A DNA stretch of 64,000 nucleotides from Deefgea salmonis (lineage in GTDB: Bacteria > Pseudomonadota > Gammaproteobacteria > Burkholderiales > Chitinibacteraceae): positions 62,001 through 126,000 of the forward strand of contig NZ_JAJAWG010000006.1 in assembly GCF_020531905.1 (NCBI RefSeq). Direction: 5' to 3'. Below, piece by piece: positions 1 to 64,000 of this stretch (position 1 is the first letter of the stretch; every line of letters begins with the position of its first letter). Under the pieces are notes generated by a model. It did no database searches, was not told the origin of the DNA, and saw only the letters and a list, made by a program, of their open reading frames with translations. Both the position numbers and the translations under genes were made by a program.

Positions 1-40
1 TCTGGATGCAATGATTTTAATTCGTTGCATCCAGATACCC
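1..40. repeat. Inverted repeat at window edge, probable truncated copy of the GGGTAT/ATACCC palindrome
   Basis: Bases 1-11 (TCTGGATGCAA) and 25-35 (TTGCATCCAGA) are perfect reverse complements with a 13-base loop. The right arm runs straight into TACCC. If the bases before position 1 were GGGTA, this would be a perfect copy of the interspersed palindrome seen elsewhere in the window. That completion lies outside the window and is inferred. Confidence 0.5.
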
Positions 41-126
41 CGTGTAAATATCACCAAAATCAAACATGGCATCTCCAAAGTGATGGGCTATAACTAGATT
101 ATTTCTTTTATAGAAGTAGTGCCATC

Positions 127-1071
127 ATGCCTCACACTCCCCTACCCGATTGGCTCAGCACTCTGGCCATTTACAGCATACTCGTCGGTATTGCTTGCTT
201 TGTATACATCCTGCTCGATCAACGCCAACGCCCCAAACCGATGATGTCAATCATGCTCTGGGTGTGGCCAATTAATGCATTGTGGGCTGGCCCTTTGGCA
301 ATTTGGGCTTACCGACACATTGGCAACGGCAGCAAACCTCGGATTGCCCATACAGTAACAATGCCCGCTCAATCGTCAAAACCGCAAGCAATGAGCGACG
401 AAGGCAAGCCCACAATGATGCACAGCATGTCGATGCAAGACATGCCAATGAAAGACAAGCCCATGAAGGATATGCCCAATATGGACATGTCCAATATGCA
501 GATGCCTACCCCTGCCCCTACTTCAACGCCAAACTCAATGTCGTCCATGCCGGAAATGAAAATGAATATGCCAGCGCATATAAAAATGGATATGAAGATG
601 GATATGCCGATGCAGATGGGCGCAAAAAAACCGTTCTGGCAAAGCATTACCGCCGGCACATTGCATTGTGGCGCTGGTTGTAGCCTGGCCGATTTGATCG
701 GCCCATGGCTGTTTGCTGCCAGCCCCTTTTTGTTATGGGGCAGTCCCGTCTTTGGCGAATGGGCGCTCGATTACCTGCTGGCACTCGCTATTGGTGTTAC
801 CTTCCAGTACGGTGGTTTGCTCGGCATGGTGCCTGAAACCGGCGCTGCGCTCTGGTGGCGGGCACTCAAAGTGGACTCACTGTCTTTAACTTCATGGCAA
901 ATTGGCATGTATGGCTGGATGGCACTAGCTATTTTTGCGTTGATCGGGCCAATGTCGCCCACTGAGCCGATATTTTGGTTCATGATGCAAATCGCCATGG
1001 CCTGCGGCTTTATCACCGCCTACCCGATGAACTGGTTTTTAGTCAAAACCGGCATTAAAACCGCCATGTAA
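127..1071 (+). CDS. DUF4396 membrane protein with a Met/His-rich linker
   Basis: A 314-residue membrane protein. Two hydrophobic segments lie near residues 12-30 and 38-62. A low-complexity stretch from about 75 to 168 follows, packed with Met, Asp, Lys and Pro (repeats such as MKDMPNMDM and KMDMPMQM). The C-terminal part has the HCGAGCSLADLIG motif and several further membrane helices, which is the DUF4396 pattern. Met-rich stretches of this kind bind Cu(I) or Ag(I) in proteins such as CopB/PcoB, so a role in copper handling is possible but inferred. No clear ribosome binding site precedes the ATG, and the upstream gene is outside the window. Frame and family are fairly sure; function is unknown. 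Confidence 0.8.
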   Translation: MPHTPLPDWLSTLAIYSILVGIACFVYILLDQRQRPKPMMSIMLWVWPINALWAGPLAIWAYRHIGNGSKPRIAHTVTMPAQSSKPQAMSDEGKPTMMHSMSMQDMPMKDKPMKDMPNMDMSNMQMPTPAPTSTPNSMSSMPEMKMNMPAHIKMDMKMDMPMQMGAKKPFWQSITAGTLHCGAGCSLADLIGPWLFAASPFLLWGSPVFGEWALDYLLALAIGVTFQYGGLLGMVPETGAALWWRALKVDSLSLTSWQIGMYGWMALAIFALIGPMSPTEPIFWFMMQIAMACGFITAYPMNWFLVKTGIKTAM

Positions 1072-1093
1072 ACGGCATTCATCGGTCATGGCA

Positions 1094-1135
1094 CGCGGTT
1101 CAATCCCCCCTCAATGGCGATCCGATTGAATCGCG
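1094..1135. repeat. Imperfect inverted repeat upstream of the MscS-type gene
   Basis: CGCGGTTCAATC (1094-1105) and GATTGAATCGCG (1124-1135) pair at 11 of 12 positions around an 18-base centre. It lies between two plus-strand genes. It is not followed by a T-run, so it is not an obvious terminator. It could be an operator or an RNA hairpin. Confidence 0.35.
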
Positions 1136-1226
1136 ATACCGTGCGCTCCAAAGCTTGCATATTTCTGAATCATTCCCTGTGGGAACGCGTAAAATACCAC
1201 AACCTCTGCCACAGACTACATATGTT

Positions 1227-3494
1227 ATGACTCGTTTTCTTGCTGTATTTTTGCTACTGCTACTCTCAAACGTCGTAGCGGCGCCCATTGATTTACTGTT
1301 GGCGCGACCAGAGAATAACGCCAGTAGTAGCGCAGCACTCATCAGCAGCGATAGTGAATTTGTACGCTTAAATCAGCGGCTGGAACTAGCCCAGTCGGCC
1401 CTTGCCACCTTAGAAAAAAACACCAACTCACCCGATCGTGAATTAAGTCGATTTTGGCTCACGCTCGAAATTTATGCCTACCGCCAACACATTGCCGCAC
1501 TCAATGGCCTAAACGCCTTAGATCAGCAAGACAATCGCATTACCCCCATCCATGCCAGCCAAAGCGATGTACAGCGCCAAAATGAGCGCCAATTGCTTGA
1601 GCAAGAAATCGATGTGTTACGCAACAACCTCAGCGTACAAGAAACCTATCTCAATACCATTCACGATGAACTAGGCCAAGCCCAAGCGGAGCTCCGCCTC
1701 CATCAAGGCTTACTTGAAAAAACCACGACGCAAAGCACGCGTACGCAAATCGCCGCCCAAGTCGCCATTTCACAACATAAAGTAGACACTTGGCTAGCAA
1801 CGCTGGCCAGTATCGACGCGCGACAACAATTTAACCGTGCGCAATTGCAAGCGCGCCGTGAGCAGGTATTGGCACTGGATACCGCGCTAGGCCCCAATCA
1901 AAATCAATTGCAAGGCGAAGTGCTCAATGACGAGCTGCAACACATTACCCAGCAGCAACAGCACTACGCCCAATTACAAAACATTCAAATCAATAAAGAG
2001 CAACAGCTACGCCAACAGCTCAACGCAATCAAAGCGCAGCGCACAACACTCAATCGCCAATTGGACAGTGCAAAAACAAGCAATAAAACCCAATTGCAAA
2101 CACAACAATCCACTTTGGATCAACAAGAACAAGCGCTGCAACAGCAGCTTGAAACACTCGCCATTGAATCGGGGGTTTTGTCTGACTTGATGATGACCAA
2201 CACCATAGAAAATCGTTTTTGGAAAAAACGCGTTTCACTTAAAAACAGTGGCAAACAAGCTGAAATTCAGCGCTTAAATGAAGAAGCACAAAACTGGTTA
2301 AACACCTTGCGCAACATGCGGGCTGCCATGCAAAAATCGGCAGGTATTGCTCAAGACCAGCTAGATCAACTGAGTAAAGCGAGCGATACCCCAGCAGTTC
2401 TACGACAGACTTGGCAAGAAAGAGAAGCCATCTACCGCGAATCTGCCATTGATTTACGCCGCTCAGATGAAAAATTTAATCGCTGGCTCAATGAAACCGC
2501 ACAGCAAGATAAAACGCTGTCCATGCGCACCGATTATTGGCAAGAAAAGATGCACACACAGCTGAGCCAAGTTTGGCACTATGAATTATTTAGCGTTAAC
2601 GACCATATCGAAGTAGATGGCCAGCGTATTAATATTTCACGCGGGGTGACCATCGGCAAAATGTGCATCGCCGTTTTACTCATTACAGTCGGTTTCGCGC
2701 TGTGTATTTTCATCAGCCATTTCATCGAAAAAGCCCTCATCCAACGTAGCCGATTTCCTGAAGTCTCAATTCGAATCGCCAAACGCTGGATCTTATCGAT
2801 TGCCTTTATTGGCCTACTGATTAATTCATTACTGATTGTCCAAATCCCACTCGCCGCTTTTGCTTTTTTAGGCGGTGCGATTGCCATTGGCTTGGGTTTT
2901 GGCATGCAAACACTACTTAAAAACCTAATCAGCGGCTTGATGATGCTGCTCGAGCGCCCTTTTCGCCCCGGTGACACCATTGCCGTGGCGGGCATTTTAG
3001 GCACAGTGGTCGATATGAATGTACGCGCAGCCGTGGTGCGCGACGTCAATGGCATCGATACCTTGGTGCCCAATAGTACTTTTCTCGAACAAAATGTCAC
3101 CAACTGGAGTTACACCAACAGCATCATTCGCCAAGGTTTTCAGGTCGGTGTCGCCTATGGCAGTGATTTACGCCTTGTTGCAAAATTACTCGAAGAAGAA
3201 GTCCTGCGCCACGGGCAAATCTGTAAAAATAAAACCCCTGAAATCCTACTCGAAGACTTTGCTGCCGATGCGCTCACCTTTGGCATTTATTACTGGCTCG
3301 ATATCGGCGCAGGAACGATTGGTCGTCAAGTCGCCAGCGATTTGCGCTTTATGATCGATGCGAGCTTTCGCAAACACGATATTTGCATTGCTTACCCGCA
3401 ACGAGACGTTCATCTGGATGTCAGCAGCCCACTCAAAATCCAACTCCAAACCTCAGACCCCGCACTTGCATCCGGCAAGACGGCGGCCAATTAA
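1227..3494 (+). CDS. Mechanosensitive ion channel, MscS family, with long periplasmic coiled-coil region
   Basis: A 755-residue channel thought to open on membrane tension and relieve osmotic downshock. I place the start at the ATG at 1227 because it begins a signal peptide (MTRFLAVFLLLLLSNVVA); the frame is open further upstream to 1155 but that part is not signal-like. Residues about 30-460 are Gln/Leu-rich and strongly coiled-coil, as in the periplasmic domains of MscK/YbiO-type channels. Three membrane helices follow (about 475-500, 521-541, 543-568). The last is Gly/Ala-rich (GGAIAIGLGFGMQTLL), like the MscS pore helix, and leads into the beta domain (ERPFRPGDTI, VPNSTFLEQNVTNWSY). It has fewer helices than E. 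coli MscK, so I give no gene symbol. Confidence 0.85.
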   Translation: MTRFLAVFLLLLLSNVVAAPIDLLLARPENNASSSAALISSDSEFVRLNQRLELAQSALATLEKNTNSPDRELSRFWLTLEIYAYRQHIAALNGLNALDQQDNRITPIHASQSDVQRQNERQLLEQEIDVLRNNLSVQETYLNTIHDELGQAQAELRLHQGLLEKTTTQSTRTQIAAQVAISQHKVDTWLATLASIDARQQFNRAQLQARREQVLALDTALGPNQNQLQGEVLNDELQHITQQQQHYAQLQNIQINKEQQLRQQLNAIKAQRTTLNRQLDSAKTSNKTQLQTQQSTLDQQEQALQQQLETLAIESGVLSDLMMTNTIENRFWKKRVSLKNSGKQAEIQRLNEEAQNWLNTLRNMRAAMQKSAGIAQDQLDQLSKASDTPAVLRQTWQEREAIYRESAIDLRRSDEKFNRWLNETAQQDKTLSMRTDYWQEKMHTQLSQVWHYELFSVNDHIEVDGQRINISRGVTIGKMCIAVLLITVGFALCIFISHFIEKALIQRSRFPEVSIRIAKRWILSIAFIGLLINSLLIVQIPLAAFAFLGGAIAIGLGFGMQTLLKNLISGLMMLLERPFRPGDTIAVAGILGTVVDMNVRAAVVRDVNGIDTLVPNSTFLEQNVTNWSYTNSIIRQGFQVGVAYGSDLRLVAKLLEEEVLRHGQICKNKTPEILLEDFAADALTFGIYYWLDIGAGTIGRQVASDLRFMIDASFRKHDICIAYPQRDVHLDVSSPLKIQLQTSDPALASGKTAAN

Positions 3495-3507
3495 GGCTTA
3501 TTGAACC

Positions 3508-3777
3508 ATGTCCGAATCGATGTCTCCCACCCTTCTTGCCCAGTTCAACCCCGATGAAAGCACTGTTTATCAAAGACTCCGTCGGCAACGGCAATGCACC
3601 AGCACGGAGCTGATTAAGCACTGTTCAATTGCTAATCCACATGGATTGATTGCTGCAATCAACCAAAAGCTCGTTGATAGCGATTGGCATATTTTTGTGA
3701 GCGTTGCGCGCAGCAGCAAACCACAAGCCGCCCCCATCGCCTACTATCGCCTCTGCCGAAAGCCTGTGCTGCGCTAA
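3508..3777 (+). CDS. Small hypothetical protein, 89 residues
   Basis: The frame opens 13 bases after the channel gene and is probably cotranscribed with it. The protein is basic and soluble, with no signal peptide or membrane segment. A stretch near residues 22-60 (RLRRQRQCTSTELIKHC, then ANPHGLIAAINQKL) could form a small winged-helix-like fold, because it resembles the spacing in MarR/FaeA-type domains, but this is weak. AAGG at 3493-3496 is a possible, rather distant ribosome binding site. I do not recognise the family. Confidence 0.55.
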   Translation: MSESMSPTLLAQFNPDESTVYQRLRRQRQCTSTELIKHCSIANPHGLIAAINQKLVDSDWHIFVSVARSSKPQAAPIAYYRLCRKPVLR

Positions 3778-3910
3778 ATCGGCCGTATCCGCACGGGCCA
3801 AACCCCACTAACGACTCACAAAAACTTGGCCATGTTTAGACTTGGTGTTGATGCTGTGCCGCAGGCACTTAAAACCATCAACACGTAATCGGAATATGGC
3901 CAAAAAATTT

Positions 3911-3963
3911 TAGGTATATTGATAAACACCTTTAAAATAAAGTCTCTCAAGCCAATACCCTAG
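3911..3963. repeat. Interspersed GGGTAT/ATACCC quasi-palindrome, copy 1
   Basis: The ends TAGGTATA and ATACCCTA are inverted, with an A/T-rich core containing ACCTTTAAAATAAAGTCT. It lies about 130 bases after the small hypothetical gene and 75 bases before the trpS leader peptide. It resembles the copies at 31976 and 56734. Confidence 0.7.
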
Positions 3964-4038
3964 TTGATTCAATCATCACGGCGCAGCAAAAAAGCAAAAC
4001 ACTTGACGGCCTAAAGTCAACACTGTCACTATTGGCGC

Positions 4039-4092
4039 ATGAACTTAAGCAAACACACTCTTTCAGTTTCTTATTACTGGTGGCGCCTCTAG
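4039..4092 (+). CDS. trpS leader peptide with tandem Trp codons
   Basis: A 17-codon frame reads MNLSKHTLSVSYYWWRL and then TAG. Its penultimate part holds two adjacent TGG Trp codons at 4078-4083, and the frame ends just before competing hairpins ahead of trpS. Trp is the rarest residue, so a tandem pair in so short a frame before a Trp-tRNA synthetase gene is the classic mark of ribosome-mediated attenuation. There is no strong ribosome binding site. A TTGACG at 4003-4008 could be a -35 box, but then the transcript would start almost at the ATG. The frame is certain; translation is inferred. Confidence 0.75.
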   Translation: MNLSKHTLSVSYYWWRL

Positions 4093-4154
4093 GCGGCACT
4101 GGGTTTGTTTGTTTCGACACAACCTGCCGCCGGATTACGGTGACAGGTTTTTTT
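4084..4154 (+). promoter_or_regulatory. Transcription attenuator of trpS (antiterminator and terminator hairpins)
   Basis: Three mutually exclusive pairings can be read. A small stem CGCC (4084-4087) with GGCG (4092-4095) overlaps the end of the leader peptide. A long antiterminator pairs GGCGGCA (4092-4098) with TGCCGCC (4125-4131), extended by GGTT (4102-4105) with AACC (4121-4124). A terminator pairs AACCTG (4121-4126) with CAGGTT (4144-4149), followed by a T-run to about 4154. AACCTG is shared by the last two. A ribosome stalled at the two Trp codons should favour the antiterminator and so let trpS be transcribed when charged tRNA-Trp is scarce. Confidence 0.75.
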
Positions 4155-4204
4155 GTTTTCTACCCCTATCCCATCCGGCGGCTCCCGATTTAAGGAGCAG
4201 CAGC

Positions 4205-5236
4205 ATGTCACAACCCTCTACTCATCCGACCTCATCGGCGTCCAGCATCGTGGTCACTGGCGATCGCACCACGGGCCCTTTGCATTTAGGCCATTATGTT
4301 GGCTCATTACAAACACGCCTACGCCTACAAGAAACGCACCAGCCATTTATTTTATTAGCCGATACGCAAGCCTTGGCCGACCATCAAGGCGATTATCGTG
4401 CGGTGCGGCAGTCGGTGATTGATGTGGCACTGGACTACCTTGCCGTCGGCATTGACCCGAAAAAGTCGACCATTTTGATTCAATCGATGGTGCCTGAACT
4501 AGCGGAGCTATCGTTTTACTTGATGAATCTGGTCTCCATTGCTCGCTTAGAGCGCAATCCCACCGTTAAATCCGAGCTCAAAGCCAAAGGGCAAGATCGC
4601 AATGTAGCCGCTGGTTTTTTAAGCTACCCCGTTAGCCAAGCCGCTGACATTACCGCCTTACGCGGCACTTTAATTCCGGTCGGGGCCGATCAATTACCGA
4701 TGATTGAGCAAACCAATGAAATTGTTCGCCGCTTTAACCGGATGGTGGGCGAAGACATTCTCAGTGAATGCAGCGCGCTATTGTCCGACACCAGTCGCTT
4801 ACCCGGTATTGATGGCAAAAAGAAAATGAGCCGTGCGGCGGGCAATCACATCGCCCTCTCTGCCAGTGCCGACAAAATTCATCAAGCCGTCAACAACATG
4901 TACACCGACGCCCAACACCTCACCATCGCTAGCCCCGGGCAAGTTGCAGGAAATGTGGTATTTCGCTTTTTAGATGCATTTGACGTCGATCCACTGCACG
5001 TTGCGCAACTCAAGGCGCAATATCAACATGGCGGCTTAGCCGACCAAGTGATCAAAACGCGCCTCGATGAACAACTACAAGCCTTAATTGCGCCAATACG
5101 TGAGCGCCGTGCGCAATTGGCCAAAGATCCCGATGCCGTTTTGTCACTCTTACTCTGCGGCTCAGCCAAAGCGCGACAAACTGCCGCCCTGACTTTGCAT
5201 AAAGTAAAAACCGCCATGGGGATGTATTATTTTTAA
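4205..5236 (+). CDS. trpS: Tryptophan--tRNA ligase
   Basis: Class I aminoacyl-tRNA synthetase that charges tRNA-Trp. The HIGH-type signature is TGPLHLGHYVGS near the N-terminus and the KMSKS-type loop is KKKMSRAAGNH. The 343-residue length from ATG 4205 matches bacterial TrpRS. I choose this start because AAGGAG lies at 4192-4197; the frame stays open upstream to 4109, but that overlaps the terminator hairpin and does not look like protein. It is a single-gene unit preceded by a Trp leader peptide and attenuator, so its level probably responds to charged tRNA-Trp. Confidence 0.95.
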   Translation: MSQPSTHPTSSASSIVVTGDRTTGPLHLGHYVGSLQTRLRLQETHQPFILLADTQALADHQGDYRAVRQSVIDVALDYLAVGIDPKKSTILIQSMVPELAELSFYLMNLVSIARLERNPTVKSELKAKGQDRNVAAGFLSYPVSQAADITALRGTLIPVGADQLPMIEQTNEIVRRFNRMVGEDILSECSALLSDTSRLPGIDGKKKMSRAAGNHIALSASADKIHQAVNNMYTDAQHLTIASPGQVAGNVVFRFLDAFDVDPLHVAQLKAQYQHGGLADQVIKTRLDEQLQALIAPIRERRAQLAKDPDAVLSLLLCGSAKARQTAALTLHKVKTAMGMYYF

Positions 5237-5345
5237 TCCAACGCCAAACTGTCACTAAGCTGCCACATTGCAAAATTTAATCTATAACGCCAAGATGCAG
5301 GCACGTTCTGCTCTTGGCCTAGCTCAAGCGAAGGCCATTGCACTT

Positions 5346-5450
5346 AAGTATTAAAACAAAAGTTTCTCACCGCGCGGCCTCGCCCTATTCGTACTCAACG
5401 TACTGTCTGCGGCTTGGGCGCTTTGTCACCCAACTTTTGTGCGCATACTT
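5346..5450. repeat. Intergenic inverted-repeat element, about 105 bp
   Basis: AAGTAT-N4-ACAAAAGTT at 5346-5364 is mirrored by AACTTTTGT-N4-ATACTT at 5432-5450. The centre is more G/C-rich than the flanks and holds a short direct repeat GTACTCAACGTAC. The element fills most of the 243-base gap between trpS and the next gene. It has the look of a REP- or MITE-type repeat, but only one copy is seen in this window, so this is provisional. Confidence 0.45.
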
Positions 5451-5479
5451 ATCAGCCATTTTTAATGGAAAGTTAGCCA

Positions 5480-6661
5480 ATGTCACTCACGCTACTGATT
5501 GTTGATCAAGATTGTTCTGCCTACGAAGCACTGCAAGAAAAACTCGGTGCGCACTTTACAATACAAATGACTCAGAGCAGCGATCAAGCAATGGCCGTGC
5601 TGGCTGATATTGCACCCGATATTTTATTAATCGACGGCAATTTAGCCGACCAAAGCGCTTATGCCGTTTGCCAAAAATACAAAAAAAACAACCCCAATGG
5701 CCAGCTACTGTTCATCGCCAGCACCGAGAAAGGCGATTATTTAGCCGCCTACGATGCCGGTGCTGACGACTTTATCAGCAAGCCGTTTTTTAATGACGAG
5801 CTGCAACAAAAACTCATTTTGTTTAAACGCAGCATCGAAGAAACCCAGCAGCTGCGTAGCTCGGTGCAAGCGGCCACCGATACCGCGATGCAAGCCATTT
5901 CAAACTCAGCTGAACTGGGTACGGTGATCAATTTTTTTAAAAAAGCCAGTCTAGCCCCCGACGAAGCCAGCTTACTCAAAGCACTGGTACAAACCACCGC
6001 CAAGTTTCAAGTTCAAGTCGCTGCCCAAATTCATCACCAAGGCACCCTTGCCACGCTCAATAGCCAAGGACGCAGCAGCCCACTGGAAGAGCATATGTTG
6101 CAAACGCTAGCGCAAGACCCGCAGCGCATTTATGAAATGGGCAAACGACTGGTCATCAACTTCCCCCGAATTATTTTGCAAGTCAAAGACATGCCCATCA
6201 GCCAGCCCGATTTATGTGGCCGTTTACGTGACCATATCGCCATTTTGGTCGAGGCCGCAGAAACCAGATTGGATGGCATTTTGAATGAAGGACAAATTCG
6301 TGGCCAGCAGCAGCTCACCCTCAACGCCATCACACTGATTCAATCGTCTATTCAAAAATTAGAAAATGAATACCGCCAGCAAGCTGGCTCTTCGATGCGA
6401 TTGTTTAGCGAATTACAAGAGAAATTTGAGCACAAGATGGTGTATTTAGGCCTCACCGATTCACAAGAAGGGGCACTACTGGATATGATTGCGCAAAGCC
6501 TAGCGGCCGCCACACAAATTTACGATCAAGGCTTATCGCTCGACGATGAGTTTTCTCATGTGATTGCCACCTTAATTTACCTCACTCAGCAATCACCACA
6601 CGCCATAACGCCCACCGCGCCAGAGGCCGAAAATGATAGCGATGACATCATGTTGTTTTAA
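5480..6661 (+). CDS. Response regulator with an uncharacterised helical output domain
   Basis: The N-terminal receiver domain (about 1-120) has the acidic pair in LLIVDQDC, the phospho-acceptor Asp in LLIDGNLAD and the Lys in DDFISKPF. The remaining 270 residues are helical with no DNA-binding or enzymatic domain that I recognise. Near residue 335 is LLDMIAQSL, a D-x3-Q motif like that of CheZ-type aspartyl-phosphate phosphatases, and the protein ends in an acidic tail DDIMLF. The protein at 26100 shares both the D-x3-Q spacing and a tail ending in LF. No kinase gene is adjacent. A role in chemotaxis-like or stress signalling is only a guess. Confidence 0.75.
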   Translation: MSLTLLIVDQDCSAYEALQEKLGAHFTIQMTQSSDQAMAVLADIAPDILLIDGNLADQSAYAVCQKYKKNNPNGQLLFIASTEKGDYLAAYDAGADDFISKPFFNDELQQKLILFKRSIEETQQLRSSVQAATDTAMQAISNSAELGTVINFFKKASLAPDEASLLKALVQTTAKFQVQVAAQIHHQGTLATLNSQGRSSPLEEHMLQTLAQDPQRIYEMGKRLVINFPRIILQVKDMPISQPDLCGRLRDHIAILVEAAETRLDGILNEGQIRGQQQLTLNAITLIQSSIQKLENEYRQQAGSSMRLFSELQEKFEHKMVYLGLTDSQEGALLDMIAQSLAAATQIYDQGLSLDDEFSHVIATLIYLTQQSPHAITPTAPEAENDSDDIMLF

Positions 6662-6692
6662 TTACTCACTCTACAACGATGATAATCATAAT

Positions 6693-6741
6693 GGGTATAG
6701 CCACGTAAACTATTAACCATACTCATTTGCGAGCAATACCT
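6693..6741. repeat. Interspersed GGGTAT/ATACCC quasi-palindrome, copy 2 (divergent)
   Basis: Starts GGGTATAG and ends ATACCTATA. The core is more diverged than in the other copies, so this is one of the weaker members. It lies 30 bases after the response regulator gene. Confidence 0.5.
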
Positions 6742-6793
6742 ATAAGATTTAGACTTATTTTTTTAGCCATCGACATCATTTATCCACGTCTGT

Positions 6794-6829
6794 GGGAATA
6801 TCCCTAATACTTTTCAGCGCCATATTCCC
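6794..6829. promoter_or_regulatory. Inverted repeat upstream of maeB, possible operator or hairpin
   Basis: GGGAATAT (6794-6801) and ATATTCCC (6822-6829) are perfect reverse complements with 20 bases between them, about 40 bases before the maeB start. The 28-base spacing of the half-sites could suit a dimeric regulator on one DNA face, or an mRNA stem. No regulator can be named. Confidence 0.35.
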
Positions 6830-6870
6830 CCAGCATCAACTCACATCGATACACGCACTAGGGGCAGATC

Positions 6871-9156
6871 ATGGACGAAGAACTCAGAAAGAAAGCACTT
6901 GAATATCACCGTTTCCCAAAGCCGGGTAAGATTCAAGTCGTACCCACCAAAGGATTAGCCAGCCAACGCGACTTAGCACTGGCCTACTCTCCTGGCGTGG
7001 CCGCCGCTTGCGATGCCATCGTTGCCGACCCCTCTGAAGCGCGCAATTTAACCGCGCGCGGTAATTTAGTTGCCGTGGTCACCAATGGCACCGCCGTTTT
7101 AGGTTTGGGCAATATTGGCCCACTGGCCGGTAAACCGGTGATGGAAGGCAAAGGCGTCCTATTTAAAAAATTCGCCGGCATCGACGTTTTTGATATTGAA
7201 ATCGACGAAAACGATCCCGACAAACTGATTGAAATCATTGCCTCGCTGGAACCGACTTTTGGCGGCATCAACCTCGAAGACATTAAAGCGCCCGAATGTT
7301 TTTATGTAGAAAAAAAACTTCGCGAGCGAATGAATATTCCGGTGTTTCATGATGACCAGCATGGCACCGCGATTATTGTTGGCGCGGCGGTCAAAAACGC
7401 CCTCGCCTTACTCAATAAAAACATCGCCGACGTTAAATTAGTCGCCTCCGGCGCCGGTGCCGCCGCAATTGCGTGTTTAGACTTACTGGTTTCTTTGGGC
7501 GTACAAAAAAGCAATATCTTTGTTTGCGACTCCAAAGGCGTGATTTATAACGGCCGTGGCCCACTGGACGAAACCAAGCAGCGTTACGCGCGCGACACTG
7601 ATATTCGCACACCAGCCCAAGCGTTAGTGGGGGCCGATATTTTCTTAGGCCTTTCAGGCCCGGGCGCGATTGATGCCGAAATGCTCAAAACCATGGCGGT
7701 TTCGCCATTGATCTTGGCGCTGGCCAATCCAAATCCTGAAGTGACTCCGCCAGAAGCCCGCGCAGCACGCCCAGATGCGATTATTTGTACGGGTCGCTCG
7801 GACTATCCGAATCAAGTGAACAACGTACTTTGCTTCCCATTTATCTTCCGTGGTGCACTCGATGTCGGGGCCACGACGATTAATGAGGCGATGAAACACG
7901 CGGCAGTGAACGCGATTGCCGAGCTGGCACACGCCGAATTGTCCGATGTGGTTGCCAATGCCTATAGCGGAAAAACACTGGCTTTTGGTGCTGAATATTT
8001 AATTCCCACCCCGTTTGATCCGCGCCTGATCGTTAAAATTGCGCCGGCTGTCGCCAAAGCAGCGATGGACAGCGGCGTCGCCACACGCCCGATTGAAGAC
8101 TGGGCAACGTATATCGAAGAACTCACGCAGTTTGTTTACAAATCGAGCCTCTTTATGCGACCGGTATTTATGGCCGCCAAAAAAGCCCAAAAACGCGTAG
8201 TGTTTTGTGAAGGCGAAGATGAACGCATTTTGCATGCCGTCCAAGAATTACTTGATATGCGTTTATGCCAGCCCATCTTGATTGGCCGCCCACCGGTGAT
8301 TCAAGCACGAATTGATAAGCTCGGTTTACGCATTCGCCTTGGGGTCGACTTTGAAGTCTGTAACCCAGAAAATGATCCGCGCTATCGCGAATACTGGCAG
8401 CTGTATTACAGCATCATGCAACGCAAAGGCGTTTCAGAAGACCTCGCCAAAGCCGAAGTGCGCCGTAAAACCACCCTCATTGGCGCATTAATGGTCGAGC
8501 GTGGCGAAGCGGATGCCATGATTTGCGGCACTTACGGCTTGTATCACAACCATTTGGCGCACATTAAAAACGTATTGGGCTTAAAACCGGGCGTCTCAAC
8601 GACAGCGGCAATGAATATTTTGCTATTGCACTCGGGCAATATTTTCATCACCGACACCTATGTCAACGCCGACCCGAACGCCGAACAATTGGCTGAAATC
8701 ACTTTGATGGCCGCAGAAGCAGTGCGTAAATTCGGGATTGCGCCAAAAGCGGCGCTATTGAGTCACTCAAGCTTTGGCAGCAACGAAAGTCCGTCGGCAC
8801 GTAAAATGCAAGAGGCACTGCGCATCGTCACTGAGCAAGCGCCTGATTTAGAAATCGATGGTGAAATGCATGGTGATGCCGCGCTCTCAACTGCGATTCG
8901 GGCGCAAGTATTCCCCAATTCTCGCCTGAAAGGGGAAGCCAATATTCTGATCATGCCGAATTTGGATGCGGCGAATATTTCGTTTAACTTACTCAAAGCC
9001 ACCGCAGTCGATGGCGTGACGATTGGCCCGATTCTGATGGGCATGGCCAAACCGGTACATATTTTGACCCCAACCGCATCCGTTCGCCGTATTATTAATA
9101 TGGCTGCATTGGCTGCCGTTGAAGCCGCAATGGCTGAGGAGCAAAATAATGAGTGA
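6871..9156 (+). CDS. maeB: NADP-dependent malic enzyme with C-terminal phosphotransacetylase-like domain
   Basis: Oxidative decarboxylation of malate to pyruvate, giving NADPH. The malic domain occupies roughly residues 15-155, with FHDDQHGTA near 162-170. The NAD(P)-binding Rossmann domain follows ([17 protein letters not shown]) to about 410. From about 430 there is a phosphate acetyl/butyryltransferase-type domain. In known MaeB proteins this last domain binds acetyl-CoA as a regulator and is not catalytic. The 761-residue length is usual for the family. The ATG at 6871 follows AGGGGCAG. The next gene overlaps its 3' end, so the two are coupled. Confidence 0.95.
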
Positions 9157-9400
9157 GTTTAATCCAAGCGATCCCTTTGGCTTTTTTGCCAATATGCTCA
9201 AGCAAGGTGCGAGTAATCCATTTATTCCACCGCTGACCGAAGAAGAAATCGAGCGTAAAATTATCGAGTGCAAAACCGTCGAACAATGGCTCAGCATGCA
9301 AATTGGCATGCTGCAAATGACGGTTAAAACGCTCGAAATGCAAAAAGCCGGCTTAGCCGCTTTTAAACAAAACATCGACCCTAACCCTGAACACAGTTAA
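9149..9400 (+). CDS. phaM: PhaM-like polyhydroxyalkanoate granule protein
   Basis: An 83-residue protein whose central region (LTEEEIERKI, CKTVEQWLSMQIGMLQMTVKTL) matches the core of PhaM, the Cupriavidus protein that activates PHB synthase PhaC and ties granules to the nucleoid. The basic Lys/Ala/Pro-rich C-terminal tail of Cupriavidus PhaM, which binds DNA, is missing. So a role in granule or synthase contact is more likely than nucleoid binding. I choose ATG 9149, which overlaps the end of maeB by eight bases, with GAGGAGC just upstream. No phaC is visible in the window. The assignment comes from remembered sequence similarity. Confidence 0.65.
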   Translation: MSEFNPSDPFGFFANMLKQGASNPFIPPLTEEEIERKIIECKTVEQWLSMQIGMLQMTVKTLEMQKAGLAAFKQNIDPNPEHS

Positions 9401-9412
9401 AAACGGATCACA

Positions 9413-10630
9413 ATGATTGCACGTCGCCCCGCCAAACGCCCTACTTTGGCGTTAAAGCACACACTGGCCAGCTTGTTGCTGGCCAGTTTTTTTACCGCCT
9501 GCGGCACTGCGCCAGTCACGCCACCAGCGCAACCTAGCCCATCCCCAGTCACCCCCAGCACCGAACTCACCAGCCCCACAGCAACAGCCGCACCGCGCTA
9601 TGTCGCCAGCAGCTGGCAAGCGCTACCGGCTTGGTCGCAAGATGAACTGGTCAAAGGTTTTCAAGCGTGGCGTAATGGCTGCGCTCGACTACAAAAAAAT
9701 CCAGTTTGGTCGCCAATTTGTCAAGACGCCGCCAATGTCGCGCTAACCACACCGGCCATTCGCCAGTTTTTACAAACCCGACTTACACCCTACCAGTTAC
9801 AAAATCCAGACCAAAGCACCACGGGCTTAATCACAGGGTATTACGAGCCAGTCTATGCCGGTAGCCTCCTGCAGACCCATACCGCCAATCAAGCCGTTTA
9901 TGGCCCACCGCGAGACATGATTACCGTCGCCTTGGATAACGTTTATCCTGAACTCAAAGGCAAACGCTTACGCGGTAAAGTCGCCGGCAATAAATTAGTG
10001 CCTTTTGCTGACCGCGCCGAGATTGTCAAAAATGGTGTCAATGCCCCGGTATTGGCTTGGCTGAACGATCCAATGGACGTGCAGTTTTTGCAAATTCAAG
10101 GCTCAGGGCGCGTTCAACTCAGCAATGGTGAACAATTACGCTTAGGCTACGCCGACCAAAATGGTCGCCCGTATAAGCCAGTCGGCCGCTGGTTGGTCGA
10201 ACAAGGCTTGCTGCCAGCCAGCGAAGTCTCAATGCAAACCATTCGCGCTTGGGCCAAAGCCAACCCCAAACGGGTGGATGAATTACTCAATAGCAATCCA
10301 AGCTATGTGTTTTTCCGCACTTTACCGGCCAGCAATGACGGTCCAATCGGCTCGCTCGGCGTGCCACTTACTGCGGCGTACAGTATCGCTGTCGACCCGA
10401 ATATCGTCCCGCTGGGCAGCATGGTGTTTATCGCCACTACACGGCCTGATAACGCCGGCGGCATCCATCGTTTAGTCGCAGCGCAAGACACTGGCGGCGC
10501 CATTCGCGGTAGTGTCCGGGCCGATTTTTTTTGGGGTACGGGCGACGCGGCGGGTGAACTCGCTGGAGAAATGAAGCAAAGCGGTAGCCTGTGGCTACTG
10601 TGGCCAAAAGGGCAAGCACTGCCGAAATAA
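9413..10630 (+). CDS. mltA: Membrane-bound lytic murein transglycosylase A
   Basis: Cleaves the MurNAc-GlcNAc bond of peptidoglycan with formation of anhydro-MurNAc. The N-terminus is a lipoprotein signal (SLLLASFFTACGT), although its lipobox has Phe at -3, followed by a Pro/Thr-rich linker. The MltA domain is recognisable by GLITGYYEPVYAGS and the C-terminal 3D domain by AQDTGGAIRG near residue 360, which carries the catalytic Asp. The 405-residue length fits. It starts 12 bases after phaM and ends in front of a strong terminator. Confidence 0.92.
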   Translation: MIARRPAKRPTLALKHTLASLLLASFFTACGTAPVTPPAQPSPSPVTPSTELTSPTATAAPRYVASSWQALPAWSQDELVKGFQAWRNGCARLQKNPVWSPICQDAANVALTTPAIRQFLQTRLTPYQLQNPDQSTTGLITGYYEPVYAGSLLQTHTANQAVYGPPRDMITVALDNVYPELKGKRLRGKVAGNKLVPFADRAEIVKNGVNAPVLAWLNDPMDVQFLQIQGSGRVQLSNGEQLRLGYADQNGRPYKPVGRWLVEQGLLPASEVSMQTIRAWAKANPKRVDELLNSNPSYVFFRTLPASNDGPIGSLGVPLTAAYSIAVDPNIVPLGSMVFIATTRPDNAGGIHRLVAAQDTGGAIRGSVRADFFWGTGDAAGELAGEMKQSGSLWLLWPKGQALPK

Positions 10631-10641
10631 TCAAGGCAACA

Positions 10642-10668
10642 AAAAGGGCAGCTCCGCGCTGCCCTTTT
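10642..10668. terminator. Bidirectional terminator between mltA and pyrC'
   Basis: AAAAGGGCAGC (10642-10652) and GCTGCCCTTTT (10658-10668) form an 11-base stem with a 5-base loop. T-rich sequence flanks it on both strands, so it can serve both convergent genes. Confidence 0.9.
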
Positions 10669-10680
10669 ATACCCACCATA

Positions 10681-10728
10681 AGTATCTAGCTACAAACCAA
10701 TTAGTATATAGTCTGCATAAATATACCC
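10681..10728. repeat. Interspersed GGGTAT/ATACCC quasi-palindrome, copy 3
   Basis: Contains AGCTACAAACC and GTCTGCATAAATATACCC, closely matching the copy at 23277 (AGCTACAGACC and TCTGCAGTTAAATACCCC). It lies directly after the terminator in a convergent gap. Confidence 0.65.
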
Positions 10729-10733
10729 ACCAA

Positions 10734-12005
10734 TTAAGCAAAAACCACTTTGCCCTTCACCAAGGTGAACTTCACTTTACCCAGCATTTCATGCCCAATA
10801 AATGGCGTGTTTTTGCCTTGGCTTTTTAGGCGTTCAGGAATCACTTGCCAATGTGCGTTGGCGTCAAACACCACCAAATCAGCGCGATTGCCAACGGCTA
10901 ATCCCGCTTCAAAGCCAAGCATTTTGGCGGGCATTGAGGTGATTTTTGCCAGCGCTTGCGGCAAGCTTACAGACTGACTGCTGGCCCACTTGAGCGTTAA
11001 CGGCAGCAACAATTCCAAACCCGTCGCGCCGCGCTCAGCTTGCGCAAACGGCAGCAATTTACCGTCATCATCCACTGGCGAATGATCCGAGCAAATGACA
11101 TCAATCGTACCGTCGTTGAGCGCTTTAACAATCGCATCGCGATCAGAAACCGCCCGCAGTGGTGGATCAAAACGGTATTGGCTATCAAAGAAACCAATAT
11201 CAATATCGGCCAAATGAATGTGGTTGATGCTCACGTCGCAGGTCAGCGGCAGCCCTTCCGCCTTCGCGGCGCGAACCAAATCCAAACCCGCAGCGCTCGA
11301 CATTCGCGCTAAATGCACGCGGCAACCGGTGGCGCGCATCAATTGCACAATTTGTGCCACGGCGATGGTTTCAGCAATCACCGGAATCCCAGTCAAACCT
11401 AAGCGTGATGCATACGGACCATCGTGCGCCACACCGTCATTCACCAACGACGCTTCTTCAGGGCGCAGGCGCAGCTCAAAGCCAAAATTGGCCGCGTACT
11501 GCATTGCGCGGTACAGCACTTGCAAGTCAGCAATCGGCACATCGCCTTGCGAAAACGCCACGCAACCGGCCTCATCCAGCATCGCCATTTCGGTAATTTC
11601 TTTACCCTTGAGGCCCACGGTCAACGCACCAACCGGATATAAGCGCGCTAGATCAAGACTTTTAGCCCGTTGGCGTAAATTCATCACCAAACTTGATTCA
11701 TCGAGCACCGGATCAGTATCGGGTGGACACACCACGCTAGTTACGCCACCGGCAACGGCAGCGGCCATTTCTGATTTGAGCGTCGCTTTGTACTCAAAAC
11801 CGGGTTCACGCAAACGCGCGGCCAAATCAACCAAGCCCGGGGCCACAATCAAGCCCGTCGCATCAATGGTTTGATCAACGGCAAACCCAGCTGGCGCAGC
11901 GCCCACCGCAGCGATTTTGCCGCCCGCTAAATACAAATCAGCCACTTGCTCCGTACCGGCAATCGGATCGACCAAGCAACCATTTTTAATCAGAATATTT
12001 TTCAT
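10734..12005 (-). CDS. pyrC': Dihydroorotase-like protein PyrC' lacking zinc ligands, partner of PyrB
   Basis: The sequence is a 423-residue dihydroorotase of the kind paired with aspartate carbamoyltransferase, but the metal site is broken. The usual D-x-H-x-H-x-R-E-P-G reads DLAARLREPG, so both His are replaced (Ala62, Arg64). The later HxxHVS motif reads HLARMSS, and DHAPH reads DHSPVD. In Pseudomonas such an inactive PyrC' is a structural subunit needed for PyrB activity. I infer the same here because pyrB lies directly upstream. A catalytic pyrC should exist elsewhere in the genome. Confidence 0.9.
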   Translation of the reverse strand: MKNILIKNGCLVDPIAGTEQVADLYLAGGKIAAVGAAPAGFAVDQTIDATGLIVAPGLVDLAARLREPGFEYKATLKSEMAAAVAGGVTSVVCPPDTDPVLDESSLVMNLRQRAKSLDLARLYPVGALTVGLKGKEITEMAMLDEAGCVAFSQGDVPIADLQVLYRAMQYAANFGFELRLRPEEASLVNDGVAHDGPYASRLGLTGIPVIAETIAVAQIVQLMRATGCRVHLARMSSAAGLDLVRAAKAEGLPLTCDVSINHIHLADIDIGFFDSQYRFDPPLRAVSDRDAIVKALNDGTIDVICSDHSPVDDDGKLLPFAQAERGATGLELLLPLTLKWASSQSVSLPQALAKITSMPAKMLGFEAGLAVGNRADLVVFDANAHWQVIPERLKSQGKNTPFIGHEMLGKVKFTLVKGKVVFA

Positions 12006-12023
12006 TTTTTAACCCATTTTTTC

Positions 12024-12137
12024 AACGCAGAGGCGCAGAGACACAGAGGTAAAACAAGTCAATTCTCGTAGGTTCTCAAGCCAACCTAATACTGATTGAA
12101 ATTATCTAGGTTTTGTCTTTCTCTGCGTCTCTGCGTT
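12024..12137. repeat. Inverted repeat with CGCAGAG-type arms between pyrB and pyrC'
   Basis: AACGCAGAGGCGCAGAGA (12024-12041) and its near-perfect reverse complement TCTCTGCGTCTCTGCGTT (12120-12137) flank about 80 bases. The arms are rich in GCAGAG/ACAGAG units, like the second element at 13142-13225. This looks like a mobile or REP-type palindrome inserted between two cotranscribed genes. Confidence 0.7.
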
Positions 12138-12145
12138 AGATTTTT

Positions 12146-13108
12146 CTAAATCAATTCACGTTGATTGGCCGCCACGATGCTCAGCACCGCCATGCGTACC
12201 GCGATACCAAACGTCACTTGCGGCAAGATCACCGCTTGATCCCCATCGGCCACGGCCGAATCAATCTCAACGCCGCGATTCATTGGCCCAGGGTGCAGCA
12301 CAATCGCATCGGGCTTAGCAAATGCCAATTTTTCTGGGGTAAGACCGTAGACCTTAAAGAACTCCTGCGTTGACGGCAGATACGCCCCAGCCATGCGCTC
12401 ATTTTGCAAGCGCAACATCGCCACCACATCAACGTCTTTCAGGCCTGCTTCCATATCGTGATACACATGCACCCCAAGCTGCTCGATGCCGGTTGGCAAC
12501 AAGGTTTTTGGCGCGATGACACGAATATCAGGGCAACCCAAAGTCGATAAAGCATGAATTTGCGAGCGCGCCACGCGGCTATGCAATACATCACCCACAA
12601 TCGCCACCCGCAAATTGGTAAAGTCACCTTTGTAATGGCGAATGGTGAACATATCGAGCATCGCTTGCGTTGGATGCGCGTGGCGACCGTCGCCCGCATT
12701 CACCACCGCGACGCCTGGCTTCACATGCTTGGCAATCAGATGCGCTGCGCCCGAATCTGAATGGCGAACAACGAATAAATTCGCGCCCATCGCTTCAATA
12801 TTGTGAATCGTATCGAGCAGCGTTTCGCCTTTGGCGGTACTGGAAGCTTGAATATTCAAGCTCGATACATCGGCCGACAGGCGTTTAGCGGCGATTTCAA
12901 ACGTCGTGCGGGTACGCGTTGAGTTCTCAAAAAATAAGTTAAACACCGAAGTGCCAGCTAAATCGGCGAATTTTTGATTCACCAGCTCACCACCCGAGAC
13001 AAACTCGGCGGCTTTATCCAAAATCTGCGTCAAAACACGACGCGGCAGCCCTTCGGTGGTGAGTAAATGAATCAACTCACCTTGGGCGTTCAGTTGCGGG
13101 TTATACAT
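12146..13108 (-). CDS. pyrB: Aspartate carbamoyltransferase catalytic chain
   Basis: Condenses carbamoyl phosphate with aspartate in the second step of pyrimidine synthesis. The carbamoyl-phosphate loop reads [13 protein letters not shown], and [11 protein letters not shown] is the characteristic C-terminal motif. I choose the ATG at 13108 because GAGGAAGCT precedes it; the frame is open further upstream into the inverted repeat, which looks non-coding. The 320-residue protein is of the type that assembles with an inactive PyrC', whose gene follows. The gene order yqgE-ruvX-pyrB-pyrC' matches other proteobacteria, but the pyrR usually found before pyrB is absent. Confidence 0.95.
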
Positions 13109-13141
13109 AGCTTCCTCGCGAAGTAAATTCGTTTTAAACCC

Positions 13142-13225
13142 ACCACAGCGGCACCAAGGCACAGAGAACGGCGTAATTTGCACTACCCAGTTTTCGCTTG
13201 CTCTGTGTCTGCGTGCCTCTGTGGT
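13142..13225. repeat. Inverted repeat with ACCACAG/CACAGAG arms between ruvX and pyrB
   Basis: The left arm ACCACAGCGGCAC.. (13142-13167) and right arm ..GTGCCTCTGTGGT (13202-13225) are imperfect reverse complements (about 21 of 25 bases) around a 34-base centre. It shares the CACAGAG word with the element at 12024. It ends about 20 bases from the ruvX stop codon. Confidence 0.7.
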
Positions 13226-13245
13226 ACATATTTTTTCTAGCGTCT

Positions 13246-13662
13246 TTAGACGGGTGGTGTATCAAAGTAAGTTTGCAGAATTTGCATCGCCGCCACTTGA
13301 TCCAACGCAGTTTTTTGTTTACGACCTTTTAAACCCGTCTCATTTAAAGCCGAGCTGGCCGCCGCACTACTTAAGCGCTCATCGACCAAATGCACCGGCA
13401 AAGAAAATCGCCCATTTAGGCGATTGGCAAATTTTCTCGCAAGCCGCGACATATCATGCTCGGTGCCATCGAGATAACACGGCAAACCCACCACCAACAG
13501 CGAAGGTTGCCATGCTTTAATCAGCGCCTCGATGCGGGCAAATTTTTTATCGTTTTCTTCAAAAGCAATAGTTTCAACGGGCGTCGCAATCCCGATTTCG
13601 GTCGACCCGGTGGCCACGCCGATTCGCACTTCACCAAAATCAAAAGCTAAAATCGTACTCAT
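13246..13662 (-). CDS. ruvX: RuvX/YqgF family RNase H-like nuclease (pre-16S rRNA 5' processing)
   Basis: A 138-residue RNase H-fold protein. The first acidic motif is [12 protein letters not shown], the middle motif [16 protein letters not shown] and the last [13 protein letters not shown]. YqgF is essential in E. coli, where it is implicated in maturing the 5' end of 16S rRNA; it was first proposed as a Holliday junction resolvase. The start ATG overlaps the yqgE stop (ATGA), so the two genes are translationally coupled. Confidence 0.93.
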
Positions 13663-14213
13663 GCGTGGCCAATCTCTTTGGACAACATCGCCACATCCAC
13701 GCCCAATAAAGCCAACGCAGCGGCATAGCGTTCTTCAGAAGGGATATCAAACAGTTGTTGCATCGTTTCAACCGGCACCGTCAGCCAAGAATTCTCAAAG
13801 ATTTCTTTTTCTAGCTGGCCCGCTTCCCAACCGGCAAAGCCCAAAGAAACAAACAGTTTTTCTGGCCCTTTGCCTTCGCTCACCGCCAATAAAATATCTT
13901 TTGACGTGGTTAAACCGATTTCGGGAGAAATAATTAAAGAAGATTGCCAATCGCCCAATGGGGTATGCAACACAAAGCCACGATCAGTCTGCACTGGCCC
14001 ACCGAAATGAACCGGCAATTCAGCCACATCTGGACGATGCATTTCCAGATCGATTTGTTCAAATAAGGTCGTCAGCGTCATGCCGAGCGGACGGTTCATA
14101 ATCACCCCCATCGCGCCTTTTTCATTGTGTTCACACACATAAGTGAGTGATTTAGCGAAAATAGGATCGACCAGATTCGGCATCGCGATCAGAAAGTGCT
14201 GAGAAAGATTCAT
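13659..14213 (-). CDS. yqgE: YqgE/AlgH family protein
   Basis: A conserved protein of about 184 residues, commonly encoded just before ruvX. The family start NLSQHFLIAMPNL and the motif VHFGGPVQTDRGFVLH are clear. The frame is open upstream to a GTG at 14249. I prefer ATG 14213 because the family normally begins at this motif and the length then equals that of E. coli YqgE; no strong ribosome binding site decides it. The molecular function is not established (AlgH was linked to alginate regulation in Pseudomonas). Confidence 0.9.
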   Translation of the reverse strand: MNLSQHFLIAMPNLVDPIFAKSLTYVCEHNEKGAMGVIMNRPLGMTLTTLFEQIDLEMHRPDVAELPVHFGGPVQTDRGFVLHTPLGDWQSSLIISPEIGLTTSKDILLAVSEGKGPEKLFVSLGFAGWEAGQLEKEIFENSWLTVPVETMQQLFDIPSEERYAAALALLGVDVAMLSKEIGHA

Positions 14214-14625
14214 AGTGTTGGCGTTTTCCATGGCGCAATTATCGCACAAGGCCAGAGATTTTCCTGCCCTGTTGCATGGATTTATCGCTGGTTTTTCTTC
14301 ACCCCTGATTCAAAGCAAAGCAGGTGCTAAAATTTAAATTTCATTGCGACTCTGGCCAAAATGAAAGCCAAGCCAGCGGCAAACATAAGTATTTTTCGAT
14401 TTTTAAATCATAAGCACAACTCAGCTAAGCCTACAGAGCAGTGTTAAGATGTCGCGATAGAACATTCACCCCATCTGATTAGCCACGCCGCCAAGCTCAA
14501 AGTGAGGTAGATCGAGTCGATCTTCGTGTCGCTGAACATCCAGCGCCGCCGCCGAGATCATCGGCAAACCACACCGATTCAGTGGTTCGATTTCATGGTC
14601 TGATAGGCCCACATAAGGAATAAAT
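14214..14625. other. Divergent intergenic region between yqgE and phr
   Basis: No confident gene. The part near yqgE is A/T-rich and should carry both promoters. Positions 14466-14612 are more G/C-rich and contain a 48-codon open frame on the minus strand from a GTG, reading in part MISAAALDVQRHEDRLDLP. Its composition looks protein-like but it has no ribosome binding site and I know no relative. It may be a gene relic. Confidence 0.4.
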
Positions 14626-16044
14626 ATGACTACCACCGCCCTCGTCTGGCTGCGCCGCGATTTGCGCTTATTTGACCATCACGCGATGTATGAAGCGTTA
14701 AAAAATGCCGATCAAGTGATTCTGGCTTTTGTGTTTGATACGACAATCTTAAAAGACCTTCCTAAGCAAGACCGCCGGGTAGAGTTTATTTGGGAAGCGC
14801 TCAAAGAAATCAAAACCGAGTTGCGCCAATACAATACCGACTTGGTGGTGCGCCATGGTGATCCACTCACAGAAATCCCGGCGCTGGTCGAACAATTTGG
14901 CATCACCGCCGTGTATTGCAACCGCGATTACGAGCCACAAGCGATTGAGCGCGATGGGTATGTGGCTGCAAGCCTTAAAGAAAAAGGCGTAGCGTTCAAT
15001 ACCTATAAAGACCAAGTTATTTTCGAACAAGATCAAATCTTGTCGCAAAGCGGCGGTATGTACAGTGTGTTTTCCCCGTACAAACGCACGTGGCTGGCCA
15101 CGCTACGCGAGCAAGATGTTGCTGCTTACCCAGTCAACCGCGTGATCAAACAGCTAAAGCCACTGAAGCCACAATACTTTCCGAGCCTTAAAGAACTGGG
15201 TTTTGCCAAAACCAATCTCACCCAATTAAAAGCACCACTGGGCATGAGTGGCGGGGAAAAACTATTCGAAGACTTCAAACGCCGTATTAATGATTACAAA
15301 GACGCTCGTGACTTCCCGGCGATTAAAGGCGTTTCTTATCTTTCGGCGCACATCCGTTTTGGTACGGTATCGATTCGTGAACTCGTGCGTTTTGCCCATG
15401 AACACGGCGGCATTGGCGCTGAAACTTGGCTGTCGGAACTCATCTGGCGTGAGTTTTATTCGCAAATTTTATGGCACCGCCCTGATGTGGTTGAGCATAC
15501 GTTTAAGCCCGAGCTCGACCAATTGCCGTTCCCGAATCATCCTGAATTATTTGCCGCATGGTGCGCTGGCGAAACCGGCTACCCGATTGTCGACGCCGCA
15601 ATGCGCCAATTGACGCAAACCGGCTATATGCACAATCGATTACGCATGATTACCGCCAGCTTTTTGGTCAAAGATCTTTTGGTTGATTGGCGCTGGGGCG
15701 AAAAATTCTTTGCCGAACACTTACTCGATTACGATCTAGCCAGTAATAACGGTGGCTGGCAATGGGCAGCGTCCACCGGTTGCGATGCACAACCTTACAA
15801 CCGAATTTTCAATCCCATTTTACAATCGGAAAAATTTGATGCCGAGGGGCAATTTATTCGTCGCTATGTGCCCGAATTAGCTGAGCTACCCGATGTGGCG
15901 ATCCATTCTCCGTGGGCTTTTTCGGCCAATGATCGGCGCGGCGCATTATTTGTGAGTTTCTTAGAGCAAACCGATTACTTCCCACCCATCGTTGACCATG
16001 CCGAGCAACGCGCTGCGGCACTGGCGCTGTATAAAAACCACTAA
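14626..16044 (+). CDS. phrB: Deoxyribodipyrimidine photolyase, class I
   Basis: Light-driven repair of cyclobutane pyrimidine dimers using FAD and an antenna pigment. The N-terminal alpha/beta domain begins LVWLRRDLRLFDHHA. The C-terminal FAD domain has the family signature spanning TQTGYMHNRLRM, WRWGEKFF and DYDLASNNGGWQWAASTGCDAQPY. The 472-residue length matches E. coli PhrB. AAGGAATAA precedes the ATG. It stands alone and is transcribed away from yqgE. Confidence 0.95.
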   Translation: MTTTALVWLRRDLRLFDHHAMYEALKNADQVILAFVFDTTILKDLPKQDRRVEFIWEALKEIKTELRQYNTDLVVRHGDPLTEIPALVEQFGITAVYCNRDYEPQAIERDGYVAASLKEKGVAFNTYKDQVIFEQDQILSQSGGMYSVFSPYKRTWLATLREQDVAAYPVNRVIKQLKPLKPQYFPSLKELGFAKTNLTQLKAPLGMSGGEKLFEDFKRRINDYKDARDFPAIKGVSYLSAHIRFGTVSIRELVRFAHEHGGIGAETWLSELIWREFYSQILWHRPDVVEHTFKPELDQLPFPNHPELFAAWCAGETGYPIVDAAMRQLTQTGYMHNRLRMITASFLVKDLLVDWRWGEKFFAEHLLDYDLASNNGGWQWAASTGCDAQPYNRIFNPILQSEKFDAEGQFIRRYVPELAELPDVAIHSPWAFSANDRRGALFVSFLEQTDYFPPIVDHAEQRAAALALYKNH

Positions 16045-16072
16045 GTCGCCTGACTTTATCTGACATGCAACG

Positions 16073-16099
16073 GCCAGCGTTTTTTCTAAAGACGCTGGC
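16073..16099 (+). terminator. Weak hairpin downstream of phrB
   Basis: GCCAGCGT (16073-16080) and ACGCTGGC (16092-16099) form an 8-base stem, but the T-run lies in the loop and not after the stem. It may act as an inefficient or factor-dependent terminator. Confidence 0.35.
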
Positions 16100-16297
16100 T
16101 GCACACTTGATGACACCCAACATCAAGCACTTGGTTTTACTGCATTTATCTAACAACATCCCCCTTTTTTTACTGCCTGATTTTCCGCCGACCAACGACG
16201 TCAATTTGCGACGAGAATGGATTGCTTGCGCTGGATGCGTCTGCTATACCAAACCAATGCCAACTGCATTCGTCAGCCAGTCAAAAGGACCAAATCA

Positions 16298-17185
16298 ATG
16301 CAAACCGACCTAAGAGAAATGAAAACGTCAGGCTTAATGAAGATGCATGATCTTGACGAAAGCGACTTGGTGATGGTTCGTAAGTATGGCGCGATCATCA
16401 GCCCCAAACTCGAAGAATACGCCGTGCTTTTTTATGAATGGATTGCTGAGCTACCTGAATATCAGGTTTTATTTAGCAATCCTGAAGTGATGGGTCGTGC
16501 GCGTAGCGAGCAAATCAATTATTGGCGTAGCTTTTTTAATGCCCGTGTTGATGATAATTACGTGCAAGAAAGACGAAAAATTGGTGAAGTCCATGCCCGC
16601 GTTGGTCTGTCTTTACCCAGCTATTTTGCCGCAATGAATGTGTCATTTATTATTTTCACTAAAAAGCTCTACGATGGCGGCCTGTATAGCGAAGAGTACA
16701 GCTCGGCCATTAGTGCGCTCACCAAACTGATGCACTTTGATATCACCATTGTCGTTGAAACCTATTCACGCCTGATTAACGAGCGCATCAGCAAACAAAG
16801 TAAAGCGTTGATGGAAATGTCCACGCCAGTCACACAAATCTGGCAAGACATTTTAATGCTGCCCGTGGTTGGCATCATCGACTCGAAACGTGCCCAAGAC
16901 ATCATGATGACGATTTTGTCGCGTATCGGCGAAACGCGCGCCAAGGTTTTTATCATGGATATTTCTGGCGTCGCTGTCGTTGACTCGGCGGTGGCCAATC
17001 ATTTATTTAAAATCACCAAATCAACTGGCCTCATGGGCTGTATCAGCCTGATCTCAGGTATCTCGCCGGCCATCGCCCAAACCATTGTCAATCTGGGGAT
17101 TAATGTCGACGAGGTGAATTCAACCGCCACGCTACGTGATGCACTTGAGCAAGCTTTTAAAATCATTGGTCGTACGGTCACATAA
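16298..17185 (+). CDS. rsbR: Stressosome sensor RsbR with N-terminal globin-like domain and C-terminal STAS domain
   Basis: A 295-residue scaffold protein. Residues about 15-165 form a protoglobin-type sensor; KIGEVHARVGLSLPSY carries the His (residue 99) that binds haem in globin-coupled sensors. Residues about 180-290 are a STAS domain. The two phospho-acceptor positions of Bacillus RsbRA (Thr171, Thr205) are Ser196 (GIIDSKRA) and Ser230 (VVDSAVANH). ISPAIAQTIVNLGI is a hallmark of RsbR. The start is ATG 16298, preceded by AAAAGGAC. It heads the rsbRST group and should sense oxygen or another gas, as in Vibrio stressosomes; ligand binding is inferred. Confidence 0.9.
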   Translation: MQTDLREMKTSGLMKMHDLDESDLVMVRKYGAIISPKLEEYAVLFYEWIAELPEYQVLFSNPEVMGRARSEQINYWRSFFNARVDDNYVQERRKIGEVHARVGLSLPSYFAAMNVSFIIFTKKLYDGGLYSEEYSSAISALTKLMHFDITIVVETYSRLINERISKQSKALMEMSTPVTQIWQDILMLPVVGIIDSKRAQDIMMTILSRIGETRAKVFIMDISGVAVVDSAVANHLFKITKSTGLMGCISLISGISPAIAQTIVNLGINVDEVNSTATLRDALEQAFKIIGRTVT

Positions 17186-17553
17186 TGGATTTTGCCAATG
17201 AGGAGCGGCGCATCCCGGTCTCGATGGTGTCTGGCGCTGTTTACGCTTCAATCCAACTCGACCCCGATACCATGTTGTTGCAATGGCTACGTGAAGATCT
17301 ACTGAGTTTGACCATCAAGCACAGTGCCAAAGGCGTATTGCTCGATGTTTCAGGCATCACTATTTTAGATGGCGAGAGCTTTGTTCAGATCGTCAACACC
17401 ACACAAATGCTCAAACTGATTGGCGCCAAAACCATTGTTGTTGGTTTACGCCCCGGCATTATTGCCGGTTTATGTGCGCTCAATGTTGCACTCAATGCGA
17501 TACAAGGTGCCAATAGCGTAACGCAAGCACTGGAGTTATTAAATGGACGCTAA
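17185..17553 (+). CDS. rsbS: Stressosome scaffold RsbS (single STAS domain)
   Basis: A 122-residue STAS protein that should co-assemble with RsbR and hold RsbT. LDVSGITILDGESFVQIV and VGLRPGIIAGL align with RsbS. The phosphoserine position of Bacillus RsbS (Ser59, in an I-V-D-S motif) appears as Gly63, with the nearest Ser two residues later (Ser65). So the control phosphorylation may have shifted or been lost. Its ATG shares one base with the rsbR stop, and its end overlaps rsbT by 11 bases. Confidence 0.9.
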   Translation: MDFANEERRIPVSMVSGAVYASIQLDPDTMLLQWLREDLLSLTIKHSAKGVLLDVSGITILDGESFVQIVNTTQMLKLIGAKTIVVGLRPGIIAGLCALNVALNAIQGANSVTQALELLNGR

Positions 17554-17956
17554 TTTGGGCTCACCGAGCGAGCGCTTTGACATTAATAACGAGGATGATG
17601 TCCGAGGCGCTGTGATGCTCAGTTATTCGGAAATGATGTCACGTTTTAACGATGCCGGATTGGCAACGCAAATCGCCACCTGTATCTCTGAGCTGGCAAT
17701 GAACATTGTGAAATACGCGCAGTATGGCGAGCTTTATATTCATTACCAAAGTAATTACAGCATTGAAATCATCGCCGAAGATCGGGGACCGGGCATTGCC
17801 AATATTGAACAAGCCATGCAAGACCATTTCAGTAGCAAAGGTACTTTAGGCTTGGGGCTGCCGAGCGTTAAACGCATGGTCGATGAGTTTGAAATTCAAT
17901 CAAAAATGAATCACGGCACGCGAATTCGCGTTAAAAAATGGATTAATCAATATTAA
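17543..17956 (+). CDS. rsbT: Stressosome switch kinase RsbT
   Basis: A 137-residue GHKL-type serine/threonine kinase that phosphorylates the STAS proteins and on release activates a downstream partner. The N box is ELAMNIVKYA, the G1 box EDRGPGI and the G2 box GTLGLGLPSVKRM, all intact. GGAG lies just before the ATG. In Bacillus the partner is the phosphatase RsbU; no RsbU with an RsbT-binding domain is seen here, so the target is probably one of the next gene products. Confidence 0.92.
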   Translation: MDANLGSPSERFDINNEDDVRGAVMLSYSEMMSRFNDAGLATQIATCISELAMNIVKYAQYGELYIHYQSNYSIEIIAEDRGPGIANIEQAMQDHFSSKGTLGLGLPSVKRMVDEFEIQSKMNHGTRIRVKKWINQY

Positions 17957-18064
17957 ATAGCACGCCAAATAGAACACCGCAGACCACGACTTCGTTGCTC
18001 GTCAATGCGGACAAATCAACGCACTCAAATCACGCGTCATTTTTATTTATCGACTAAAGTTCGC

Positions 18065-18078
18065 GCTGCAATTGCAGC
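18065..18078. promoter_or_regulatory. Perfect 14-base palindrome before rsbX
   Basis: GCTGCAATTGCAGC lies 15 bases before the rsbX start, in the 136-base gap after rsbT. It could be a regulator site or a small RNA hairpin affecting rsbX translation. Chance occurrence is possible. Confidence 0.3.
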
Positions 18079-18092
18079 ATGCAGGTATCGCA

Positions 18093-18692
18093 ATGGAAAT
18101 GACACAGCCAACAACACGCCCTTATCAGCACGCCCATATTGGCAGACCCTGCTTTGGTGAAACCGTCACCGGTGACGGCTATGTGGTGATTGACCTTGAG
18201 GACAGCCTACTCATCGGCATTATCGACGTCCTTGGCCATGGCGAAGAGGCGCATGAATTGGCTCGTTTTTGTGAGTCATGGTTAAAAACCCATGCCAGCA
18301 GCGACATTTTGGGTTTGATGCATGAGTTACACCTTCAACTCAAAGGTAGTCGCGGAACAGCAATGACGCTGGCCCACTTAAAACCACCGTTGCTGCGCAC
18401 CGTGGGGATTGGCAACACCATTTTGTACCGAATGAAAGATCAACCCAAGGGTGTTGCGGCGCAATCGGGAATTTTAGGGCAAATTATGCCAACCCTGCGT
18501 ATTGTTGAAACACCGTTGATTGCGGGTGATCTTATTTTTTTAGTCACCGATGGCATTAGTGAACACCTCGACAATCTGCGTTTGATGTCTTGGTTTTCGC
18601 TCCCCCTCAATCGATTTTGTGTGGAGATTTTACGCGAGTATGGCAAAGAGCATGATGATGCGACCTGCCTCGCGGTGAGGTATCTGCCATGA
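18093..18692 (+). CDS. rsbX: Stressosome phosphatase RsbX (PP2C/SpoIIE type)
   Basis: A 199-residue single-domain PP2C-type phosphatase, expected to remove phosphate from RsbR/RsbS and reset the stressosome. Metal-binding motifs are GDGYVVID, DVLGHGEEA, DLIFLVTDGISEHL and HDDATCLAV. I choose ATG 18093, with GCAGG upstream; the frame is also open from a TTG at 18072 inside the palindrome. The stop overlaps the next start (ATGA), so it is translationally coupled to the hybrid kinase. Confidence 0.88.
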   Translation: MEMTQPTTRPYQHAHIGRPCFGETVTGDGYVVIDLEDSLLIGIIDVLGHGEEAHELARFCESWLKTHASSDILGLMHELHLQLKGSRGTAMTLAHLKPPLLRTVGIGNTILYRMKDQPKGVAAQSGILGQIMPTLRIVETPLIAGDLIFLVTDGISEHLDNLRLMSWFSLPLNRFCVEILREYGKEHDDATCLAVRYLP

Positions 18693-21600
18693 AAATATCC
18701 CCCTTAGGGCAAATCGAGATCAATACTGAAGCCAGTTTATTGACTGCGCGAACTAAATTTCGACGCATGTTACAAATCATCGAATTGCCAACCCACCTCA
18801 TTGATTTTTATGCTATTGGCTTTTCGCTCCTGATTCGCTCCGCAGTCAATGAAAAAAATAGCATTTTAACGCTAGACTACGACCTGCAATCCATCTATTT
18901 ATCCACATCCGCACTGACCTGTGCGCCACAGGAAATCGAAACATTTTTTAAAAAAAACAGTCGTAACGCGCAGCAACAATGGTCTTACTCATTTGCGCTA
19001 GCAGGACAAAATATCTCGCCGGCGATATTGCAAACCCTTCAAGAAATCATTACACAACCAAGCCGAGAAGCGCTTTTTGCCGAGCTTTCTAGCCGAAACA
19101 TACAATTAGCCGAGCAACAAAATGGTTTAGAACAAGAAATAGAACGCCGCACCATGGCGCTCACCGACAGCGAAGCACGTTCTCGCGCGGTGCTTGAAGG
19201 CGCGCCCGTTGCAGTGGCACTACTCAATAATCAAGGCATGATTACCGATTGGAATCGTGCCGCTGAACTCACATTTGGTTTTTTACGACAATTTGCCATC
19301 GGCAAACGGATTGTCGATTTAATTTCACTACCTGAAAAATCACTACTTTACGAAATATTAAATCAACATTTGAATGAACATTCAAAAAACAAAGTCGGTA
19401 ATTTATTCTGGGATCTAGAAGCAAAAAATAAAAGCGGCAGTACATTATCCATAGAAGTTGGCATCACGATTTACCAACAAAATGATGAATGGGTTGCCAC
19501 TTTATTTGCGCGAGATATTAGTCAACGTAAAAAAAATGAAGTTGAATTGCAAATCGCCAAAGACAAAGCAGAAGATGCTGCGAGCGTCAAATCGATGTTT
19601 TTGGCCAATATGAGTCATGAAATTCGCACACCCATGAATGCCATTATCGGCATGAGTCATTTGGCTTTAAAAACCGATTTAAACCCAAAACAACATGATT
19701 ATGTCGCCAAAATCCACAATGCCGGCACGTCATTACTGGGTATTATTAATGACATTCTCGATTTTTCAAAAATAGAAGCCGGTAAGCTCCATATCGAGCA
19801 GATCAAATTTGAGCTCGATCAAGTGCTGGTGAATGTCAGTACGATCACCAGCCAAAAAGCCTATGAAAAAGGCCTAGAATTTATTATTCATCCTTTAACC
19901 GGTATTCCAGCCCATTTAATTGGTGATCCATTACGGCTTGGGCAAATTTTAACCAACCTAATTAACAATGCAATTAAATTTACCGATCGCGGTGAAGTTG
20001 ATATTCGCATTAACTTGATTGAACAACTCGACAATCGCGTCAAGCTCGAATTTAAAGTCAGCGATAGTGGCATTGGCATGACCGCAGAACAACAAGAGCG
20101 CTTGTTTTCGCCATTTACACAAGCCGACAGCACCACCACGCGCAAATATGGTGGCACCGGTTTGGGCTTAACCATCAGCAAACGCTTGGTTGAAATTATG
20201 TCTGGCCAAATGGCATTCACTAGCCAGCCCGGCATGGGCAGTTGCTTTTATTTTACGGCTTGGTTTGGCCATGATGACATTGAAAATGTACCGCGAGTTT
20301 TCCCGAGTAAAGTGAATAATTTACGCATTTTAGTGGTTGATGATACCGATAGCGCCCGCCAGCTATTGCATGAAATTTTATCGACCATGCCGGTGCAAAT
20401 TGAAATTTGTGACTCGGGCGCGGCCGCCGTCGAAATGGCGCTAGGTGCTTTGCAGCATAAAAATCCGTTTAATTTGATTTTAATGGATTGGCAAATGCCG
20501 GGCATGGATGGCATTACTGCGGCCAGAGAAATCCGCCAACACATCCCCGGACAAGATCAACCTCGGATTGTTCTAGTCACTGCTTTTGAGCGTGAAGAAG
20601 TCCATCAAACCGTTCGTGATGATTTGCTCGATGCGGTGATTGTCAAGCCGGTAACCGCATCGAGTTTAGTCGATTGCATGGTCGAGCTTTTTGCCCCGGA
20701 GCAAAAATCAAATAGCAGCGATCAAATCAGCAATGATCAAGAAAATCATTTATTGCTCAACGGCATTCGCGTTTTACTCACAGAGGACAATTTAATTAAT
20801 CAACAAATTGCCTATGAATTAATGAGTTCTGTCGGCATTGAGGTCACGATTGCTAATCATGGACAAGAAGCCATTCAGATTTTAGAGCAGCACCCCAATC
20901 AATATTTCTCAGTCATTTTAATGGACATGCAAATGCCTGTTATGGATGGCTATGAAGCCAGCCGACATATCCGAGCCGACGCCCGCTACGATCACATTCC
21001 CTTATTAGCCATGACCGCGCATGCCATGGTCGAGGAGCGAGAACGCTGCCTATCACTCGGAATGAATGATCATATTTCCAAACCCATTGACCCTGCGGTT
21101 CTTTTTGAGCGCTTACAGCATTGGAGAACTCAAAAGTTGTCATCTACGTCGCCAATTGAGCCCCAATCCCCCCCCCATTGGGCCACAACCCAATCGATTG
21201 ACACCCCGCTTGAGTCGGCCATGCCGACCCACTCAATGGTGCCCCCTTCACTACCGGATAATCCAGCCGCGGAAATGAGTAGCACATTAAGTGCAATTGC
21301 CAAATTACCCGGGATGGACTTAATCGGCGGGCTAAGCCGTTTAATGAATAACAAACCTTTATATTTACAATTACTCCGCCAATTTTGCCAAAGTGAGCTC
21401 GATTGCATTCCCCGTATCAACGCGGCGATTGCAAATAATGACCAAGCAACCGCTTCTCGTTATGCTCACACGATTAAAGGTGTCGCGGCCAATTTAGGTG
21501 CAACTCAATTGGCTGAAGATGCCGGCGTGATTGAGCAGTTTTTACGCGCAGAAAACAACCAAAATAATTTAACACCTTGGTTCATTAAAATTGAATCGGC

Positions 21601-21898
21601 ATTACAAGCGATATCTAATGTGCTCTCCAATTTTAATAGCCCATCAAACGAGGCGAATACCACTAAAAACAACGCACGTTCAGCAAGCCCAGAAGAACAT
21701 ATCTTAATTGATGAATTATTATCTCTATTAAAACAAATGGATGGTGAAGCGCTGGATTTCTTTGAACAGCATCGAACTACTTTTTCATCTATTTTTAGCC
21801 ATGATGACCTTAATAACCTCAAGTCAACCATTGACTGCTGTGATTTTTCGGCGGCGCATATCAAATTAAACCTTTTACTCGCCAGCAACTCACATTGA
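18689..21898 (+). CDS. Hybrid histidine kinase: degenerate RsbT-like domain, PAS, HisKA, HATPase, two receivers, Hpt
   Basis: A 1069-residue multi-step phosphorelay kinase without membrane helices. Residues 1-130 resemble the RsbT-type GHKL fold (EINTEASLLTARTKFRRML) but lack the ELxxN box. A coiled coil and PAS domain (about 160-285) follow. The H box is MSHEIRTPMNAIIGMSHL (His about 310), the N box LINNAIKFT, and the G boxes DSGIGM and GGTGLGL. The receiver Asps are near 600 (LMDWQMPG) and 746 (LMDMQMPV), and the Hpt His near 927 (AHTIKGVAANLGA). Its coupling to rsbX and the HD-GYP gene behind it suggest that it carries the stressosome signal to c-di-GMP. Confidence 0.92.
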   Translation: MKISPLGQIEINTEASLLTARTKFRRMLQIIELPTHLIDFYAIGFSLLIRSAVNEKNSILTLDYDLQSIYLSTSALTCAPQEIETFFKKNSRNAQQQWSYSFALAGQNISPAILQTLQEIITQPSREALFAELSSRNIQLAEQQNGLEQEIERRTMALTDSEARSRAVLEGAPVAVALLNNQGMITDWNRAAELTFGFLRQFAIGKRIVDLISLPEKSLLYEILNQHLNEHSKNKVGNLFWDLEAKNKSGSTLSIEVGITIYQQNDEWVATLFARDISQRKKNEVELQIAKDKAEDAASVKSMFLANMSHEIRTPMNAIIGMSHLALKTDLNPKQHDYVAKIHNAGTSLLGIINDILDFSKIEAGKLHIEQIKFELDQVLVNVSTITSQKAYEKGLEFIIHPLTGIPAHLIGDPLRLGQILTNLINNAIKFTDRGEVDIRINLIEQLDNRVKLEFKVSDSGIGMTAEQQERLFSPFTQADSTTTRKYGGTGLGLTISKRLVEIMSGQMAFTSQPGMGSCFYFTAWFGHDDIENVPRVFPSKVNNLRILVVDDTDSARQLLHEILSTMPVQIEICDSGAAAVEMALGALQHKNPFNLILMDWQMPGMDGITAAREIRQHIPGQDQPRIVLVTAFEREEVHQTVRDDLLDAVIVKPVTASSLVDCMVELFAPEQKSNSSDQISNDQENHLLLNGIRVLLTEDNLINQQIAYELMSSVGIEVTIANHGQEAIQILEQHPNQYFSVILMDMQMPVMDGYEASRHIRADARYDHIPLLAMTAHAMVEERERCLSLGMNDHISKPIDPAVLFERLQHWRTQKLSSTSPIEPQSPPHWATTQSIDTPLESAMPTHSMVPPSLPDNPAAEMSSTLSAIAKLPGMDLIGGLSRLMNNKPLYLQLLRQFCQSELDCIPRINAAIANNDQATASRYAHTIKGVAANLGATQLAEDAGVIEQFLRAENNQNNLTPWFIKIESALQAISNVLSNFNSPSNEANTTKNNARSASPEEHILIDELLSLLKQMDGEALDFFEQHRTTFSSIFSHDDLNNLKSTIDCCDFSAAHIKLNLLLASNSH

Positions 21899-22066
21899 AT
21901 ATCAATTAAATACCAACAAACAGGCTTATGGAAAATAAATAAATCAATCAATAGGCAACAATGGCAAGACGCGAAAATGCAGGGTTTGCTTAACTAAATA
22001 TAAGCACAAGGATGGTATAGCGTTTATTTTCTAGCTTCGATTTTATATTTTTGGATATTAAATTCA

Positions 22067-23167
22067 ATGAATACAAACCCGTTACCGACTTTATTAATTG
22101 TTGATGATAGCCCAGAAAATAGGATGCTATTAATGCATTTACTAAAGGATAGCTATCGACTTAAAGTCGCGGTCAATGGTGAACAAGCGCTCGAAGTTGT
22201 ACAGCTTGAATTGCCCGATTTGATTTTACTCGACATTATCATGCCGGGTATTGATGGTTACGAAGTATGCCGAAGATTAAAAGCTGAGCCCAGCACCAGC
22301 AAAATACCGGTTATTTTTCTGACCGCAATGACCGATGTGGCTGATGAGCAGCTCGGGTTTGAAGTGGGGGCCGTTGATTTTATTTTAAAACCCGTTAGCC
22401 CGCCTATTTTATTAGCGCGGGTTCGCAACCATTTATTGCTGTTTCAATTACTCAATAATCTTAAAAATCAAAATGAAATTTTAGATGCAAAAGTGAAAGC
22501 AAGAACCGAAGAATTAGAGCATACCCAAGATGCGATTATTTTAGCGATGGCTTCATTGGCAGAAACTCGCGACAACGATACTGGTAATCATATTCGCCGT
22601 ACGCAGTATTATGTAGGGCGACTGGCCACTCAATTAATGCACCACCCTGATTTTTGCCAACAACTCAATCTGGCCAATATTGCCTTACTTGAAAAATCGG
22701 CAGCCCTGCATGACATCGGCAAAGTGGGGATTCCGGATGCAATTTTGCTTAAACCTGGCAAACTCGACATCGCCGAATTTGAAATCATGAAAGAGCACTG
22801 CCGTTTAGGACGCGATGCGATTCTTGCCGCGGAAACCGTGATGGGCAAAGAAAGCGCTTTTTTATGTTATGCCAAAGAAATTGCTTACTCACACCAAGAA
22901 AAATGGGATGGTAGTGGTTACCCATTGCAATTAAAAGGCGATCAAATTCCGCTCTCTGCTCGCTTAATGGCACTGGCTGATGTTTATGATGCCTTGCGCG
23001 CAAGACGGGCCTACAAGCCGCCAATGAGTCATGAAGTCGCAGTCAAAATCATACTAGAGGGCAAAAGTACACATTTTGACCCACGCGTGATCGAGGCATT
23101 TATGGTGATACAGCATGAATTTGAAGAGATCGCTGAAACGCTTAAAGATGCTTTACCCGATGAGTAA
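22067..23167 (+). CDS. Response regulator with HD-GYP c-di-GMP phosphodiesterase domain
   Basis: The receiver domain (about 1-125) has the phospho-Asp in LILLDIIMPG and Lys in VDFILKPVSPP. The HD-GYP domain follows with HDIGKVGIPD, SHQEKWDGSGYP and ADVYDALRARR, all intact, so it should hydrolyse c-di-GMP. The 366-residue size is normal for RpfG-like proteins. It follows the hybrid kinase after 168 bases without another gene and is its most likely phosphate acceptor, via the Hpt domain. Confidence 0.93.
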   Translation: MNTNPLPTLLIVDDSPENRMLLMHLLKDSYRLKVAVNGEQALEVVQLELPDLILLDIIMPGIDGYEVCRRLKAEPSTSKIPVIFLTAMTDVADEQLGFEVGAVDFILKPVSPPILLARVRNHLLLFQLLNNLKNQNEILDAKVKARTEELEHTQDAIILAMASLAETRDNDTGNHIRRTQYYVGRLATQLMHHPDFCQQLNLANIALLEKSAALHDIGKVGIPDAILLKPGKLDIAEFEIMKEHCRLGRDAILAAETVMGKESAFLCYAKEIAYSHQEKWDGSGYPLQLKGDQIPLSARLMALADVYDALRARRAYKPPMSHEVAVKIILEGKSTHFDPRVIEAFMVIQHEFEEIAETLKDALPDE

Positions 23168-23276
23168 ACTGAAAACAGCTCGGTCCAAAGAGAACGTCAA
23201 CGCAGCACGATGAAGGCCTTGTCACGGTTTTTTCTCGCTTGGCGAGGTCTTAAAGCCAGACACTTATAAAGCAACA

Positions 23277-23327
23277 GGGGTATTTAGCTACAGACCTTAT
23301 TAATTAATATCTGCAGTTAAATACCCC
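23277..23327. repeat. Interspersed GGGTAT/ATACCC quasi-palindrome, copy 4
   Basis: GGGGTATTTA at the left is matched by TAAATACCCC at the right, with an inner AGACC/TCTGCA pair and a TTAATTAA centre. It is one of the most symmetric copies. T-rich sequence follows on the plus strand, so it may end transcription of the HD-GYP gene. It occupies the convergent gap before fba. Confidence 0.75.
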
Positions 23328-23336
23328 TTGTTTTTG

Positions 23337-24371
23337 CTATGCCTTAACTAACATTTTTTCTAATGCTTTGGGTTTGATTTTATCCGCTTGGCCTGCCGCA
23401 CCAAAATCGATATAGCGCGCCCGACACACTGCCGCCATTGCGGCAATGGCGGGCTTTAAATACTGCCGCGGATCAAAATCAGCAGGATTCTCAATCAAAT
23501 GTCGGCGTATGGCACCGGTCATTGCCAAGCGTAAATCGGTATCGATATTGATTTTGCGTACGCCCCAACGAATCGCCCGCTGTATTTCCTCAACAGGCAC
23601 ACCCCAGGTCGGCTTGAGCTCACCGCCAAAATCTCGAACTTGTTGCAATAAATCCTGTGGCACGCTGGAAGAGCCGTGCATCACCAAATGCGTATTCGGA
23701 ATGACATCGTGAATTTCTTTAATCCGATCAATATCCAATACCGATCCAGTCGGTGGCGATGAAAATTTATACGCCCCATGACTGGTGCCAATGGCAATCG
23801 CCAATGCATCAACCCCTGTTGCCAAGACAAATTCTTTGGCCTGCCAAGGGTCGGTTAACATTTCAGCATGCGTTAAGGCGCGATTGGCCCCTACACCATC
23901 CTCTTCTTCCCCCATGCCGGTATCCAAACGCCCTAAGCACCCAAGCTCGCCCTCAACTGACACACCAAAGCTATGCGCCATTTTCACCACTTCGCGAGTC
24001 ACTTCAAGATTGTATTCATAACTGGCGGGAGTTTTACCATCGCTCATTAATGAACCATCCATCATTACACTCGAGAAGCCATTGCTAATCGCGCTCATAC
24101 AAACTGCAGGGCTAGTGCCATGATCTTGATGCATCACAATTGGTAAATGCGGATAACTGGCCACCGCGCCTTGAATCATTTGCCGCAAAAATAACTCACC
24201 CGCATATTTGCGAGCCCCCGCACTGGCTTGCAAAATAACGGGGCTGCGCGTGGCATCAGCCGCTTGCAAAATAGCTTGGACTTGCTCCAAATTATTCACA
24301 TTAAAAGCCGGCACGCCATAACCATGTTCGGCGGCATGATCCAAAATTTGATTCAGAGAAACGAGGGGCAT
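23337..24371 (-). CDS. fba: Fructose-bisphosphate aldolase, class II
   Basis: Zinc aldolase interconverting fructose-1,6-bisphosphate with glyceraldehyde-3-phosphate and dihydroxyacetone phosphate. MVMHQDHGT-type zinc ligation is visible as PIVMHQDHG, and [18 protein letters not shown] and VMHGSSSVP are family motifs. I choose the ATG at 24371 ([18 protein letters not shown]) because AAGGAAAAA precedes it and the family begins there; the frame is open 17 codons further. The length is 344 residues. It is monocistronic. Confidence 0.95.
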
Positions 24372-24796
24372 AGTTTTTTCCTTGTTGCGTTGCACCAGCG
24401 CACTGTAGGTGCTAATAAACATGCTGCCAAATCAGGAAATTCATCATTCGGGAAAGCACTAAAACCACTACAGCGGCGAATGACACGTCGTTTGAAAGAC
24501 AGAAGTCGTCGATCTGCCTTACATTACGAGCTCCTTTAGCATCGGCGGACACCCACGACTGGCACGACGCAGCGCAAGGCTGAGCCAATCTAATACCACT
24601 TCAAGCCTAAATTACTGATTTACGCAGCAATACCGCAAGTAAAATCAGTATTGCTGGCTATGGTAGCTGCATTCTTTCGCAAAAAGTTGCATACTCTGAA
24701 CGCCAGATTTCAATACAAAACGGCCGCAACCTCTTGCTCTGTCACGCCACTAAGACTAAAGCAATACAAAATAAAAACACCCTACTTTTAAAACTT
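24372..24796. other. Divergent intergenic region between fba and the MFS gene
   Basis: No gene recognised. It must hold the promoters of both divergent genes. Positions 24613-24650 form a hairpin: TACTGATTTAC against GTAAAATCAGTA with a 15-base loop. I cannot assign its role. Confidence 0.4.
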
Positions 24797-26011
24797 ATGT
24801 CCATACAGCCTAACTTATTTAGAAATCGTAATTTTGGCCTTTTATGGCTCGCTTCTATCATTGGTAACTTTGCGCTGGCCATCGCCATGATGGCAGAGAC
24901 TTGGTACGTCGTTAAAACCCTAGGCGCGAAAGAGCAATTAGGTTGGGTGATGATTGCCGGCTCCATTCCACGAATCGCCTTAATGGCCGTTGGTGGCGTA
25001 TTGGCTGATCGCATGTCGCGCAGCCGGATTATTTTAGTTTCTTTAGCTTTGCGGGTGATTTTACTGTTTGGCTTAGTTGGATTACTGTATTTACAGCGCT
25101 TGGATATTTGGGCCTTGACCGCTTTTGCTTTCTTGTATGGGGCATTAGACGCTTTTTTCTGGCCGGCGCGCGACACACTCACCCCTGCCATAGTTACGGA
25201 TGGTGATCTCACGCGTGCTAATTCGATTATGCTCACCACCAATCAAGTGGGCATGGTGTTTGGGCCGGTACTTGGTGGTGCAATGCTCGCATTCATGAGT
25301 TACGAGGCGATATTTAGTCTCACCGGCGGCATGTTGTTTATTGCGACGTTATGTATTGCGGGGATTCAAGAGCCGCAAAGCCAAGTGATTCGTCAAGCCA
25401 GCTCGATGCTCACCGAACTAAAAGAAGGCGTAAAGTACGCCATCCAAACGCCGATTTTACGCGCACTCATGCTCATTTACATCACCGCCAACCTGCTCTT
25501 TATGGGGCCATTGGCCTTAGGCATTCCAATCATCGTGGCGGATTATTTGCATGGCGAAGCCAGCACCTTATCGTTTTTACAAAGCGCTTTTGCTGCGGGG
25601 ATGGTGTTAGGCGGGATTTTATTAACAGTTTATCCGCCCAATAAAAAACGCCTACTGATGATTACCGTCATTATTGCATTCGAAGGTGTATTACTGTCCT
25701 TACTACCGCATACGCCTTGGATTTGGGCTGCCGTGGCCATTCAATTTTTAATTGGGATGGGCGTTGCAGGCAATAATGTGCCGATGATGTCATTGATTCA
25801 GCAGTCCGCCGATCGCGATAAATTGGGCCGCGTGATGAGTCTGAATAATATGGTGTCGATGGGTCTGTCACCGGTCTCTTACGCGATGGTCACGGCCATG
25901 CTGGCGGCACAACTAAGTATCACATGGATCATGCCTATTTTTGGCTTAACGATGGCACTGGTGATGTTACTACTGATCTGGCAACTCAAAGTCATTCGCA
26001 CCACCGATTAA
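24797..26011 (+). CDS. MFS transporter, MFS_3/EntS-like group
   Basis: A 404-residue, twelve-helix permease with the N-terminal pattern LFRNRNFGLLWLASIIGNFALAIAMMAETWYVV and the A-like loop LADRMSRSRIILVSLALR, typical of the enterobactin-exporter-like MFS_3 family. The substrate is unknown. No siderophore or drug-resistance gene is adjacent. I choose ATG 24797 since the family begins there; the frame extends upstream to 24734 and no strong ribosome binding site decides. Confidence 0.85.
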   Translation: MSIQPNLFRNRNFGLLWLASIIGNFALAIAMMAETWYVVKTLGAKEQLGWVMIAGSIPRIALMAVGGVLADRMSRSRIILVSLALRVILLFGLVGLLYLQRLDIWALTAFAFLYGALDAFFWPARDTLTPAIVTDGDLTRANSIMLTTNQVGMVFGPVLGGAMLAFMSYEAIFSLTGGMLFIATLCIAGIQEPQSQVIRQASSMLTELKEGVKYAIQTPILRALMLIYITANLLFMGPLALGIPIIVADYLHGEASTLSFLQSAFAAGMVLGGILLTVYPPNKKRLLMITVIIAFEGVLLSLLPHTPWIWAAVAIQFLIGMGVAGNNVPMMSLIQQSADRDKLGRVMSLNNMVSMGLSPVSYAMVTAMLAAQLSITWIMPIFGLTMALVMLLLIWQLKVIRTTD

Positions 26012-26064
26012 ACGTTGATAGCTAAGCCCGACACAAACCCAAGCTGAACTCAATCTTTCAACCT

Positions 26065-26084
26065 ATAAAGGATTATTCCTTTAT
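26065..26084 (+). promoter_or_regulatory. Small hairpin before the CheZ-like gene
   Basis: ATAAAGGA and TCCTTTAT form an 8-base stem with a 4-base loop, ending 15 bases before the ATG at 26100. It contains an AAGGA word, so the hairpin could hide a ribosome binding site. The effect is speculative. Confidence 0.3.
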
Positions 26085-26099
26085 TTGGACGATTGAACC

Positions 26100-26678
26100 A
26101 TGGTGGAACTCCCTTTGGGCGGCTCGGCAGCACACAATCCAGATTTAGATTGGGATCAAATACGAGAAACCATTTTAATGATGGGCATTGCCGTCGCTCA
26201 AGTTCGCCATGCGATGGAAGAAGGTAGCGCGTCATTTACCGCTTTGGCCAATTCATTTGCCATGACTTGCCAGCACATTGAGGCACTCAATACACAGCTG
26301 ACACAGATTTTACCCACGCTGCCGACAACGCTCGACTTAGAAAACAAAATCGCCGAAATCACCGAACAAAACATGCAATCGATCATCGCATTTCAATTTT
26401 ATGATCGCTTATCGCAGCGACTTGAACATGTTTGCAGCACCATCAGCGAGCTAGCGGTACTAGTGGCTGACCATGCTTTACCGCATCAAGCCCAAGCATG
26501 GCTTGATTTACAAAGAAAAATCCGCTCGCAATACACAATGGAACAAGAGAAAATCTTATTTGACGCCATATTACACGGCGACCCAATCCATACCGCACTC
26601 ATTAAAGCAGGCAATGTCAGCATCAACTTTGACCCTAAATCCAACCCAAACAATGATAACGGCATTGAATTGTTTTAA
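26100..26678 (+). CDS. CheZ-like helical protein, candidate aspartyl-phosphate phosphatase
   Basis: A 192-residue, mostly helical soluble protein. Residues 97-110 (AFQFYDRLSQRLEH) carry Asp102 and Gln106 with the same D-x3-Q spacing and flanking Phe as the active site of E. coli CheZ (FQDLTGQ, Asp143 and Gln147). The protein also ends in an acidic linker and GIELF, recalling the CheY-binding tail of CheZ, which ends LGF. Length is close to CheZ (214). The overall sequence is otherwise dissimilar, and no chemotaxis gene is adjacent; a CheY/CheC group begins 2.5 kb downstream. Function is inferred from motif only. Confidence 0.65.
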   Translation: MVELPLGGSAAHNPDLDWDQIRETILMMGIAVAQVRHAMEEGSASFTALANSFAMTCQHIEALNTQLTQILPTLPTTLDLENKIAEITEQNMQSIIAFQFYDRLSQRLEHVCSTISELAVLVADHALPHQAQAWLDLQRKIRSQYTMEQEKILFDAILHGDPIHTALIKAGNVSINFDPKSNPNNDNGIELF

Positions 26679-26826
26679 TCAAAGCCCATTCAACGCCATT
26701 TTGCGTCCACGCAGCAAGAAACCATCCGTCAATAGCCCCTTAGGTAATATTTTTTGTACCAGAACAACTACTTAGCGAGCGTCAGACTGTGGTATGCTGC
26801 CCACCTTTCTTGATTTTGAACGCATC

Positions 26827-27222
26827 ATGACCCGCCAAATCCTCAACCGTACCGAACTCCACGATCCTGATACATGGGTGAAATTCACCAAAGGCAAATG
26901 CGACGATTGCTATTCGGGCTGTTGCACCATGCCGGTCGAAGTCAAAATCGGTGATTTAATCCGGATGGGTGTGGTCGATGAATTCGACAAAGACGAACCG
27001 GCGAAAAACATCGCCAAACGCTTAATGAAAGCCCGAATTATCGAGCATTTTAATTTCAAACACGAAATTTACACCCTCGCTCGACGCGGCACCCGTGACT
27101 GTATTTATTTAGATGAAGAAACGCGTTTATGTACCATTTACGAAAAGCGTCCAAATACCTGTCGTAATCACCCGACCATTGGCCCAAAACCGGGTTTTTG
27201 CGCTTATATTCGCTGGTTTTAA
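26827..27222 (+). CDS. YkgJ family cysteine-cluster protein
   Basis: A 131-residue protein with the YkgJ/UPF0153 cysteine pattern: KCDDCYSGCC near the N-terminus, then DCIYLDEETRLCTIYEKRPNTCRNHP and a last Cys in GFCAYIRWF. The family is thought to bind zinc or an iron-sulphur cluster; its biochemical role is not established. I choose ATG 26827 because the family starts there; the frame is open 11 codons upstream. Confidence 0.85.
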   Translation: MTRQILNRTELHDPDTWVKFTKGKCDDCYSGCCTMPVEVKIGDLIRMGVVDEFDKDEPAKNIAKRLMKARIIEHFNFKHEIYTLARRGTRDCIYLDEETRLCTIYEKRPNTCRNHPTIGPKPGFCAYIRWF

Positions 27223-27232
27223 ATCTAAAAAA

Positions 27233-27286
27233 TAAGGGTATTACCCTCTAAGCCATATAAAACAAAGTTTATAAGAATATACCCTA
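27233..27286. repeat. Interspersed GGGTAT/ATACCC quasi-palindrome, copy 5 (reverse orientation)
   Basis: TAAGGGTATT at the left and AATATACCCTAG at the right, with a core containing AAAGTTTATAAG. It begins about ten bases after the YkgJ-type gene. Confidence 0.65.
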
Positions 27287-27377
27287 GTTAATTTTCGCTT
27301 AACTCGAGCGTCGAGTTTACTCAACGCTCGCATCACGTCTGCCGCCCACATCGGGCGGCTTACTATTTTGGAACGCT

Positions 27378-27875
27378 ATGCAAACGCAAATCATTGAACT
27401 TTTCGAATTAATCGCCGATGGCGGCTTAGATCACGACGACATTCTCGCGATGAGCGCCGAAGTCATTGCCGCACAACAAGATCCAATCGCCTATCGTGCT
27501 CGCCATGCCGCCGACTTTTATCCTAGCGAAACGGCCGTGCCACTCTGGGAAATCGTGCTACTGGAGCAATTGGCTGACGGCTTGATTTTTAATGCCCAAT
27601 CCATACCCGCCCTCTACCAGCAAATCAGCGAAGCTTTTGGTGAGGGTGAGCTTGAACTCCAAGCCAGCGCTTTGGCAGAACTGAGCGAGACGTCGGCCCT
27701 CAAAGCCATCCAAGATGAACTCAACCCTAACTTCATCTTGATCGACTTTAGTCAGCGTGAGCAAATGCAAATGCTCCTCGTTCGAACGCATCATCTCACG
27801 GCTTTTTTCAAACTATGCCAAGCGCTTAATATCCAAGCCAGCATCGCCTACGAAAACCGTTTTAAAACCAATTAA
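27378..27875 (+). CDS. Hypothetical protein, 165 residues
   Basis: An acidic, helical, soluble protein with no signal peptide, membrane segment or Cys motif. The N-terminal half (IELFELIADGGLDHDDILAMSAEVI) and the C-terminal half (LIDFSQREQMQMLLVRTHHLTAFFKLC) each look like ordered domains, and codon use is like that of its neighbours, so I think it is real. It is followed by a strong terminator and is probably monocistronic. I do not recognise the family. Confidence 0.75.
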   Translation: MQTQIIELFELIADGGLDHDDILAMSAEVIAAQQDPIAYRARHAADFYPSETAVPLWEIVLLEQLADGLIFNAQSIPALYQQISEAFGEGELELQASALAELSETSALKAIQDELNPNFILIDFSQREQMQMLLVRTHHLTAFFKLCQALNIQASIAYENRFKTN

Positions 27876-27901
27876 ACCGTTCATCGACAACAACACCGTC
27901 C

Positions 27902-27937
27902 AAACCGACGCCGCACAACATGGCCGTCGGTTTTTTT
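27902..27937 (+). terminator. Terminator after the 27378 gene
   Basis: AAACCGACG (27902-27910) pairs with CGTCGGTTT (27925-27933), and a seven-T run covers 27931-27937. Confidence 0.85.
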
Positions 27938-28037
27938 ATGTCATACAACGCGTATCGATTAATGTTTTTAACCGGAATCATTCGTCACGCTTGAGTCAGA
28001 AGCGAGATACAAACTGCATGACACACAGCAACGCCGC

Positions 28038-28439
28038 TTAAAACGTAACCTTACCACGTAGTACCTTTACCGAACCTCGCAGTTGTTTGCCATCTAAACG
28101 ACGCTGTTTTGCGCCATAACTGGGCTTGGTTGCTCGACGCGGCTTGGCCAATACCGCCACGCTTTCAATCAGCGCCATTAAGCGCATCGTCGCCTCAGCT
28201 CGGTTCGCCTCCTGACTGCGCGAAGTTTGTGCCTTAATCACCACCACCCCTTCTTTATTAATTCTTTGATCATGCAAAGCCAATAATCGGCTTTTAAATT
28301 CAGCGGGCAATGAAGAATTGGGAATTGAAAAACGTAAATGCACGGCACTTGAGACTTTATTGACATTTTGTCCACCCGATCCTTGGGCACGAATCGCACT
28401 AAACTCAATCTCATTGCTGGGAATTTCTGGTATTTTCAT
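28038..28439 (-). CDS. arfB: Alternative ribosome-rescue factor B (peptidyl-tRNA hydrolase of stalled ribosomes)
   Basis: A 133-residue release-factor-like protein. The catalytic GGQ is in RAQGSGGQNVNKVSSAVHLRF and the basic C-terminal tail (AKPRRATKPS, then KQRRLDGKQLRGSVKVLRGK) is the part that enters the empty mRNA channel. It therefore acts on ribosomes stalled at the end of truncated mRNA. Length matches E. coli YaeJ/ArfB (140). It is followed upstream, on the same strand, by the TonB-like gene. Confidence 0.93.
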   Translation of the reverse strand: MKIPEIPSNEIEFSAIRAQGSGGQNVNKVSSAVHLRFSIPNSSLPAEFKSRLLALHDQRINKEGVVVIKAQTSRSQEANRAEATMRLMALIESVAVLAKPRRATKPSYGAKQRRLDGKQLRGSVKVLRGKVTF

Positions 28440-28461
28440 CGTGTTAAACTATGACCTTGCA

Positions 28462-29124
28462 TTATTTCAAATTAAATTCAATCGAAAAAACAACATTAGC
28501 CTCAATCGCCACGCCGTTTTTTTGCGCGGGTATAAATCGCCATTGCGTCTTCACGGTATTCACTGCGGCATCATCTAAGCGCGGGTAATGACTGCTAGTC
28601 AATACTTTCACGTCAATTGGCTCACCTGCTGCGCTGACCCTCACTTGCAATTGAACCTTACCGCTTTCCATTTTGATGCGTGACAGCCTCGGCATATCAG
28701 GCTCTGGATTATTTAAATACGCCGCACGATATTGCACCGCAGAATCCGTCGACGCTGCGCTCACCGTTGGCGATGAAAGCGCTGAATCAACCTCGGCAGA
28801 ATGCGGCGACTGAAGCGCCATTTTGCTTACTGCTGAATTTGGCGGTACGGCCAACGGCGCTGCAAAGTCTTCACGTGGCGGCAGCAAACGCGGTTCACGT
28901 GGTTTTTCTGACTTGGTTGGTAGCGGTAAATCTGCTGAATTTGAATGGTTTAGCGCACGATGTTTTGTCCGAGTAGGATGCAATGCCGCAGGCGCAGGCG
29001 CTTGCAACACGACGACAAGCGGATGATCCGATGCGCTGACCTCAGGCTCAAAACGCCCCTGCCAAGCAAAAACGACCAATGCATGCAGTAGTAATGAGCT
29101 AAAAAAAGCAATTCGCCAGATCAT
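28462..29124 (-). CDS. TonB-like energy transducer
   Basis: A 220-residue protein with one N-terminal membrane anchor (IWRIAFFSSLLLHALVVFAW, including the Ser and His typical of TonB anchors), a Pro-rich periplasmic spacer, and a C-terminal TonB domain with the pattern GKVQLQVRVSAAGEPIDVKV, then SSHYPRLDDAAVNTVKTQWRFIPA. I choose ATG 29124 so that the anchor is at the N-terminus; the frame is open to 29217. No exbB or exbD is adjacent, so it may be an orphan that uses ExbBD encoded elsewhere. Confidence 0.85.
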   Translation of the reverse strand: MIWRIAFFSSLLLHALVVFAWQGRFEPEVSASDHPLVVVLQAPAPAALHPTRTKHRALNHSNSADLPLPTKSEKPREPRLLPPREDFAAPLAVPPNSAVSKMALQSPHSAEVDSALSSPTVSAASTDSAVQYRAAYLNNPEPDMPRLSRIKMESGKVQLQVRVSAAGEPIDVKVLTSSHYPRLDDAAVNTVKTQWRFIPAQKNGVAIEANVVFSIEFNLK

Positions 29125-29217
29125 CTTGTAATTTATACAACTCCAATTAAAAACATCATACATTGCAATTTCACAGTAAATACCTACACTGAACTGACTA
29201 TCCGCTGGAATAAACAC

Positions 29218-29580
29218 ATGCCCTATACCATGCTTATTGTTGATGACAGCCGTGTCTCACGCATGATGATACGATCTTTTGCCATCGCACAACGCCCAGA
29301 CTGGACTTTTCTCGAAGCGGCGTCAGGCTTAGACGCCATTGAATTAGCAAAAACACATAAAATCGATATCATTTCTATGGATCTTAACATGCCGGGCATC
29401 GATGGCATTGAAGCGGGCACCGCCATCAAAGGGTTACAACCGAATTGTTTTATTGCTTTATTAACAGCCAATGTCCAGAACAGCACACAAGAGCGCGCAT
29501 TAAACGCCGGCTTACATTTCGTTCCTAAGCCGATTGTTGCAGATACGCTGCTTAAAGTTTTCACGATCGCAGGGGCTTGA
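29218..29580 (+). CDS. CheY-like single-domain response regulator
   Basis: A 120-residue receiver with the acidic pair LIVDDSRVSR, the phospho-Asp in IISMDLNMPGIDG, Thr in ALLTANVQ and Lys in FVPKPIV. It has no output domain, so it must act by protein contact. Next comes a CheC-like phosphatase starting three bases after its stop and then a diguanylate cyclase, which suggests a three-gene signalling unit. Transcription is divergent from the TonB-like gene. Confidence 0.92.
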   Translation: MPYTMLIVDDSRVSRMMIRSFAIAQRPDWTFLEAASGLDAIELAKTHKIDIISMDLNMPGIDGIEAGTAIKGLQPNCFIALLTANVQNSTQERALNAGLHFVPKPIVADTLLKVFTIAGA

Positions 29581-29582
29581 GC

Positions 29583-30194
29583 ATGCTAGAACTTGGCTCG
29601 TTACAACGCGATGCACTGTGTGAAATATTTAATATTAGTGTGGGCCAAGCTGCTGCCAGCATGAGCCAAATCATTAATGAAGAGATTTTACTCTCTGTGC
29701 CCATGGTTGAATTTTACAGTGTCGAAGAGGCGGCGGCTTATTTAGAACAGTCGAGCCAACGCGTTTGTAGCGTCAGACAAAGCTTTGACGGCAGCTTTCA
29801 TGGTAACGCCCTGCTGATTTTTCCCGAAGCGCGAAGCTTAGATTTAGTCCGTTTAATGATGGGAAATAGTTTACCCATCGAACAACTCACTGAATTAGAA
29901 CAAGATGCATTATCCGAAATTGGTAATATTATTTTAAATTCTTGCTTAGGTTCTTTAGCCGATATTTTTAAACAGCCCTTTCAGTGTGGTTTACCGGCAT
30001 TGCACATTGGTTCTGGAATTTCAGTACTTAAAGAATGCGATGCGAATCATGTGGTGATGGTGTTACAAATTCAATTTTCACTTGCCGCACGAGAACTACA
30101 TGGTCATGTCATTTTTATTATGAATGCCAACTCCTTGGAATTACTCAACGAGGCAATTAATCGATTTTTAGGTGCCCTAATGGTACAAAGCTAA
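29583..30194 (+). CDS. CheC-like aspartyl-phosphate phosphatase
   Basis: A 203-residue CheC/CheX/FliY-fold protein. Two copies of the active-site pattern D/S-x3-E-x2-N can be seen: DALCEIFNISVGQAAASM near the start and DALSEIGNIILNSCLGSL in the middle. CheC-type proteins dephosphorylate CheY-type receivers, so the regulator encoded immediately upstream is the likely substrate. I choose ATG 29583 (AGGGG upstream); an in-frame TTG lies two codons earlier. Confidence 0.85.
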   Translation: MLELGSLQRDALCEIFNISVGQAAASMSQIINEEILLSVPMVEFYSVEEAAAYLEQSSQRVCSVRQSFDGSFHGNALLIFPEARSLDLVRLMMGNSLPIEQLTELEQDALSEIGNIILNSCLGSLADIFKQPFQCGLPALHIGSGISVLKECDANHVVMVLQIQFSLAARELHGHVIFIMNANSLELLNEAINRFLGALMVQS

Positions 30195-30199
30195 GCTAA

Positions 30200-31153
30200 A
30201 TGATGAGTAATCATGCACCTTTATTATTATTTAGTACCTTTGATGCGCTCGAGCTGGGCGTTCTTATTTTAAATAGCAAAGGAGAAATCGCACTTTGGAA
30301 TCGTTGGCTAGTTAAAGCATCTAGCCGTCACTCTGATGGTTTAATCGGTTTACCATTAAGCGTTGTATTTCCAGAATTAAAAAATACCCGCGTGGAACAA
30401 GCCGTCAAACTGGCGATAGAGAAAGATCAATCTTCATTTTTATCGCAATGCTTAAATCGAGCCCCATTTAATTTATTTCGTTTGCATAATAATGACGAAG
30501 TACCACTACGTATGCAGCAACAAATTCAAATCACCCCACTTCGACAATTTAATGATGAGCAATTTTGCTTAATTCAAATTCAAGACGTAACTGCATCGGT
30601 CATTCGAGAGCAAATTTTGCAAGAACGTGCAGCAGAGTTGCATCGTTTTGCCTATCAAGACGGCTTAACCGGCATTCCCAATCGCCGTTATTACGAAGAG
30701 AAACTTGCCGAAGAATGGCGCCGAGCAGTGCGGCAAAAACATCCACTCAGCGTGCTGATGATCGATATTGATTTTTTCAAACGTTACAACGATCAGCTTG
30801 GCCATCAGCAAGGTGACACCTGCTTACAGGATATTGCCAAAGCCCTTCAGGCGGCATTGCGTCGTCCGACCGATATTATTGCTCGCTATGGTGGCGAAGA
30901 ATTCATCGTCTTACTCCCCGCCACGCCAATGGCCGGTTGCATCACGATTGCCGAGCAATTACTCGAAGCGGTACGTGAGCTCGAACGCCCACACCCAGAC
31001 TCACCCCACCACATCGCCACAGTGAGCATTGGCTGCGCCTCAACCATACCCAATCGAGAGACAGAAGCGAGTGTTTTAATTCAGGAGGCCGATCTAGCAC
31101 TCTATTTTGCTAAACAACATGGCAGAAACCAGCTTCGTGATAGCCAATCTTAA
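30200..31153 (+). CDS. PAS-GGDEF diguanylate cyclase
   Basis: A 317-residue soluble protein. Residues about 10-135 form a PAS domain (ALELGVLILNSKGEIALWN). The GGDEF domain begins DGLTGIPNRRYY and has the intact active site RYGGEEF, so it should make c-di-GMP from GTP. I see no RxxD inhibitory site four residues before GGEEF. It follows the CheC-like gene after five bases and is probably controlled by that CheY/CheC pair through protein contact, which is inferred from position. Confidence 0.92.
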   Translation: MMSNHAPLLLFSTFDALELGVLILNSKGEIALWNRWLVKASSRHSDGLIGLPLSVVFPELKNTRVEQAVKLAIEKDQSSFLSQCLNRAPFNLFRLHNNDEVPLRMQQQIQITPLRQFNDEQFCLIQIQDVTASVIREQILQERAAELHRFAYQDGLTGIPNRRYYEEKLAEEWRRAVRQKHPLSVLMIDIDFFKRYNDQLGHQQGDTCLQDIAKALQAALRRPTDIIARYGGEEFIVLLPATPMAGCITIAEQLLEAVRELERPHPDSPHHIATVSIGCASTIPNRETEASVLIQEADLALYFAKQHGRNQLRDSQS

Positions 31154-31298
31154 CTTCCCTACCGTCACCTGACACATACCCCACTTTTAAACCGCCGCCC
31201 CATCCCGTTATACTGACAGCTTATTCGCCAGCCATCGATAAGCGCTTACGCCATCAGGGTTGACGGTCTTTTTAAGTCGACTTGTTTCGGAATCCATT

Positions 31299-31754
31299 AT
31301 GCTAAAAAAACTCACCCTCTGCGCAGCGCTGACAGTCAGCGCAAGCCTTTCATTTGCGCAAGAGCCGGTATCGATTGACCAAGTTTGGGCGCGTGCCACA
31401 CCACCTCAAGCAGCCAATGCCGGGGTTTTTATGTCGATCACTAGCCCAACGACAGATCAATTGCTGTCGGCTAGCTCAGTGCTTGCGCGCAAAACGGAGA
31501 TTCATGAAATGATCATGGCTGATGGCGTGATGAAAATGCGCCAAATCACCACAGGACTACCGATCACCAGCCAGCAACCCCTGACGCTGGCGCCTGGCGG
31601 CTATCACATTATGCTGCTTGGACTTAAAAAAGACCTTGTTGCCGGTGAAAAACTGCCTCTCACGCTTCACTTTGCCAAAGCTGGTGCCATCAACGTGACC
31701 ATTGACGTGCAAAATATCGCGCATAGGCCAGCTGCGGCCGCACACGCACATTAA
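31299..31754 (+). CDS. PCu(A)C family periplasmic copper chaperone
   Basis: A 151-residue secreted protein with signal peptide MLKKLTLCAALTVSASLSFA. The Cu(I) site H-x-M...M...H-x-M is complete: EIHEM, VMKM and GGYHIML. The C-terminus is rich in Ala and His (AAAAHAH). The family delivers copper to the CuA or CuB site of cytochrome oxidase. I choose ATG 31299 because the signal peptide starts there; the frame is open 13 codons upstream. No oxidase assembly gene is adjacent. Confidence 0.9.
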   Translation: MLKKLTLCAALTVSASLSFAQEPVSIDQVWARATPPQAANAGVFMSITSPTTDQLLSASSVLARKTEIHEMIMADGVMKMRQITTGLPITSQQPLTLAPGGYHIMLLGLKKDLVAGEKLPLTLHFAKAGAINVTIDVQNIAHRPAAAAHAH

Positions 31755-32161
31755 CCCAATACCGCTTCATCATGACGCCAGTGAGCAAACACCGGTCGAT
31801 TGAGCTTGTGCTGTCCGAGCTCAACGAGTGCCTGTTTAGGCTATGAACACGGACTTAAGCTCAACTGAAACGACAGCGCAAATCAAGGCGGTTGCTATTA
31901 AAAGAATCGCACCGTTTTCTCATCCGATGCAACAAACTCAGCAATCACTTAAATGGTTTGTTCAGTACAGCTATAGTGGGTATATCTGTGTAGACCTTTA
32001 AATAAAAGATCTATCAACATATACCCATTAATAATCAATAATCAGGCCGAGCCATGCATATTGACTAAGTCAGTTTTCTCAGCAAGCCAACTTACATGTG
32101 GGCCCAAAAGCGCATTCGCATCAAACCGGCTGACAATCCAGCAGTAGCCCCAAATAACCGC
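31755..32161. other. Intergenic region between the copper chaperone and tkt
   Basis: No gene recognised. It contains the palindrome at 31976-32029. A 52-codon frame from ATG 31843 runs into that palindrome and has no ribosome binding site, so I do not call it. Confidence 0.4.
31976..32029. repeat. Interspersed GGGTAT/ATACCC quasi-palindrome, copy 6 (best-formed)
   Basis: GTGGGTATATC at the left and ATATACCCATT at the right. The core AGACCTTTAAATAAAAGATCT is itself nearly self-complementary. I use this copy as the type member. It lies in the convergent gap between the copper chaperone gene and tkt. Confidence 0.8.
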
Positions 32162-32165
32162 CAAT

Positions 32166-32189
32166 AAAAAAAGCGCCCGAAGGCGCTTT
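32166..32189 (-). terminator. Terminator of tkt
   Basis: On the minus strand the stem AAAGCGCC/GGCGCTTT has a TTCG tetraloop (32170-32189) and runs into seven Ts (32166-32172). Confidence 0.9.
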
Positions 32190-32210
32190 GTCATTAAGCT
32201 ACTGACTGAC

Positions 32211-34211
32211 TTATTTCAGCAATACTTTGGCACGAGCAACCACGTTTTCAACTGAGAAACCAAAGTGCTTGAACAACAGATTCGCTGGCGCTGATTCACC
32301 AAACGTATCCATACCAATCACATCGCCTTCAAGACCGACATATTTACGCCAGAAGTCGCTCGTCGCCGCTTCAACGGCCAAGCGTGGCACACCAGCTGGC
32401 AAGACTGAGGCTTTATACGCCGCATCTTGCTTATCAAATACATTGGTCGATGGCAATGATACGACACGGACTGCAACACCTTCAATTTGCAATTGCGCTG
32501 CGGCTTTTACCGCCAAATCGACTTCCGAGCCTGTTGCCAAAATCACCAATTGTGGATTTGCAGCATCTACCAATACATAGCCACCTTTGGCGATATCTGC
32601 TAATTGTTGCTCAGTACGCGCTTGAAATTGCAAGTTTTGACGCGTGAACACCAATGATGATGGCGTAGTACGCTCGCCAATCGCAGCGGCCCAAGCCACT
32701 ACCGATTCAACGGTATCGCATGGACGCCAAGTGTTCATGTTCGGGATGCAACGCAAGGTTTGCAATTGTTCAATCGGCTGATGCGTAGGACCATCTTCAC
32801 CCAGACCAATTGAATCGTGGGTGTAAACAAAGATGTTATTGGTTTTCATCAACGCGGCCATCCGCAATGCATTCAAAGCGTATTCGCAGAACATCAAGAA
32901 CGTGCCACCGAATGGACGGAAGCCACCGTGCAACACGATACCGTTCATAATTGCGCTCATCCCAAATTCACGCACGCCATAGCTGATGTGATTGCCCGAG
33001 ATTTGACCGTTTTCAACTTTCAAGCTGGTCGAACCCTTCCAGTTGGTCAAATTAGAACCCGTCAAATCGGCAGAGCCACCGAGCATTTCTGGCAATTGTG
33101 GACACAATGCCGACAAGGCATTTTGGCTGGCTTTACGCGTTGCAATAGTTTCTGCTTTACTGTTCGCGTCGTTCACGGCAGCAGCAACGACATCATTCCA
33201 ATTGGCAGGTAAATCGCCTTTCATGCGGCGAGTAAACTCAGCCGCTTCAGTCGGAAATTGTGCCGCGTACTTAGCAAACAAGGTATTCCACTCGGCTTCA
33301 AACGCAGCACCAGCGGCTTTACGATCCCAACCTGCGTACACATCAGCAGGGATTTCAAATGGCGCATACGGCCAGCCAATCGCTTCGCGCGTTGCGGCGA
33401 TTTCAGCATCACCCAATGGTGCGCCGTGGCAATCATGGCTCGCCGCTTTGTTAGGCGAGCCTTTACCGATGATGGTTTTGCAGCAGATCAGTGTTGGCTT
33501 GTTGGTTTGGGCTTTTGCGGCATCAATGGCGGCATTGAGTGCATCCACATCATGGCCGTCAACGCCAGCAATCACATGCCAGCCATAAGACTCAAAACGT
33601 TTTGGCGTGTCATCGGTGAACCAGCCTTCAACATGGCCGTCGATCGAAATACCGTTATCGTCCCAGAATGCCACCAATTTGCCCAAGCCCAAAGTACCGG
33701 CGAGTGAGCAAGCTTCGTGTGAAATGCCTTCCATCAAGCAGCCGTCACCCATAAATACATAGGTATGGTGGTCAACAATATCCAAGCCCGGTTTATTAAA
33801 TTGCGCAGCAAGCAGTTTTTCAGCAAGGGCAAAACCCACGGCATTAGTAATGCCTTGACCCAATGGACCCGTCGTCGTTTCTACACCTGGGGTGTAATGC
33901 ACTTCTGGGTGACCTGGGGTTTTTGAATGAAATTGACGGAAGTTTTTGATGTCTTCAATCGATACGTCAAAGCCTGTGAGGTGCAATAGCGCATATTGCA
34001 GCATCGAACCGTGGCCGTTTGACAATACGAAACGGTCACGGTTAGCCCAAGCAGTGTTTTGTGGGTTAAAGCGCATTTTTCCGCCCCACAAAGCCAAACC
34101 AATTTCGGCCATGCCCATCGGCGCACCAGGGTGGCCTGAATTGGCTTTTTGCACAGCATCCATCGCCAGTGCACGAATTGCATTTGCTAAATCAGTACGC
34201 GTTGCTGCCAT
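32211..34211 (-). CDS. tkt: Transketolase
   Basis: Thiamine-diphosphate enzyme of the pentose phosphate pathway. The ThDP/Mg motif is [13 protein letters not shown], and [16 protein letters not shown] and [12 protein letters not shown] are family hallmarks. I choose ATG 34211 ([20 protein letters not shown]), which has GAGGAAACTG upstream; the frame is open 19 codons further. The length of 666 residues is normal. It is followed by its own terminator. Confidence 0.96.
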
Positions 34212-34812
34212 CACAGTTTCCTCAGATTGAATATTTAAGCGCTCTTTGCGCCAACTTGATAAACACACCGCCGTCCAAGCTGACTACAGCCCAACAACAG
34301 CGCCAAAATAAAGCTTATCTTCGCTTTAACTCAGCTTTAAGGCAGAAATAAAACGCTTACAGCGCATTGTACTCATGCTACCCAAATAGGGATATTGCTT
34401 TGGCGCAAACTAAAAGCTAAATCAAACTTAAAATCAAATGCCAGCGCATTGATTCCCAAAACAAGCTGCCCCAAATACCGTGCGCCTCGTGGATCGCATC
34501 AAGCGATTAACCACAATAAAATGCCACGATGGGCGGAAAAGCTTACGCCAAAACCAGCGATATTTGCATAGCGTATCGACCACGCTTTACCGAAAGTGAC
34601 GTTTCAATTTCGAGCTTGCGCATGAATAATGCCAACGATATCTGCCGATGTCGATAGGGTAAATCGCAGTATTGATCCTTGCTTTAGGCCTACCCAAGAC
34701 CATCAAGCGTCTCAATTTACGTTGCGGCGCAACAAAAAACAAGTCTTTCCCCGTCCGCGCAATTGCGCTGGATACTGGCGAATCACATCCTTTTTTATTC
34801 AGCCAAAATACG
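34212..34812. other. 600-base gap between tkt and murU, no confident gene
   Basis: A/T-rich near tkt, where its promoter should lie. A 79-codon minus-strand frame (34587-34826) reads in part LRRLMVLGRPKARINTAIYP and overlaps the end of murU; it lacks a ribosome binding site. It may be a decayed gene or a repeat. No RNA gene is recognised. Confidence 0.4.
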
Positions 34813-35508
34813 CTAGCCCCCATCAACAGCGTACTGCGCCCGCGCTAAAGCCAATCGTTCCACCGTACCCACATCCAGCCATTGCCCGTGATGACATTCA
34901 CCACGCACTCGCCCTGCCGCCATCGCCGTTAGCAAGCAAGGCAATAACGGCATTGCTTGATCTGCGGGCACATCGGCAAAAAAGCGCGGGTGATACGCCG
35001 CCACACCACAAAACGTCAGCGGCTGATCGTCGCTCTGGCATGGCACCACCATGCCTGCGTGCAAACTCAGATCTCGCCCCGTCGGATAACCCGCCTTAGG
35101 CACCAACATCAAATGCGCCCAGTGCGTTTGTGCATTTAATTGCGCCGCAGTTTGGCTTAAAGCCACAAAATCAACGTCGGTCAGTACATCGCCATTCACC
35201 ACGATAAATGGCGCATCCCCCAATAATGGCAGCGCACGGGCAATCCCAGCCGCAGTTTCTAATGCCGTATTTTCAGCGGAATATTCAATTCGCACGCCCC
35301 AACGCGAGCCATCACCGAGCGCCGCTTCAATTTGCTCACCGAGCCAAGCGTGATTAATCACCACGTCGTTAATGCCGGCTGCGGCTAAACGCGCCAAATG
35401 CCAAGCAATCAATGGCTGACCACCCACTTCAAGCAAAGGCTTGGGCGTCACATCGGTTAAAGGCCGCATCCGCTCACCACGGCCAGCCGCTAAAATCATT
35501 GCTTTCAT
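34813..35508 (-). CDS. murU: N-acetylmuramate alpha-1-phosphate uridylyltransferase
   Basis: Sugar nucleotidyltransferase that makes UDP-MurNAc from MurNAc-1-phosphate and UTP in the fosfomycin-bypassing cell-wall recycling route. The nucleotide site is MILAAGRGERMRPLTDVTPKPLL, with VNGDVLTD further on. I choose ATG 35508 (MKAMILAAG), the usual family start. The partner kinase gene amgK lies just upstream on the same strand, but a strong terminator separates them, with its T-run ending only 24 bases before this start. Confidence 0.92.
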   Translation of the reverse strand: MKAMILAAGRGERMRPLTDVTPKPLLEVGGQPLIAWHLARLAAAGINDVVINHAWLGEQIEAALGDGSRWGVRIEYSAENTALETAAGIARALPLLGDAPFIVVNGDVLTDVDFVALSQTAAQLNAQTHWAHLMLVPKAGYPTGRDLSLHAGMVVPCQSDDQPLTFCGVAAYHPRFFADVPADQAMPLLPCLLTAMAAGRVRGECHHGQWLDVGTVERLALARAQYAVDGG

Positions 35509-35531
35509 TGGAAACTCAATCAAAAAAACGT

Positions 35532-35567
35532 CGAAAAAAAAGCTCGATCAGCGCCATGCTGATCGAG
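35532..35567 (-). terminator. Terminator-like hairpin between amgK and murU
   Basis: CTCGATCAGC (35543-35552) and GCTGATCGAG (35558-35567) form a perfect 10-base stem with a 5-base loop. On the minus strand this is followed by eight Ts. Its position inside an expected two-gene operon is unusual. Confidence 0.88.
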
Positions 35568-35660
35568 ACTGCGAAGCGAACACCCAGCCAAAGATGCCAA
35601 GGCGTAACGCCCGCAAGCGGCAACAGCTAAGTCGCTCGCCATGTGGCAAAAAACGGCGAA

Positions 35661-36653
35661 TTAAAAAGTAAAACCCGTTTCGATTTTTTCGCCATTTAAA
35701 TTGACCAATAACCGCCCCAATGGCGTTAATTCGCTATAACGCAAGCAAACTTGGCGCACATAATGAAATACGCGGGGAATATCGGCTTGATATTGCGGCT
35801 TATTATCCCGGTATTTTAACCGGGCAAATAAACCCAATATTTTTAAATGCCGCTGCAAACCGGCCATTTCAAATGCCAAGTAAAAGTCACCAAAATCGTC
35901 ATGCACCGCTAAACCGGCTGCGCGGGCTTGTTCCCAATACCGAATGGTTAAATCCAGCACAAAGGTTTCGCCCCATTCAACATACGCATCACGCAATAAT
36001 GAAACCAAATCGTAAGCAATCGGTCCTTTGACCGCATCTTGAAAGTCAATCAAACGCAAGGCATCGTTTTGCACCAAGATATTTCTGGAGTGAAAATCGC
36101 GATGCATAAACAGCGTGGGCTGATTCACCACTTGCTGCACAATCAAAGCGCAAGCGCGCTCCCAAGTGGCCAATTCTTTACCCGCCAAAGTGACGCCAAA
36201 TTGCTGCCCAAAATACCACTCTCGGCAAATATCCAGTTCACGCTGAACAAAAGCGGCATCAAACACTGGCAAATCATCATCCGAGGTATTGGCCTGCATC
36301 TCAACCAGCAGCTTGATTGCACGCAGATACCACTCTTTTGCACTGCTCTCGCTCAGGACACTGGCCAAAGTCACGTCGCCTAAGTCTTCTAAAACGACAA
36401 AACCCAATTGCAAGTCTTGCTCAAAAACTTGTGGCACGGCAATGCCCGCACCGGCCAATTGTTGCTGACGGGCTAAAAACGGGCCGCAATCAAAAACGGC
36501 AGGATCAAAATCCATCACCACCACGGAACTATCGGCATAGCTGACACGCCAATATTGCCGCACACTGGCGTCAGCAGCCGCCAAAACAATGCTTTGCGGC
36601 GTTGCTGCGCGCACTTGTTGCAACCAATTGGAGAGCTGTTCACTGCGATTCAT
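35661..36653 (-). CDS. amgK: N-acetylmuramate/N-acetylglucosamine anomeric kinase
   Basis: A 330-residue aminoglycoside-phosphotransferase-fold kinase that phosphorylates the anomeric carbon of MurNAc and GlcNAc for MurU. The catalytic loop is FMHRDFHSRNILV and the metal-binding motif LIDFQDAVKGP. The gene is divergent from lptD, as in Pseudomonas putida, where amgK and murU form a recycling pair. A weak AGGAA lies ten bases before the ATG. Confidence 0.93.
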   Translation of the reverse strand: MNRSEQLSNWLQQVRAATPQSIVLAAADASVRQYWRVSYADSSVVVMDFDPAVFDCGPFLARQQQLAGAGIAVPQVFEQDLQLGFVVLEDLGDVTLASVLSESSAKEWYLRAIKLLVEMQANTSDDDLPVFDAAFVQRELDICREWYFGQQFGVTLAGKELATWERACALIVQQVVNQPTLFMHRDFHSRNILVQNDALRLIDFQDAVKGPIAYDLVSLLRDAYVEWGETFVLDLTIRYWEQARAAGLAVHDDFGDFYLAFEMAGLQRHLKILGLFARLKYRDNKPQYQADIPRVFHYVRQVCLRYSELTPLGRLLVNLNGEKIETGFTF

Positions 36654-36749
36654 GAGAAATATCGTTCCTGTTTACAACGTTTGTTAAGAAAGTTAAGCGC
36701 GTTTACTGCTAGAATCCACCAATTCTATCAAAGTAATGACGACAACCAC

Positions 36750-38927
36750 ATGCGGGTGCGTAATTCTCCTCCCTATACCATCAAGATCGTAGCGTTCTCA
36801 CTGGCCATTTTACCGGTACTGGGCCATGCCGCTGCATCCAGCCCTGCGGCCGAGCCGCCCTTATTTATCGAAGCGGATCAAGCCAGTGTCCAAGAAGGGC
36901 AATACTCGGAAGCGCGCGGCAATGTCATCGTCAATCGCGACGGCATGGTCATTAACGCCGATTGGGTAAAGTACGAACTCGAGGCCGATCAAGTGCATGC
37001 CGGCGATAAGGTCAAAGTCACCCAACAAGGCGATACGCTGGAGGGTGACTCACTGAATATGACGGTACAAACCCGCTTGGGCGAAATGGACAATCCGATT
37101 TACCACATGGCCGAAGGCCAAGTACGTGGTGATGGCGTTAAAGTTTTATTTGGCGGCAAAGACAAATACATCATCCAAAAAGGTCGGATGACCACTTGCC
37201 GCGATGGACAAGACGATTGGTATTTGCACGCCAACGAGATTGATCTCGATTACACCAGCAATTATGGCCAAGCTTGGCATGGCTGGGCCGAATTTAAAGG
37301 CGTGCCGTTTTTTTACTACCCTTTTGTTGATTTCCCACTCAATGGCGACCGCAAAAGTGGCCTGCTGCTACCGACCTTAGGCTACAGTAATACCAATGGC
37401 TTGCAATACAGCCAACCGTATTACTTTAATCTGGCACCCAATTACGATGCGACGATTACGCCCAGCTATTTTGGTCAGCGTGGCGTCATGCTCGGTGGTG
37501 AATTTCGCTACTTGCAGCCTGAATACGCCGGCACCATTCGTGCGGCGGGAATTAACGACAAATCGACTGACACCCAGCGTTATGGCGTTTACTTCCAGCA
37601 CAATCAACTGCTCAGCGATCGCTTGTCACTCAGTATTAATTATCAAAAAGTATCTGATTCGGATTACTTTATTGATTTTTCTGACACGCTAGCAGGTGCC
37701 TCGCAAGTCAATTTACCGCAAGAAGCATTACTCAATTACAACGGCGATTTTTGGTCCACGTATTTACGCGTTCAACGCTATCAAACACTACAAACCGAAA
37801 CCAACCCAGTTGCAGATCCATACTGGCGCATGCCGCAGTGGTATTTTACCGCCAGCCCGCAAATTGGTTACGGTTTAGAAACCAAAATCAGTGGTGAAGT
37901 TACCCGCTTTGTGAATCAATCCTTGGTACAGGGCGATCGCGCTTGGATTAACCCTAGCATTAGCCTGCCAATGAGTAATAGCTACGGTTTTATTACCCCT
38001 CGCCTCAGCGTACACGCTAATACCTATCGCACCGAAAGCGCAACAGGCCAAGATATGGGCAATCAATCGTTTGTCGTGCCGATTGCCAGTATTGATACTG
38101 GGCTGTTTTTCGAGCGCGAAGGCAGTTTATTTGGCTCAGACATTGTGCAAACCTTAGAGCCACGCGCTTTTTATGTGTATGCCCCGTATAAATCACAAAG
38201 CGATGTTCCCAATTACGACTCGGCCGTTGCCGCCCTGTCATGGTCGCAGCTGTTTAGTGAAAATAAATTTACCGGAAACGATAGAATTAATGATGCCAAC
38301 AATCTGACTTTGGCCATTAGTAGTCGTATTTTTGACGATGCCACTGGGATTGAACGCTTTTACGCCGGTGTCGGCCAACAGTTTTATTTCACCTCACCGC
38401 GCGTGACATTGTCTGGCCCAGATAATACCGATGAGCAAAAAAGCTCAAATCTATTTTTGATGATGGGCAGTCAGTTACCCAACAATGTCAATGTGAACTA
38501 CTTATTACAGCAAGACCTACACAACAAAAGCACTGTCAATTCGGAGCTGAACGTCAGCTGGACGCCGAGCGAATATAAGACCCTCAACTTACGCTATGTG
38601 CACAACAAATCATCCGACATTGAGCAAGCGGATATCTCTGGGCAGTGGCCGCTGGGCAATGGCTGGTATGCCGTGGGCCGCTACAACTATTCACTGAATG
38701 ATCGCAAAGCACTAGAGACGATTGCTGGCGTTGAATATAATGCCGGCTGTTGGGCGCTGCGTTTTGCTGCGCAAAGCTATGTCACCACCAATAGCACGTA
38801 CAAAACCAATTACTTTGCAATCTTAGAATTAGGCGGTTTGGCTGGTTTAGGAATGAATCCAATTAGCTTATTAAAGCAATCGATTCCTGGTTACGCCGAC
38901 ACTTATCGCTCTCCAAAACTTCGTTAA
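36750..38927 (+). CDS. lptD: LPS-assembly protein LptD
   Basis: Outer-membrane beta-barrel that inserts lipopolysaccharide into the outer leaflet together with LptE. The signal peptide follows ATG 36750 (RVRNSPPYTIKIVAFSLAILPVLGHA). An OstA-type jellyroll domain (FIEADQASVQEGQYSEARGNVIV) spans about 45-150 and the large barrel fills the rest, ending PKLR. Cys pairs include one in MTTCRDGQDDW and one in NAGCWALRF, which fit the disulphides known in LptD. The 725-residue length is normal. The frame is open upstream to 36555, but that part overlaps amgK. Confidence 0.95.
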   Translation: MRVRNSPPYTIKIVAFSLAILPVLGHAAASSPAAEPPLFIEADQASVQEGQYSEARGNVIVNRDGMVINADWVKYELEADQVHAGDKVKVTQQGDTLEGDSLNMTVQTRLGEMDNPIYHMAEGQVRGDGVKVLFGGKDKYIIQKGRMTTCRDGQDDWYLHANEIDLDYTSNYGQAWHGWAEFKGVPFFYYPFVDFPLNGDRKSGLLLPTLGYSNTNGLQYSQPYYFNLAPNYDATITPSYFGQRGVMLGGEFRYLQPEYAGTIRAAGINDKSTDTQRYGVYFQHNQLLSDRLSLSINYQKVSDSDYFIDFSDTLAGASQVNLPQEALLNYNGDFWSTYLRVQRYQTLQTETNPVADPYWRMPQWYFTASPQIGYGLETKISGEVTRFVNQSLVQGDRAWINPSISLPMSNSYGFITPRLSVHANTYRTESATGQDMGNQSFVVPIASIDTGLFFEREGSLFGSDIVQTLEPRAFYVYAPYKSQSDVPNYDSAVAALSWSQLFSENKFTGNDRINDANNLTLAISSRIFDDATGIERFYAGVGQQFYFTSPRVTLSGPDNTDEQKSSNLFLMMGSQLPNNVNVNYLLQQDLHNKSTVNSELNVSWTPSEYKTLNLRYVHNKSSDIEQADISGQWPLGNGWYAVGRYNYSLNDRKALETIAGVEYNAGCWALRFAAQSYVTTNSTYKTNYFAILELGGLAGLGMNPISLLKQSIPGYADTYRSPKLR

Positions 38928-38942
38928 AGGCTGTACAACCGT

Positions 38943-40232
38943 ATGAAGACTATGACTTTGCTGCGTACCGCAACGCTAACTTTAGCGCTCTTTAGTAGTG
39001 CGGCAATGGCCGAAATTATTACTGCCGATCGGGTGATTGCGATTGTGAATCGCAATGCGATTACCCAAGTTGAACTCAATCAAAAAATCAACTCGATTCG
39101 CAAAAATCTAGAGCAACAAAAAGTTCAATTACCACCGGAGCAAGTACTGCAAGAACAAGTACTCGAACGGATGATTTTGGATCAGCTACAAACCCAATAC
39201 GCCCAACAGCTCGGCATCCGAGTAGATGACAATCAGTTAGAGATGGCCATCAACCGAATCGCAGGACAAAATCAGATGAGCTTGCCGGTATTTCGCAAAA
39301 AACTCGAAGAAACCGGCATGTCATGGCGCGGCTTTCGCGATCAGATTCGCCAAGAAATGCTACTGGCGCGCTTAAAAGATCGTGAAATTGATAGCAAAGT
39401 GGTGGTGACCGAGTCAGAAATTGACGATTACCTCAAATTGGCCGCCAATAAAGAGCAAATGGAATACAACTTGGCCCAGATCTTTATTCCATTGCCAGAA
39501 AACGCCGCGCCAGATCAAATTCAAGCGCGCCGTTTACGCATTCAAGCGGCCAAAAAAGAGCTGGAAACCGGCGCTGCATTTGCCAGCGTTGCCGCCAGCT
39601 ATTCTGCCGATCAAAACGCCAATAGCGGCGGCGCACTCGGTTGGCGTCCTGCCGGCTCTTTACCGCCGGCTTTTACCAGCTTACTCGACCAACTCAATCC
39701 CGGTGGGATTACGGATATTGTGCGTAGCCCTGCGGGATTTCATTTATTCAAGCTACTCGACAAACGTAGCCAGCAAGAACAAGTCGTGGTTGATCAAAGC
39801 CATGTTCGGCATATTTTAATCCGCAGCAATGAAATCACCTCGACTACCGATGCACAACAAAAGTTACGTCAAATCCGTGGCCGGATTGAGCATGGCGAAA
39901 AATTTGAAGATCTCGCTAAAGCGTTTTCTGATGACGCCAGCGCGCCCAAGGGCGGCGACTTAGGCTGGCTAAATCCAGGTGAAACCGTCCCAGAGTTTGA
40001 AAACGCCATGAACGCACTCAAACTTGGTGAAGTGAGCCAACCAATACAAACACCATTTGGCTTTCATTTGATTCGCGTCGATGAACGCCGCAAGCAAGAC
40101 GTGACTTTAGAGCGCGCCCGCTTCAAATTACGCAATGAATTAAAACAGCGTAAAGCTGAAGAGCAATACGATGATTGGCTACGTCAATTGCGCGATCGCG
40201 CCCACGTTCAATTGCGCCTCAAGGACGAGTAA
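38943..40232 (+). CDS. surA: Periplasmic chaperone and peptidyl-prolyl isomerase SurA
   Basis: Helps outer-membrane proteins such as LptD to fold. A signal peptide (MKTMTLLRTATLTLALFSSAAMA) precedes an N-terminal chaperone domain (about 25-170) and two parvulin domains (about 175-275 and 285-390; SADQNANSGGALGWRPAG and FSDDASAPKGGDLGWLNPGE). The length of 429 residues matches E. coli SurA (428). It begins 15 bases after lptD. Confidence 0.95.
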   Translation: MKTMTLLRTATLTLALFSSAAMAEIITADRVIAIVNRNAITQVELNQKINSIRKNLEQQKVQLPPEQVLQEQVLERMILDQLQTQYAQQLGIRVDDNQLEMAINRIAGQNQMSLPVFRKKLEETGMSWRGFRDQIRQEMLLARLKDREIDSKVVVTESEIDDYLKLAANKEQMEYNLAQIFIPLPENAAPDQIQARRLRIQAAKKELETGAAFASVAASYSADQNANSGGALGWRPAGSLPPAFTSLLDQLNPGGITDIVRSPAGFHLFKLLDKRSQQEQVVVDQSHVRHILIRSNEITSTTDAQQKLRQIRGRIEHGEKFEDLAKAFSDDASAPKGGDLGWLNPGETVPEFENAMNALKLGEVSQPIQTPFGFHLIRVDERRKQDVTLERARFKLRNELKQRKAEEQYDDWLRQLRDRAHVQLRLKDE

Positions 40233-41251
40233 TGCAAAAACCATTGGCGATCACCACCGGAGAACCCGCAGGTATTGGTCCTGAGCTCGCAATACAATTA
40301 GCGCAGAGCAATATACCCACACCGATTGTTTTATTGGCTGATCGCCAATTGCTGCTTGAGCGCGCCGCTTGCGTTGGGATCGACCCCGCCATAGTGGCCG
40401 CTTGGCCTGATTACCAAGCCGAGCACAACGCCCCGGTTTCGGTCTTGCATATCCCCTTAGTCGTCAACAGCATTGCTGGGCAACTTGATCCCAAAAATTC
40501 AGCCTATGTTTTGGCGCTACTTGATCGCGCCATCGCGGGCTGCGTGCAAGGCGAGTTCGCCGCAATGGTCACCGCACCGCTACATAAAGGGGTGATCAAC
40601 GATGCCAAGCTGGGGGGGTATTTCTCTGGACATACCGAGTACCTTGCCGAAAAGACCCATACCCCACAAGTGGTTATGATGTTGGCCGGAGAATACGGCG
40701 CAGAAGCAAAAATGATGCGGGTCGCATTGGCAACCACGCACTTGCCGCTTAAAGACGTCGCCAGTGCGATTACCAGCGAATCATTACGCAACACCTTACG
40801 TATTTTGCAGCATGATTTACAGCAGCATTTTGGCCTAGCTCAACCCAAAATCATCGTCGCGGGGCTCAACCCACACGCTGGTGAAAGTGGCCATATGGGC
40901 CGCGAAGAGATTGATGTCATCATGCCGGTGCTCGAGCAATTACGCGCCGAAGGCATGCACTTAATCGGACCGCTGCCTGCTGATACTTTATTTAATCCAC
41001 CGATTTTGGCACAAGGCGACGCTGTTTTAGCGATGTATCATGATCAGGGGCTGCCAGTCTTAAAATTTGCCACCTTTGGTGCTGGCATTAATGTCACGCT
41101 GGGCTTACCGATTATTCGAACCTCGGTCGATCACGGCACCGCGCTCGATTTAGCCGGCAAAGGGCTGGCCGATGTCGGCAGCTTGATTGCTGCGACTGAA
41201 CTGGCAGCGACATTGGCGGCACACACGGAACGACTTCAGCGCACGATGTGA
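40232..41251 (+). CDS. pdxA: 4-hydroxythreonine-4-phosphate dehydrogenase
   Basis: NAD-dependent enzyme of pyridoxal-5'-phosphate synthesis. Motifs TTGEPAGIGPELA, GHTEYLAEKT, LNPHAGESGHMGREE and YHDQGLPVLK include the His residues that bind the metal. Its ATG shares one base with the surA stop (TAATG), and AAGGACG lies just upstream, so it is coupled to surA. The length is 339 residues. Confidence 0.95.
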   Translation: MQKPLAITTGEPAGIGPELAIQLAQSNIPTPIVLLADRQLLLERAACVGIDPAIVAAWPDYQAEHNAPVSVLHIPLVVNSIAGQLDPKNSAYVLALLDRAIAGCVQGEFAAMVTAPLHKGVINDAKLGGYFSGHTEYLAEKTHTPQVVMMLAGEYGAEAKMMRVALATTHLPLKDVASAITSESLRNTLRILQHDLQQHFGLAQPKIIVAGLNPHAGESGHMGREEIDVIMPVLEQLRAEGMHLIGPLPADTLFNPPILAQGDAVLAMYHDQGLPVLKFATFGAGINVTLGLPIIRTSVDHGTALDLAGKGLADVGSLIAATELAATLAAHTERLQRTM

Positions 41252-41380
41252 TTGCTCATTTCTGTGTGATTCGGTGCGGCTCAATCGATCAACGGAAAAA
41301 CCACATGATGCGACTGCTTTACAATAGCGAGACATCTCGCTTTTTATTTTTGTATGTCCCCGTTGGGGGCAAGGATTCAA

Positions 41381-42166
41381 ATGGCTCATATTCCCCGTAA
41401 ACGCTTTGGACAAAACTTTTTGCAAGACCAAGGCGTCATTGCTGGCATCATTAATGCTGTCGACCCACAAGCGGACGACGTCGTCGTCGAAATTGGCCCC
41501 GGCCTTGCGGCGCTCACCGCCCCGCTGCTGGCTCGCGTTCCACAACTGAATGTGGTCGAGATCGACCGTGACATTGTCAGCCATTTATCCAGCATTTATC
41601 CGCCAGAGCGTTTGGTGATTCACAATGCCGACGCACTCAATTTTGATTTTGGCGCGCTCGCCCGCCAAATCGCCCCAGGCAAACGGATTAAATTAGTCGG
41701 CAACCTGCCTTACAATATTTCGACCCCGCTGCTGTTTCATCTCGCCACCTTTAGCGATGTCATTTACGACATGCACTTTATGCTGCAAAAAGAAGTCGTT
41801 GAACGCATGGTTGCGGCACCGAGCACCACCGATTACGGCCGACTATCGATCATGCTGCAATATCGCTATCTGATGGATCATATTATTGATGTGCCGCCAG
41901 AATCATTCGATCCACCGCCAAAAGTCGATTCGGCCGTGGTGCGAATGGTGCCTTATGACGTGCTACCTTATCCGGCTAAAAACGAAGATCACCTGCGTAA
42001 ATTGGTGTTAGCTTCATTTTCGCAACGCCGCAAAACACTGCGTAATAATTTAAAAGGCATCGCCAACGACCAAGTGCTGGCTGACTTGGGCATTGACCCG
42101 AGCTGCCGCCCAGAGAATGTCAGCGTGGCCCAATATGTGGCACTGAGTAATGCCTTAGCCAACTAG
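41381..42166 (+). CDS. rsmA: 16S rRNA dimethyladenosine transferase (A1518/A1519)
   Basis: SAM-dependent methylase that dimethylates two adjacent adenines in helix 45 of 16S rRNA; its loss gives kasugamycin resistance. Motif I is [15 protein letters not shown] and the catalytic motif IV is [16 protein letters not shown] choose ATG 41381 ([14 protein letters not shown]) with AAGGATTCAA upstream. It is the last gene of the lptD-surA-pdxA-rsmA group; the 129-base gap before it may hold a promoter. Confidence 0.96.
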
Positions 42167-42220
42167 GGTTTTCCCCGCTAGGCTAACCCTGAATACCCTT
42201 ACAAAATAACAGGTTCACCC

Positions 42221-42979
42221 ATGAACGATAATGTGACCATGATTCGCTTTAATAATGTTAACAAATGGTATGGTCGTGACCACCATGTCTTAAAAAACCT
42301 CAACCTTGAAGTAAAACAAGGTGAGGTGGTCGTGGTCTGTGGCCCGTCTGGCTCAGGGAAATCCACCCTCATTCGGACCATTAACCAACTTGAAGCGATT
42401 AATGATGGTGAAATTTGGGTTGATGGCATTCAAGCCAATAGCACCAAAACCGATATCAATAAATTGCGTGAAGAAGTCGGTTTCGTCTTTCAGCACTTCA
42501 ACCTTTATCCGCATTTATCGGTGCTAGAAAACATCACCTTAGCGCCGATTAATGTCAAAAAAGTGCCTGCGGCACAAGCTAAGCAGCAAGCTTTGGAATT
42601 ACTTGAACGTGTTGGGCTATTAAACAAAAAAGATGCTTATCCAAGCAATCTATCGGGCGGCCAACAGCAGCGTGTTGCCATTGCCCGCGGTTTGGCAATG
42701 AACCCACGCGTCATGCTGTTTGATGAGCCGACCAGCGCACTGGACCCTGAAATGATTGGCGAAGTGCTTGCGGTGATGAAGCAACTGGCCGAATCTGGCA
42801 TGACCATGATGGTGGTCACCCACGAAATGGGCTTTGCGCGCGAAGTCGCGGATCGAGTGATCTTCCTCGATCATGGTGAAATCGTTGAAGACACCATGCC
42901 AGAAAGCTTTTTTACCAGCCCACAAACCGATCGCGCCAAACAATTCTTACGTCAAATTCTAAGTCCCATGGACCAATAA
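42221..42979 (+). CDS. Polar amino-acid ABC transporter ATPase (first copy)
   Basis: A 252-residue GltL/GlnQ-type ATPase. The Walker A is GPSGSGKST, the signature [15 protein letters not shown] and the Walker [13 protein letters not shown]. It lies upstream of the transporter's binding-protein gene and is cut off from it by a terminator and a palindrome. A second, similar ATPase gene closes the transporter cluster (45664-46392). The two share the same motifs, so one may be a duplicate or serve another permease. Confidence 0.92.
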
Positions 42980-43007
42980 TTACGCGAAAAATACGCTTAT
43001 CCAAAAT

Positions 43008-43036
43008 AAAATGGCTGCCTAATGGCAGCCATTTTT
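43008..43036 (+). terminator. Terminator after the first ATPase gene
   Basis: AAAATGGCTGCC (43008-43019) and GGCAGCCATTTT (43024-43035) make a 12-base stem with a 4-base loop and a short T-run. Confidence 0.9.
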
Positions 43037-43038
43037 AT

Positions 43039-43089
43039 GGGGTATATCGCGGTAGCAATTGGTTAAAATACCGTTACAAACAATACCCC
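43039..43089. repeat. Interspersed GGGTAT/ATACCC quasi-palindrome, copy 7
   Basis: GGGGTATATCG at the left and ACAATACCCC at the right. The middle is diverged. It abuts the terminator of the first ATPase gene. The remainder of the gap to 43287 holds no gene and should include the promoter of the binding-protein gene. Confidence 0.65.
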
Positions 43090-43287
43090 ACCATCAGCAT
43101 ACAATCCACCGCATTACAGTCTTTCTAGCTAAACAACAATTCAGTGTATATAACGGCTATGCACACAAACAATTGACTTAGCACTATCGTATTCCCGTAA
43201 GGAACATCCCTAGATGTTGCTTCATTCAGTTCTACATATACTGAAAAAAAACTTAAAAATCAAAACCCTCACATCTTGGAGCACGAC

Positions 43288-44187
43288 ATGAAAGTATTAC
43301 TTCCTCTGGCCATTGCAATGTCTCTACTCACCACCGCACACGTTGGCGCAGAAGAACTCAGCGGCACCTTAAAAAAAGTAAAAGAAAGCGGTGTCATTGT
43401 ACTCGGTCATCGTGACTCTTCGATCCCCTTCTCCTACCTTGCCAATGACGCCAAACCGATTGGCTATTCGGTTGATATTTCGAACAAAATTGTTGAAGCG
43501 GTAAAAAAAGAACTCAAAATGCCGAACTTACAAGTTCGTTATAACTTGGTGACTTCACAAACACGCATTCCATTGGTGCAAAACGGTACGGTTGACGTTG
43601 AATGTGGCTCAACGACCAATAATATTGAACGCCAAAAACAAGCGGCATTCTCATTGGGCATTTTTGAAATCGGCACGCGTCTACTCACTAAAAAAGGCAG
43701 CGCAATCAAAGATTTTCCTGATCTAGCCGGTAAAAATGTCGTGACCACTGCTGGCACGACGTCTGAACGCATTTTGAAGAAAATGAACGAAGACAAAAAA
43801 ATGAATATGAATATCATTAGCGCCAAAGATCATGGCGAATCATTCTTGATGCTTGAATCAAATCGTGCCGTTGCCTTTATGATGGACGATGCTTTATTGG
43901 CCGGCGAAATGGCAAAAGCAAAAAAACCAAGCGAATGGGAAATCGTTGGCAAGCCACAATCATATGAAATCTATGGCTGTTTATTGCGTAAAGATGATCC
44001 ACAATTTAAAAAAATCGTCGATAGCGCAATTGCCAGCACTTACAAATCAGGTGAAATCAATACCATTTACAAACGCTGGTTTGAAAGTCCAGTTCCGCCA
44101 AAAGGCTTAAATCTCAATTTCCCAATGTCTGATGATTTTAAAGAATTAATTGCTAAGCCAACAGACAAATCAGCCGAACAAATGTAA
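43288..44187 (+). CDS. gltI: Amino-acid ABC transporter, periplasmic binding protein (GltI-like)
   Basis: A 299-residue secreted solute-binding protein of family 3. The signal peptide is MKVLLPLAIAMSLLTTAHVGA, and GHRDSSIPFSYL and VDVECGSTTNNIERQ are typical of glutamate/aspartate binders. I choose ATG 43288; the in-frame TTG four codons earlier is part of the ribosome binding site (TTGGAG). A terminator follows directly, which would give more binding protein than permease. Confidence 0.9.
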   Translation: MKVLLPLAIAMSLLTTAHVGAEELSGTLKKVKESGVIVLGHRDSSIPFSYLANDAKPIGYSVDISNKIVEAVKKELKMPNLQVRYNLVTSQTRIPLVQNGTVDVECGSTTNNIERQKQAAFSLGIFEIGTRLLTKKGSAIKDFPDLAGKNVVTTAGTTSERILKKMNEDKKMNMNIISAKDHGESFLMLESNRAVAFMMDDALLAGEMAKAKKPSEWEIVGKPQSYEIYGCLLRKDDPQFKKIVDSAIASTYKSGEINTIYKRWFESPVPPKGLNLNFPMSDDFKELIAKPTDKSAEQM

Positions 44188-44204
44188 TTCACCGCATACT
44201 CAGC

Positions 44205-44235
44205 AAGCCGAGTAGCATCACTACTCGGCTTTTTT
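44205..44235 (+). terminator. Terminator/attenuator between gltI and gltJ
   Basis: AAGCCGAGTAG (44205-44215) and CTACTCGGCTT (44221-44231) form an 11-base stem with a 5-base loop and six Ts. Partial read-through would set the ratio of binding protein to membrane subunits. Confidence 0.9.
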
Positions 44236-44254
44236 ACCATTGGAGAAAATTACG

Positions 44255-45001
44255 ATGAATTATCATTGGGACTGGGGTGTGTTTTTTAAACCCACCGGTA
44301 TCGGCAGTGAAATTTATTTAGACTGGTTCATTACCGGTTTAGGCTGGACGATTGCACTGGCCCTGACCAGCTGGATTATTGCTTTATTGATTGGCACAAT
44401 CGTTGGTGTTGCCCGTACGTTACCGAATAAAATCATTGCCAATTTAGCCGCTGGCTATGTAGCTTTATTTAGAAATATACCACTCTTAATTCAATTATTT
44501 ATTTGGTACTTTATGGTGCCTGATTACCTGCCTGAAAATTTAGAGATTTGGTTTAAACAAGATATTAATCCAGCGACCAGCGCATTTATTAGTACAGTGA
44601 TTTGTCTAGGCTTATTTACCGCGGCTCGAGTTGCCGAACAAATTCGCACGGGCATTGAGGCACTTCCTAAGGGACAAATGAATGCGGCTTTAGCGCTCGG
44701 TTTACGTTTGCCACAACTGTATAAAGATGTTTTATTGCCACAAGCTTTCCGCATCATCATTCCACCGATCACCAGTGAATTTTTGAATGTATTTAAAAAC
44801 TCATCGGTTGCGTCCTTAATCGGGCTCATGGAATTATTAGCTCAAACCAAACAAACTGCTGAATTTACCGCTAATTTATTTGAAGCATTTACACTGGCGA
44901 CTTTAATTTATTTCACACTCAATATGAGTCTCATGCTGCTGATGCGTAAATTAGAAAAACGAGTGCAAGTGCCTGGCTTGATTGCTTTAGGAGGAAAATA
45001 A
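44255..45001 (+). CDS. gltJ: Amino-acid ABC transporter permease (GltJ-like)
   Basis: A 248-residue membrane subunit. The ABC-contact (EAA) loop is visible as EALPKGQMNAALALGLRLPQLY. I choose ATG 44255 (NYHWDWGVFF) with GGAG upstream; the TTG at 44240 belongs to the ribosome binding site. It starts just past the attenuator and its stop abuts the next ATG. Confidence 0.92.
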   Translation: MNYHWDWGVFFKPTGIGSEIYLDWFITGLGWTIALALTSWIIALLIGTIVGVARTLPNKIIANLAAGYVALFRNIPLLIQLFIWYFMVPDYLPENLEIWFKQDINPATSAFISTVICLGLFTAARVAEQIRTGIEALPKGQMNAALALGLRLPQLYKDVLLPQAFRIIIPPITSEFLNVFKNSSVASLIGLMELLAQTKQTAEFTANLFEAFTLATLIYFTLNMSLMLLMRKLEKRVQVPGLIALGGK

Positions 45002-45667
45002 ATGGATTTCTCCAATATCTTACCCGCACTGCCCAGTATGATGGATGGATTGTGGTTAACACTCAAACTCACGGTGCTCTCCATTATTGGTGGCGTCATC
45101 ATTGGGACTTTACTGGCTTTAGCACGTCTGTCTAATCATAAATTCTTGGCGATGATTGCCGGATTTTATGTTAATTACTTCCGCTCTATTCCATTACTTT
45201 TGGTCATCACTTGGTTTTATTTTATGGTGCCCTTTATTATTGGCTGGGTCACCGGAACGAATCGCCCCGTTGGTGCGCTCACTTCGTGTTTAATTGCATT
45301 TATGCTATTTGAAGCGGCTTATTTTTGCGAAATCGTTCGAGCAGGGATTCAATCGATTTCGAAAGGCCAAATCAATGCTGCTTATGCATTGGGTCTTAAT
45401 TACCGCCAAGCTATGCAATTGATTGTTCTGCCGCAAGCGTTTAGAAAAATGATGCCGCTATTAATGCAGCAATCCATCATTTTATTCCAAGACACCTCTT
45501 TGGTTTATGCAGTTGGCTTAATGGACTTTTTAAATACCGCACGTTCACGTGGTGATATTGTTGGCCAACCGCATGAGTTTTTATTATTTGCGGGTTTAAT
45601 TTATTTTATTATTAGCTTTGGTGCGTCTAGTTATGTGACGTACCTCAAAAAGAGGACAACCGTATGA
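45002..45667 (+). CDS. gltK: Amino-acid ABC transporter permease (GltK-like)
   Basis: The 221-residue second membrane subunit. The EAA loop reads SISKGQINAAYALGLNYRQAM. AGGAGG directly precedes its start. It overlaps the ATPase gene by four bases (ATGA), so gltJ, gltK and gltL form one tightly coupled unit. Confidence 0.92.
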   Translation: MDFSNILPALPSMMDGLWLTLKLTVLSIIGGVIIGTLLALARLSNHKFLAMIAGFYVNYFRSIPLLLVITWFYFMVPFIIGWVTGTNRPVGALTSCLIAFMLFEAAYFCEIVRAGIQSISKGQINAAYALGLNYRQAMQLIVLPQAFRKMMPLLMQQSIILFQDTSLVYAVGLMDFLNTARSRGDIVGQPHEFLLFAGLIYFIISFGASSYVTYLKKRTTV

Positions 45668-46392
45668 TTTCGATTGAACACATTAATAAATGGTACGGTG
45701 ATTTCCAAGTCCTGACCGATTGCACTGCAGATATTAGCAAAGGCGAAGTGGTTGTCGTGTGCGGACCATCGGGCTCGGGAAAATCAACTTTAATTAAGTG
45801 CGTGAATGCACTTGAGCCTTTCCAAGAAGGCCGAATTATTGTTGATGGTATCTCAGTGGGCGATCCACAAACCGACTTGCCTTTATTGCGCTCGCGAATT
45901 GGGATGGTGTTTCAAAACTTTGAGCTGTTTCCACACCTCTCGATCACTGAAAACTTAATGCTCGCTCAACAGCGCGTTTTAGGCCGTAGCGCCGATGAAG
46001 CGCGCGACACAGGCCTCAAGCTACTCGATCGCGTTGGCCTTAAGGTGCAAGCGGCTAAGTTCCCTGGCCAGCTCTCGGGTGGCCAGCAGCAACGTGTTGC
46101 GATCGCTCGCGCCTTGGCAATGAACCCGATTGCCATGCTGTTTGATGAGCCGACCAGTGCCTTAGACCCAGAAATGGTCAATGAAGTGCTCGACGTCATG
46201 ACCGAACTGGCGCAAGAAGGAATGACCATGATGTGTGTAACCCATGAAATGGGTTTTGCGCGCCGAGTCGCCAATCGGGTGATTTTTATGGACAAAGGGC
46301 ATATCGAAGAAGATTGCAGTGCCGTTGAATTTTTTGGCAGCCCACGTGGCGAGCGCGCACAACACTTCTTGTCAAAAATTCTACATAACTAA
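45664..46392 (+). CDS. gltL: Amino-acid ABC transporter ATPase (GltL-like, second copy)
   Basis: A 242-residue ATPase with Walker [10 protein letters not shown], signature [15 protein letters not shown] and Walker [13 protein letters not shown]. It is translationally coupled to gltK, so it is the more likely dedicated ATPase of this importer. A bidirectional terminator follows. Confidence 0.93.
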   Translation: MISIEHINKWYGDFQVLTDCTADISKGEVVVVCGPSGSGKSTLIKCVNALEPFQEGRIIVDGISVGDPQTDLPLLRSRIGMVFQNFELFPHLSITENLMLAQQRVLGRSADEARDTGLKLLDRVGLKVQAAKFPGQLSGGQQQRVAIARALAMNPIAMLFDEPTSALDPEMVNEVLDVMTELAQEGMTMMCVTHEMGFARRVANRVIFMDKGHIEEDCSAVEFFGSPRGERAQHFLSKILHN

Positions 46393-46423
46393 AATCGATG
46401 TATTAGCCGATAGGCCTTAATAA

Positions 46424-46458
46424 AAAAGGGCTGCAAGCGTATACCTTGCAGCCCTTTT
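46424..46458. terminator. Bidirectional terminator between gltL and the GGDEF-EAL gene
   Basis: AAAAGGGCTGCAAG (46424-46437) and CTTGCAGCCCTTTT (46445-46458) form a perfect 14-base stem with a 7-base loop. It suits both convergent genes. Confidence 0.92.
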
Positions 46459-46473
46459 GCATTACGCCATTTT

Positions 46474-49083
46474 TTACATCTTGGCTTGCAAACCCAAGCG
46501 CATCCAAAGCTCGGCAACGCCCGCTGGCACAGGCTCGCTAAAGTAAAATCCTTGCATATAATTCACGCCTAGCCCTTGCAAGAATCGGGCGGTTTCTAAG
46601 CTTTCAACCCCCTCAATGACCAGCTCCAATTGCAATCCTTGCGCCATTTGTGCAATCGCATGCATGACTCTTCTGCCATCTTCTGTATGTAAACGCTGCG
46701 CAAATGACACATCCACTTTTAGCATCTGCGCCGGCATTTCATGCAATTGCGACAATGAAGAGTACCCAGTACCAAAATCATCAATCGCAATTTCAAAACC
46801 CGCCAAACGCAATTGCCGTAAATGACGCATTTGCCGAGAATAATCAGTCAATGCAATACTTTCGGTGATTTCTAAAATAATATCCGATGGCCGCAAACGA
46901 AAACTGGATAAACGCTCAACCAATTGCGTCACAAAACTAGGTAAAAACAATTGACTACGTGAAATATTAATCATCATTTTTTGCGCCAAACCAGCATCGC
47001 GCCAATCGCGCAACTTAGCAAATGCGATCAGCATAATCTGCTCTGATAATTCTTGAATTAAACCGACTTTTTCTGCCATTGGAATAAATAATTCAGGGCT
47101 AATCCAGCCACTTTTATCATCTAGCCAACGCGCCAACGCTTCAACCGATACCACTTCGCCGGTTTTAGCATTCACCACGGGCTGATAAAACACTTGCAAA
47201 CCGCCCTGCTGAATCGCACTCGACAATCGAGATTGAATCGCAACATGTTCACGACCCAGCGCTTTTAAATGAACGATATCACCATAAAAACAGGCGTTAT
47301 TTCTTCCTGCATGCTTGGCGTGATACATCGTATGATCTGCGGCAGATAATAATTCTTCACCACTTTCGGCATTGTCTGGATAAATCGCAAAGCCCACTGA
47401 AATCGTCGGCTGCGTTTCCATACCATTAATACTGATGCTTTCTCTGGCTGCTAATCGAAGTGACTCAGCAATAATTTTTAATTGTTTGCTGTCTTTTAAA
47501 TTTGGAATTAACGCAATAAATTCATCGCCGCCCCAGCGCGCCAAAATGGCATCTTCGGGCAATACCGCTTTAAGGCGCTTCGATAAGCTAATCAGTAACT
47601 CATCGCCAGTTTGATGTCCAAATGCATCATTAATTTGTTTAAAATGATCTAAATCGATAAAGCCTAAACCGACTTTACACTGATTTATTCGAGCCTGATC
47701 AATGGCGCGATGCAATTCATCATCGAGCAAAAGGCGATTAGGTAAACTGGTTAATCCATCGTAAAGTGCCAATTGCGTAATATGCTGCTCATTTAAATGG
47801 GCCACCGTTACATCACGCAATACGCCGCGCAATCCAGTAATTTTTTGATCCGGTCCAAAATGCGCGATCAAACGCGCTTCGACCCATACAAACTCTCCAT
47901 CTTCACGCATTAACCGAAAACGAACATGATTGGGTACCGCTGATTTGGCCAATTGTGCCAAAACGTCAGCCACCAATGTCGCATCATCCGGATAAACCCA
48001 AGACAAAATAGACCGAGATAAGTCCTGATTTAAATGACGCGGATCGACCCCACGCAACTTAGTCCAAGCCGCCGTTGCCTCAGTTAGAACACCTTGCGGC
48101 GACAGATCAATAATGGCCTCTTCCAGTAGATTTAAGGTGTCTAGCGTGGTTTTTTTACGCGCAGCGTCTTGCATCAACGCCGTCACGTCCTGCATCAACA
48201 CCACAATATGCTGACGACTACCCGCAGCAACGCATTGCAAACGCACTAAAAGGCAGACTTGATCTTGCAACACACAATGAAATTGCATGCTAGCGAGCCC
48301 CGCCAATAATTTAGGTACGCGTTGCACTAATTCTCGGGCCAACTCAAAAGGCAATGCAATCGTTAATGCGCGCCCCAATAAATCGCCAGGCGCAGGTAGG
48401 CTCGGATGACCAGACCAAACTTGGCAAATCACGCCATTGGGCTCCAGCTCAAACACCATATCTTGCGTAGCACCGACTAAGGCGCGTAACCGTTGTTGAT
48501 TCGCAATGGACTCGGCGGCTACTTTGGCTTTTAACAGCGCCTGTGCCACATGATTGCTTAACATCGACAATAAACGCAGCTCGGTTGAATCGCGCTGCCG
48601 GCTTTCATCGTCATTTAAAAAAGTTAAAAATCCAAATAACTGCCCATTGTCTAGCAATGGAATACACAATAATTGGCGCACCCCAACTTGCGCCAATAGC
48701 ATTTGCTCAGCGAGCGGTAGCTCAAGCAATGACTTATTGAGCACCATACCGACGGCAAGGGTATCGGCCAGTAATGGATACTGGTCATACTCTAGCGTCA
48801 CAAACGGCTGGGGGGTATTACGTGCTAGGTGGCAATCATCATCTCGCCATGCTGCAATCAGCCGTGCAATTTTGCCATCGGCCTCATTCAGATACAGCCC
48901 CGTCATTCCGCTATGCGAAGCCTCTGCAAGCGTGCGCAAGACTTCAACCATGGCGTCAGGATCATCAGCAACCGCCAATAAATTAACCACACAGTCAAAA
49001 GCGTTAAAATAGGTTTGGTAAAGGCCTAGGGCCTCATGAGGCGCAAGCGACGCTGCAATAGAGACTAGATTTTCAGACCGCAC
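46474..49083 (-). CDS. GAF-PAS-PAS-GGDEF-EAL protein, c-di-GMP turnover
   Basis: About 869 residues, no membrane helix. A GAF-like region covers about 35-190, two PAS domains lie roughly at 200-310 and 320-440, then GGDEF (DGLTSLPNRLLL, RWGGDEF) and EAL (VEALARW, NISRSQL, EITES, DDFGTGYSS, IEGVES). Both catalytic sites look intact, so it could make or degrade c-di-GMP. The frame opens at a TTG at 49119, but that TTG lies in the T-run of the topA terminator. I prefer the GTG at 49083, which has CAAGG five bases upstream. The start is uncertain. Confidence 0.88.
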   Translation of the reverse strand: MRSENLVSIAASLAPHEALGLYQTYFNAFDCVVNLLAVADDPDAMVEVLRTLAEASHSGMTGLYLNEADGKIARLIAAWRDDDCHLARNTPQPFVTLEYDQYPLLADTLAVGMVLNKSLLELPLAEQMLLAQVGVRQLLCIPLLDNGQLFGFLTFLNDDESRQRDSTELRLLSMLSNHVAQALLKAKVAAESIANQQRLRALVGATQDMVFELEPNGVICQVWSGHPSLPAPGDLLGRALTIALPFELARELVQRVPKLLAGLASMQFHCVLQDQVCLLVRLQCVAAGSRQHIVVLMQDVTALMQDAARKKTTLDTLNLLEEAIIDLSPQGVLTEATAAWTKLRGVDPRHLNQDLSRSILSWVYPDDATLVADVLAQLAKSAVPNHVRFRLMREDGEFVWVEARLIAHFGPDQKITGLRGVLRDVTVAHLNEQHITQLALYDGLTSLPNRLLLDDELHRAIDQARINQCKVGLGFIDLDHFKQINDAFGHQTGDELLISLSKRLKAVLPEDAILARWGGDEFIALIPNLKDSKQLKIIAESLRLAARESISINGMETQPTISVGFAIYPDNAESGEELLSAADHTMYHAKHAGRNNACFYGDIVHLKALGREHVAIQSRLSSAIQQGGLQVFYQPVVNAKTGEVVSVEALARWLDDKSGWISPELFIPMAEKVGLIQELSEQIMLIAFAKLRDWRDAGLAQKMMINISRSQLFLPSFVTQLVERLSSFRLRPSDIILEITESIALTDYSRQMRHLRQLRLAGFEIAIDDFGTGYSSLSQLHEMPAQMLKVDVSFAQRLHTEDGRRVMHAIAQMAQGLQLELVIEGVESLETARFLQGLGVNYMQGFYFSEPVPAGVAELWMRLGLQAKM

Positions 49084-49116
49084 AAAAGCCTTGAGTAACA
49101 ATTGAATGAGCTTTAT

Positions 49117-49156
49117 CAAAAAAACACTAAAAACGGGAACCGAATCGATTCCCGTT
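49117..49156 (-). terminator. Terminator of topA
   Basis: On the minus strand AACGGGAA pairs with TTCCCGTT (49132-49156) around an 8-9 base loop, followed by TTT-AGTG-TTTTTTT. Confidence 0.8.
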
Positions 49157-49167
49157 GTGGTGTGATT

Positions 49168-51462
49168 TTACGCTTTTTCTGGCGGAGGGATCAGTACTTC
49201 ACTGTAGCCACACTCTTTTTGTGGACACACTTTTTCGGTACCACGGCGTTTCGTGACTTTGATCGTCATAATCGGCCATTTACACTGCGGACAAGGCTCT
49301 GCCACCGGTGGATTCCATGTTGCATATTTGCAATCTGGATAGGTATTGCAAGAATAAAACAGCTTGCCATAACGGCTTTTGCGCTCAATCAAGCTGCCTT
49401 TATGACACTCTGGGCATTCAATACCGGTGTCTTTTGGCTTTTCAAGTGGCTCAATATGCTTGCATTTCGGGTAATTTGAGCAGCCAATAAACTTGCCATA
49501 ACGACCCAATTTGATCAGTAAGGGTGATTCACACTTTGGACAAGTGCGATCAGGCACCACTTCGGGCTCAACCGGAGCGGCATTGGGATCATCGCCAATA
49601 TTACGTGTGTAATCACACTCAGGATAAGAGCTACAGCTAATAAAGCGACCACGACGACCTAAGCGAATCGATAGCTTATGTTTGCCACATTTCGGGCAAT
49701 CCTCATCCATTGCTTCATGCGTGACTTCCGCGCGCGTTAAAGCTTGTTTTTCTTCAACTTGCTTATGGAACTTGGTCCAGAACTCATCCAAAACTGGAAT
49801 CCACTCACGGCTGCCGTTAGAGATTTCATCGAGCTTGTCTTCCAATTTGGCGGTAAAGTTGTAATCCACATACTGAGTGAAATGCTCAGATAAAAACTTA
49901 TTCACCACTTCACCGGTGTCGGTTGGTGTGAAGCGCTTTTTATCTAAAATCACATACTCTCGATCTTTTAAGGTAAAGATAATCGAGGCGTAGGTTGAAG
50001 GACGGCCAATGCCAAACTCTTCGAGTGATTTGACCAAACTCGCTTCAGTAAAGCGCGGCGGTGGCTGGGTAAAATGCTGCTCACCAGAGATTTTTTCTAC
50101 CGGTAAAACATCTCCTTCAGTCATCACCGGTAAGCGAGCTTCATCTTCATCATCGTCGACATCATCAGCATCTTCTTGGTATACCGCGATAAAGCCGGGA
50201 AATACCAAAGTCTGTCCTGTGGCGCGAAATAAATTTTCTGGACTACCTACGGCAATATCAACGGCAACGGTATCAAACTTTGCCGAGGTCATTTGGCAGG
50301 CTAAGGTCCGCTTCCAAATCATTTGGTAAAGCTTAAATTGTTCCGGCGACAAGAAAGTTTTGACCGACTCAGGCGTGCGATGAATCGACGTTGGGCGTAC
50401 CGCTTCATGCGCTTCTTGCGCATTTTTGGCTTTGTTTTTATACGCAATCGCGTCTTTCGGTAAATATTCTTTTTCGAAATGCTCGCCAATATAGCCACGT
50501 ATTTCAGCTAATGCATCGTTCGATAAAGCCACCGAATCGGTACGCATATAGGTGATTAAACCGACGGTTTCTCCGCCCAGATTAATCCCTTCATAGAGTT
50601 GCTGCGCAGTGCGCATCGCTCTATCGGTGGTAAAGCCTAATTTCCGCACCGCTTCTTGCTGCAAGGTTGACGTGGTAAATGGCGCAGCAGGACTGCGCGA
50701 TTTCTTTTTCTTTTCAACTGAATGCACTTGAGCGGGTAAATCGGCTAAACCTGCCAAAATAGTGGCTTGAGCCGCTTCATCCGGGATATCAAATTGATCG
50801 AGCTTTTTCCCTTGCCACGTGGTGAGTCTCGCAGCGACTTTACTGCGACCTTTTTTGGTATCAAGGTGGATTGACCAATATTCTTGGGCATTAAACGCAC
50901 GGATTTCAATCTCGCGCTCGCAAATTAAGCGCAAAGCAGGACTCTGCACTCGGCCTGCTGAGAGACCAGTACGCACCTTTCGCCATAGCAAGGGCGACAA
51001 ATTAAAGCCGACTAAATAATCTAATGCGCTGCGTGCTTGCTGTGCATTGACTAAATTAAAGTCAATATCGCGTGGATTGGCGACGGCCTGCAAAACAGCA
51101 GACTCAGTAATCTCATGAAATACAACGCGTTTAAAGGTTTTTTCTGGGCTAATTAATTTCTTAGCTTTTAAAATTTCCATAATATGCCAAGAAATAGCTT
51201 CACCTTCTCGATCCGGATCGGATGCGAGGTAAATATGGTCAGCAGCTTCAACAGCATCACAGATGGCATCAACGTGCTTTTTATTTTTTTCGATGATCTG
51301 ATACTTCATTTTGAAGTCTTTTTCAGGATCTACCGAGCCAGATTTACGCACTAATCCGCGCACATGGCCATAAGAAGCAAGAATTTGGAAATCTTTGCCC
51401 AAATATTTTTGTAGGGTTTTCGCTTTCGAAGGCGACTCAACGATTAAGAGATTGGCCGGCAT
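49168..51462 (-). CDS. topA: DNA topoisomerase I
   Basis: Relaxes negative supercoils. The Toprim domain starts NLLIVESPSKAKTLQKYLG with the acidic motif ASDPDREGEAISWH. The active-site Tyr lies in GLITYMRTDS at about residue 305. Four C-terminal zinc-ribbon modules can be read (CPKCGKHKLS, CPKCESPLL, CPECHKGSL, CPQCKWPIM). The 764-residue length is shorter than E. coli TopA (865) but usual for this group. It follows smg, as in other betaproteobacteria. Confidence 0.96.
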   Translation of the reverse strand: MPANLLIVESPSKAKTLQKYLGKDFQILASYGHVRGLVRKSGSVDPEKDFKMKYQIIEKNKKHVDAICDAVEAADHIYLASDPDREGEAISWHIMEILKAKKLISPEKTFKRVVFHEITESAVLQAVANPRDIDFNLVNAQQARSALDYLVGFNLSPLLWRKVRTGLSAGRVQSPALRLICEREIEIRAFNAQEYWSIHLDTKKGRSKVAARLTTWQGKKLDQFDIPDEAAQATILAGLADLPAQVHSVEKKKKSRSPAAPFTTSTLQQEAVRKLGFTTDRAMRTAQQLYEGINLGGETVGLITYMRTDSVALSNDALAEIRGYIGEHFEKEYLPKDAIAYKNKAKNAQEAHEAVRPTSIHRTPESVKTFLSPEQFKLYQMIWKRTLACQMTSAKFDTVAVDIAVGSPENLFRATGQTLVFPGFIAVYQEDADDVDDDEDEARLPVMTEGDVLPVEKISGEQHFTQPPPRFTEASLVKSLEEFGIGRPSTYASIIFTLKDREYVILDKKRFTPTDTGEVVNKFLSEHFTQYVDYNFTAKLEDKLDEISNGSREWIPVLDEFWTKFHKQVEEKQALTRAEVTHEAMDEDCPKCGKHKLSIRLGRRGRFISCSSYPECDYTRNIGDDPNAAPVEPEVVPDRTCPKCESPLLIKLGRYGKFIGCSNYPKCKHIEPLEKPKDTGIECPECHKGSLIERKSRYGKLFYSCNTYPDCKYATWNPPVAEPCPQCKWPIMTIKVTKRRGTEKVCPQKECGYSEVLIPPPEKA

Positions 51463-51515
51463 GGTTCCCCAAGGCAGCAGAGATTCAAAAACTGGAGTGC
51501 GTGGCGCAGCGCGGT

Positions 51516-51974
51516 CTAATGCAGAGCAAAACCTTCACGGCCAAACAGCAACTCCTCGATTAGGAGATTGGTTAAAGCGTCACGCTTTTGCCAAATCACC
51601 ATTAAAACTATTAATTTAATTCTTTCTAGCGCGACTTCACCATCGGGTTCACGCCAAAGTCGATCAAGGACTAATTCGCGCTCGCCCGCACTCAAGATTC
51701 GTGTGGCATCTAAAGAATGCATAAATATTGCCGCGTCTTCACTCAGTCTTTCTAGCTCCATCGGATGCAAGGAGCGAAAGCCAAATTCATTGGAATCGAG
51801 TAATTTATAGGGTGCAACATCAATTTGTTTGAGCTCAGATAACCACGTCAGCGCATCATGTATATCTTCACCCTCAAAGCCAGCCAAAGATAATTTCTTG
51901 GCCAATTGAGACATATCAGGCAAGCCGTCTGCGTTATAAAACTGCTCAAAAAGGTAAGCAAGCACTTCTAACAT
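51516..51974 (-). CDS. smg: Smg family protein (DUF494)
   Basis: A 152-residue helical protein of the Smg family, which is typically encoded beside dprA and topA. Family motifs include VLAYLFEQFYNADGLPD and the C-terminal VMVIWQKRDALTNLLIEELLF. Its function is not established. It lies eight bases after dprA and is probably cotranscribed with it. Confidence 0.92.
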   Translation of the reverse strand: MLEVLAYLFEQFYNADGLPDMSQLAKKLSLAGFEGEDIHDALTWLSELKQIDVAPYKLLDSNEFGFRSLHPMELERLSEDAAIFMHSLDATRILSAGERELVLDRLWREPDGEVALERIKLIVLMVIWQKRDALTNLLIEELLFGREGFALH

Positions 51975-51982
51975 AATCTGTA

Positions 51983-53092
51983 TTAAACCCCTCCGCCAAT
52001 GCGTTGATAGCGTCCGCCAGGCAAAGAAGCCAGCTTCCCTTCCAATTCAAAACCCAACAGAATCTCGTACAGCGCGGCATTCGTCAAGCCAGTTCGCAGA
52101 ATTAAAGTTTCAATATCCACAGGATCCCAGCCCAAAGCCTGCCAAAACGCATCCTCAGCCACCGACGGCTGTGGCTGTTTTTTAGGCGTAGCGGCCACTG
52201 AGAATAAATCATTACCAAAACAAAGTTCACTCAAAATATCATCTCCAGACTCAACAAGCTTAGCACCACTCTTAATCAAAGCATGGCAACCTTTCGCTTG
52301 CGGGGAATGAATTGAGCCTGGGATTGCAAAAATTTCACGACCAAGATCAACGGCCTGCCTCGCCGTGATCAATGAGCCACTACCCAATGCCGCCTCAACC
52401 ACCAAACAGCCCAAACCTAAGGCGGCAATAATTCGATTTCGCTGTGGGAAATGCATCGGCAATGGCGGCGAGCCCAACGCAAACTCCGACAAAATCAAAC
52501 CTTCGGCCGCCAATTGATGGGCAAGCTGACGATTACTGGCCGGATAGATCCGATCAAGCCCTGTTCCCACCACTGCAATACTTGAACTACGGCCGGCTAA
52601 TCCACCACGATGTGCTGCAGCATCAATACCACTGGCCATGCCACTGACAATGCACAGTCCCGCACTGGATAAATGCGCAGCAAATTGCTCAGCATGATCA
52701 ATCCCCTGCGGCGTGGCATTTCGACTACCTACTATACTGAGTGCGGGCTTTTTAAGTAAATTCAAGTCCCCCTTGGCATACAGCACGATGGGGGGATCGG
52801 GTAGAGACAACAAAGAAGCCGGATACAATTCATCATTTAAAGTGATGAAATGATGCTGAGGTTCAAGCAACCACGCTTGGGTTAACTCAACGATGCCTGC
52901 ATGATTTGGCACACAAGTGGTCAACACGGCGTCAATGAGTTGGGGAGAAATTAGATTTTTAAATGCGCTGCGCGGCGCAGCAAAAATCTGCTCGGGTTCG
53001 CCCAAAGCGCGCAATAAATGCAATTGGCTACGAACCCCTAACCCAGGGATGAGGGAGAGTCGTAGCCAAGCTTGAAGTTCAGCGGTGAGCAA
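51983..53092 (-). CDS. dprA: DNA-processing protein DprA
   Basis: Loads RecA on incoming single-stranded DNA during natural transformation. The Rossmann-like domain is clear (SIVGSRNATPQGIDHAEQFA, SGMASGIDAAAHRGGL, SEFALGSPPLPMHFPQRNRI). A C-terminal winged-helix domain (about 300-365) is present. The length of 369 residues is normal. Its presence suggests competence, though other com genes are not in the window. It starts two bases after the LysM gene. Confidence 0.95.
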   Translation of the reverse strand: MLTAELQAWLRLSLIPGLGVRSQLHLLRALGEPEQIFAAPRSAFKNLISPQLIDAVLTTCVPNHAGIVELTQAWLLEPQHHFITLNDELYPASLLSLPDPPIVLYAKGDLNLLKKPALSIVGSRNATPQGIDHAEQFAAHLSSAGLCIVSGMASGIDAAAHRGGLAGRSSSIAVVGTGLDRIYPASNRQLAHQLAAEGLILSEFALGSPPLPMHFPQRNRIIAALGLGCLVVEAALGSGSLITARQAVDLGREIFAIPGSIHSPQAKGCHALIKSGAKLVESGDDILSELCFGNDLFSVAATPKKQPQPSVAEDAFWQALGWDPVDIETLILRTGLTNAALYEILLGFELEGKLASLPGGRYQRIGGGV

Positions 53093-53094
53093 TT

Positions 53095-54162
53095 TTATTC
53101 TACCGCAGCACTCGCCTTCGCAGTATCGCCGGCATTAATCGGCAATGTGCTGTCCATCACCAGCGCATACGCGACTTTGGGGAAAACGCGATACACGAAT
53201 AAATTGCCGCTTTTAATCGGTGGCGTGAATCGTGTTGGTTCGGCGCTGGTTTCTTTAGCAATCAATCTTGGCGCTTTATAACTAAACAGCACCGTGCCCA
53301 TATCCAAACCATCAAGCGCACCGCGATTCAGTACTACGGTGGTTAAAGAGCCCGCTTCGGTCGAGCCACCATACGTAGAAATCACTTTGCCTTCGATGGC
53401 ATGAGCTGGCAAGTGCGGTACATAATTAATGAATTGCTTTTCTGGCGAGCGGATTAAACGATCGCCGACTGAAATCTCTTCTCGGCTATTGCCGACGATC
53501 ATCGTAGTCACGTCGCCCTCGCGCTTAACCCGAACATCCCCGAGGTAAGTCACTTCAATGCCAATCACTTCCTTAGGATTTTCGGGGTCGATCAAAGGTT
53601 TACCTTTGCGAAATGCCTGCCATGTCTCACCGGGCTGGGCATCAACCAAATCCACCGAGTAAATTTGATCACTCGGGCCAAACAATAAGCGGCTATCAGG
53701 TCCTGCAGCAATCCGTGGCGCAGCCGTAAAGTCCTCGACACTCATCACCAACGGTTTACTCAAAAAAGGCTCAATTGAGGCGTAAGGAATACTCGCAATC
53801 GCATTGCCACTCAAGGTGGTTTCGCGAATTCTCGGGCTTAATTTACCGTTGCCGCTGCGCCCGTCAAATTTTTGATTTTTTAATAATTTAAGCCGCGGTT
53901 GGCCGCTTGAGGTATCCAATACAATCACATCGCCAGGATAAATCCAGTGCGGATTTTTAATGTCGGTTTTATTTAATTGCCAGATTTCTGGCCAGCGCCA
54001 AGGCTGGCTTAAAAATTTACCGGAGATTCCCCACAATGTATCGCCTTTCACCACCACATACCGATCCGGTGCATTTTTAGCTAATTTCAATTCATCTGCC
54101 ACGGCAGGCGCGGATAAAAAACCAACCGCTAATAGCAGCGATACAATGGATTTACGCATCAT
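53095..54162 (-). CDS. LysM domain periplasmic protein
   Basis: A 355-residue secreted protein with signal peptide RKSIVSLLLAVGFLSAPAVA and one LysM module (YVVVKGDTLWGISGKFL, LNKTDIKNPHWIYPGDVIVL) at about 35-85. The remaining 270 residues have no enzyme motif that I know. The family is regularly encoded before dprA and probably binds peptidoglycan. It is divergent from def. Confidence 0.9.
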   Translation of the reverse strand: MMRKSIVSLLLAVGFLSAPAVADELKLAKNAPDRYVVVKGDTLWGISGKFLSQPWRWPEIWQLNKTDIKNPHWIYPGDVIVLDTSSGQPRLKLLKNQKFDGRSGNGKLSPRIRETTLSGNAIASIPYASIEPFLSKPLVMSVEDFTAAPRIAAGPDSRLLFGPSDQIYSVDLVDAQPGETWQAFRKGKPLIDPENPKEVIGIEVTYLGDVRVKREGDVTTMIVGNSREEISVGDRLIRSPEKQFINYVPHLPAHAIEGKVISTYGGSTEAGSLTTVVLNRGALDGLDMGTVLFSYKAPRLIAKETSAEPTRFTPPIKSGNLFVYRVFPKVAYALVMDSTLPINAGDTAKASAAVE

Positions 54163-54332
54163 TATTTAAGCCCAAAGCTTACCGGTCGTCGACCTTGCAA
54201 GCAAAAATTCAAAGAAGTTCACCGATATGATCTTGATATCTAACCACCCCGACCCATATCGAATATAATACAACGCTATACATTATCTCTATTTTTAATT
54301 CTGCATATCAACTTTTGGTCTAGCAAGCACAC

Positions 54333-54836
54333 ATGGCAATTCTAAACATTCTGCACTATCCCGACGAGCGCTTACACACAATCGCTCAGCCCGTGACTGT
54401 TTTTGATACAGTTCTGCAACGCCAAATCGATGACATGGCAGAAACCATGTACGCCGCACCGGGTATTGGCCTTGCCGCCTCGCAAGTTGACTTTCATCAG
54501 CGCTTGGTTGTCATCGATATTTCTGAAGAAAAAAACGACTTACTGGTGTTGATCAACCCAGAAATCATCATTGCCGATGGTCACACCGCGTACGAAGAAG
54601 GCTGCCTCTCGGTACCAGGCATTTACGAAGAAGTTGAGCGTGCGCAAACACTCACCGTTCAAGCACTCGATCGGCACGGCAAAGCATTTACGCTAGAAGC
54701 CGATGGCTTGCTGGCGATTTGCATTCAACATGAAATGGACCACCTCGACGGTAAAATTTTTGTTGAAAAACTATCGCGCCTCAAACTCAATCGCATTCTT
54801 CAAAAAATCAAAAAAAACCAAAAGCGCACGATGTAA
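54333..54836 (+). CDS. def: Peptide deformylase
   Basis: Removes the formyl group from new proteins. All three metalloenzyme motifs are present: [17 protein letters not shown] and QHEMDHLDG. The length of 167 residues is typical. It starts the def-fmt cluster and is divergent from the LysM gene. Confidence 0.96.
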
Positions 54837-54922
54837 CTGATCGAAGATCTAGATCTAATCGGCAACTTGAACTTCGCACCTGACGAGGGCATTCACATCC
54901 ATTCACTTTTACGCACAATCCC

Positions 54923-55843
54923 ATGAAAATTATATTTGCTGGCACCCCTGATTTTGCGGCTGAAGCACTCAAAGCATTGATTACCGCTGGACACGAGATT
55001 GTTTTGGTTCTGACACAACCTGATCGTCCCAGTGGCCGTGGCATGAAACTCACCCCCTCGGCAGTCAAAATGGTGGCTCAAGCGCATCAGATTCCCGTGT
55101 ATCAACCCGAAAAACTTCGTACGGCGGAACAGCAAGCGCCCTTGCTGGGTATCGAGGCAGACGTCATGGTGGTTGCGGCATACGGTCTGATACTGCCACA
55201 AATCATCCTTGATTTGCCCCGTTTAGGCTGCCTAAATATCCACGCCTCACTCCTGCCGCGCTGGCGTGGTGCCGCGCCAATTCAACGGGCGATCATGGCA
55301 GGTGACACCGAAACCGGCATCACCATTATGCAAATGGACGCTGGGCTCGACACTGGCGATATGCTCACGGTCCATATCACCCCCATAACGCACGATGACA
55401 ACGCGCAAACCTTGCATGACAAATTAGCGCAACAAGGCGCCAGCGCCATTGTCAATGCTTTGGATCAGCTACCGGATTTGACGCCAATCCCTCAGCCGAC
55501 AGCTGGCGTTTGCTATGCTGAAAAACTCAAAAAAGAAGAAGCCCAAATCGATTGGACGCAATCGGCCAGTCAGTTAGCGTTAAAAATCCGCGCCTTCAAC
55601 CCCTTCCCTAGCGCGCAAACCACGCTAGATGGCGCAACCATCAAACTTTGGCAAGCGAGCGCCATTGCAGGCCAAGGCGCTGCGGGCACATTGATTGCCA
55701 TTGAGAAAGAAGCGCTGATTATTGCTTGCGGTGAGGGCGCGCTGCGTGTCACTGAACTCCAAAAAGCCGGCGGCAAACGCCTCAGCGCGGCGGCTTTTTT
55801 AAGCGGCTCGCCACTAGCAATCGGTCAACAATTGGGTGCTTAA
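54923..55843 (+). CDS. fmt: Methionyl-tRNA formyltransferase
   Basis: Formylates initiator Met-tRNA with 10-formyl-tetrahydrofolate. The N-terminal domain begins [18 protein letters not shown], and the catalytic [20 protein letters not shown] is intact. The C-terminal OB-like domain follows [13 protein letters not shown]. The length is 306 residues. It pairs functionally with def directly upstream. Confidence 0.96.
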
Positions 55844-55872
55844 TTTCGTTCACATCAACCGGAGCCAAAAAC

Positions 55873-56736
55873 ATGGATAACTGGTTTAAAACCACGGTTC
55901 TTATGGCCGCAATTTTGGCCTTGTTTATGCTGATTGGCGGCTTAATCGGCGGCAAAAGCGGGATGCTAATGGCGCTGATTTTTGGTGGCGGCATGAATGT
56001 TTTTGCCTACTGGAACTCCGATAAAATGGTGCTCAAAATGTATAACGCGCATCAAGTCGATGCGCGAAGTGCCCCAGAGCTTTACACCATGGTCGAAGAA
56101 CTGGCTCGCAACGCGGGCTTGCCGATGCCCAAAGTGTTTGTGATCGATGAAGACCAGCCCAATGCATTTGCCACTGGACGCAACCCTGAAAACGCCGCAG
56201 TAGCCGCCACGACCGGCATTATGCGGGCGCTCAGCTATCGAGAATTACGCGGTGTGATGGCGCATGAATTAGCGCACGTACAGCATCGTGATATTTTAAT
56301 TTCAACCATTTCCGCAACCATGGCTGGCGCTATTTCTGCGCTGGCTAATTTTGCCATGCTCTTTGGCGGCCGCGATAGCAACGGACACAGCATCAATCCC
56401 ATTGCCCGCATTGCGGTTGCCATGCTGGCACCATTGGCCGCCAGTGTGATTCAAATGGCGATATCCCGAGCGCGTGAATTTGAAGCCGATGCCGGTGGCG
56501 CGCGCATTTCTGGCGACCCTGCGGCGCTGGCCGATGCACTCACCAAAATTGAAGCTTTTGCGCGTGGCATTCCAATGCACGCGGCAGAAGCGCACCCAGA
56601 AACCGCGCAGATGATGATTGTGAATCCACTGCATGGTGGTGGCTTACAAAATTTATTTCGTACTCACCCACTCACCAGTGAACGGGTAGCACGTTTACGC
56701 GCTATGGCGCAACAAAATATCAGATACACCGGATAG
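55873..56736 (+). CDS. htpX: Membrane zinc protease HtpX
   Basis: Inner-membrane metalloprotease for quality control of membrane proteins. Two N-terminal helices precede the zinc motif HELAHV (about residues 131-135), two more follow, and [15 protein letters not shown] supplies the third ligand. The length of 287 residues is typical. Its TAG stop is also the left end of palindrome copy 8. Confidence 0.95.
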
Positions 56737-56785
56737 GTATATCTTTGTAGACCTTATAAAAAAAGATCTCCCACTCAATACCCTA
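56734..56785. repeat. Interspersed GGGTAT/ATACCC quasi-palindrome, copy 8
   Basis: TAGGTATATC at the left and AATACCCTA at the right with core AGACCTTATAAAAAAAGATCT, very close to copy 6. The left end coincides with the htpX stop codon. Confidence 0.8.
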
Positions 56786-56826
56786 CAGCCCGACACTTGG
56801 TCGGGCTCATTATTTGGAAGCTTATT

Positions 56827-58113
56827 ATGTTTATTACCCAAAAATTAGCCGGGCAAACCGTCGCCCATGTTTTGGCCGGTCAAAATCTAACCGAAGCCCT
56901 CAATGCCGTTTGGCGCAGCAACCCCGACCTTGAATCGGGCCAACGCGGCGCGATCCAAGACATTTGTTATGGCACTTTGCGTCAATTGGGTCTAATAGAG
57001 GGGGTTTTAAAACAGCTGCTGCGCAGTCCATTGCATGAGCCTGAACTCAAAGCGCTGTTGCTCATTGCCGTCTATCAACTGCAATTCACACGTGCGGCAT
57101 CGCACACCATTGTTGACCATGCGGTCAAAGTCGCAGCGCAAACCGGCAGCGGCTTTGGCAAAGGCCTTGTCAATGGCGTGTTACGTAGCTTTTTACGCGG
57201 TAAAGACGAATTAGTCCGCCGTGCGCAAGCCAATGAAGTGGGTTTGTATTCACACCCTGCTTGGTGGATTAAAACCATGAAATCGGCTTACCCAACAGAA
57301 TGGGAAGCGATCCTTATCGCCAATAATCAACATCCGCCGATGACGCTGCGTGTCAATCCGGCGCATACCTCAGTAAATGACTATCTGGCGCTCCTAAGCG
57401 CGGCCAATATTGAAGCGAGCGCACTCGACGAGTTGGCCATTATTTTAAAACGTCCAGTGAGTGTTGATTTTTTACCACACTTTTTTGCTGGCTGGGTTTC
57501 CGTACAAGACTGGGGCGCGCAAGTTGCCGCCAAGTTACTCGATTTACACGACGGGCAAACCGTACTCGATGCTTGCGCCGCGCCCGGCGGTAAAACTTGC
57601 CATATTTTAGAAGCCGCGCAAGTGACATTAACAGCACTCGATAACGATGCCAGCCGCCTACAGCGCGTTAAAGACAACCTTAAGCGCGTCAATAAAACCG
57701 CGACCTTACTGCAAGGCGATGCATCCACCCCAGATACTTGGTATGACGGTAAGCAATTTGATAGAATATTGGCCGATGTACCTTGCTCGGCAACAGGCGT
57801 TGCTCGCCGTCACCCTGACATTAAATGGTTACGTCGCAACGATGACTTAGCAAAATTTGCTCGCCAGCAGGCAAAAATATTGGATGCACTCTGGCCGCTC
57901 GTAGCGCCAAACGGCAAACTGCTGTACGCTACGTGCTCAGTTTTTCCTATAGAAAATGCCGCTTCAGCCGAGGCTTTTGCGCTGCGTCATCCTGATGCAA
58001 AACGCTTAGAATTACCCGCCAGCGCATTACCGAATGGCCAGTCAATCGATGGTCAGTTATTACCCACCGCGGAACATGATGGTTTTTATTACGCGCTTTT
58101 CTCTAAATCGTAA
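56827..58113 (+). CDS. rsmB: 16S rRNA (cytosine-967) C5-methyltransferase
   Basis: SAM-dependent methylase. An N-terminal NusB-like domain (about 1-140) is followed by the catalytic domain with DACAAPGGKTCHILE, PCSATGVARRHPDIKW and the catalytic Cys in ATCSVFPIEN. I choose ATG 56827 (FITQKLAGQTVAHVL); the frame is open ten codons upstream. The length is 428 residues. It overlaps the next gene by about 35 bases. Confidence 0.95.
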   Translation: MFITQKLAGQTVAHVLAGQNLTEALNAVWRSNPDLESGQRGAIQDICYGTLRQLGLIEGVLKQLLRSPLHEPELKALLLIAVYQLQFTRAASHTIVDHAVKVAAQTGSGFGKGLVNGVLRSFLRGKDELVRRAQANEVGLYSHPAWWIKTMKSAYPTEWEAILIANNQHPPMTLRVNPAHTSVNDYLALLSAANIEASALDELAIILKRPVSVDFLPHFFAGWVSVQDWGAQVAAKLLDLHDGQTVLDACAAPGGKTCHILEAAQVTLTALDNDASRLQRVKDNLKRVNKTATLLQGDASTPDTWYDGKQFDRILADVPCSATGVARRHPDIKWLRRNDDLAKFARQQAKILDALWPLVAPNGKLLYATCSVFPIENAASAEAFALRHPDAKRLELPASALPNGQSIDGQLLPTAEHDGFYYALFSKS

Positions 58114-58690
58114 TTGGCGATACCTATTGGGTGTCATGCTGCTGCTATGCGCTTATTACGCGCAAGCAGGCAGCATCAAAACCATCAAGTCCGAAGTTGA
58201 ATTTAACGGTAATCATATCGAACTGGCGGGACGTTACTTGGTCACGTTGTCGCCAGACATAGAAACCGCGCTAAAAAATGGGCTGTCACTGCCTTTTACT
58301 TACGAATTTAAACTTACAAAACCTAAATTTTATGCCTGGTATCGCAATTTAGCCGACAGCTTTAATTCCACGGCCAGCATCACCTACCGCCTAAGTTACC
58401 AACCACTCACCCGACAATACCGCCTCAACACCAGTGGCCTTACACGCAACTTCAATAGCGCTGACGAGGCGCTGGTGGCGCTGAGTATTATTCGCGGCTG
58501 GACGGTACTAGAGGGCAGCAATATTGATAACGAAGACTTTGCTGGCAAAATCCGCTTTCGTTTAGATCATTCACTGCTACCCAAATCGTATCAACTCACC
58601 GCATTAGGTGATGAAGATTGGGTGCTCGATTCGGGCTGGCATGAATTACAGCGCCCGGTTAGCAGCCCTTCTGCCGAGCCTGTGCCATGA
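58079..58690 (+). CDS. DUF4390 protein, secreted
   Basis: About 203 residues with an N-terminal signal (NWRYLLGVMLLLCAYYAQA). The DUF4390 family is commonly encoded between rsmB and ntrY in betaproteobacteria, as here, and is thought to be a periplasmic partner of the NtrYX system; no activity is known. Two ATGs at 58076 and 58079 are both possible. I choose the second for its better spacing from GCGGAAC. Its stop overlaps the ntrY start by four bases. Confidence 0.82.
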   Translation: MVFITRFSLNRNWRYLLGVMLLLCAYYAQAGSIKTIKSEVEFNGNHIELAGRYLVTLSPDIETALKNGLSLPFTYEFKLTKPKFYAWYRNLADSFNSTASITYRLSYQPLTRQYRLNTSGLTRNFNSADEALVALSIIRGWTVLEGSNIDNEDFAGKIRFRLDHSLLPKSYQLTALGDEDWVLDSGWHELQRPVSSPSAEPVP

Positions 58691-60813
58691 AAAAACTCTT
58701 AATTTTTCTCGGCGTTTTGGGTACGGTTTTATTATTTCTCTTGGCATCGGCCTCGGGAAATACCTCAGAATCTTCGCAATACTACAAGCTGATTTTAGCG
58801 CTCAATGCCCTGCTGTTGATTGCACTGGCCATTTTGGTCGGCTCTCGACTCACTCAATTACTTAAACGAGTGAGAAGCAAAGTTTTTGGCTCTCGGCTCA
58901 CCATTCGTATGGTCTTGATGTTTTCCTTGGTCGCAGTACTACCGGGCGCCTTGGTCTACACACTCTCGGTACAATTTTTAAATCGCTCCATCGAAACCTG
59001 GTTTGATGTTCGGGTGGATAATGCCCTTGATCGCGGCCTGAATTTGGGCCACAACGCGATTGATTACCAGCTCAATGACTTACAACGCAAAGCCAGCGTG
59101 ATCGCTTGGGACATCCACGACAATAGCCTGAGTGCTTTATTGGAGCGGCTCTCCAAATTACGCGATCAAACTGGCGTTCAAGAGATCACGCTGTTTGACA
59201 ATAATGGCCAAGTGCACGCCCATATTGGCAATGAATACGCCAGTTTAGTACCCAGTTTACCGGATAGAAAAATCATTACCGAGGCCGAACGAGGCAGTTA
59301 CAAAGCCATTGAGTCAGACCCAGTTAATGGCTTGATGATGCGCGTTATCGTGCAATTGCCCGGCAGTGAATTCTCCAATCGCGTCAAACTTTTGCAATTA
59401 CTCCAGCCCGTTCCCAAGCAATTGGCACAAGACGCCGAATTAGTTGAGCAAGTTCGAGGGGAATACAAGCAACTCTCGCAATCCAGAGAGGGACTCAAGT
59501 TAATTTTTAGCCTCACACTCACCATGGCACTCACCATGGCGCTTTTGGGTGCTTTGGCCTTAGCGATTTACCTCTCAGACAAACTCGCCGCCCCGTTATC
59601 GGTGCTGGCAGCAGGCACTCGAGCCGTCGCACAAGGCGATTTTACCCAACAACATCCCGTGATTAGCCGCGATGAACTGGGGATTTTAACCCACTCGTTT
59701 AACCGAATGACTCGGCAGCTCTCTGATGCGCGCGACACACTAGAGCACAATCAAGCCGAACAAGCCGAAGCCAAAGCCTATGTTGAAGCGATTTTAGCTT
59801 CACTATCAGCAGGAGTATTATCGCTGGATGAAGACTGGCACCTCCAATCGGCCAATCACAGTGCTTTACGAATTTTAGGGCTAGATCCAAGTCGAATTGG
59901 CGATTTACCACTCTCGAAATGGAATCAAGCCTACCCCAACCTCACCGCGTTTTTTGCCCATACCATTCATGGCTTTTTATCTGACGATGAAGTGTGGCAG
60001 CGGCAAATTGAGCTCGACGCCGAAAAACGCGTGCTGTTGGTGCGTGGTACGCGGTTAACGCAAAAAATCGATGGCAGTGATGATTTACACGGCTACGTGA
60101 TGGTGTTTGATGACATTACTGAACTGCTATCAGCGCAGCGCGATGCGGCATGGGGCGAAGTCGCCCGCCGCTTAGCCCATGAAATCAAAAACCCACTCAC
60201 GCCGATTCAGCTCTCCGCCGAGCGTATGGAAATGAAGCTAGTTGAAAAACTCGACCCAGCTGGCGCTGAATTTTTACGCAGAAATACGCAGACCATCGTC
60301 AAACAAGTGGCTGCGCTCAAGCAAATGGTCGATGCCTTCCGGGACTATGCCCGCAAGCCATCGGGCAAAAAACGCCCACTAGATTTGATGCAATTACTTA
60401 ACGAAGTACTGGTATTGTACGAAGCGTCGCCCATCATGCTCGATTTTAAAGTACACGGGCCCCTGATGATTAATGGCGACCCAACGCATTTGCGGCAAGT
60501 CATTCATAACTTGCTACAAAACGCCCAGGATGCAATTACCGATGCTGCAGAGCAAAGGATTTGCCTTCTGGTGGAAAAAGACGAAAAATGGGCACGTCTT
60601 TATATTGAAGACAGCGGCAAAGGCTTTCCAGCTGAACTCTTGCCACGTGTTTTTGAGCCCTACGTTACATCAAAGGCCAAAGGTACAGGTCTAGGTTTAG
60701 CAATCGTGAAGAAAATTATCGAAGAACATCACGGGCGCGTTCAGGTGGGTAATTCCACCGGTGCATTTGTTAGGATCGAGCTGCCGCTCTGGGAGGAAAC
60801 AACTAGTGGCTAA
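58687..60813 (+). CDS. ntrY: Sensor histidine kinase NtrY
   Basis: A 708-residue membrane kinase. Three N-terminal hydrophobic segments (about 2-22, 33-52, 70-95) and one near 275-298 flank a periplasmic region. HAMP, PAS (about 365-480) and HisKA follow, with the phospho-acceptor His near residue 498 in RRLAHEIKNPLTPIQLS, and then HATPase (NLLQNAQDAI, DSGKGF, GTGLGLAIVKKI). The signal is probably redox or nitrogen status, from known NtrYX systems. It overlaps ntrX by eight bases. Confidence 0.94.
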   Translation: MKKLLIFLGVLGTVLLFLLASASGNTSESSQYYKLILALNALLLIALAILVGSRLTQLLKRVRSKVFGSRLTIRMVLMFSLVAVLPGALVYTLSVQFLNRSIETWFDVRVDNALDRGLNLGHNAIDYQLNDLQRKASVIAWDIHDNSLSALLERLSKLRDQTGVQEITLFDNNGQVHAHIGNEYASLVPSLPDRKIITEAERGSYKAIESDPVNGLMMRVIVQLPGSEFSNRVKLLQLLQPVPKQLAQDAELVEQVRGEYKQLSQSREGLKLIFSLTLTMALTMALLGALALAIYLSDKLAAPLSVLAAGTRAVAQGDFTQQHPVISRDELGILTHSFNRMTRQLSDARDTLEHNQAEQAEAKAYVEAILASLSAGVLSLDEDWHLQSANHSALRILGLDPSRIGDLPLSKWNQAYPNLTAFFAHTIHGFLSDDEVWQRQIELDAEKRVLLVRGTRLTQKIDGSDDLHGYVMVFDDITELLSAQRDAAWGEVARRLAHEIKNPLTPIQLSAERMEMKLVEKLDPAGAEFLRRNTQTIVKQVAALKQMVDAFRDYARKPSGKKRPLDLMQLLNEVLVLYEASPIMLDFKVHGPLMINGDPTHLRQVIHNLLQNAQDAITDAAEQRICLLVEKDEKWARLYIEDSGKGFPAELLPRVFEPYVTSKAKGTGLGLAIVKKIIEEHHGRVQVGNSTGAFVRIELPLWEETTSG

Positions 60814-62107
60814 TCAAGATATTTTAATCGTCGACGACGAAATCGGCATCCGCGAACTTCTATCTGAAATCTTGCTGGATGAGGGGTATAGCGTTGCACT
60901 CGCAGAAAATGCAGAGGCTGCACGCAAATACCGTAACCAAGGTGAACCACGTTTGGTGCTTCTGGACATCTGGATGCCCGACACTGACGGTGTGACACTA
61001 CTCAAAGAGTGGGCGCGCAATGGTCAACTCACCATGCCCGTCGTGATGATGTCAGGCCATGCCACTGTGGATACCGCAGTGGAAGCAACCCGGATTGGAG
61101 CGCTTGATTTTCTTGAAAAACCCATCGGTTTGCAAAAACTACTGGCCACCGTCAAACGCGCTTTTTCACAGCCAGTGAATCAGGTAAAGCCCAATCAGGG
61201 TTTGCAGAGCCTCGGTAATAGCCCAGCGATTACTTCGCTGCGTGAGGCGCTTGACCAGGTTGCAAGCCAAACCCTGCCTATCACATTAACCGGCGAACCA
61301 GGATCCGGTTTTGAAACGTGCGCGCGGCATTTAACCCGCCCTAACACGCCGTTTATCTCGCCAAGTTCCAATGAAGAACTCGCCTTGCCGCCGCAAGACT
61401 TGCTCAATCGTGCGACTGGCGGGACGATTTTTGTTCGTGATATCGCTTGGCTAGATCGTAAAGCGCAAACCGGCTTGCTCAATTTGCTGCCTAAGCTGGA
61501 AAAATACAAAATCCGCTTAGTCACTGCCTCCAGTCGGCCACTCGATCAGCTCATTGGCCAGTGCGAACCTGAATTGCTGCGTCAACTCACGCAAATCATC
61601 TTGGCGGTTCCGCCTTTGCGTGCGCATGCTGAAGACGTCCCTGCGATGGCCGAAGTGTTGTTAGCACAAACAGTCACCAGCAATAAACTCGGACCACGGC
61701 GCTTTTCTAAATCAGCCTTGCAATTACTCAGCCAACAAGATTGGCCGGGCAATATTGATCAGCTGGCCAATGTGGTGAAAAGTCTCGCCCTCACCGGTCG
61801 CGATGGTGATATTGATATCTTGCCGGTCAGCCGTCTGCTCACGCAACTTTCACCTAATTCGCAAGAGGCGACTTTAGGCGTAACGCAGCAAGCTATGCCG
61901 CTACCGCAAATTGATCTTGATTTACCGCTGCGTGAAGCACGCGATCAATTTGAGCGGTTTTATTTAGAGCGCCAAATTGAGTTATCCAACGGTAATATGA
62001 GTCGTGTCGCCGAGCGAATCGGCTTAGAGCGCACCCATCTTTACCGTAAGTTAAAACAATTAGGTATCCAGATGCCGCGTAAACAACGCGTCGTTGAAGA
62101 GCAATAA
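60806..62107 (+). CDS. ntrX: Response regulator NtrX with degenerate AAA+ domain
   Basis: A 433-residue regulator starting at GTG 60806, with GGGAGGAAAC upstream. The receiver is intact (ILIVDDEIGIRE, LLDIWMPDTDG, FLEKPIG). The central sigma-54 interaction domain is not: the Walker A reads GEPGSGFE, with Phe169 in place of Lys, the Walker B region reads GGTIFVRDI in place of GGTLFLDEI, and no GAFTGA loop is found. The C-terminal Fis-type helix-turn-helix is complete (NMSRVAERIGLERTHLYRKLKQLGI). It should bind DNA but not drive sigma-54 promoters by ATP hydrolysis. Confidence 0.93.
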   Translation: MANQDILIVDDEIGIRELLSEILLDEGYSVALAENAEAARKYRNQGEPRLVLLDIWMPDTDGVTLLKEWARNGQLTMPVVMMSGHATVDTAVEATRIGALDFLEKPIGLQKLLATVKRAFSQPVNQVKPNQGLQSLGNSPAITSLREALDQVASQTLPITLTGEPGSGFETCARHLTRPNTPFISPSSNEELALPPQDLLNRATGGTIFVRDIAWLDRKAQTGLLNLLPKLEKYKIRLVTASSRPLDQLIGQCEPELLRQLTQIILAVPPLRAHAEDVPAMAEVLLAQTVTSNKLGPRRFSKSALQLLSQQDWPGNIDQLANVVKSLALTGRDGDIDILPVSRLLTQLSPNSQEATLGVTQQAMPLPQIDLDLPLREARDQFERFYLERQIELSNGNMSRVAERIGLERTHLYRKLKQLGIQMPRKQRVVEEQ

Positions 62108-62124
62108 ATCACGATACTGACGCA

Positions 62125-62158
62125 AAAAATCGGCCATATTGTGGCCGATTTTTGTTTT
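62125..62158 (+). terminator. Terminator after ntrX
   Basis: AAAAATCGGCCA (62125-62136) and TGGCCGATTTTT (62142-62153) form a perfect 12-base stem, followed by GTTTTT. Confidence 0.92.
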
Positions 62159-62189
62159 TAAGCCGCTAATTCATCCAGTGAGGGTTATT

Positions 62190-63566
62190 TTGCCCAATAT
62201 TTTAATCTTAGGTGCCGGACGAGTCGGCTCTTCGGTCGCCGAACAACTCGTTCATGAACGCTACAATGTCACCATTGTGGACAACGATGCCAGCTTACTG
62301 AAACCACTGGCTGATCGCCTGGATTTACGCACCTTATTGGGTTCAGCCAATAGCCCAAAAACCCTCATCGCCGCTGGCATCGAAGATACTGATTTACTAC
62401 TTGCGGTCACGCCCTATGACGAAGTGAATATCGTCGCGTGTAAAATCGCCCACGATTTATTCAATGTGCCGATTCGCTTAGCGCGAATCCGCGAGCAAGA
62501 TCTACTGAGCTACCCAAGTCTGTTTAACGACAGTGGCTTTGCCGTTAATCACGTCATTACCCCCGCGCAAATTGTCACCGACTATTTAGTCAGCCTGATT
62601 GAAACCACTGAAGCATTGCAAGTCTTAGAATTTGCCGATGGTTTAGCCAAAATGATCGCCGTTCGGGTTGAAGCTGGCTCGCAAATGGATGGGCAAGATT
62701 TAGCCTATCTCGCTCGGCAACTCAACCCGATCGAGTGCCGCGTGGTATCGATTTATCGCAGTAATCACCGCCTTAAACCGGACGGCAAGGTGAGTTTAAA
62801 ATCCGGCGACGAAGTTTTTTTTCTGGCGGCAAGTCGTGATGTCAGCCGCGTGATGAGTGCATTTTGTACTCAAATCAAACCCATACGCCGCATTACCATT
62901 TGTGGCGGCGGCAATGTTGGCTACCGACTGGCCAAACAAATCGAAAAACGTTACGCCATTAAATTGATTGAAAATAATCGCGAGCGGGCGCAATGGCTGG
63001 CTGAACATCTCACTGATTGCTTGATTTTGCACGGCCAAGCCACCGACGAAGACTTACTTGAAAACGAGCAAGTCGATCGCTGCGATTTATTTTTGGCGCT
63101 CACATCTGACGACGAAGACAATATCATGTCGTCCTTACTCGCCAAACAAATGGGCGCACACCGTGTGGTGTCGATTATCAACCGCTCGCGCTACGTTGAT
63201 TTATTGCAAGGCGGCAAAATTGATGTTGCGCTCTCGCCAGCGCAAATCACCATTGGCGCATTACTGGCGCATGTCCGCCAAGGCGATATTGTCGCAGTGC
63301 ATAGCCTACGTCGCGGCGAAGCCGAGGCCATTGAACTGATCGCCCATGGCACGCCGGATACCTCCAAAGTCATTGGCCGTAAAATCGAGGACATCAAATT
63401 GCCGCAAGGCGCTGATTTGGCGGCGGTGATTCGCGACAACACCGTTTTGATGGCGCATCACGACACGGTGATTCTTAACAACGATCATGTGATTTTATTT
63501 ATTGATAATAAAAGCCATATTCGTGACGTTGAGAAGTTGTTTGCGGTTTCATTAGGGTTTTTCTAA
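62190..63566 (+). CDS. trkA: Trk potassium uptake regulator TrkA
   Basis: Cytoplasmic NAD-binding regulatory subunit of the Trk K+ importer. Two RCK domains, each beginning with a Rossmann glycine motif (ILILGAGRVGSSVAE and ITICGGGNVGYRLAK), are each followed by a TrkA-C domain. I choose TTG 62190 since GAGGG lies about six bases upstream and the length (458) equals E. coli TrkA. Its stop abuts the trkH ATG. Confidence 0.93.
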   Translation: MPNILILGAGRVGSSVAEQLVHERYNVTIVDNDASLLKPLADRLDLRTLLGSANSPKTLIAAGIEDTDLLLAVTPYDEVNIVACKIAHDLFNVPIRLARIREQDLLSYPSLFNDSGFAVNHVITPAQIVTDYLVSLIETTEALQVLEFADGLAKMIAVRVEAGSQMDGQDLAYLARQLNPIECRVVSIYRSNHRLKPDGKVSLKSGDEVFFLAASRDVSRVMSAFCTQIKPIRRITICGGGNVGYRLAKQIEKRYAIKLIENNRERAQWLAEHLTDCLILHGQATDEDLLENEQVDRCDLFLALTSDDEDNIMSSLLAKQMGAHRVVSIINRSRYVDLLQGGKIDVALSPAQITIGALLAHVRQGDIVAVHSLRRGEAEAIELIAHGTPDTSKVIGRKIEDIKLPQGADLAAVIRDNTVLMAHHDTVILNNDHVILFIDNKSHIRDVEKLFAVSLGFF

Positions 63567-64000
63567 ATGCAATTAGCGCAAAAATTATTACCCACCGTCA
63601 ATATCGTCGCCCGGGTGTCGATGCTATTTTCACTGAGTCTACTGGTGCCCATTGCAATGGCGTGGTGGCATCAAGACGCGGCTTTACTGCCTTTTATCCA
63701 AGCTTTAATTGGCTTACAACTATTTAGCGTGGGCTTATTTTTACTCACTCGGCATTACCGACGAGAATTATTGCCCAGAGATGGCTTTATTCTTGTCGTG
63801 AGTTTGTGGACCGCGCTGCCTGCCGTCGCGGCAGTGCCATTGATGCTGTATGACCCGCAACTGTCTTTTACCAATGCGTATTTTGAGACGATGTCGGCAT
63901 TATCGACGACGGGTGCCACGGTAATGGTGGGCTTGGACCATCTGCCTGAATCAATTAATCTATGGCGGCACTTACTCAATTGGCTAGGGGGTATGGGTAT
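63567..64000 (+). CDS. trkH: Trk potassium transporter membrane subunit TrkH, truncated by window end
   Basis: The first 144 residues are present. They show the first two helices of TrkH and the first pore region (FTNAYFETMSALSTTGATV), whose STTGATV is the selectivity-filter motif, then WRHLLNWLGGMG. It directly follows trkA, with which it forms the Trk system. The gene continues beyond position 64000. Confidence 0.93.
   Translation, partial: MQLAQKLLPTVNIVARVSMLFSLSLLVPIAMAWWHQDAALLPFIQALIGLQLFSVGLFLLTRHYRRELLPRDGFILVVSLWTALPAVAAVPLMLYDPQLSFTNAYFETMSALSTTGATVMVGLDHLPESINLWRHLLNWLGGMG

What the first reader, a model, noticed from the sequence alone, without database searches (positions are those of the whole stretch)
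4039..4154. trpS controlled by a Trp-rich leader peptide and attenuator
A 17-codon leader with tandem TGG codons is followed by two competing hairpins that share AACCTG; the second is a terminator with a T-run. This is the design of the enterobacterial trp operon, but placed before the Trp-tRNA synthetase gene. In Firmicutes, trpS is often under a T-box; leader-peptide control of trpS in betaproteobacteria is, as far as I know, not a textbook case.
Basis: partly seen in the sequence, partly recalled or inferred. Interest (0 to 1): 0.8.

Follow-up and report, generated by a model that had tools for sequence, protein, structure and literature searches.

The report
Tryptophan-sensing RNA switch before trpS
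A short tryptophan-rich peptide gene and a set of competing RNA hairpins sit in front of a second, spare tryptophanyl-tRNA synthetase gene and most likely switch it on when charged tryptophan tRNA runs short; the design is conserved in relatives and seems to carry an extra RNA arm that reaches the gene's ribosome-binding site.

Summary
In detail: the 17-codon leader MNLSKHTLSVSYYWWRL* (4039-4092), the antiterminator/terminator pair sharing AACCTG and the T-run are there. It is conserved: a strict scan is positive upstream of 31 of 32 family orthologues (window included), 32 of 80 named homologues, 0 of 24 housekeeping-type trpS genes and 0 of 448 shuffles. (1) The gene is the genome's second trpS, TrpRS-II-like; the leader tracks with carrying two trpS genes (22 of 28 against 7 of 22). 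(2) The leader is probably leaderless: a -35-like box lies 34-37 nt before its ATG in 60 of 71 cases. (3) A fifth segment, 4173-4182, pairs with the terminator's 5' arm and loop, and lineages keep the match (p=5e-5). (4) It also matches the trpS ribosome-binding site (p=5e-5). Trp-leader control of auxiliary trpS is known in Streptomyces, so the core is a known kind; the added arm makes it a variant. Against a translational gate: equilibrium folding shows no effect of leader-ribosome position on the binding site, and the effect is weak in the window's own clade.

The parts
4003..4008 (+). -35-like box TTGACG, 36 nt before the leader ATG
   Evidence: a box with at least 5 of 6 matches to TTGACA lies 34-37 nt before the ATG in 60 of 71 leaders
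4024..4032 (+). extended -10-like region TGtCACTAT; weak hexamer (3 of 6); would place transcription start at or next to the leader ATG
   Evidence: position profile over 48 representatives: G or T at -15, G at -14, A at -12/-11, T at -7 and C at -1 enriched; not listed by the stricter scan
4039..4092 (+). leader peptide ORF MNLSKHTLSVSYYWWRL*, probably a leaderless mRNA
   Evidence: third-position excess; SD-like motif before only 2 of 48 leaders
4078..4083 (+). tandem Trp codons TGG TGG (sensor)
4077..4087 (+). segment 1, pairs with 4092-4102
   Evidence: 99.3% of cells paired over 15 relatives, too conserved to co-vary
4092..4105 (+). segment 2 (GGCGGCA and GGTT), antiterminator arm
   Evidence: 95.8% of cells paired over 15 relatives; free on Trp stall, hidden at stop in 61 of 64
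4121..4135 (+). segment 3 (AACCTGCCGCCGGAT), shared by antiterminator, terminator and segment 5
4138..4154 (+). segment 4 (CGGTGACAGGTT) and T-run: intrinsic terminator with segment 3
4173..4182 (+). segment 5 (ATCCGGCGGC), complementary to terminator 5' arm and loop
   Evidence: -22.2 against -12.4 kcal/mol in 300 shuffles, p=0.003; swap test over 16 lineages p=5e-5
4181..4198 (+). 5:6 hairpin GCTCC(4181-4185):GGAGC(4194-4198) that covers the trpS Shine-Dalgarno sequence
   Evidence: 95.7% of cells paired over 15 relatives; -13.5 against -7.9 kcal/mol, p=0.010, and swap test over 18 lineages p=5e-5
4205..5236 (+). trpS2, auxiliary tryptophanyl-tRNA synthetase (343 aa)

Best explanation
A ribosome-mediated transcription attenuator controls an auxiliary, TrpRS-II-like tryptophanyl-tRNA synthetase in a Deefgea-like betaproteobacterium. 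(The confidence given is for this attenuator; the second gate described last is put at about 0.35.) Shown by sequence and comparison: a promoter-like sequence whose spacing puts the start at the leader ATG; a leader with Trp codons just before its stop; segments 1-4 arranged so that a ribosome stalled at Trp leaves segment 2 free for the antiterminator 2:3, while a ribosome at the stop codon covers segment 2 and lets the terminator 3:4 form; a fifth segment whose match to segment 3 and to the trpS ribosome-binding site is kept lineage by lineage. Inferred: when Trp-tRNA(Trp) is plentiful most transcripts end at about 4154 as a roughly 116-nt RNA; when it is scarce, polymerase reads through and the enzyme is made. 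Inferred with less confidence: transcripts that leak through with the terminator hairpin intact keep segment 5 free to close the ribosome-binding site (5:6), whereas in antiterminated transcripts segment 5 displaces segment 2 from segment 3 (3:5) and the site opens.
For: Leader, stems and T-run present. Strict scan: 31 of 32 family orthologues, 5 of 5 loci of a third TrpS-like paralogue, 32 of 80 named homologues, 0 of 24 housekeeping-type trpS genes, 0 of 448 shuffles. Terminator pairs kept with double changes and 3:4 swap test p=5e-5, 16 of 16 lineages. Ribosome geometry 61 of 64. Promoter spacing 60 of 71. Association with a second trpS: 22 of 28 two-gene genomes against 7 of 22 single-gene genomes, Fisher p=0.0014; counting leaders by eye without requiring a terminator, 27 of 28 against 9 of 22, p=1.5e-5. 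Five further Trp leaders before TrpS-like genes found by the covariance model outside its training set, out of six weaker matches read. Segment 5: 3:5 p<0.05 in 39 of 64, swap p=5e-5, and 5 of 5 later loci at p<=0.004; 5:6 swap p=5e-5; withholding segment 5 opens the ribosome-binding site in 14 of 16 lineages, p=4e-4, against a block elsewhere p=8e-4.
Against: No expression data. Ribosome position (stalled or at stop) made no difference to predicted Shine-Dalgarno access at equilibrium (means 0.336 and 0.332, p=0.17; wider site p=0.91; 64 loci), so the second gate needs a kinetic argument. In the window's own clade withholding segment 5 barely opens the site (0.49 to 0.53): 3:5 (4173-4182) and the Shine-Dalgarno hairpin (4181-4198) share two bases and are predicted to form together. 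In one search the site closes by more than 0.05 in 7 of 66 sequences and opens in 42. Single-locus tests are not uniform: 5:6 reaches p<0.05 in 28 of 69, 2:3 in 25 of 64. 2:3 is weaker than 3:4 in swap tests (p=0.012, or 0.0475 when redefined) and on the 34-leader alignment it pairs in 69.7% of cells and is not better than a version slid by three columns on double changes (11 against 18). The swap gain for 3:5 holds in 12 of 16 lineages (Wilcoxon p=0.016). Within the 15 nearest relatives covariation says little. One orthologue (L022) has no leader and one (L011) has a single TGG. The five later loci (L135-L139) show no -35-like box at that spacing. The window's -10 hexamer is poor.
Confidence: 0.9

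Rival explanations
1. Same attenuator, but segments 1-4 do all the regulation: segment 5 and the Shine-Dalgarno hairpin only tune mRNA stability or basal translation and do not respond to Trp. (Shares the core of the best explanation; differs on segment 5 only.)
For: Predicted access to the ribosome-binding site does not depend on ribosome position; in the window's clade 3:5 and the Shine-Dalgarno hairpin can coexist.
Against: Segment 5 keeps its match to two partners over 16-18 lineages; the two matches use overlapping bases, and withholding segment 5 opens the site in 14 of 16 lineages.
Confidence: 0.45
2. The terminated leader RNA is itself a trans-acting small RNA, as for rnTrpL of Sinorhizobium; its terminator loop and arm pair with segment 5 of the trpS2 mRNA or with other mRNAs.
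For: A leaderless Trp-leader RNA that acts in trans on trpDC is known (PMC7298713, passages); the terminator loop is complementary to a stretch near the ribosome-binding site.
Against: The same pairing is available in cis, which should win; no target search was run.
Confidence: 0.12
3. Chance short ORF upstream of an ordinary terminator that ends transcription from the upstream gene.
For: Short Trp-containing ORFs with a nearby terminator do arise by chance (13 of 448 shuffles and 2 of 24 housekeeping-type genes at the loosest setting).
Against: 0 of 448 and 0 of 24 at the strict setting; leader and spacing recur in many genera.
Confidence: 0.02
4. A T-box or riboswitch controls the gene rather than a leader peptide.
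For: T-boxes control most synthetase genes in Firmicutes (PMC1262725 passage).
Against: No Rfam family at gathering score in the window; at E<=10 only mir-318 and Six3os1_1, far under their gathering scores; the leader ORF is conserved.
Confidence: 0.01

Closest known systems
trpS attenuators of Streptomyces (trpS2 of S. avermitilis, trpL2-trpS of S. lividans; auxiliary gene of Vecchione and Sello 2010, title only)
   Same: Trp leader peptide and attenuator before trpS; S. lividans trpL2 ends in LWRAA, with Trp-Arg near the stop as here (PMC1262725, PMC8079986 passages; title)
   Different: Other phylum; no uridine stretch after S. lividans trpL2; no segment-5 arm is mentioned in the passages seen; I did not check gene number in those species
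Escherichia coli trp operon attenuator (textbook, recalled)
   Same: Tandem Trp codons; 1:2, 2:3 and 3:4 logic; intrinsic terminator
   Different: Controls biosynthesis genes; leader has a Shine-Dalgarno sequence; no fifth segment (all recalled)
Bacillus subtilis tlrB (yxjB) leader
   Same: Leader-peptide stalling governs both a terminator and a structure that hides the ribosome-binding site of read-through transcripts (PMC6851288 passages)
   Different: Senses tylosin by drug-dependent stalling; no overlapping antiterminator was identified there
Sinorhizobium meliloti trpL / rnTrpL
   Same: RNA starting at the leader ATG; terminated RNA is a small RNA (PMC7298713 passages)
   Different: Controls trpE(G); trans action shown there, not here
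Caulobacter crescentus trpS leader CDS
   Same: A putative small leader CDS on the trpS mRNA in a proteobacterium (PMC4117421 passages)
   Different: Mechanism not worked out in the passages seen; alphaproteobacterium
Tryptophanyl-tRNA synthetase II (PDB 1yi8, 2a4m; Deinococcus radiodurans, organism recalled)
   Same: Closest solved relatives of the window's protein, E=1.8e-110 and 1.1e-109
   Different: Its regulation was not examined here

Membership tests
Trp leader-peptide (ribosome-mediated) transcription attenuator | Short ORF with Trp codons close to its stop | tested here: met
Trp leader-peptide (ribosome-mediated) transcription attenuator | Mutually exclusive antiterminator (2:3) and intrinsic terminator (3:4) | tested here: met
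   both present and overlapping; 3:4 kept across lineages; support for 2:3 across lineages is weak
Trp leader-peptide (ribosome-mediated) transcription attenuator | Spacing such that a Trp stall frees segment 2 and a ribosome at the stop hides it | tested here: met
   61 of 64, with an assumed footprint of 13 nt from the A site; no shuffled control was run for this count
Trp leader-peptide (ribosome-mediated) transcription attenuator | Leader is transcribed and translated | not testable with these tools
   promoter and codon-position signals only
Trp leader-peptide (ribosome-mediated) transcription attenuator | Read-through rises when Trp-tRNA falls | not testable with these tools
   needs reporter or RNA data
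Rfam trp-operon leader (existence of the family recalled) | Match to a curated covariance model | tested here: not met
   no match at gathering in the window; at E<=10 in 3950-4260 only mir-318 and Six3os1_1
TrpRS-II (auxiliary tryptophanyl-tRNA synthetase) | Second trpS in the genome, nearest to solved TrpRS II | tested here: met
   33% identity to the other copy
TrpRS-II (auxiliary tryptophanyl-tRNA synthetase) | Indolmycin resistance or nitric-oxide-synthase partnership | not tested
   no call
Leaderless mRNA | Promoter placing +1 at the start codon and no Shine-Dalgarno sequence | tested here: inconclusive
   spacing in 60 of 71 and SD-like in 2 of 48 fit; start site not measured, window -10 weak, L135-L139 lack the box

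The most novel reading that the evidence does not exclude
A six-segment RNA cascade in which one leader peptide controls both transcription and translation: segment 3 chooses between segments 2, 4 and 5, and segment 5 chooses between segment 3 and the ribosome-binding site, so that only transcripts that escaped the terminator through Trp starvation, and not those that leaked through, are translated. It would be a widespread translational check on read-through in amino-acid attenuators.
Probability: 0.35. Interest if true: 0.75.

Novelty: new variant of a known kind. Interest (0 to 1): 0.55.

Why it matters
It indicates that control of spare tryptophanyl-tRNA synthetases by Trp leader peptides, known from Streptomyces, also occurs in many betaproteobacteria and in a few alpha- and gammaproteobacterial loci, and that it tracks with carrying two trpS genes. 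That fits the idea that the spare enzyme is an emergency copy raised when the main one is starved or inhibited. The segment-5 arm gives a concrete, testable case of one leader peptide gating both transcription and translation. The leaderless layout means the terminated RNA of about 116 nt can be looked for directly in small-RNA data.

Tried and rejected
Generic Rfam search: no family at gathering and only implausible weak matches. Covariation within the 15 nearest relatives: too conserved to inform. Translational switch by ribosome position at equilibrium: not supported. First swap test with automatic grouping lumped 53 of 64 sequences into one of six groups and was uninformative for 3:5 (p=0.44) and 2:3 (p=0.16), while 3:4 passed (p=0.031); I then regrouped by taxon by hand into 16 groups. 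5e-5 is the floor of 20,000 permutations. A class-wide search with covariance model R1 (274 genomes, strict filters) gave 9 genomes at E<=0.001, the window's among them; of the 11 other matches I read five (L124-L128) and saw no Trp leader before trpS, and six (L129-L134) were not read. The wider distribution therefore rests on the protein-anchored search, which kept the best 80 of 581 homologues. Of six weaker family matches read, five were Trp leaders (L135-L139) and one, L140, an ordinary terminator; the list was capped and the rest were not read. Leader upstream of the own genome's two trpE-like matches: none, but the 300 nt were counted from the match, which for the second starts at model position 85, so that one is inconclusive. 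Literature: ten searches gave no report of a trpS leader attenuator in betaproteobacteria within this open library; Vitreschak 2004 on proteobacterial attenuators is not held, so a mention there is not excluded. PMC2965389 passages do not name tryptophanyl-tRNA synthetase.

Rows dropped and hand choices: one search read minus-strand loci in the wrong orientation; mended. The trpS start of L018 chosen was replaced by hand (1489). Of 71 leaders, 7 were left out of the pairing tests (no terminator called: L056, L078, L081, L120; hairpin weaker than -8 kcal/mol: L049, L097, L122), leaving 64. Alignment A6 and model R1 used 34 of the 71. One search profiled 48 of 71. One search used 64 plus 5 = 69. 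One search used 66 of 69 (L048 too long; L071 and L112 not placed in a group there). Copy number was taken for 50 of the 80 named loci; weak second matches below cut-off in three genomes (G051, G057, G073) were not counted as trpS. One housekeeping control (L160) was only 159 nt because the contig ends. Leaders counted by eye were not judged blind.

Full report
What is there. The leader ORF 4039-4092 reads MNLSKHTLSVSYYWWRL* with TGG TGG at 4078-4083. Downstream, segment 3 (4121-4135) can pair with segment 2 (4092-4105; antiterminator), with segment 4 (4138-4149; terminator, -16.0 kcal/mol, with T at 4148-4154), or with a further segment 5 (4173-4182). The trpS start is ATG 4205 and the gene ends at 5236.

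Which gene and which organism. The genome has two trpS genes. The window's copy is 33% identical to the other and its nearest solved relatives are a tryptophanyl-tRNA synthetase (1yi8, E=1.8e-110) and one deposited as tryptophanyl-tRNA synthetase II (2a4m); that both are from Deinococcus radiodurans is recalled. The genus is Deefgea by inference: the named record L043 (Deefgea chitinilytica, contig of 479,905 bases) has the contig length of a G018 contig, and G018 is a genome of the window's own genus.

Conservation. Orthologues at 59% identity or more occur in 32 of 43 family genomes, the window's included. A strict automatic scan (Trp near the end of a short ATG ORF, a terminator after it, and either a box with at least 5 of 6 matches to TTGACA at 34-37 nt before the ATG, or WW) is positive for 31 of these 32, for 5 of 5 loci of a third TrpS-like paralogue, for 32 of 80 named homologues, for 0 of 24 housekeeping-type trpS upstream regions and for 0 of 448 shuffles; the loosest form passes 13 of 448 shuffles and 2 of 24 housekeeping-type genes. 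The family exception is L022, without a leader; L011 has one TGG instead of two; Iodobacter leaders have one TGG and a longer tail. Positive named loci include Massilia, Duganella, Janthinobacterium, Chromobacterium, Crenobacter, Caballeronia, Microvirga and bins labelled alpha-, gamma- and deltaproteobacterial. The two Paraburkholderia loci have a WW leader but no terminator by my rule. The Acinetobacter, Cupriavidus, Methylophilus and Methylobacillus loci have none. Three of the 80 named loci (L043, L044, L052) appear to repeat family genomes.

Link to gene number. In 50 of the 80 named genomes I counted trpS genes. By the strict scan the leader is present in 22 of 28 two-gene genomes and 7 of 22 single-gene genomes (p=0.0014); counting leaders by eye without requiring a terminator, 27 of 28 and 9 of 22 (p=1.5e-5). 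Species are related and some genomes are bins of unknown completeness, so these p-values overstate the case.

Leaderless layout. A box with at least 5 of 6 matches to TTGACA lies 34-37 nt before the leader ATG in 60 of 71 leaders; G at -14, A at -12/-11, T at -7 and C at -1 are enriched over 48 representatives; an SD-like motif precedes 2 of 48 leaders but 25 of 48 trpS starts. This predicts a transcript that begins at the ATG. The window's own -10 hexamer is weak (3 of 6), and the later loci L135-L139 lack the box.

Is the leader coding? Variable sites fall 35, 33 and 54 on codon positions 1, 2 and 3 (p=0.008), and the synonymous share is 0.40 in frame against 0.26 and 0.29 in the other two frames. 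This is modest, as expected for a peptide whose only task is to be translated.

Attenuator geometry. With an assumed footprint to 13 nt from the A site, segment 2 pairs with segment 3 at a mean of -15.9 kcal/mol when the ribosome waits at the first Trp codon and -4.3 when it is at the stop; the first is better by more than 2 kcal/mol in 61 of 64. Part of the drop follows from the shorter free stretch, and no shuffled control was run. On 34 aligned leaders the terminator shows 44 double-change cells against 16.5 in shuffles (0 of 500 as high) and at most 20 when slid, but the count of pairs with double changes (3 against 2.9) is not above shuffles. The antiterminator, scored in the window's register, pairs in 69.7% of cells there and a slid version has more double changes (18 against 11). 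A covariance model of the 34 leaders gave 23 matches at E<1e-9 in 43 family genomes, each just upstream of trpS2 or the third paralogue; by my reading of the locus table 17 of the 23 are training sequences. Of six weaker matches that I read, five (L135-L139, in genomes without trpS2) have leaders ending in FWYRSY plus one residue before a gene that resembles the third paralogue (L135 aligned, the others by eye), and one (L140) is an ordinary terminator.

Segment 5. In the window ATCCGGCGGC pairs with the terminator 5' arm and loop at -22.2 kcal/mol, against -12.4 in shuffles (p=0.003); over 64 relatives 39 reach p<0.05. Lineages keep the pairing with different letters: exchanging segments between 16 lineages weakens it (-18.3 own, -15.6 exchanged, p=5e-5; 12 of 16 lineages gain), as for the terminator itself (p=5e-5, 16 of 16) and more clearly than for 2:3 (p=0.012, 11 of 16). 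The five later loci, from two genera, all reach p<=0.004.

A second partner. Segment 5 is also complementary to the trpS ribosome-binding site: exchange between 18 lineages changes the mean from -11.7 to -9.3 (p=5e-5), and single-locus p<0.05 holds in 28 of 69. In Massilia and its kin the start region reads either CTCGATG with ATCGAG in segment 5 (L108, L119) or CCCGATG with ATCGGG (L053, L070, L090), a compensatory change; L110 keeps the pair as G-U; of these six only L070 and L108 reach p<0.05 alone. In the window the core pairing is GCTCC 4181-4185 with GGAGC 4194-4198.

What segment 5 might do. Predicted access of the ribosome-binding site did not differ between stalled and finished leader ribosomes at equilibrium (p=0.17 for the Shine-Dalgarno sequence, 0.91 for the site). 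Yet if segment 5 is withheld, as in 3:5, the site opens in 14 of 16 lineages (p=4e-4; against blocking another stretch p=8e-4) and in 42 of 66 sequences by more than 0.05, closing in 7; the change is small in the window's own clade (0.49 to 0.53). Mean duplex strengths are 3:5 -19.5, 3:4 -18.0 and 2:3 -15.9, so segment 5 could displace segment 2 but would meet a fast local hairpin in 3:4. This suggests, but does not show, that leak-through transcripts stay closed and antiterminated ones open. Bacillus subtilis tlrB is a tested case of a leader peptide that controls both a terminator and ribosome-binding-site access (PMC6851288 passages).

Place among known systems. Trp attenuators before trpS were predicted in Streptomyces (PMC1262725 passages) and listed from RNA-seq in S. 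lividans (PMC8079986 passages); the work of Vecchione and Sello on an auxiliary gene was seen only as a cited title; indolmycin-resistant second copies are described in PMC9437257 and PMC6804068 (passages). A small CDS on the Caulobacter trpS mRNA was reported (PMC4117421 passages). A Trp leader RNA that begins at its ATG and acts in trans is known in Sinorhizobium (PMC7298713 passages). So the kind is known; the betaproteobacterial spread and the segment-5 arm were not found in the searches I made, in a library that lacks most subscription journals.

Noticed in passing
L035, L036, L038, L039, L040 and L135-L139: A TrpRS-like paralogue of about 285-300 aa sits behind the same kind of Trp leader. 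In the three aligned (L036, L040, L135) the KMSKS region and a central block are missing (and HLGH in L135) while the C-terminal part is kept; it looks like a pseudo-synthetase raised by Trp starvation (Pfam finds nothing in L135).
   Followed up: partly
L088, L105, L117 (Undibacterium): By eye, promoter and terminator are kept upstream of a sole trpS but the leader ORF is absent, as if the sensor had decayed.
   Followed up: no
L022: trpS2 with a promoter-like sequence but no leader or attenuator, in a genome whose third paralogue (L036) still has one.
   Followed up: no
L025-L029, L031-L034 (Iodobacter genus group): Leaders carry one Trp codon and a longer tail; segment 2 lies inside the coding part, yet the stall geometry is kept.
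   Followed up: partly
L128, around position 1500: A GTG-started short ORF with Trp and Tyr codons and a terminator precedes a gene whose protein looks like acetolactate synthase (by recall); not pursued.
   Followed up: no
window 127-1071: ORF with a Met-rich repeat stretch (MSMQDMPMKDKPMKDMPNMDMSNMQMP), possibly metal-binding by look; not searched.
   Followed up: no
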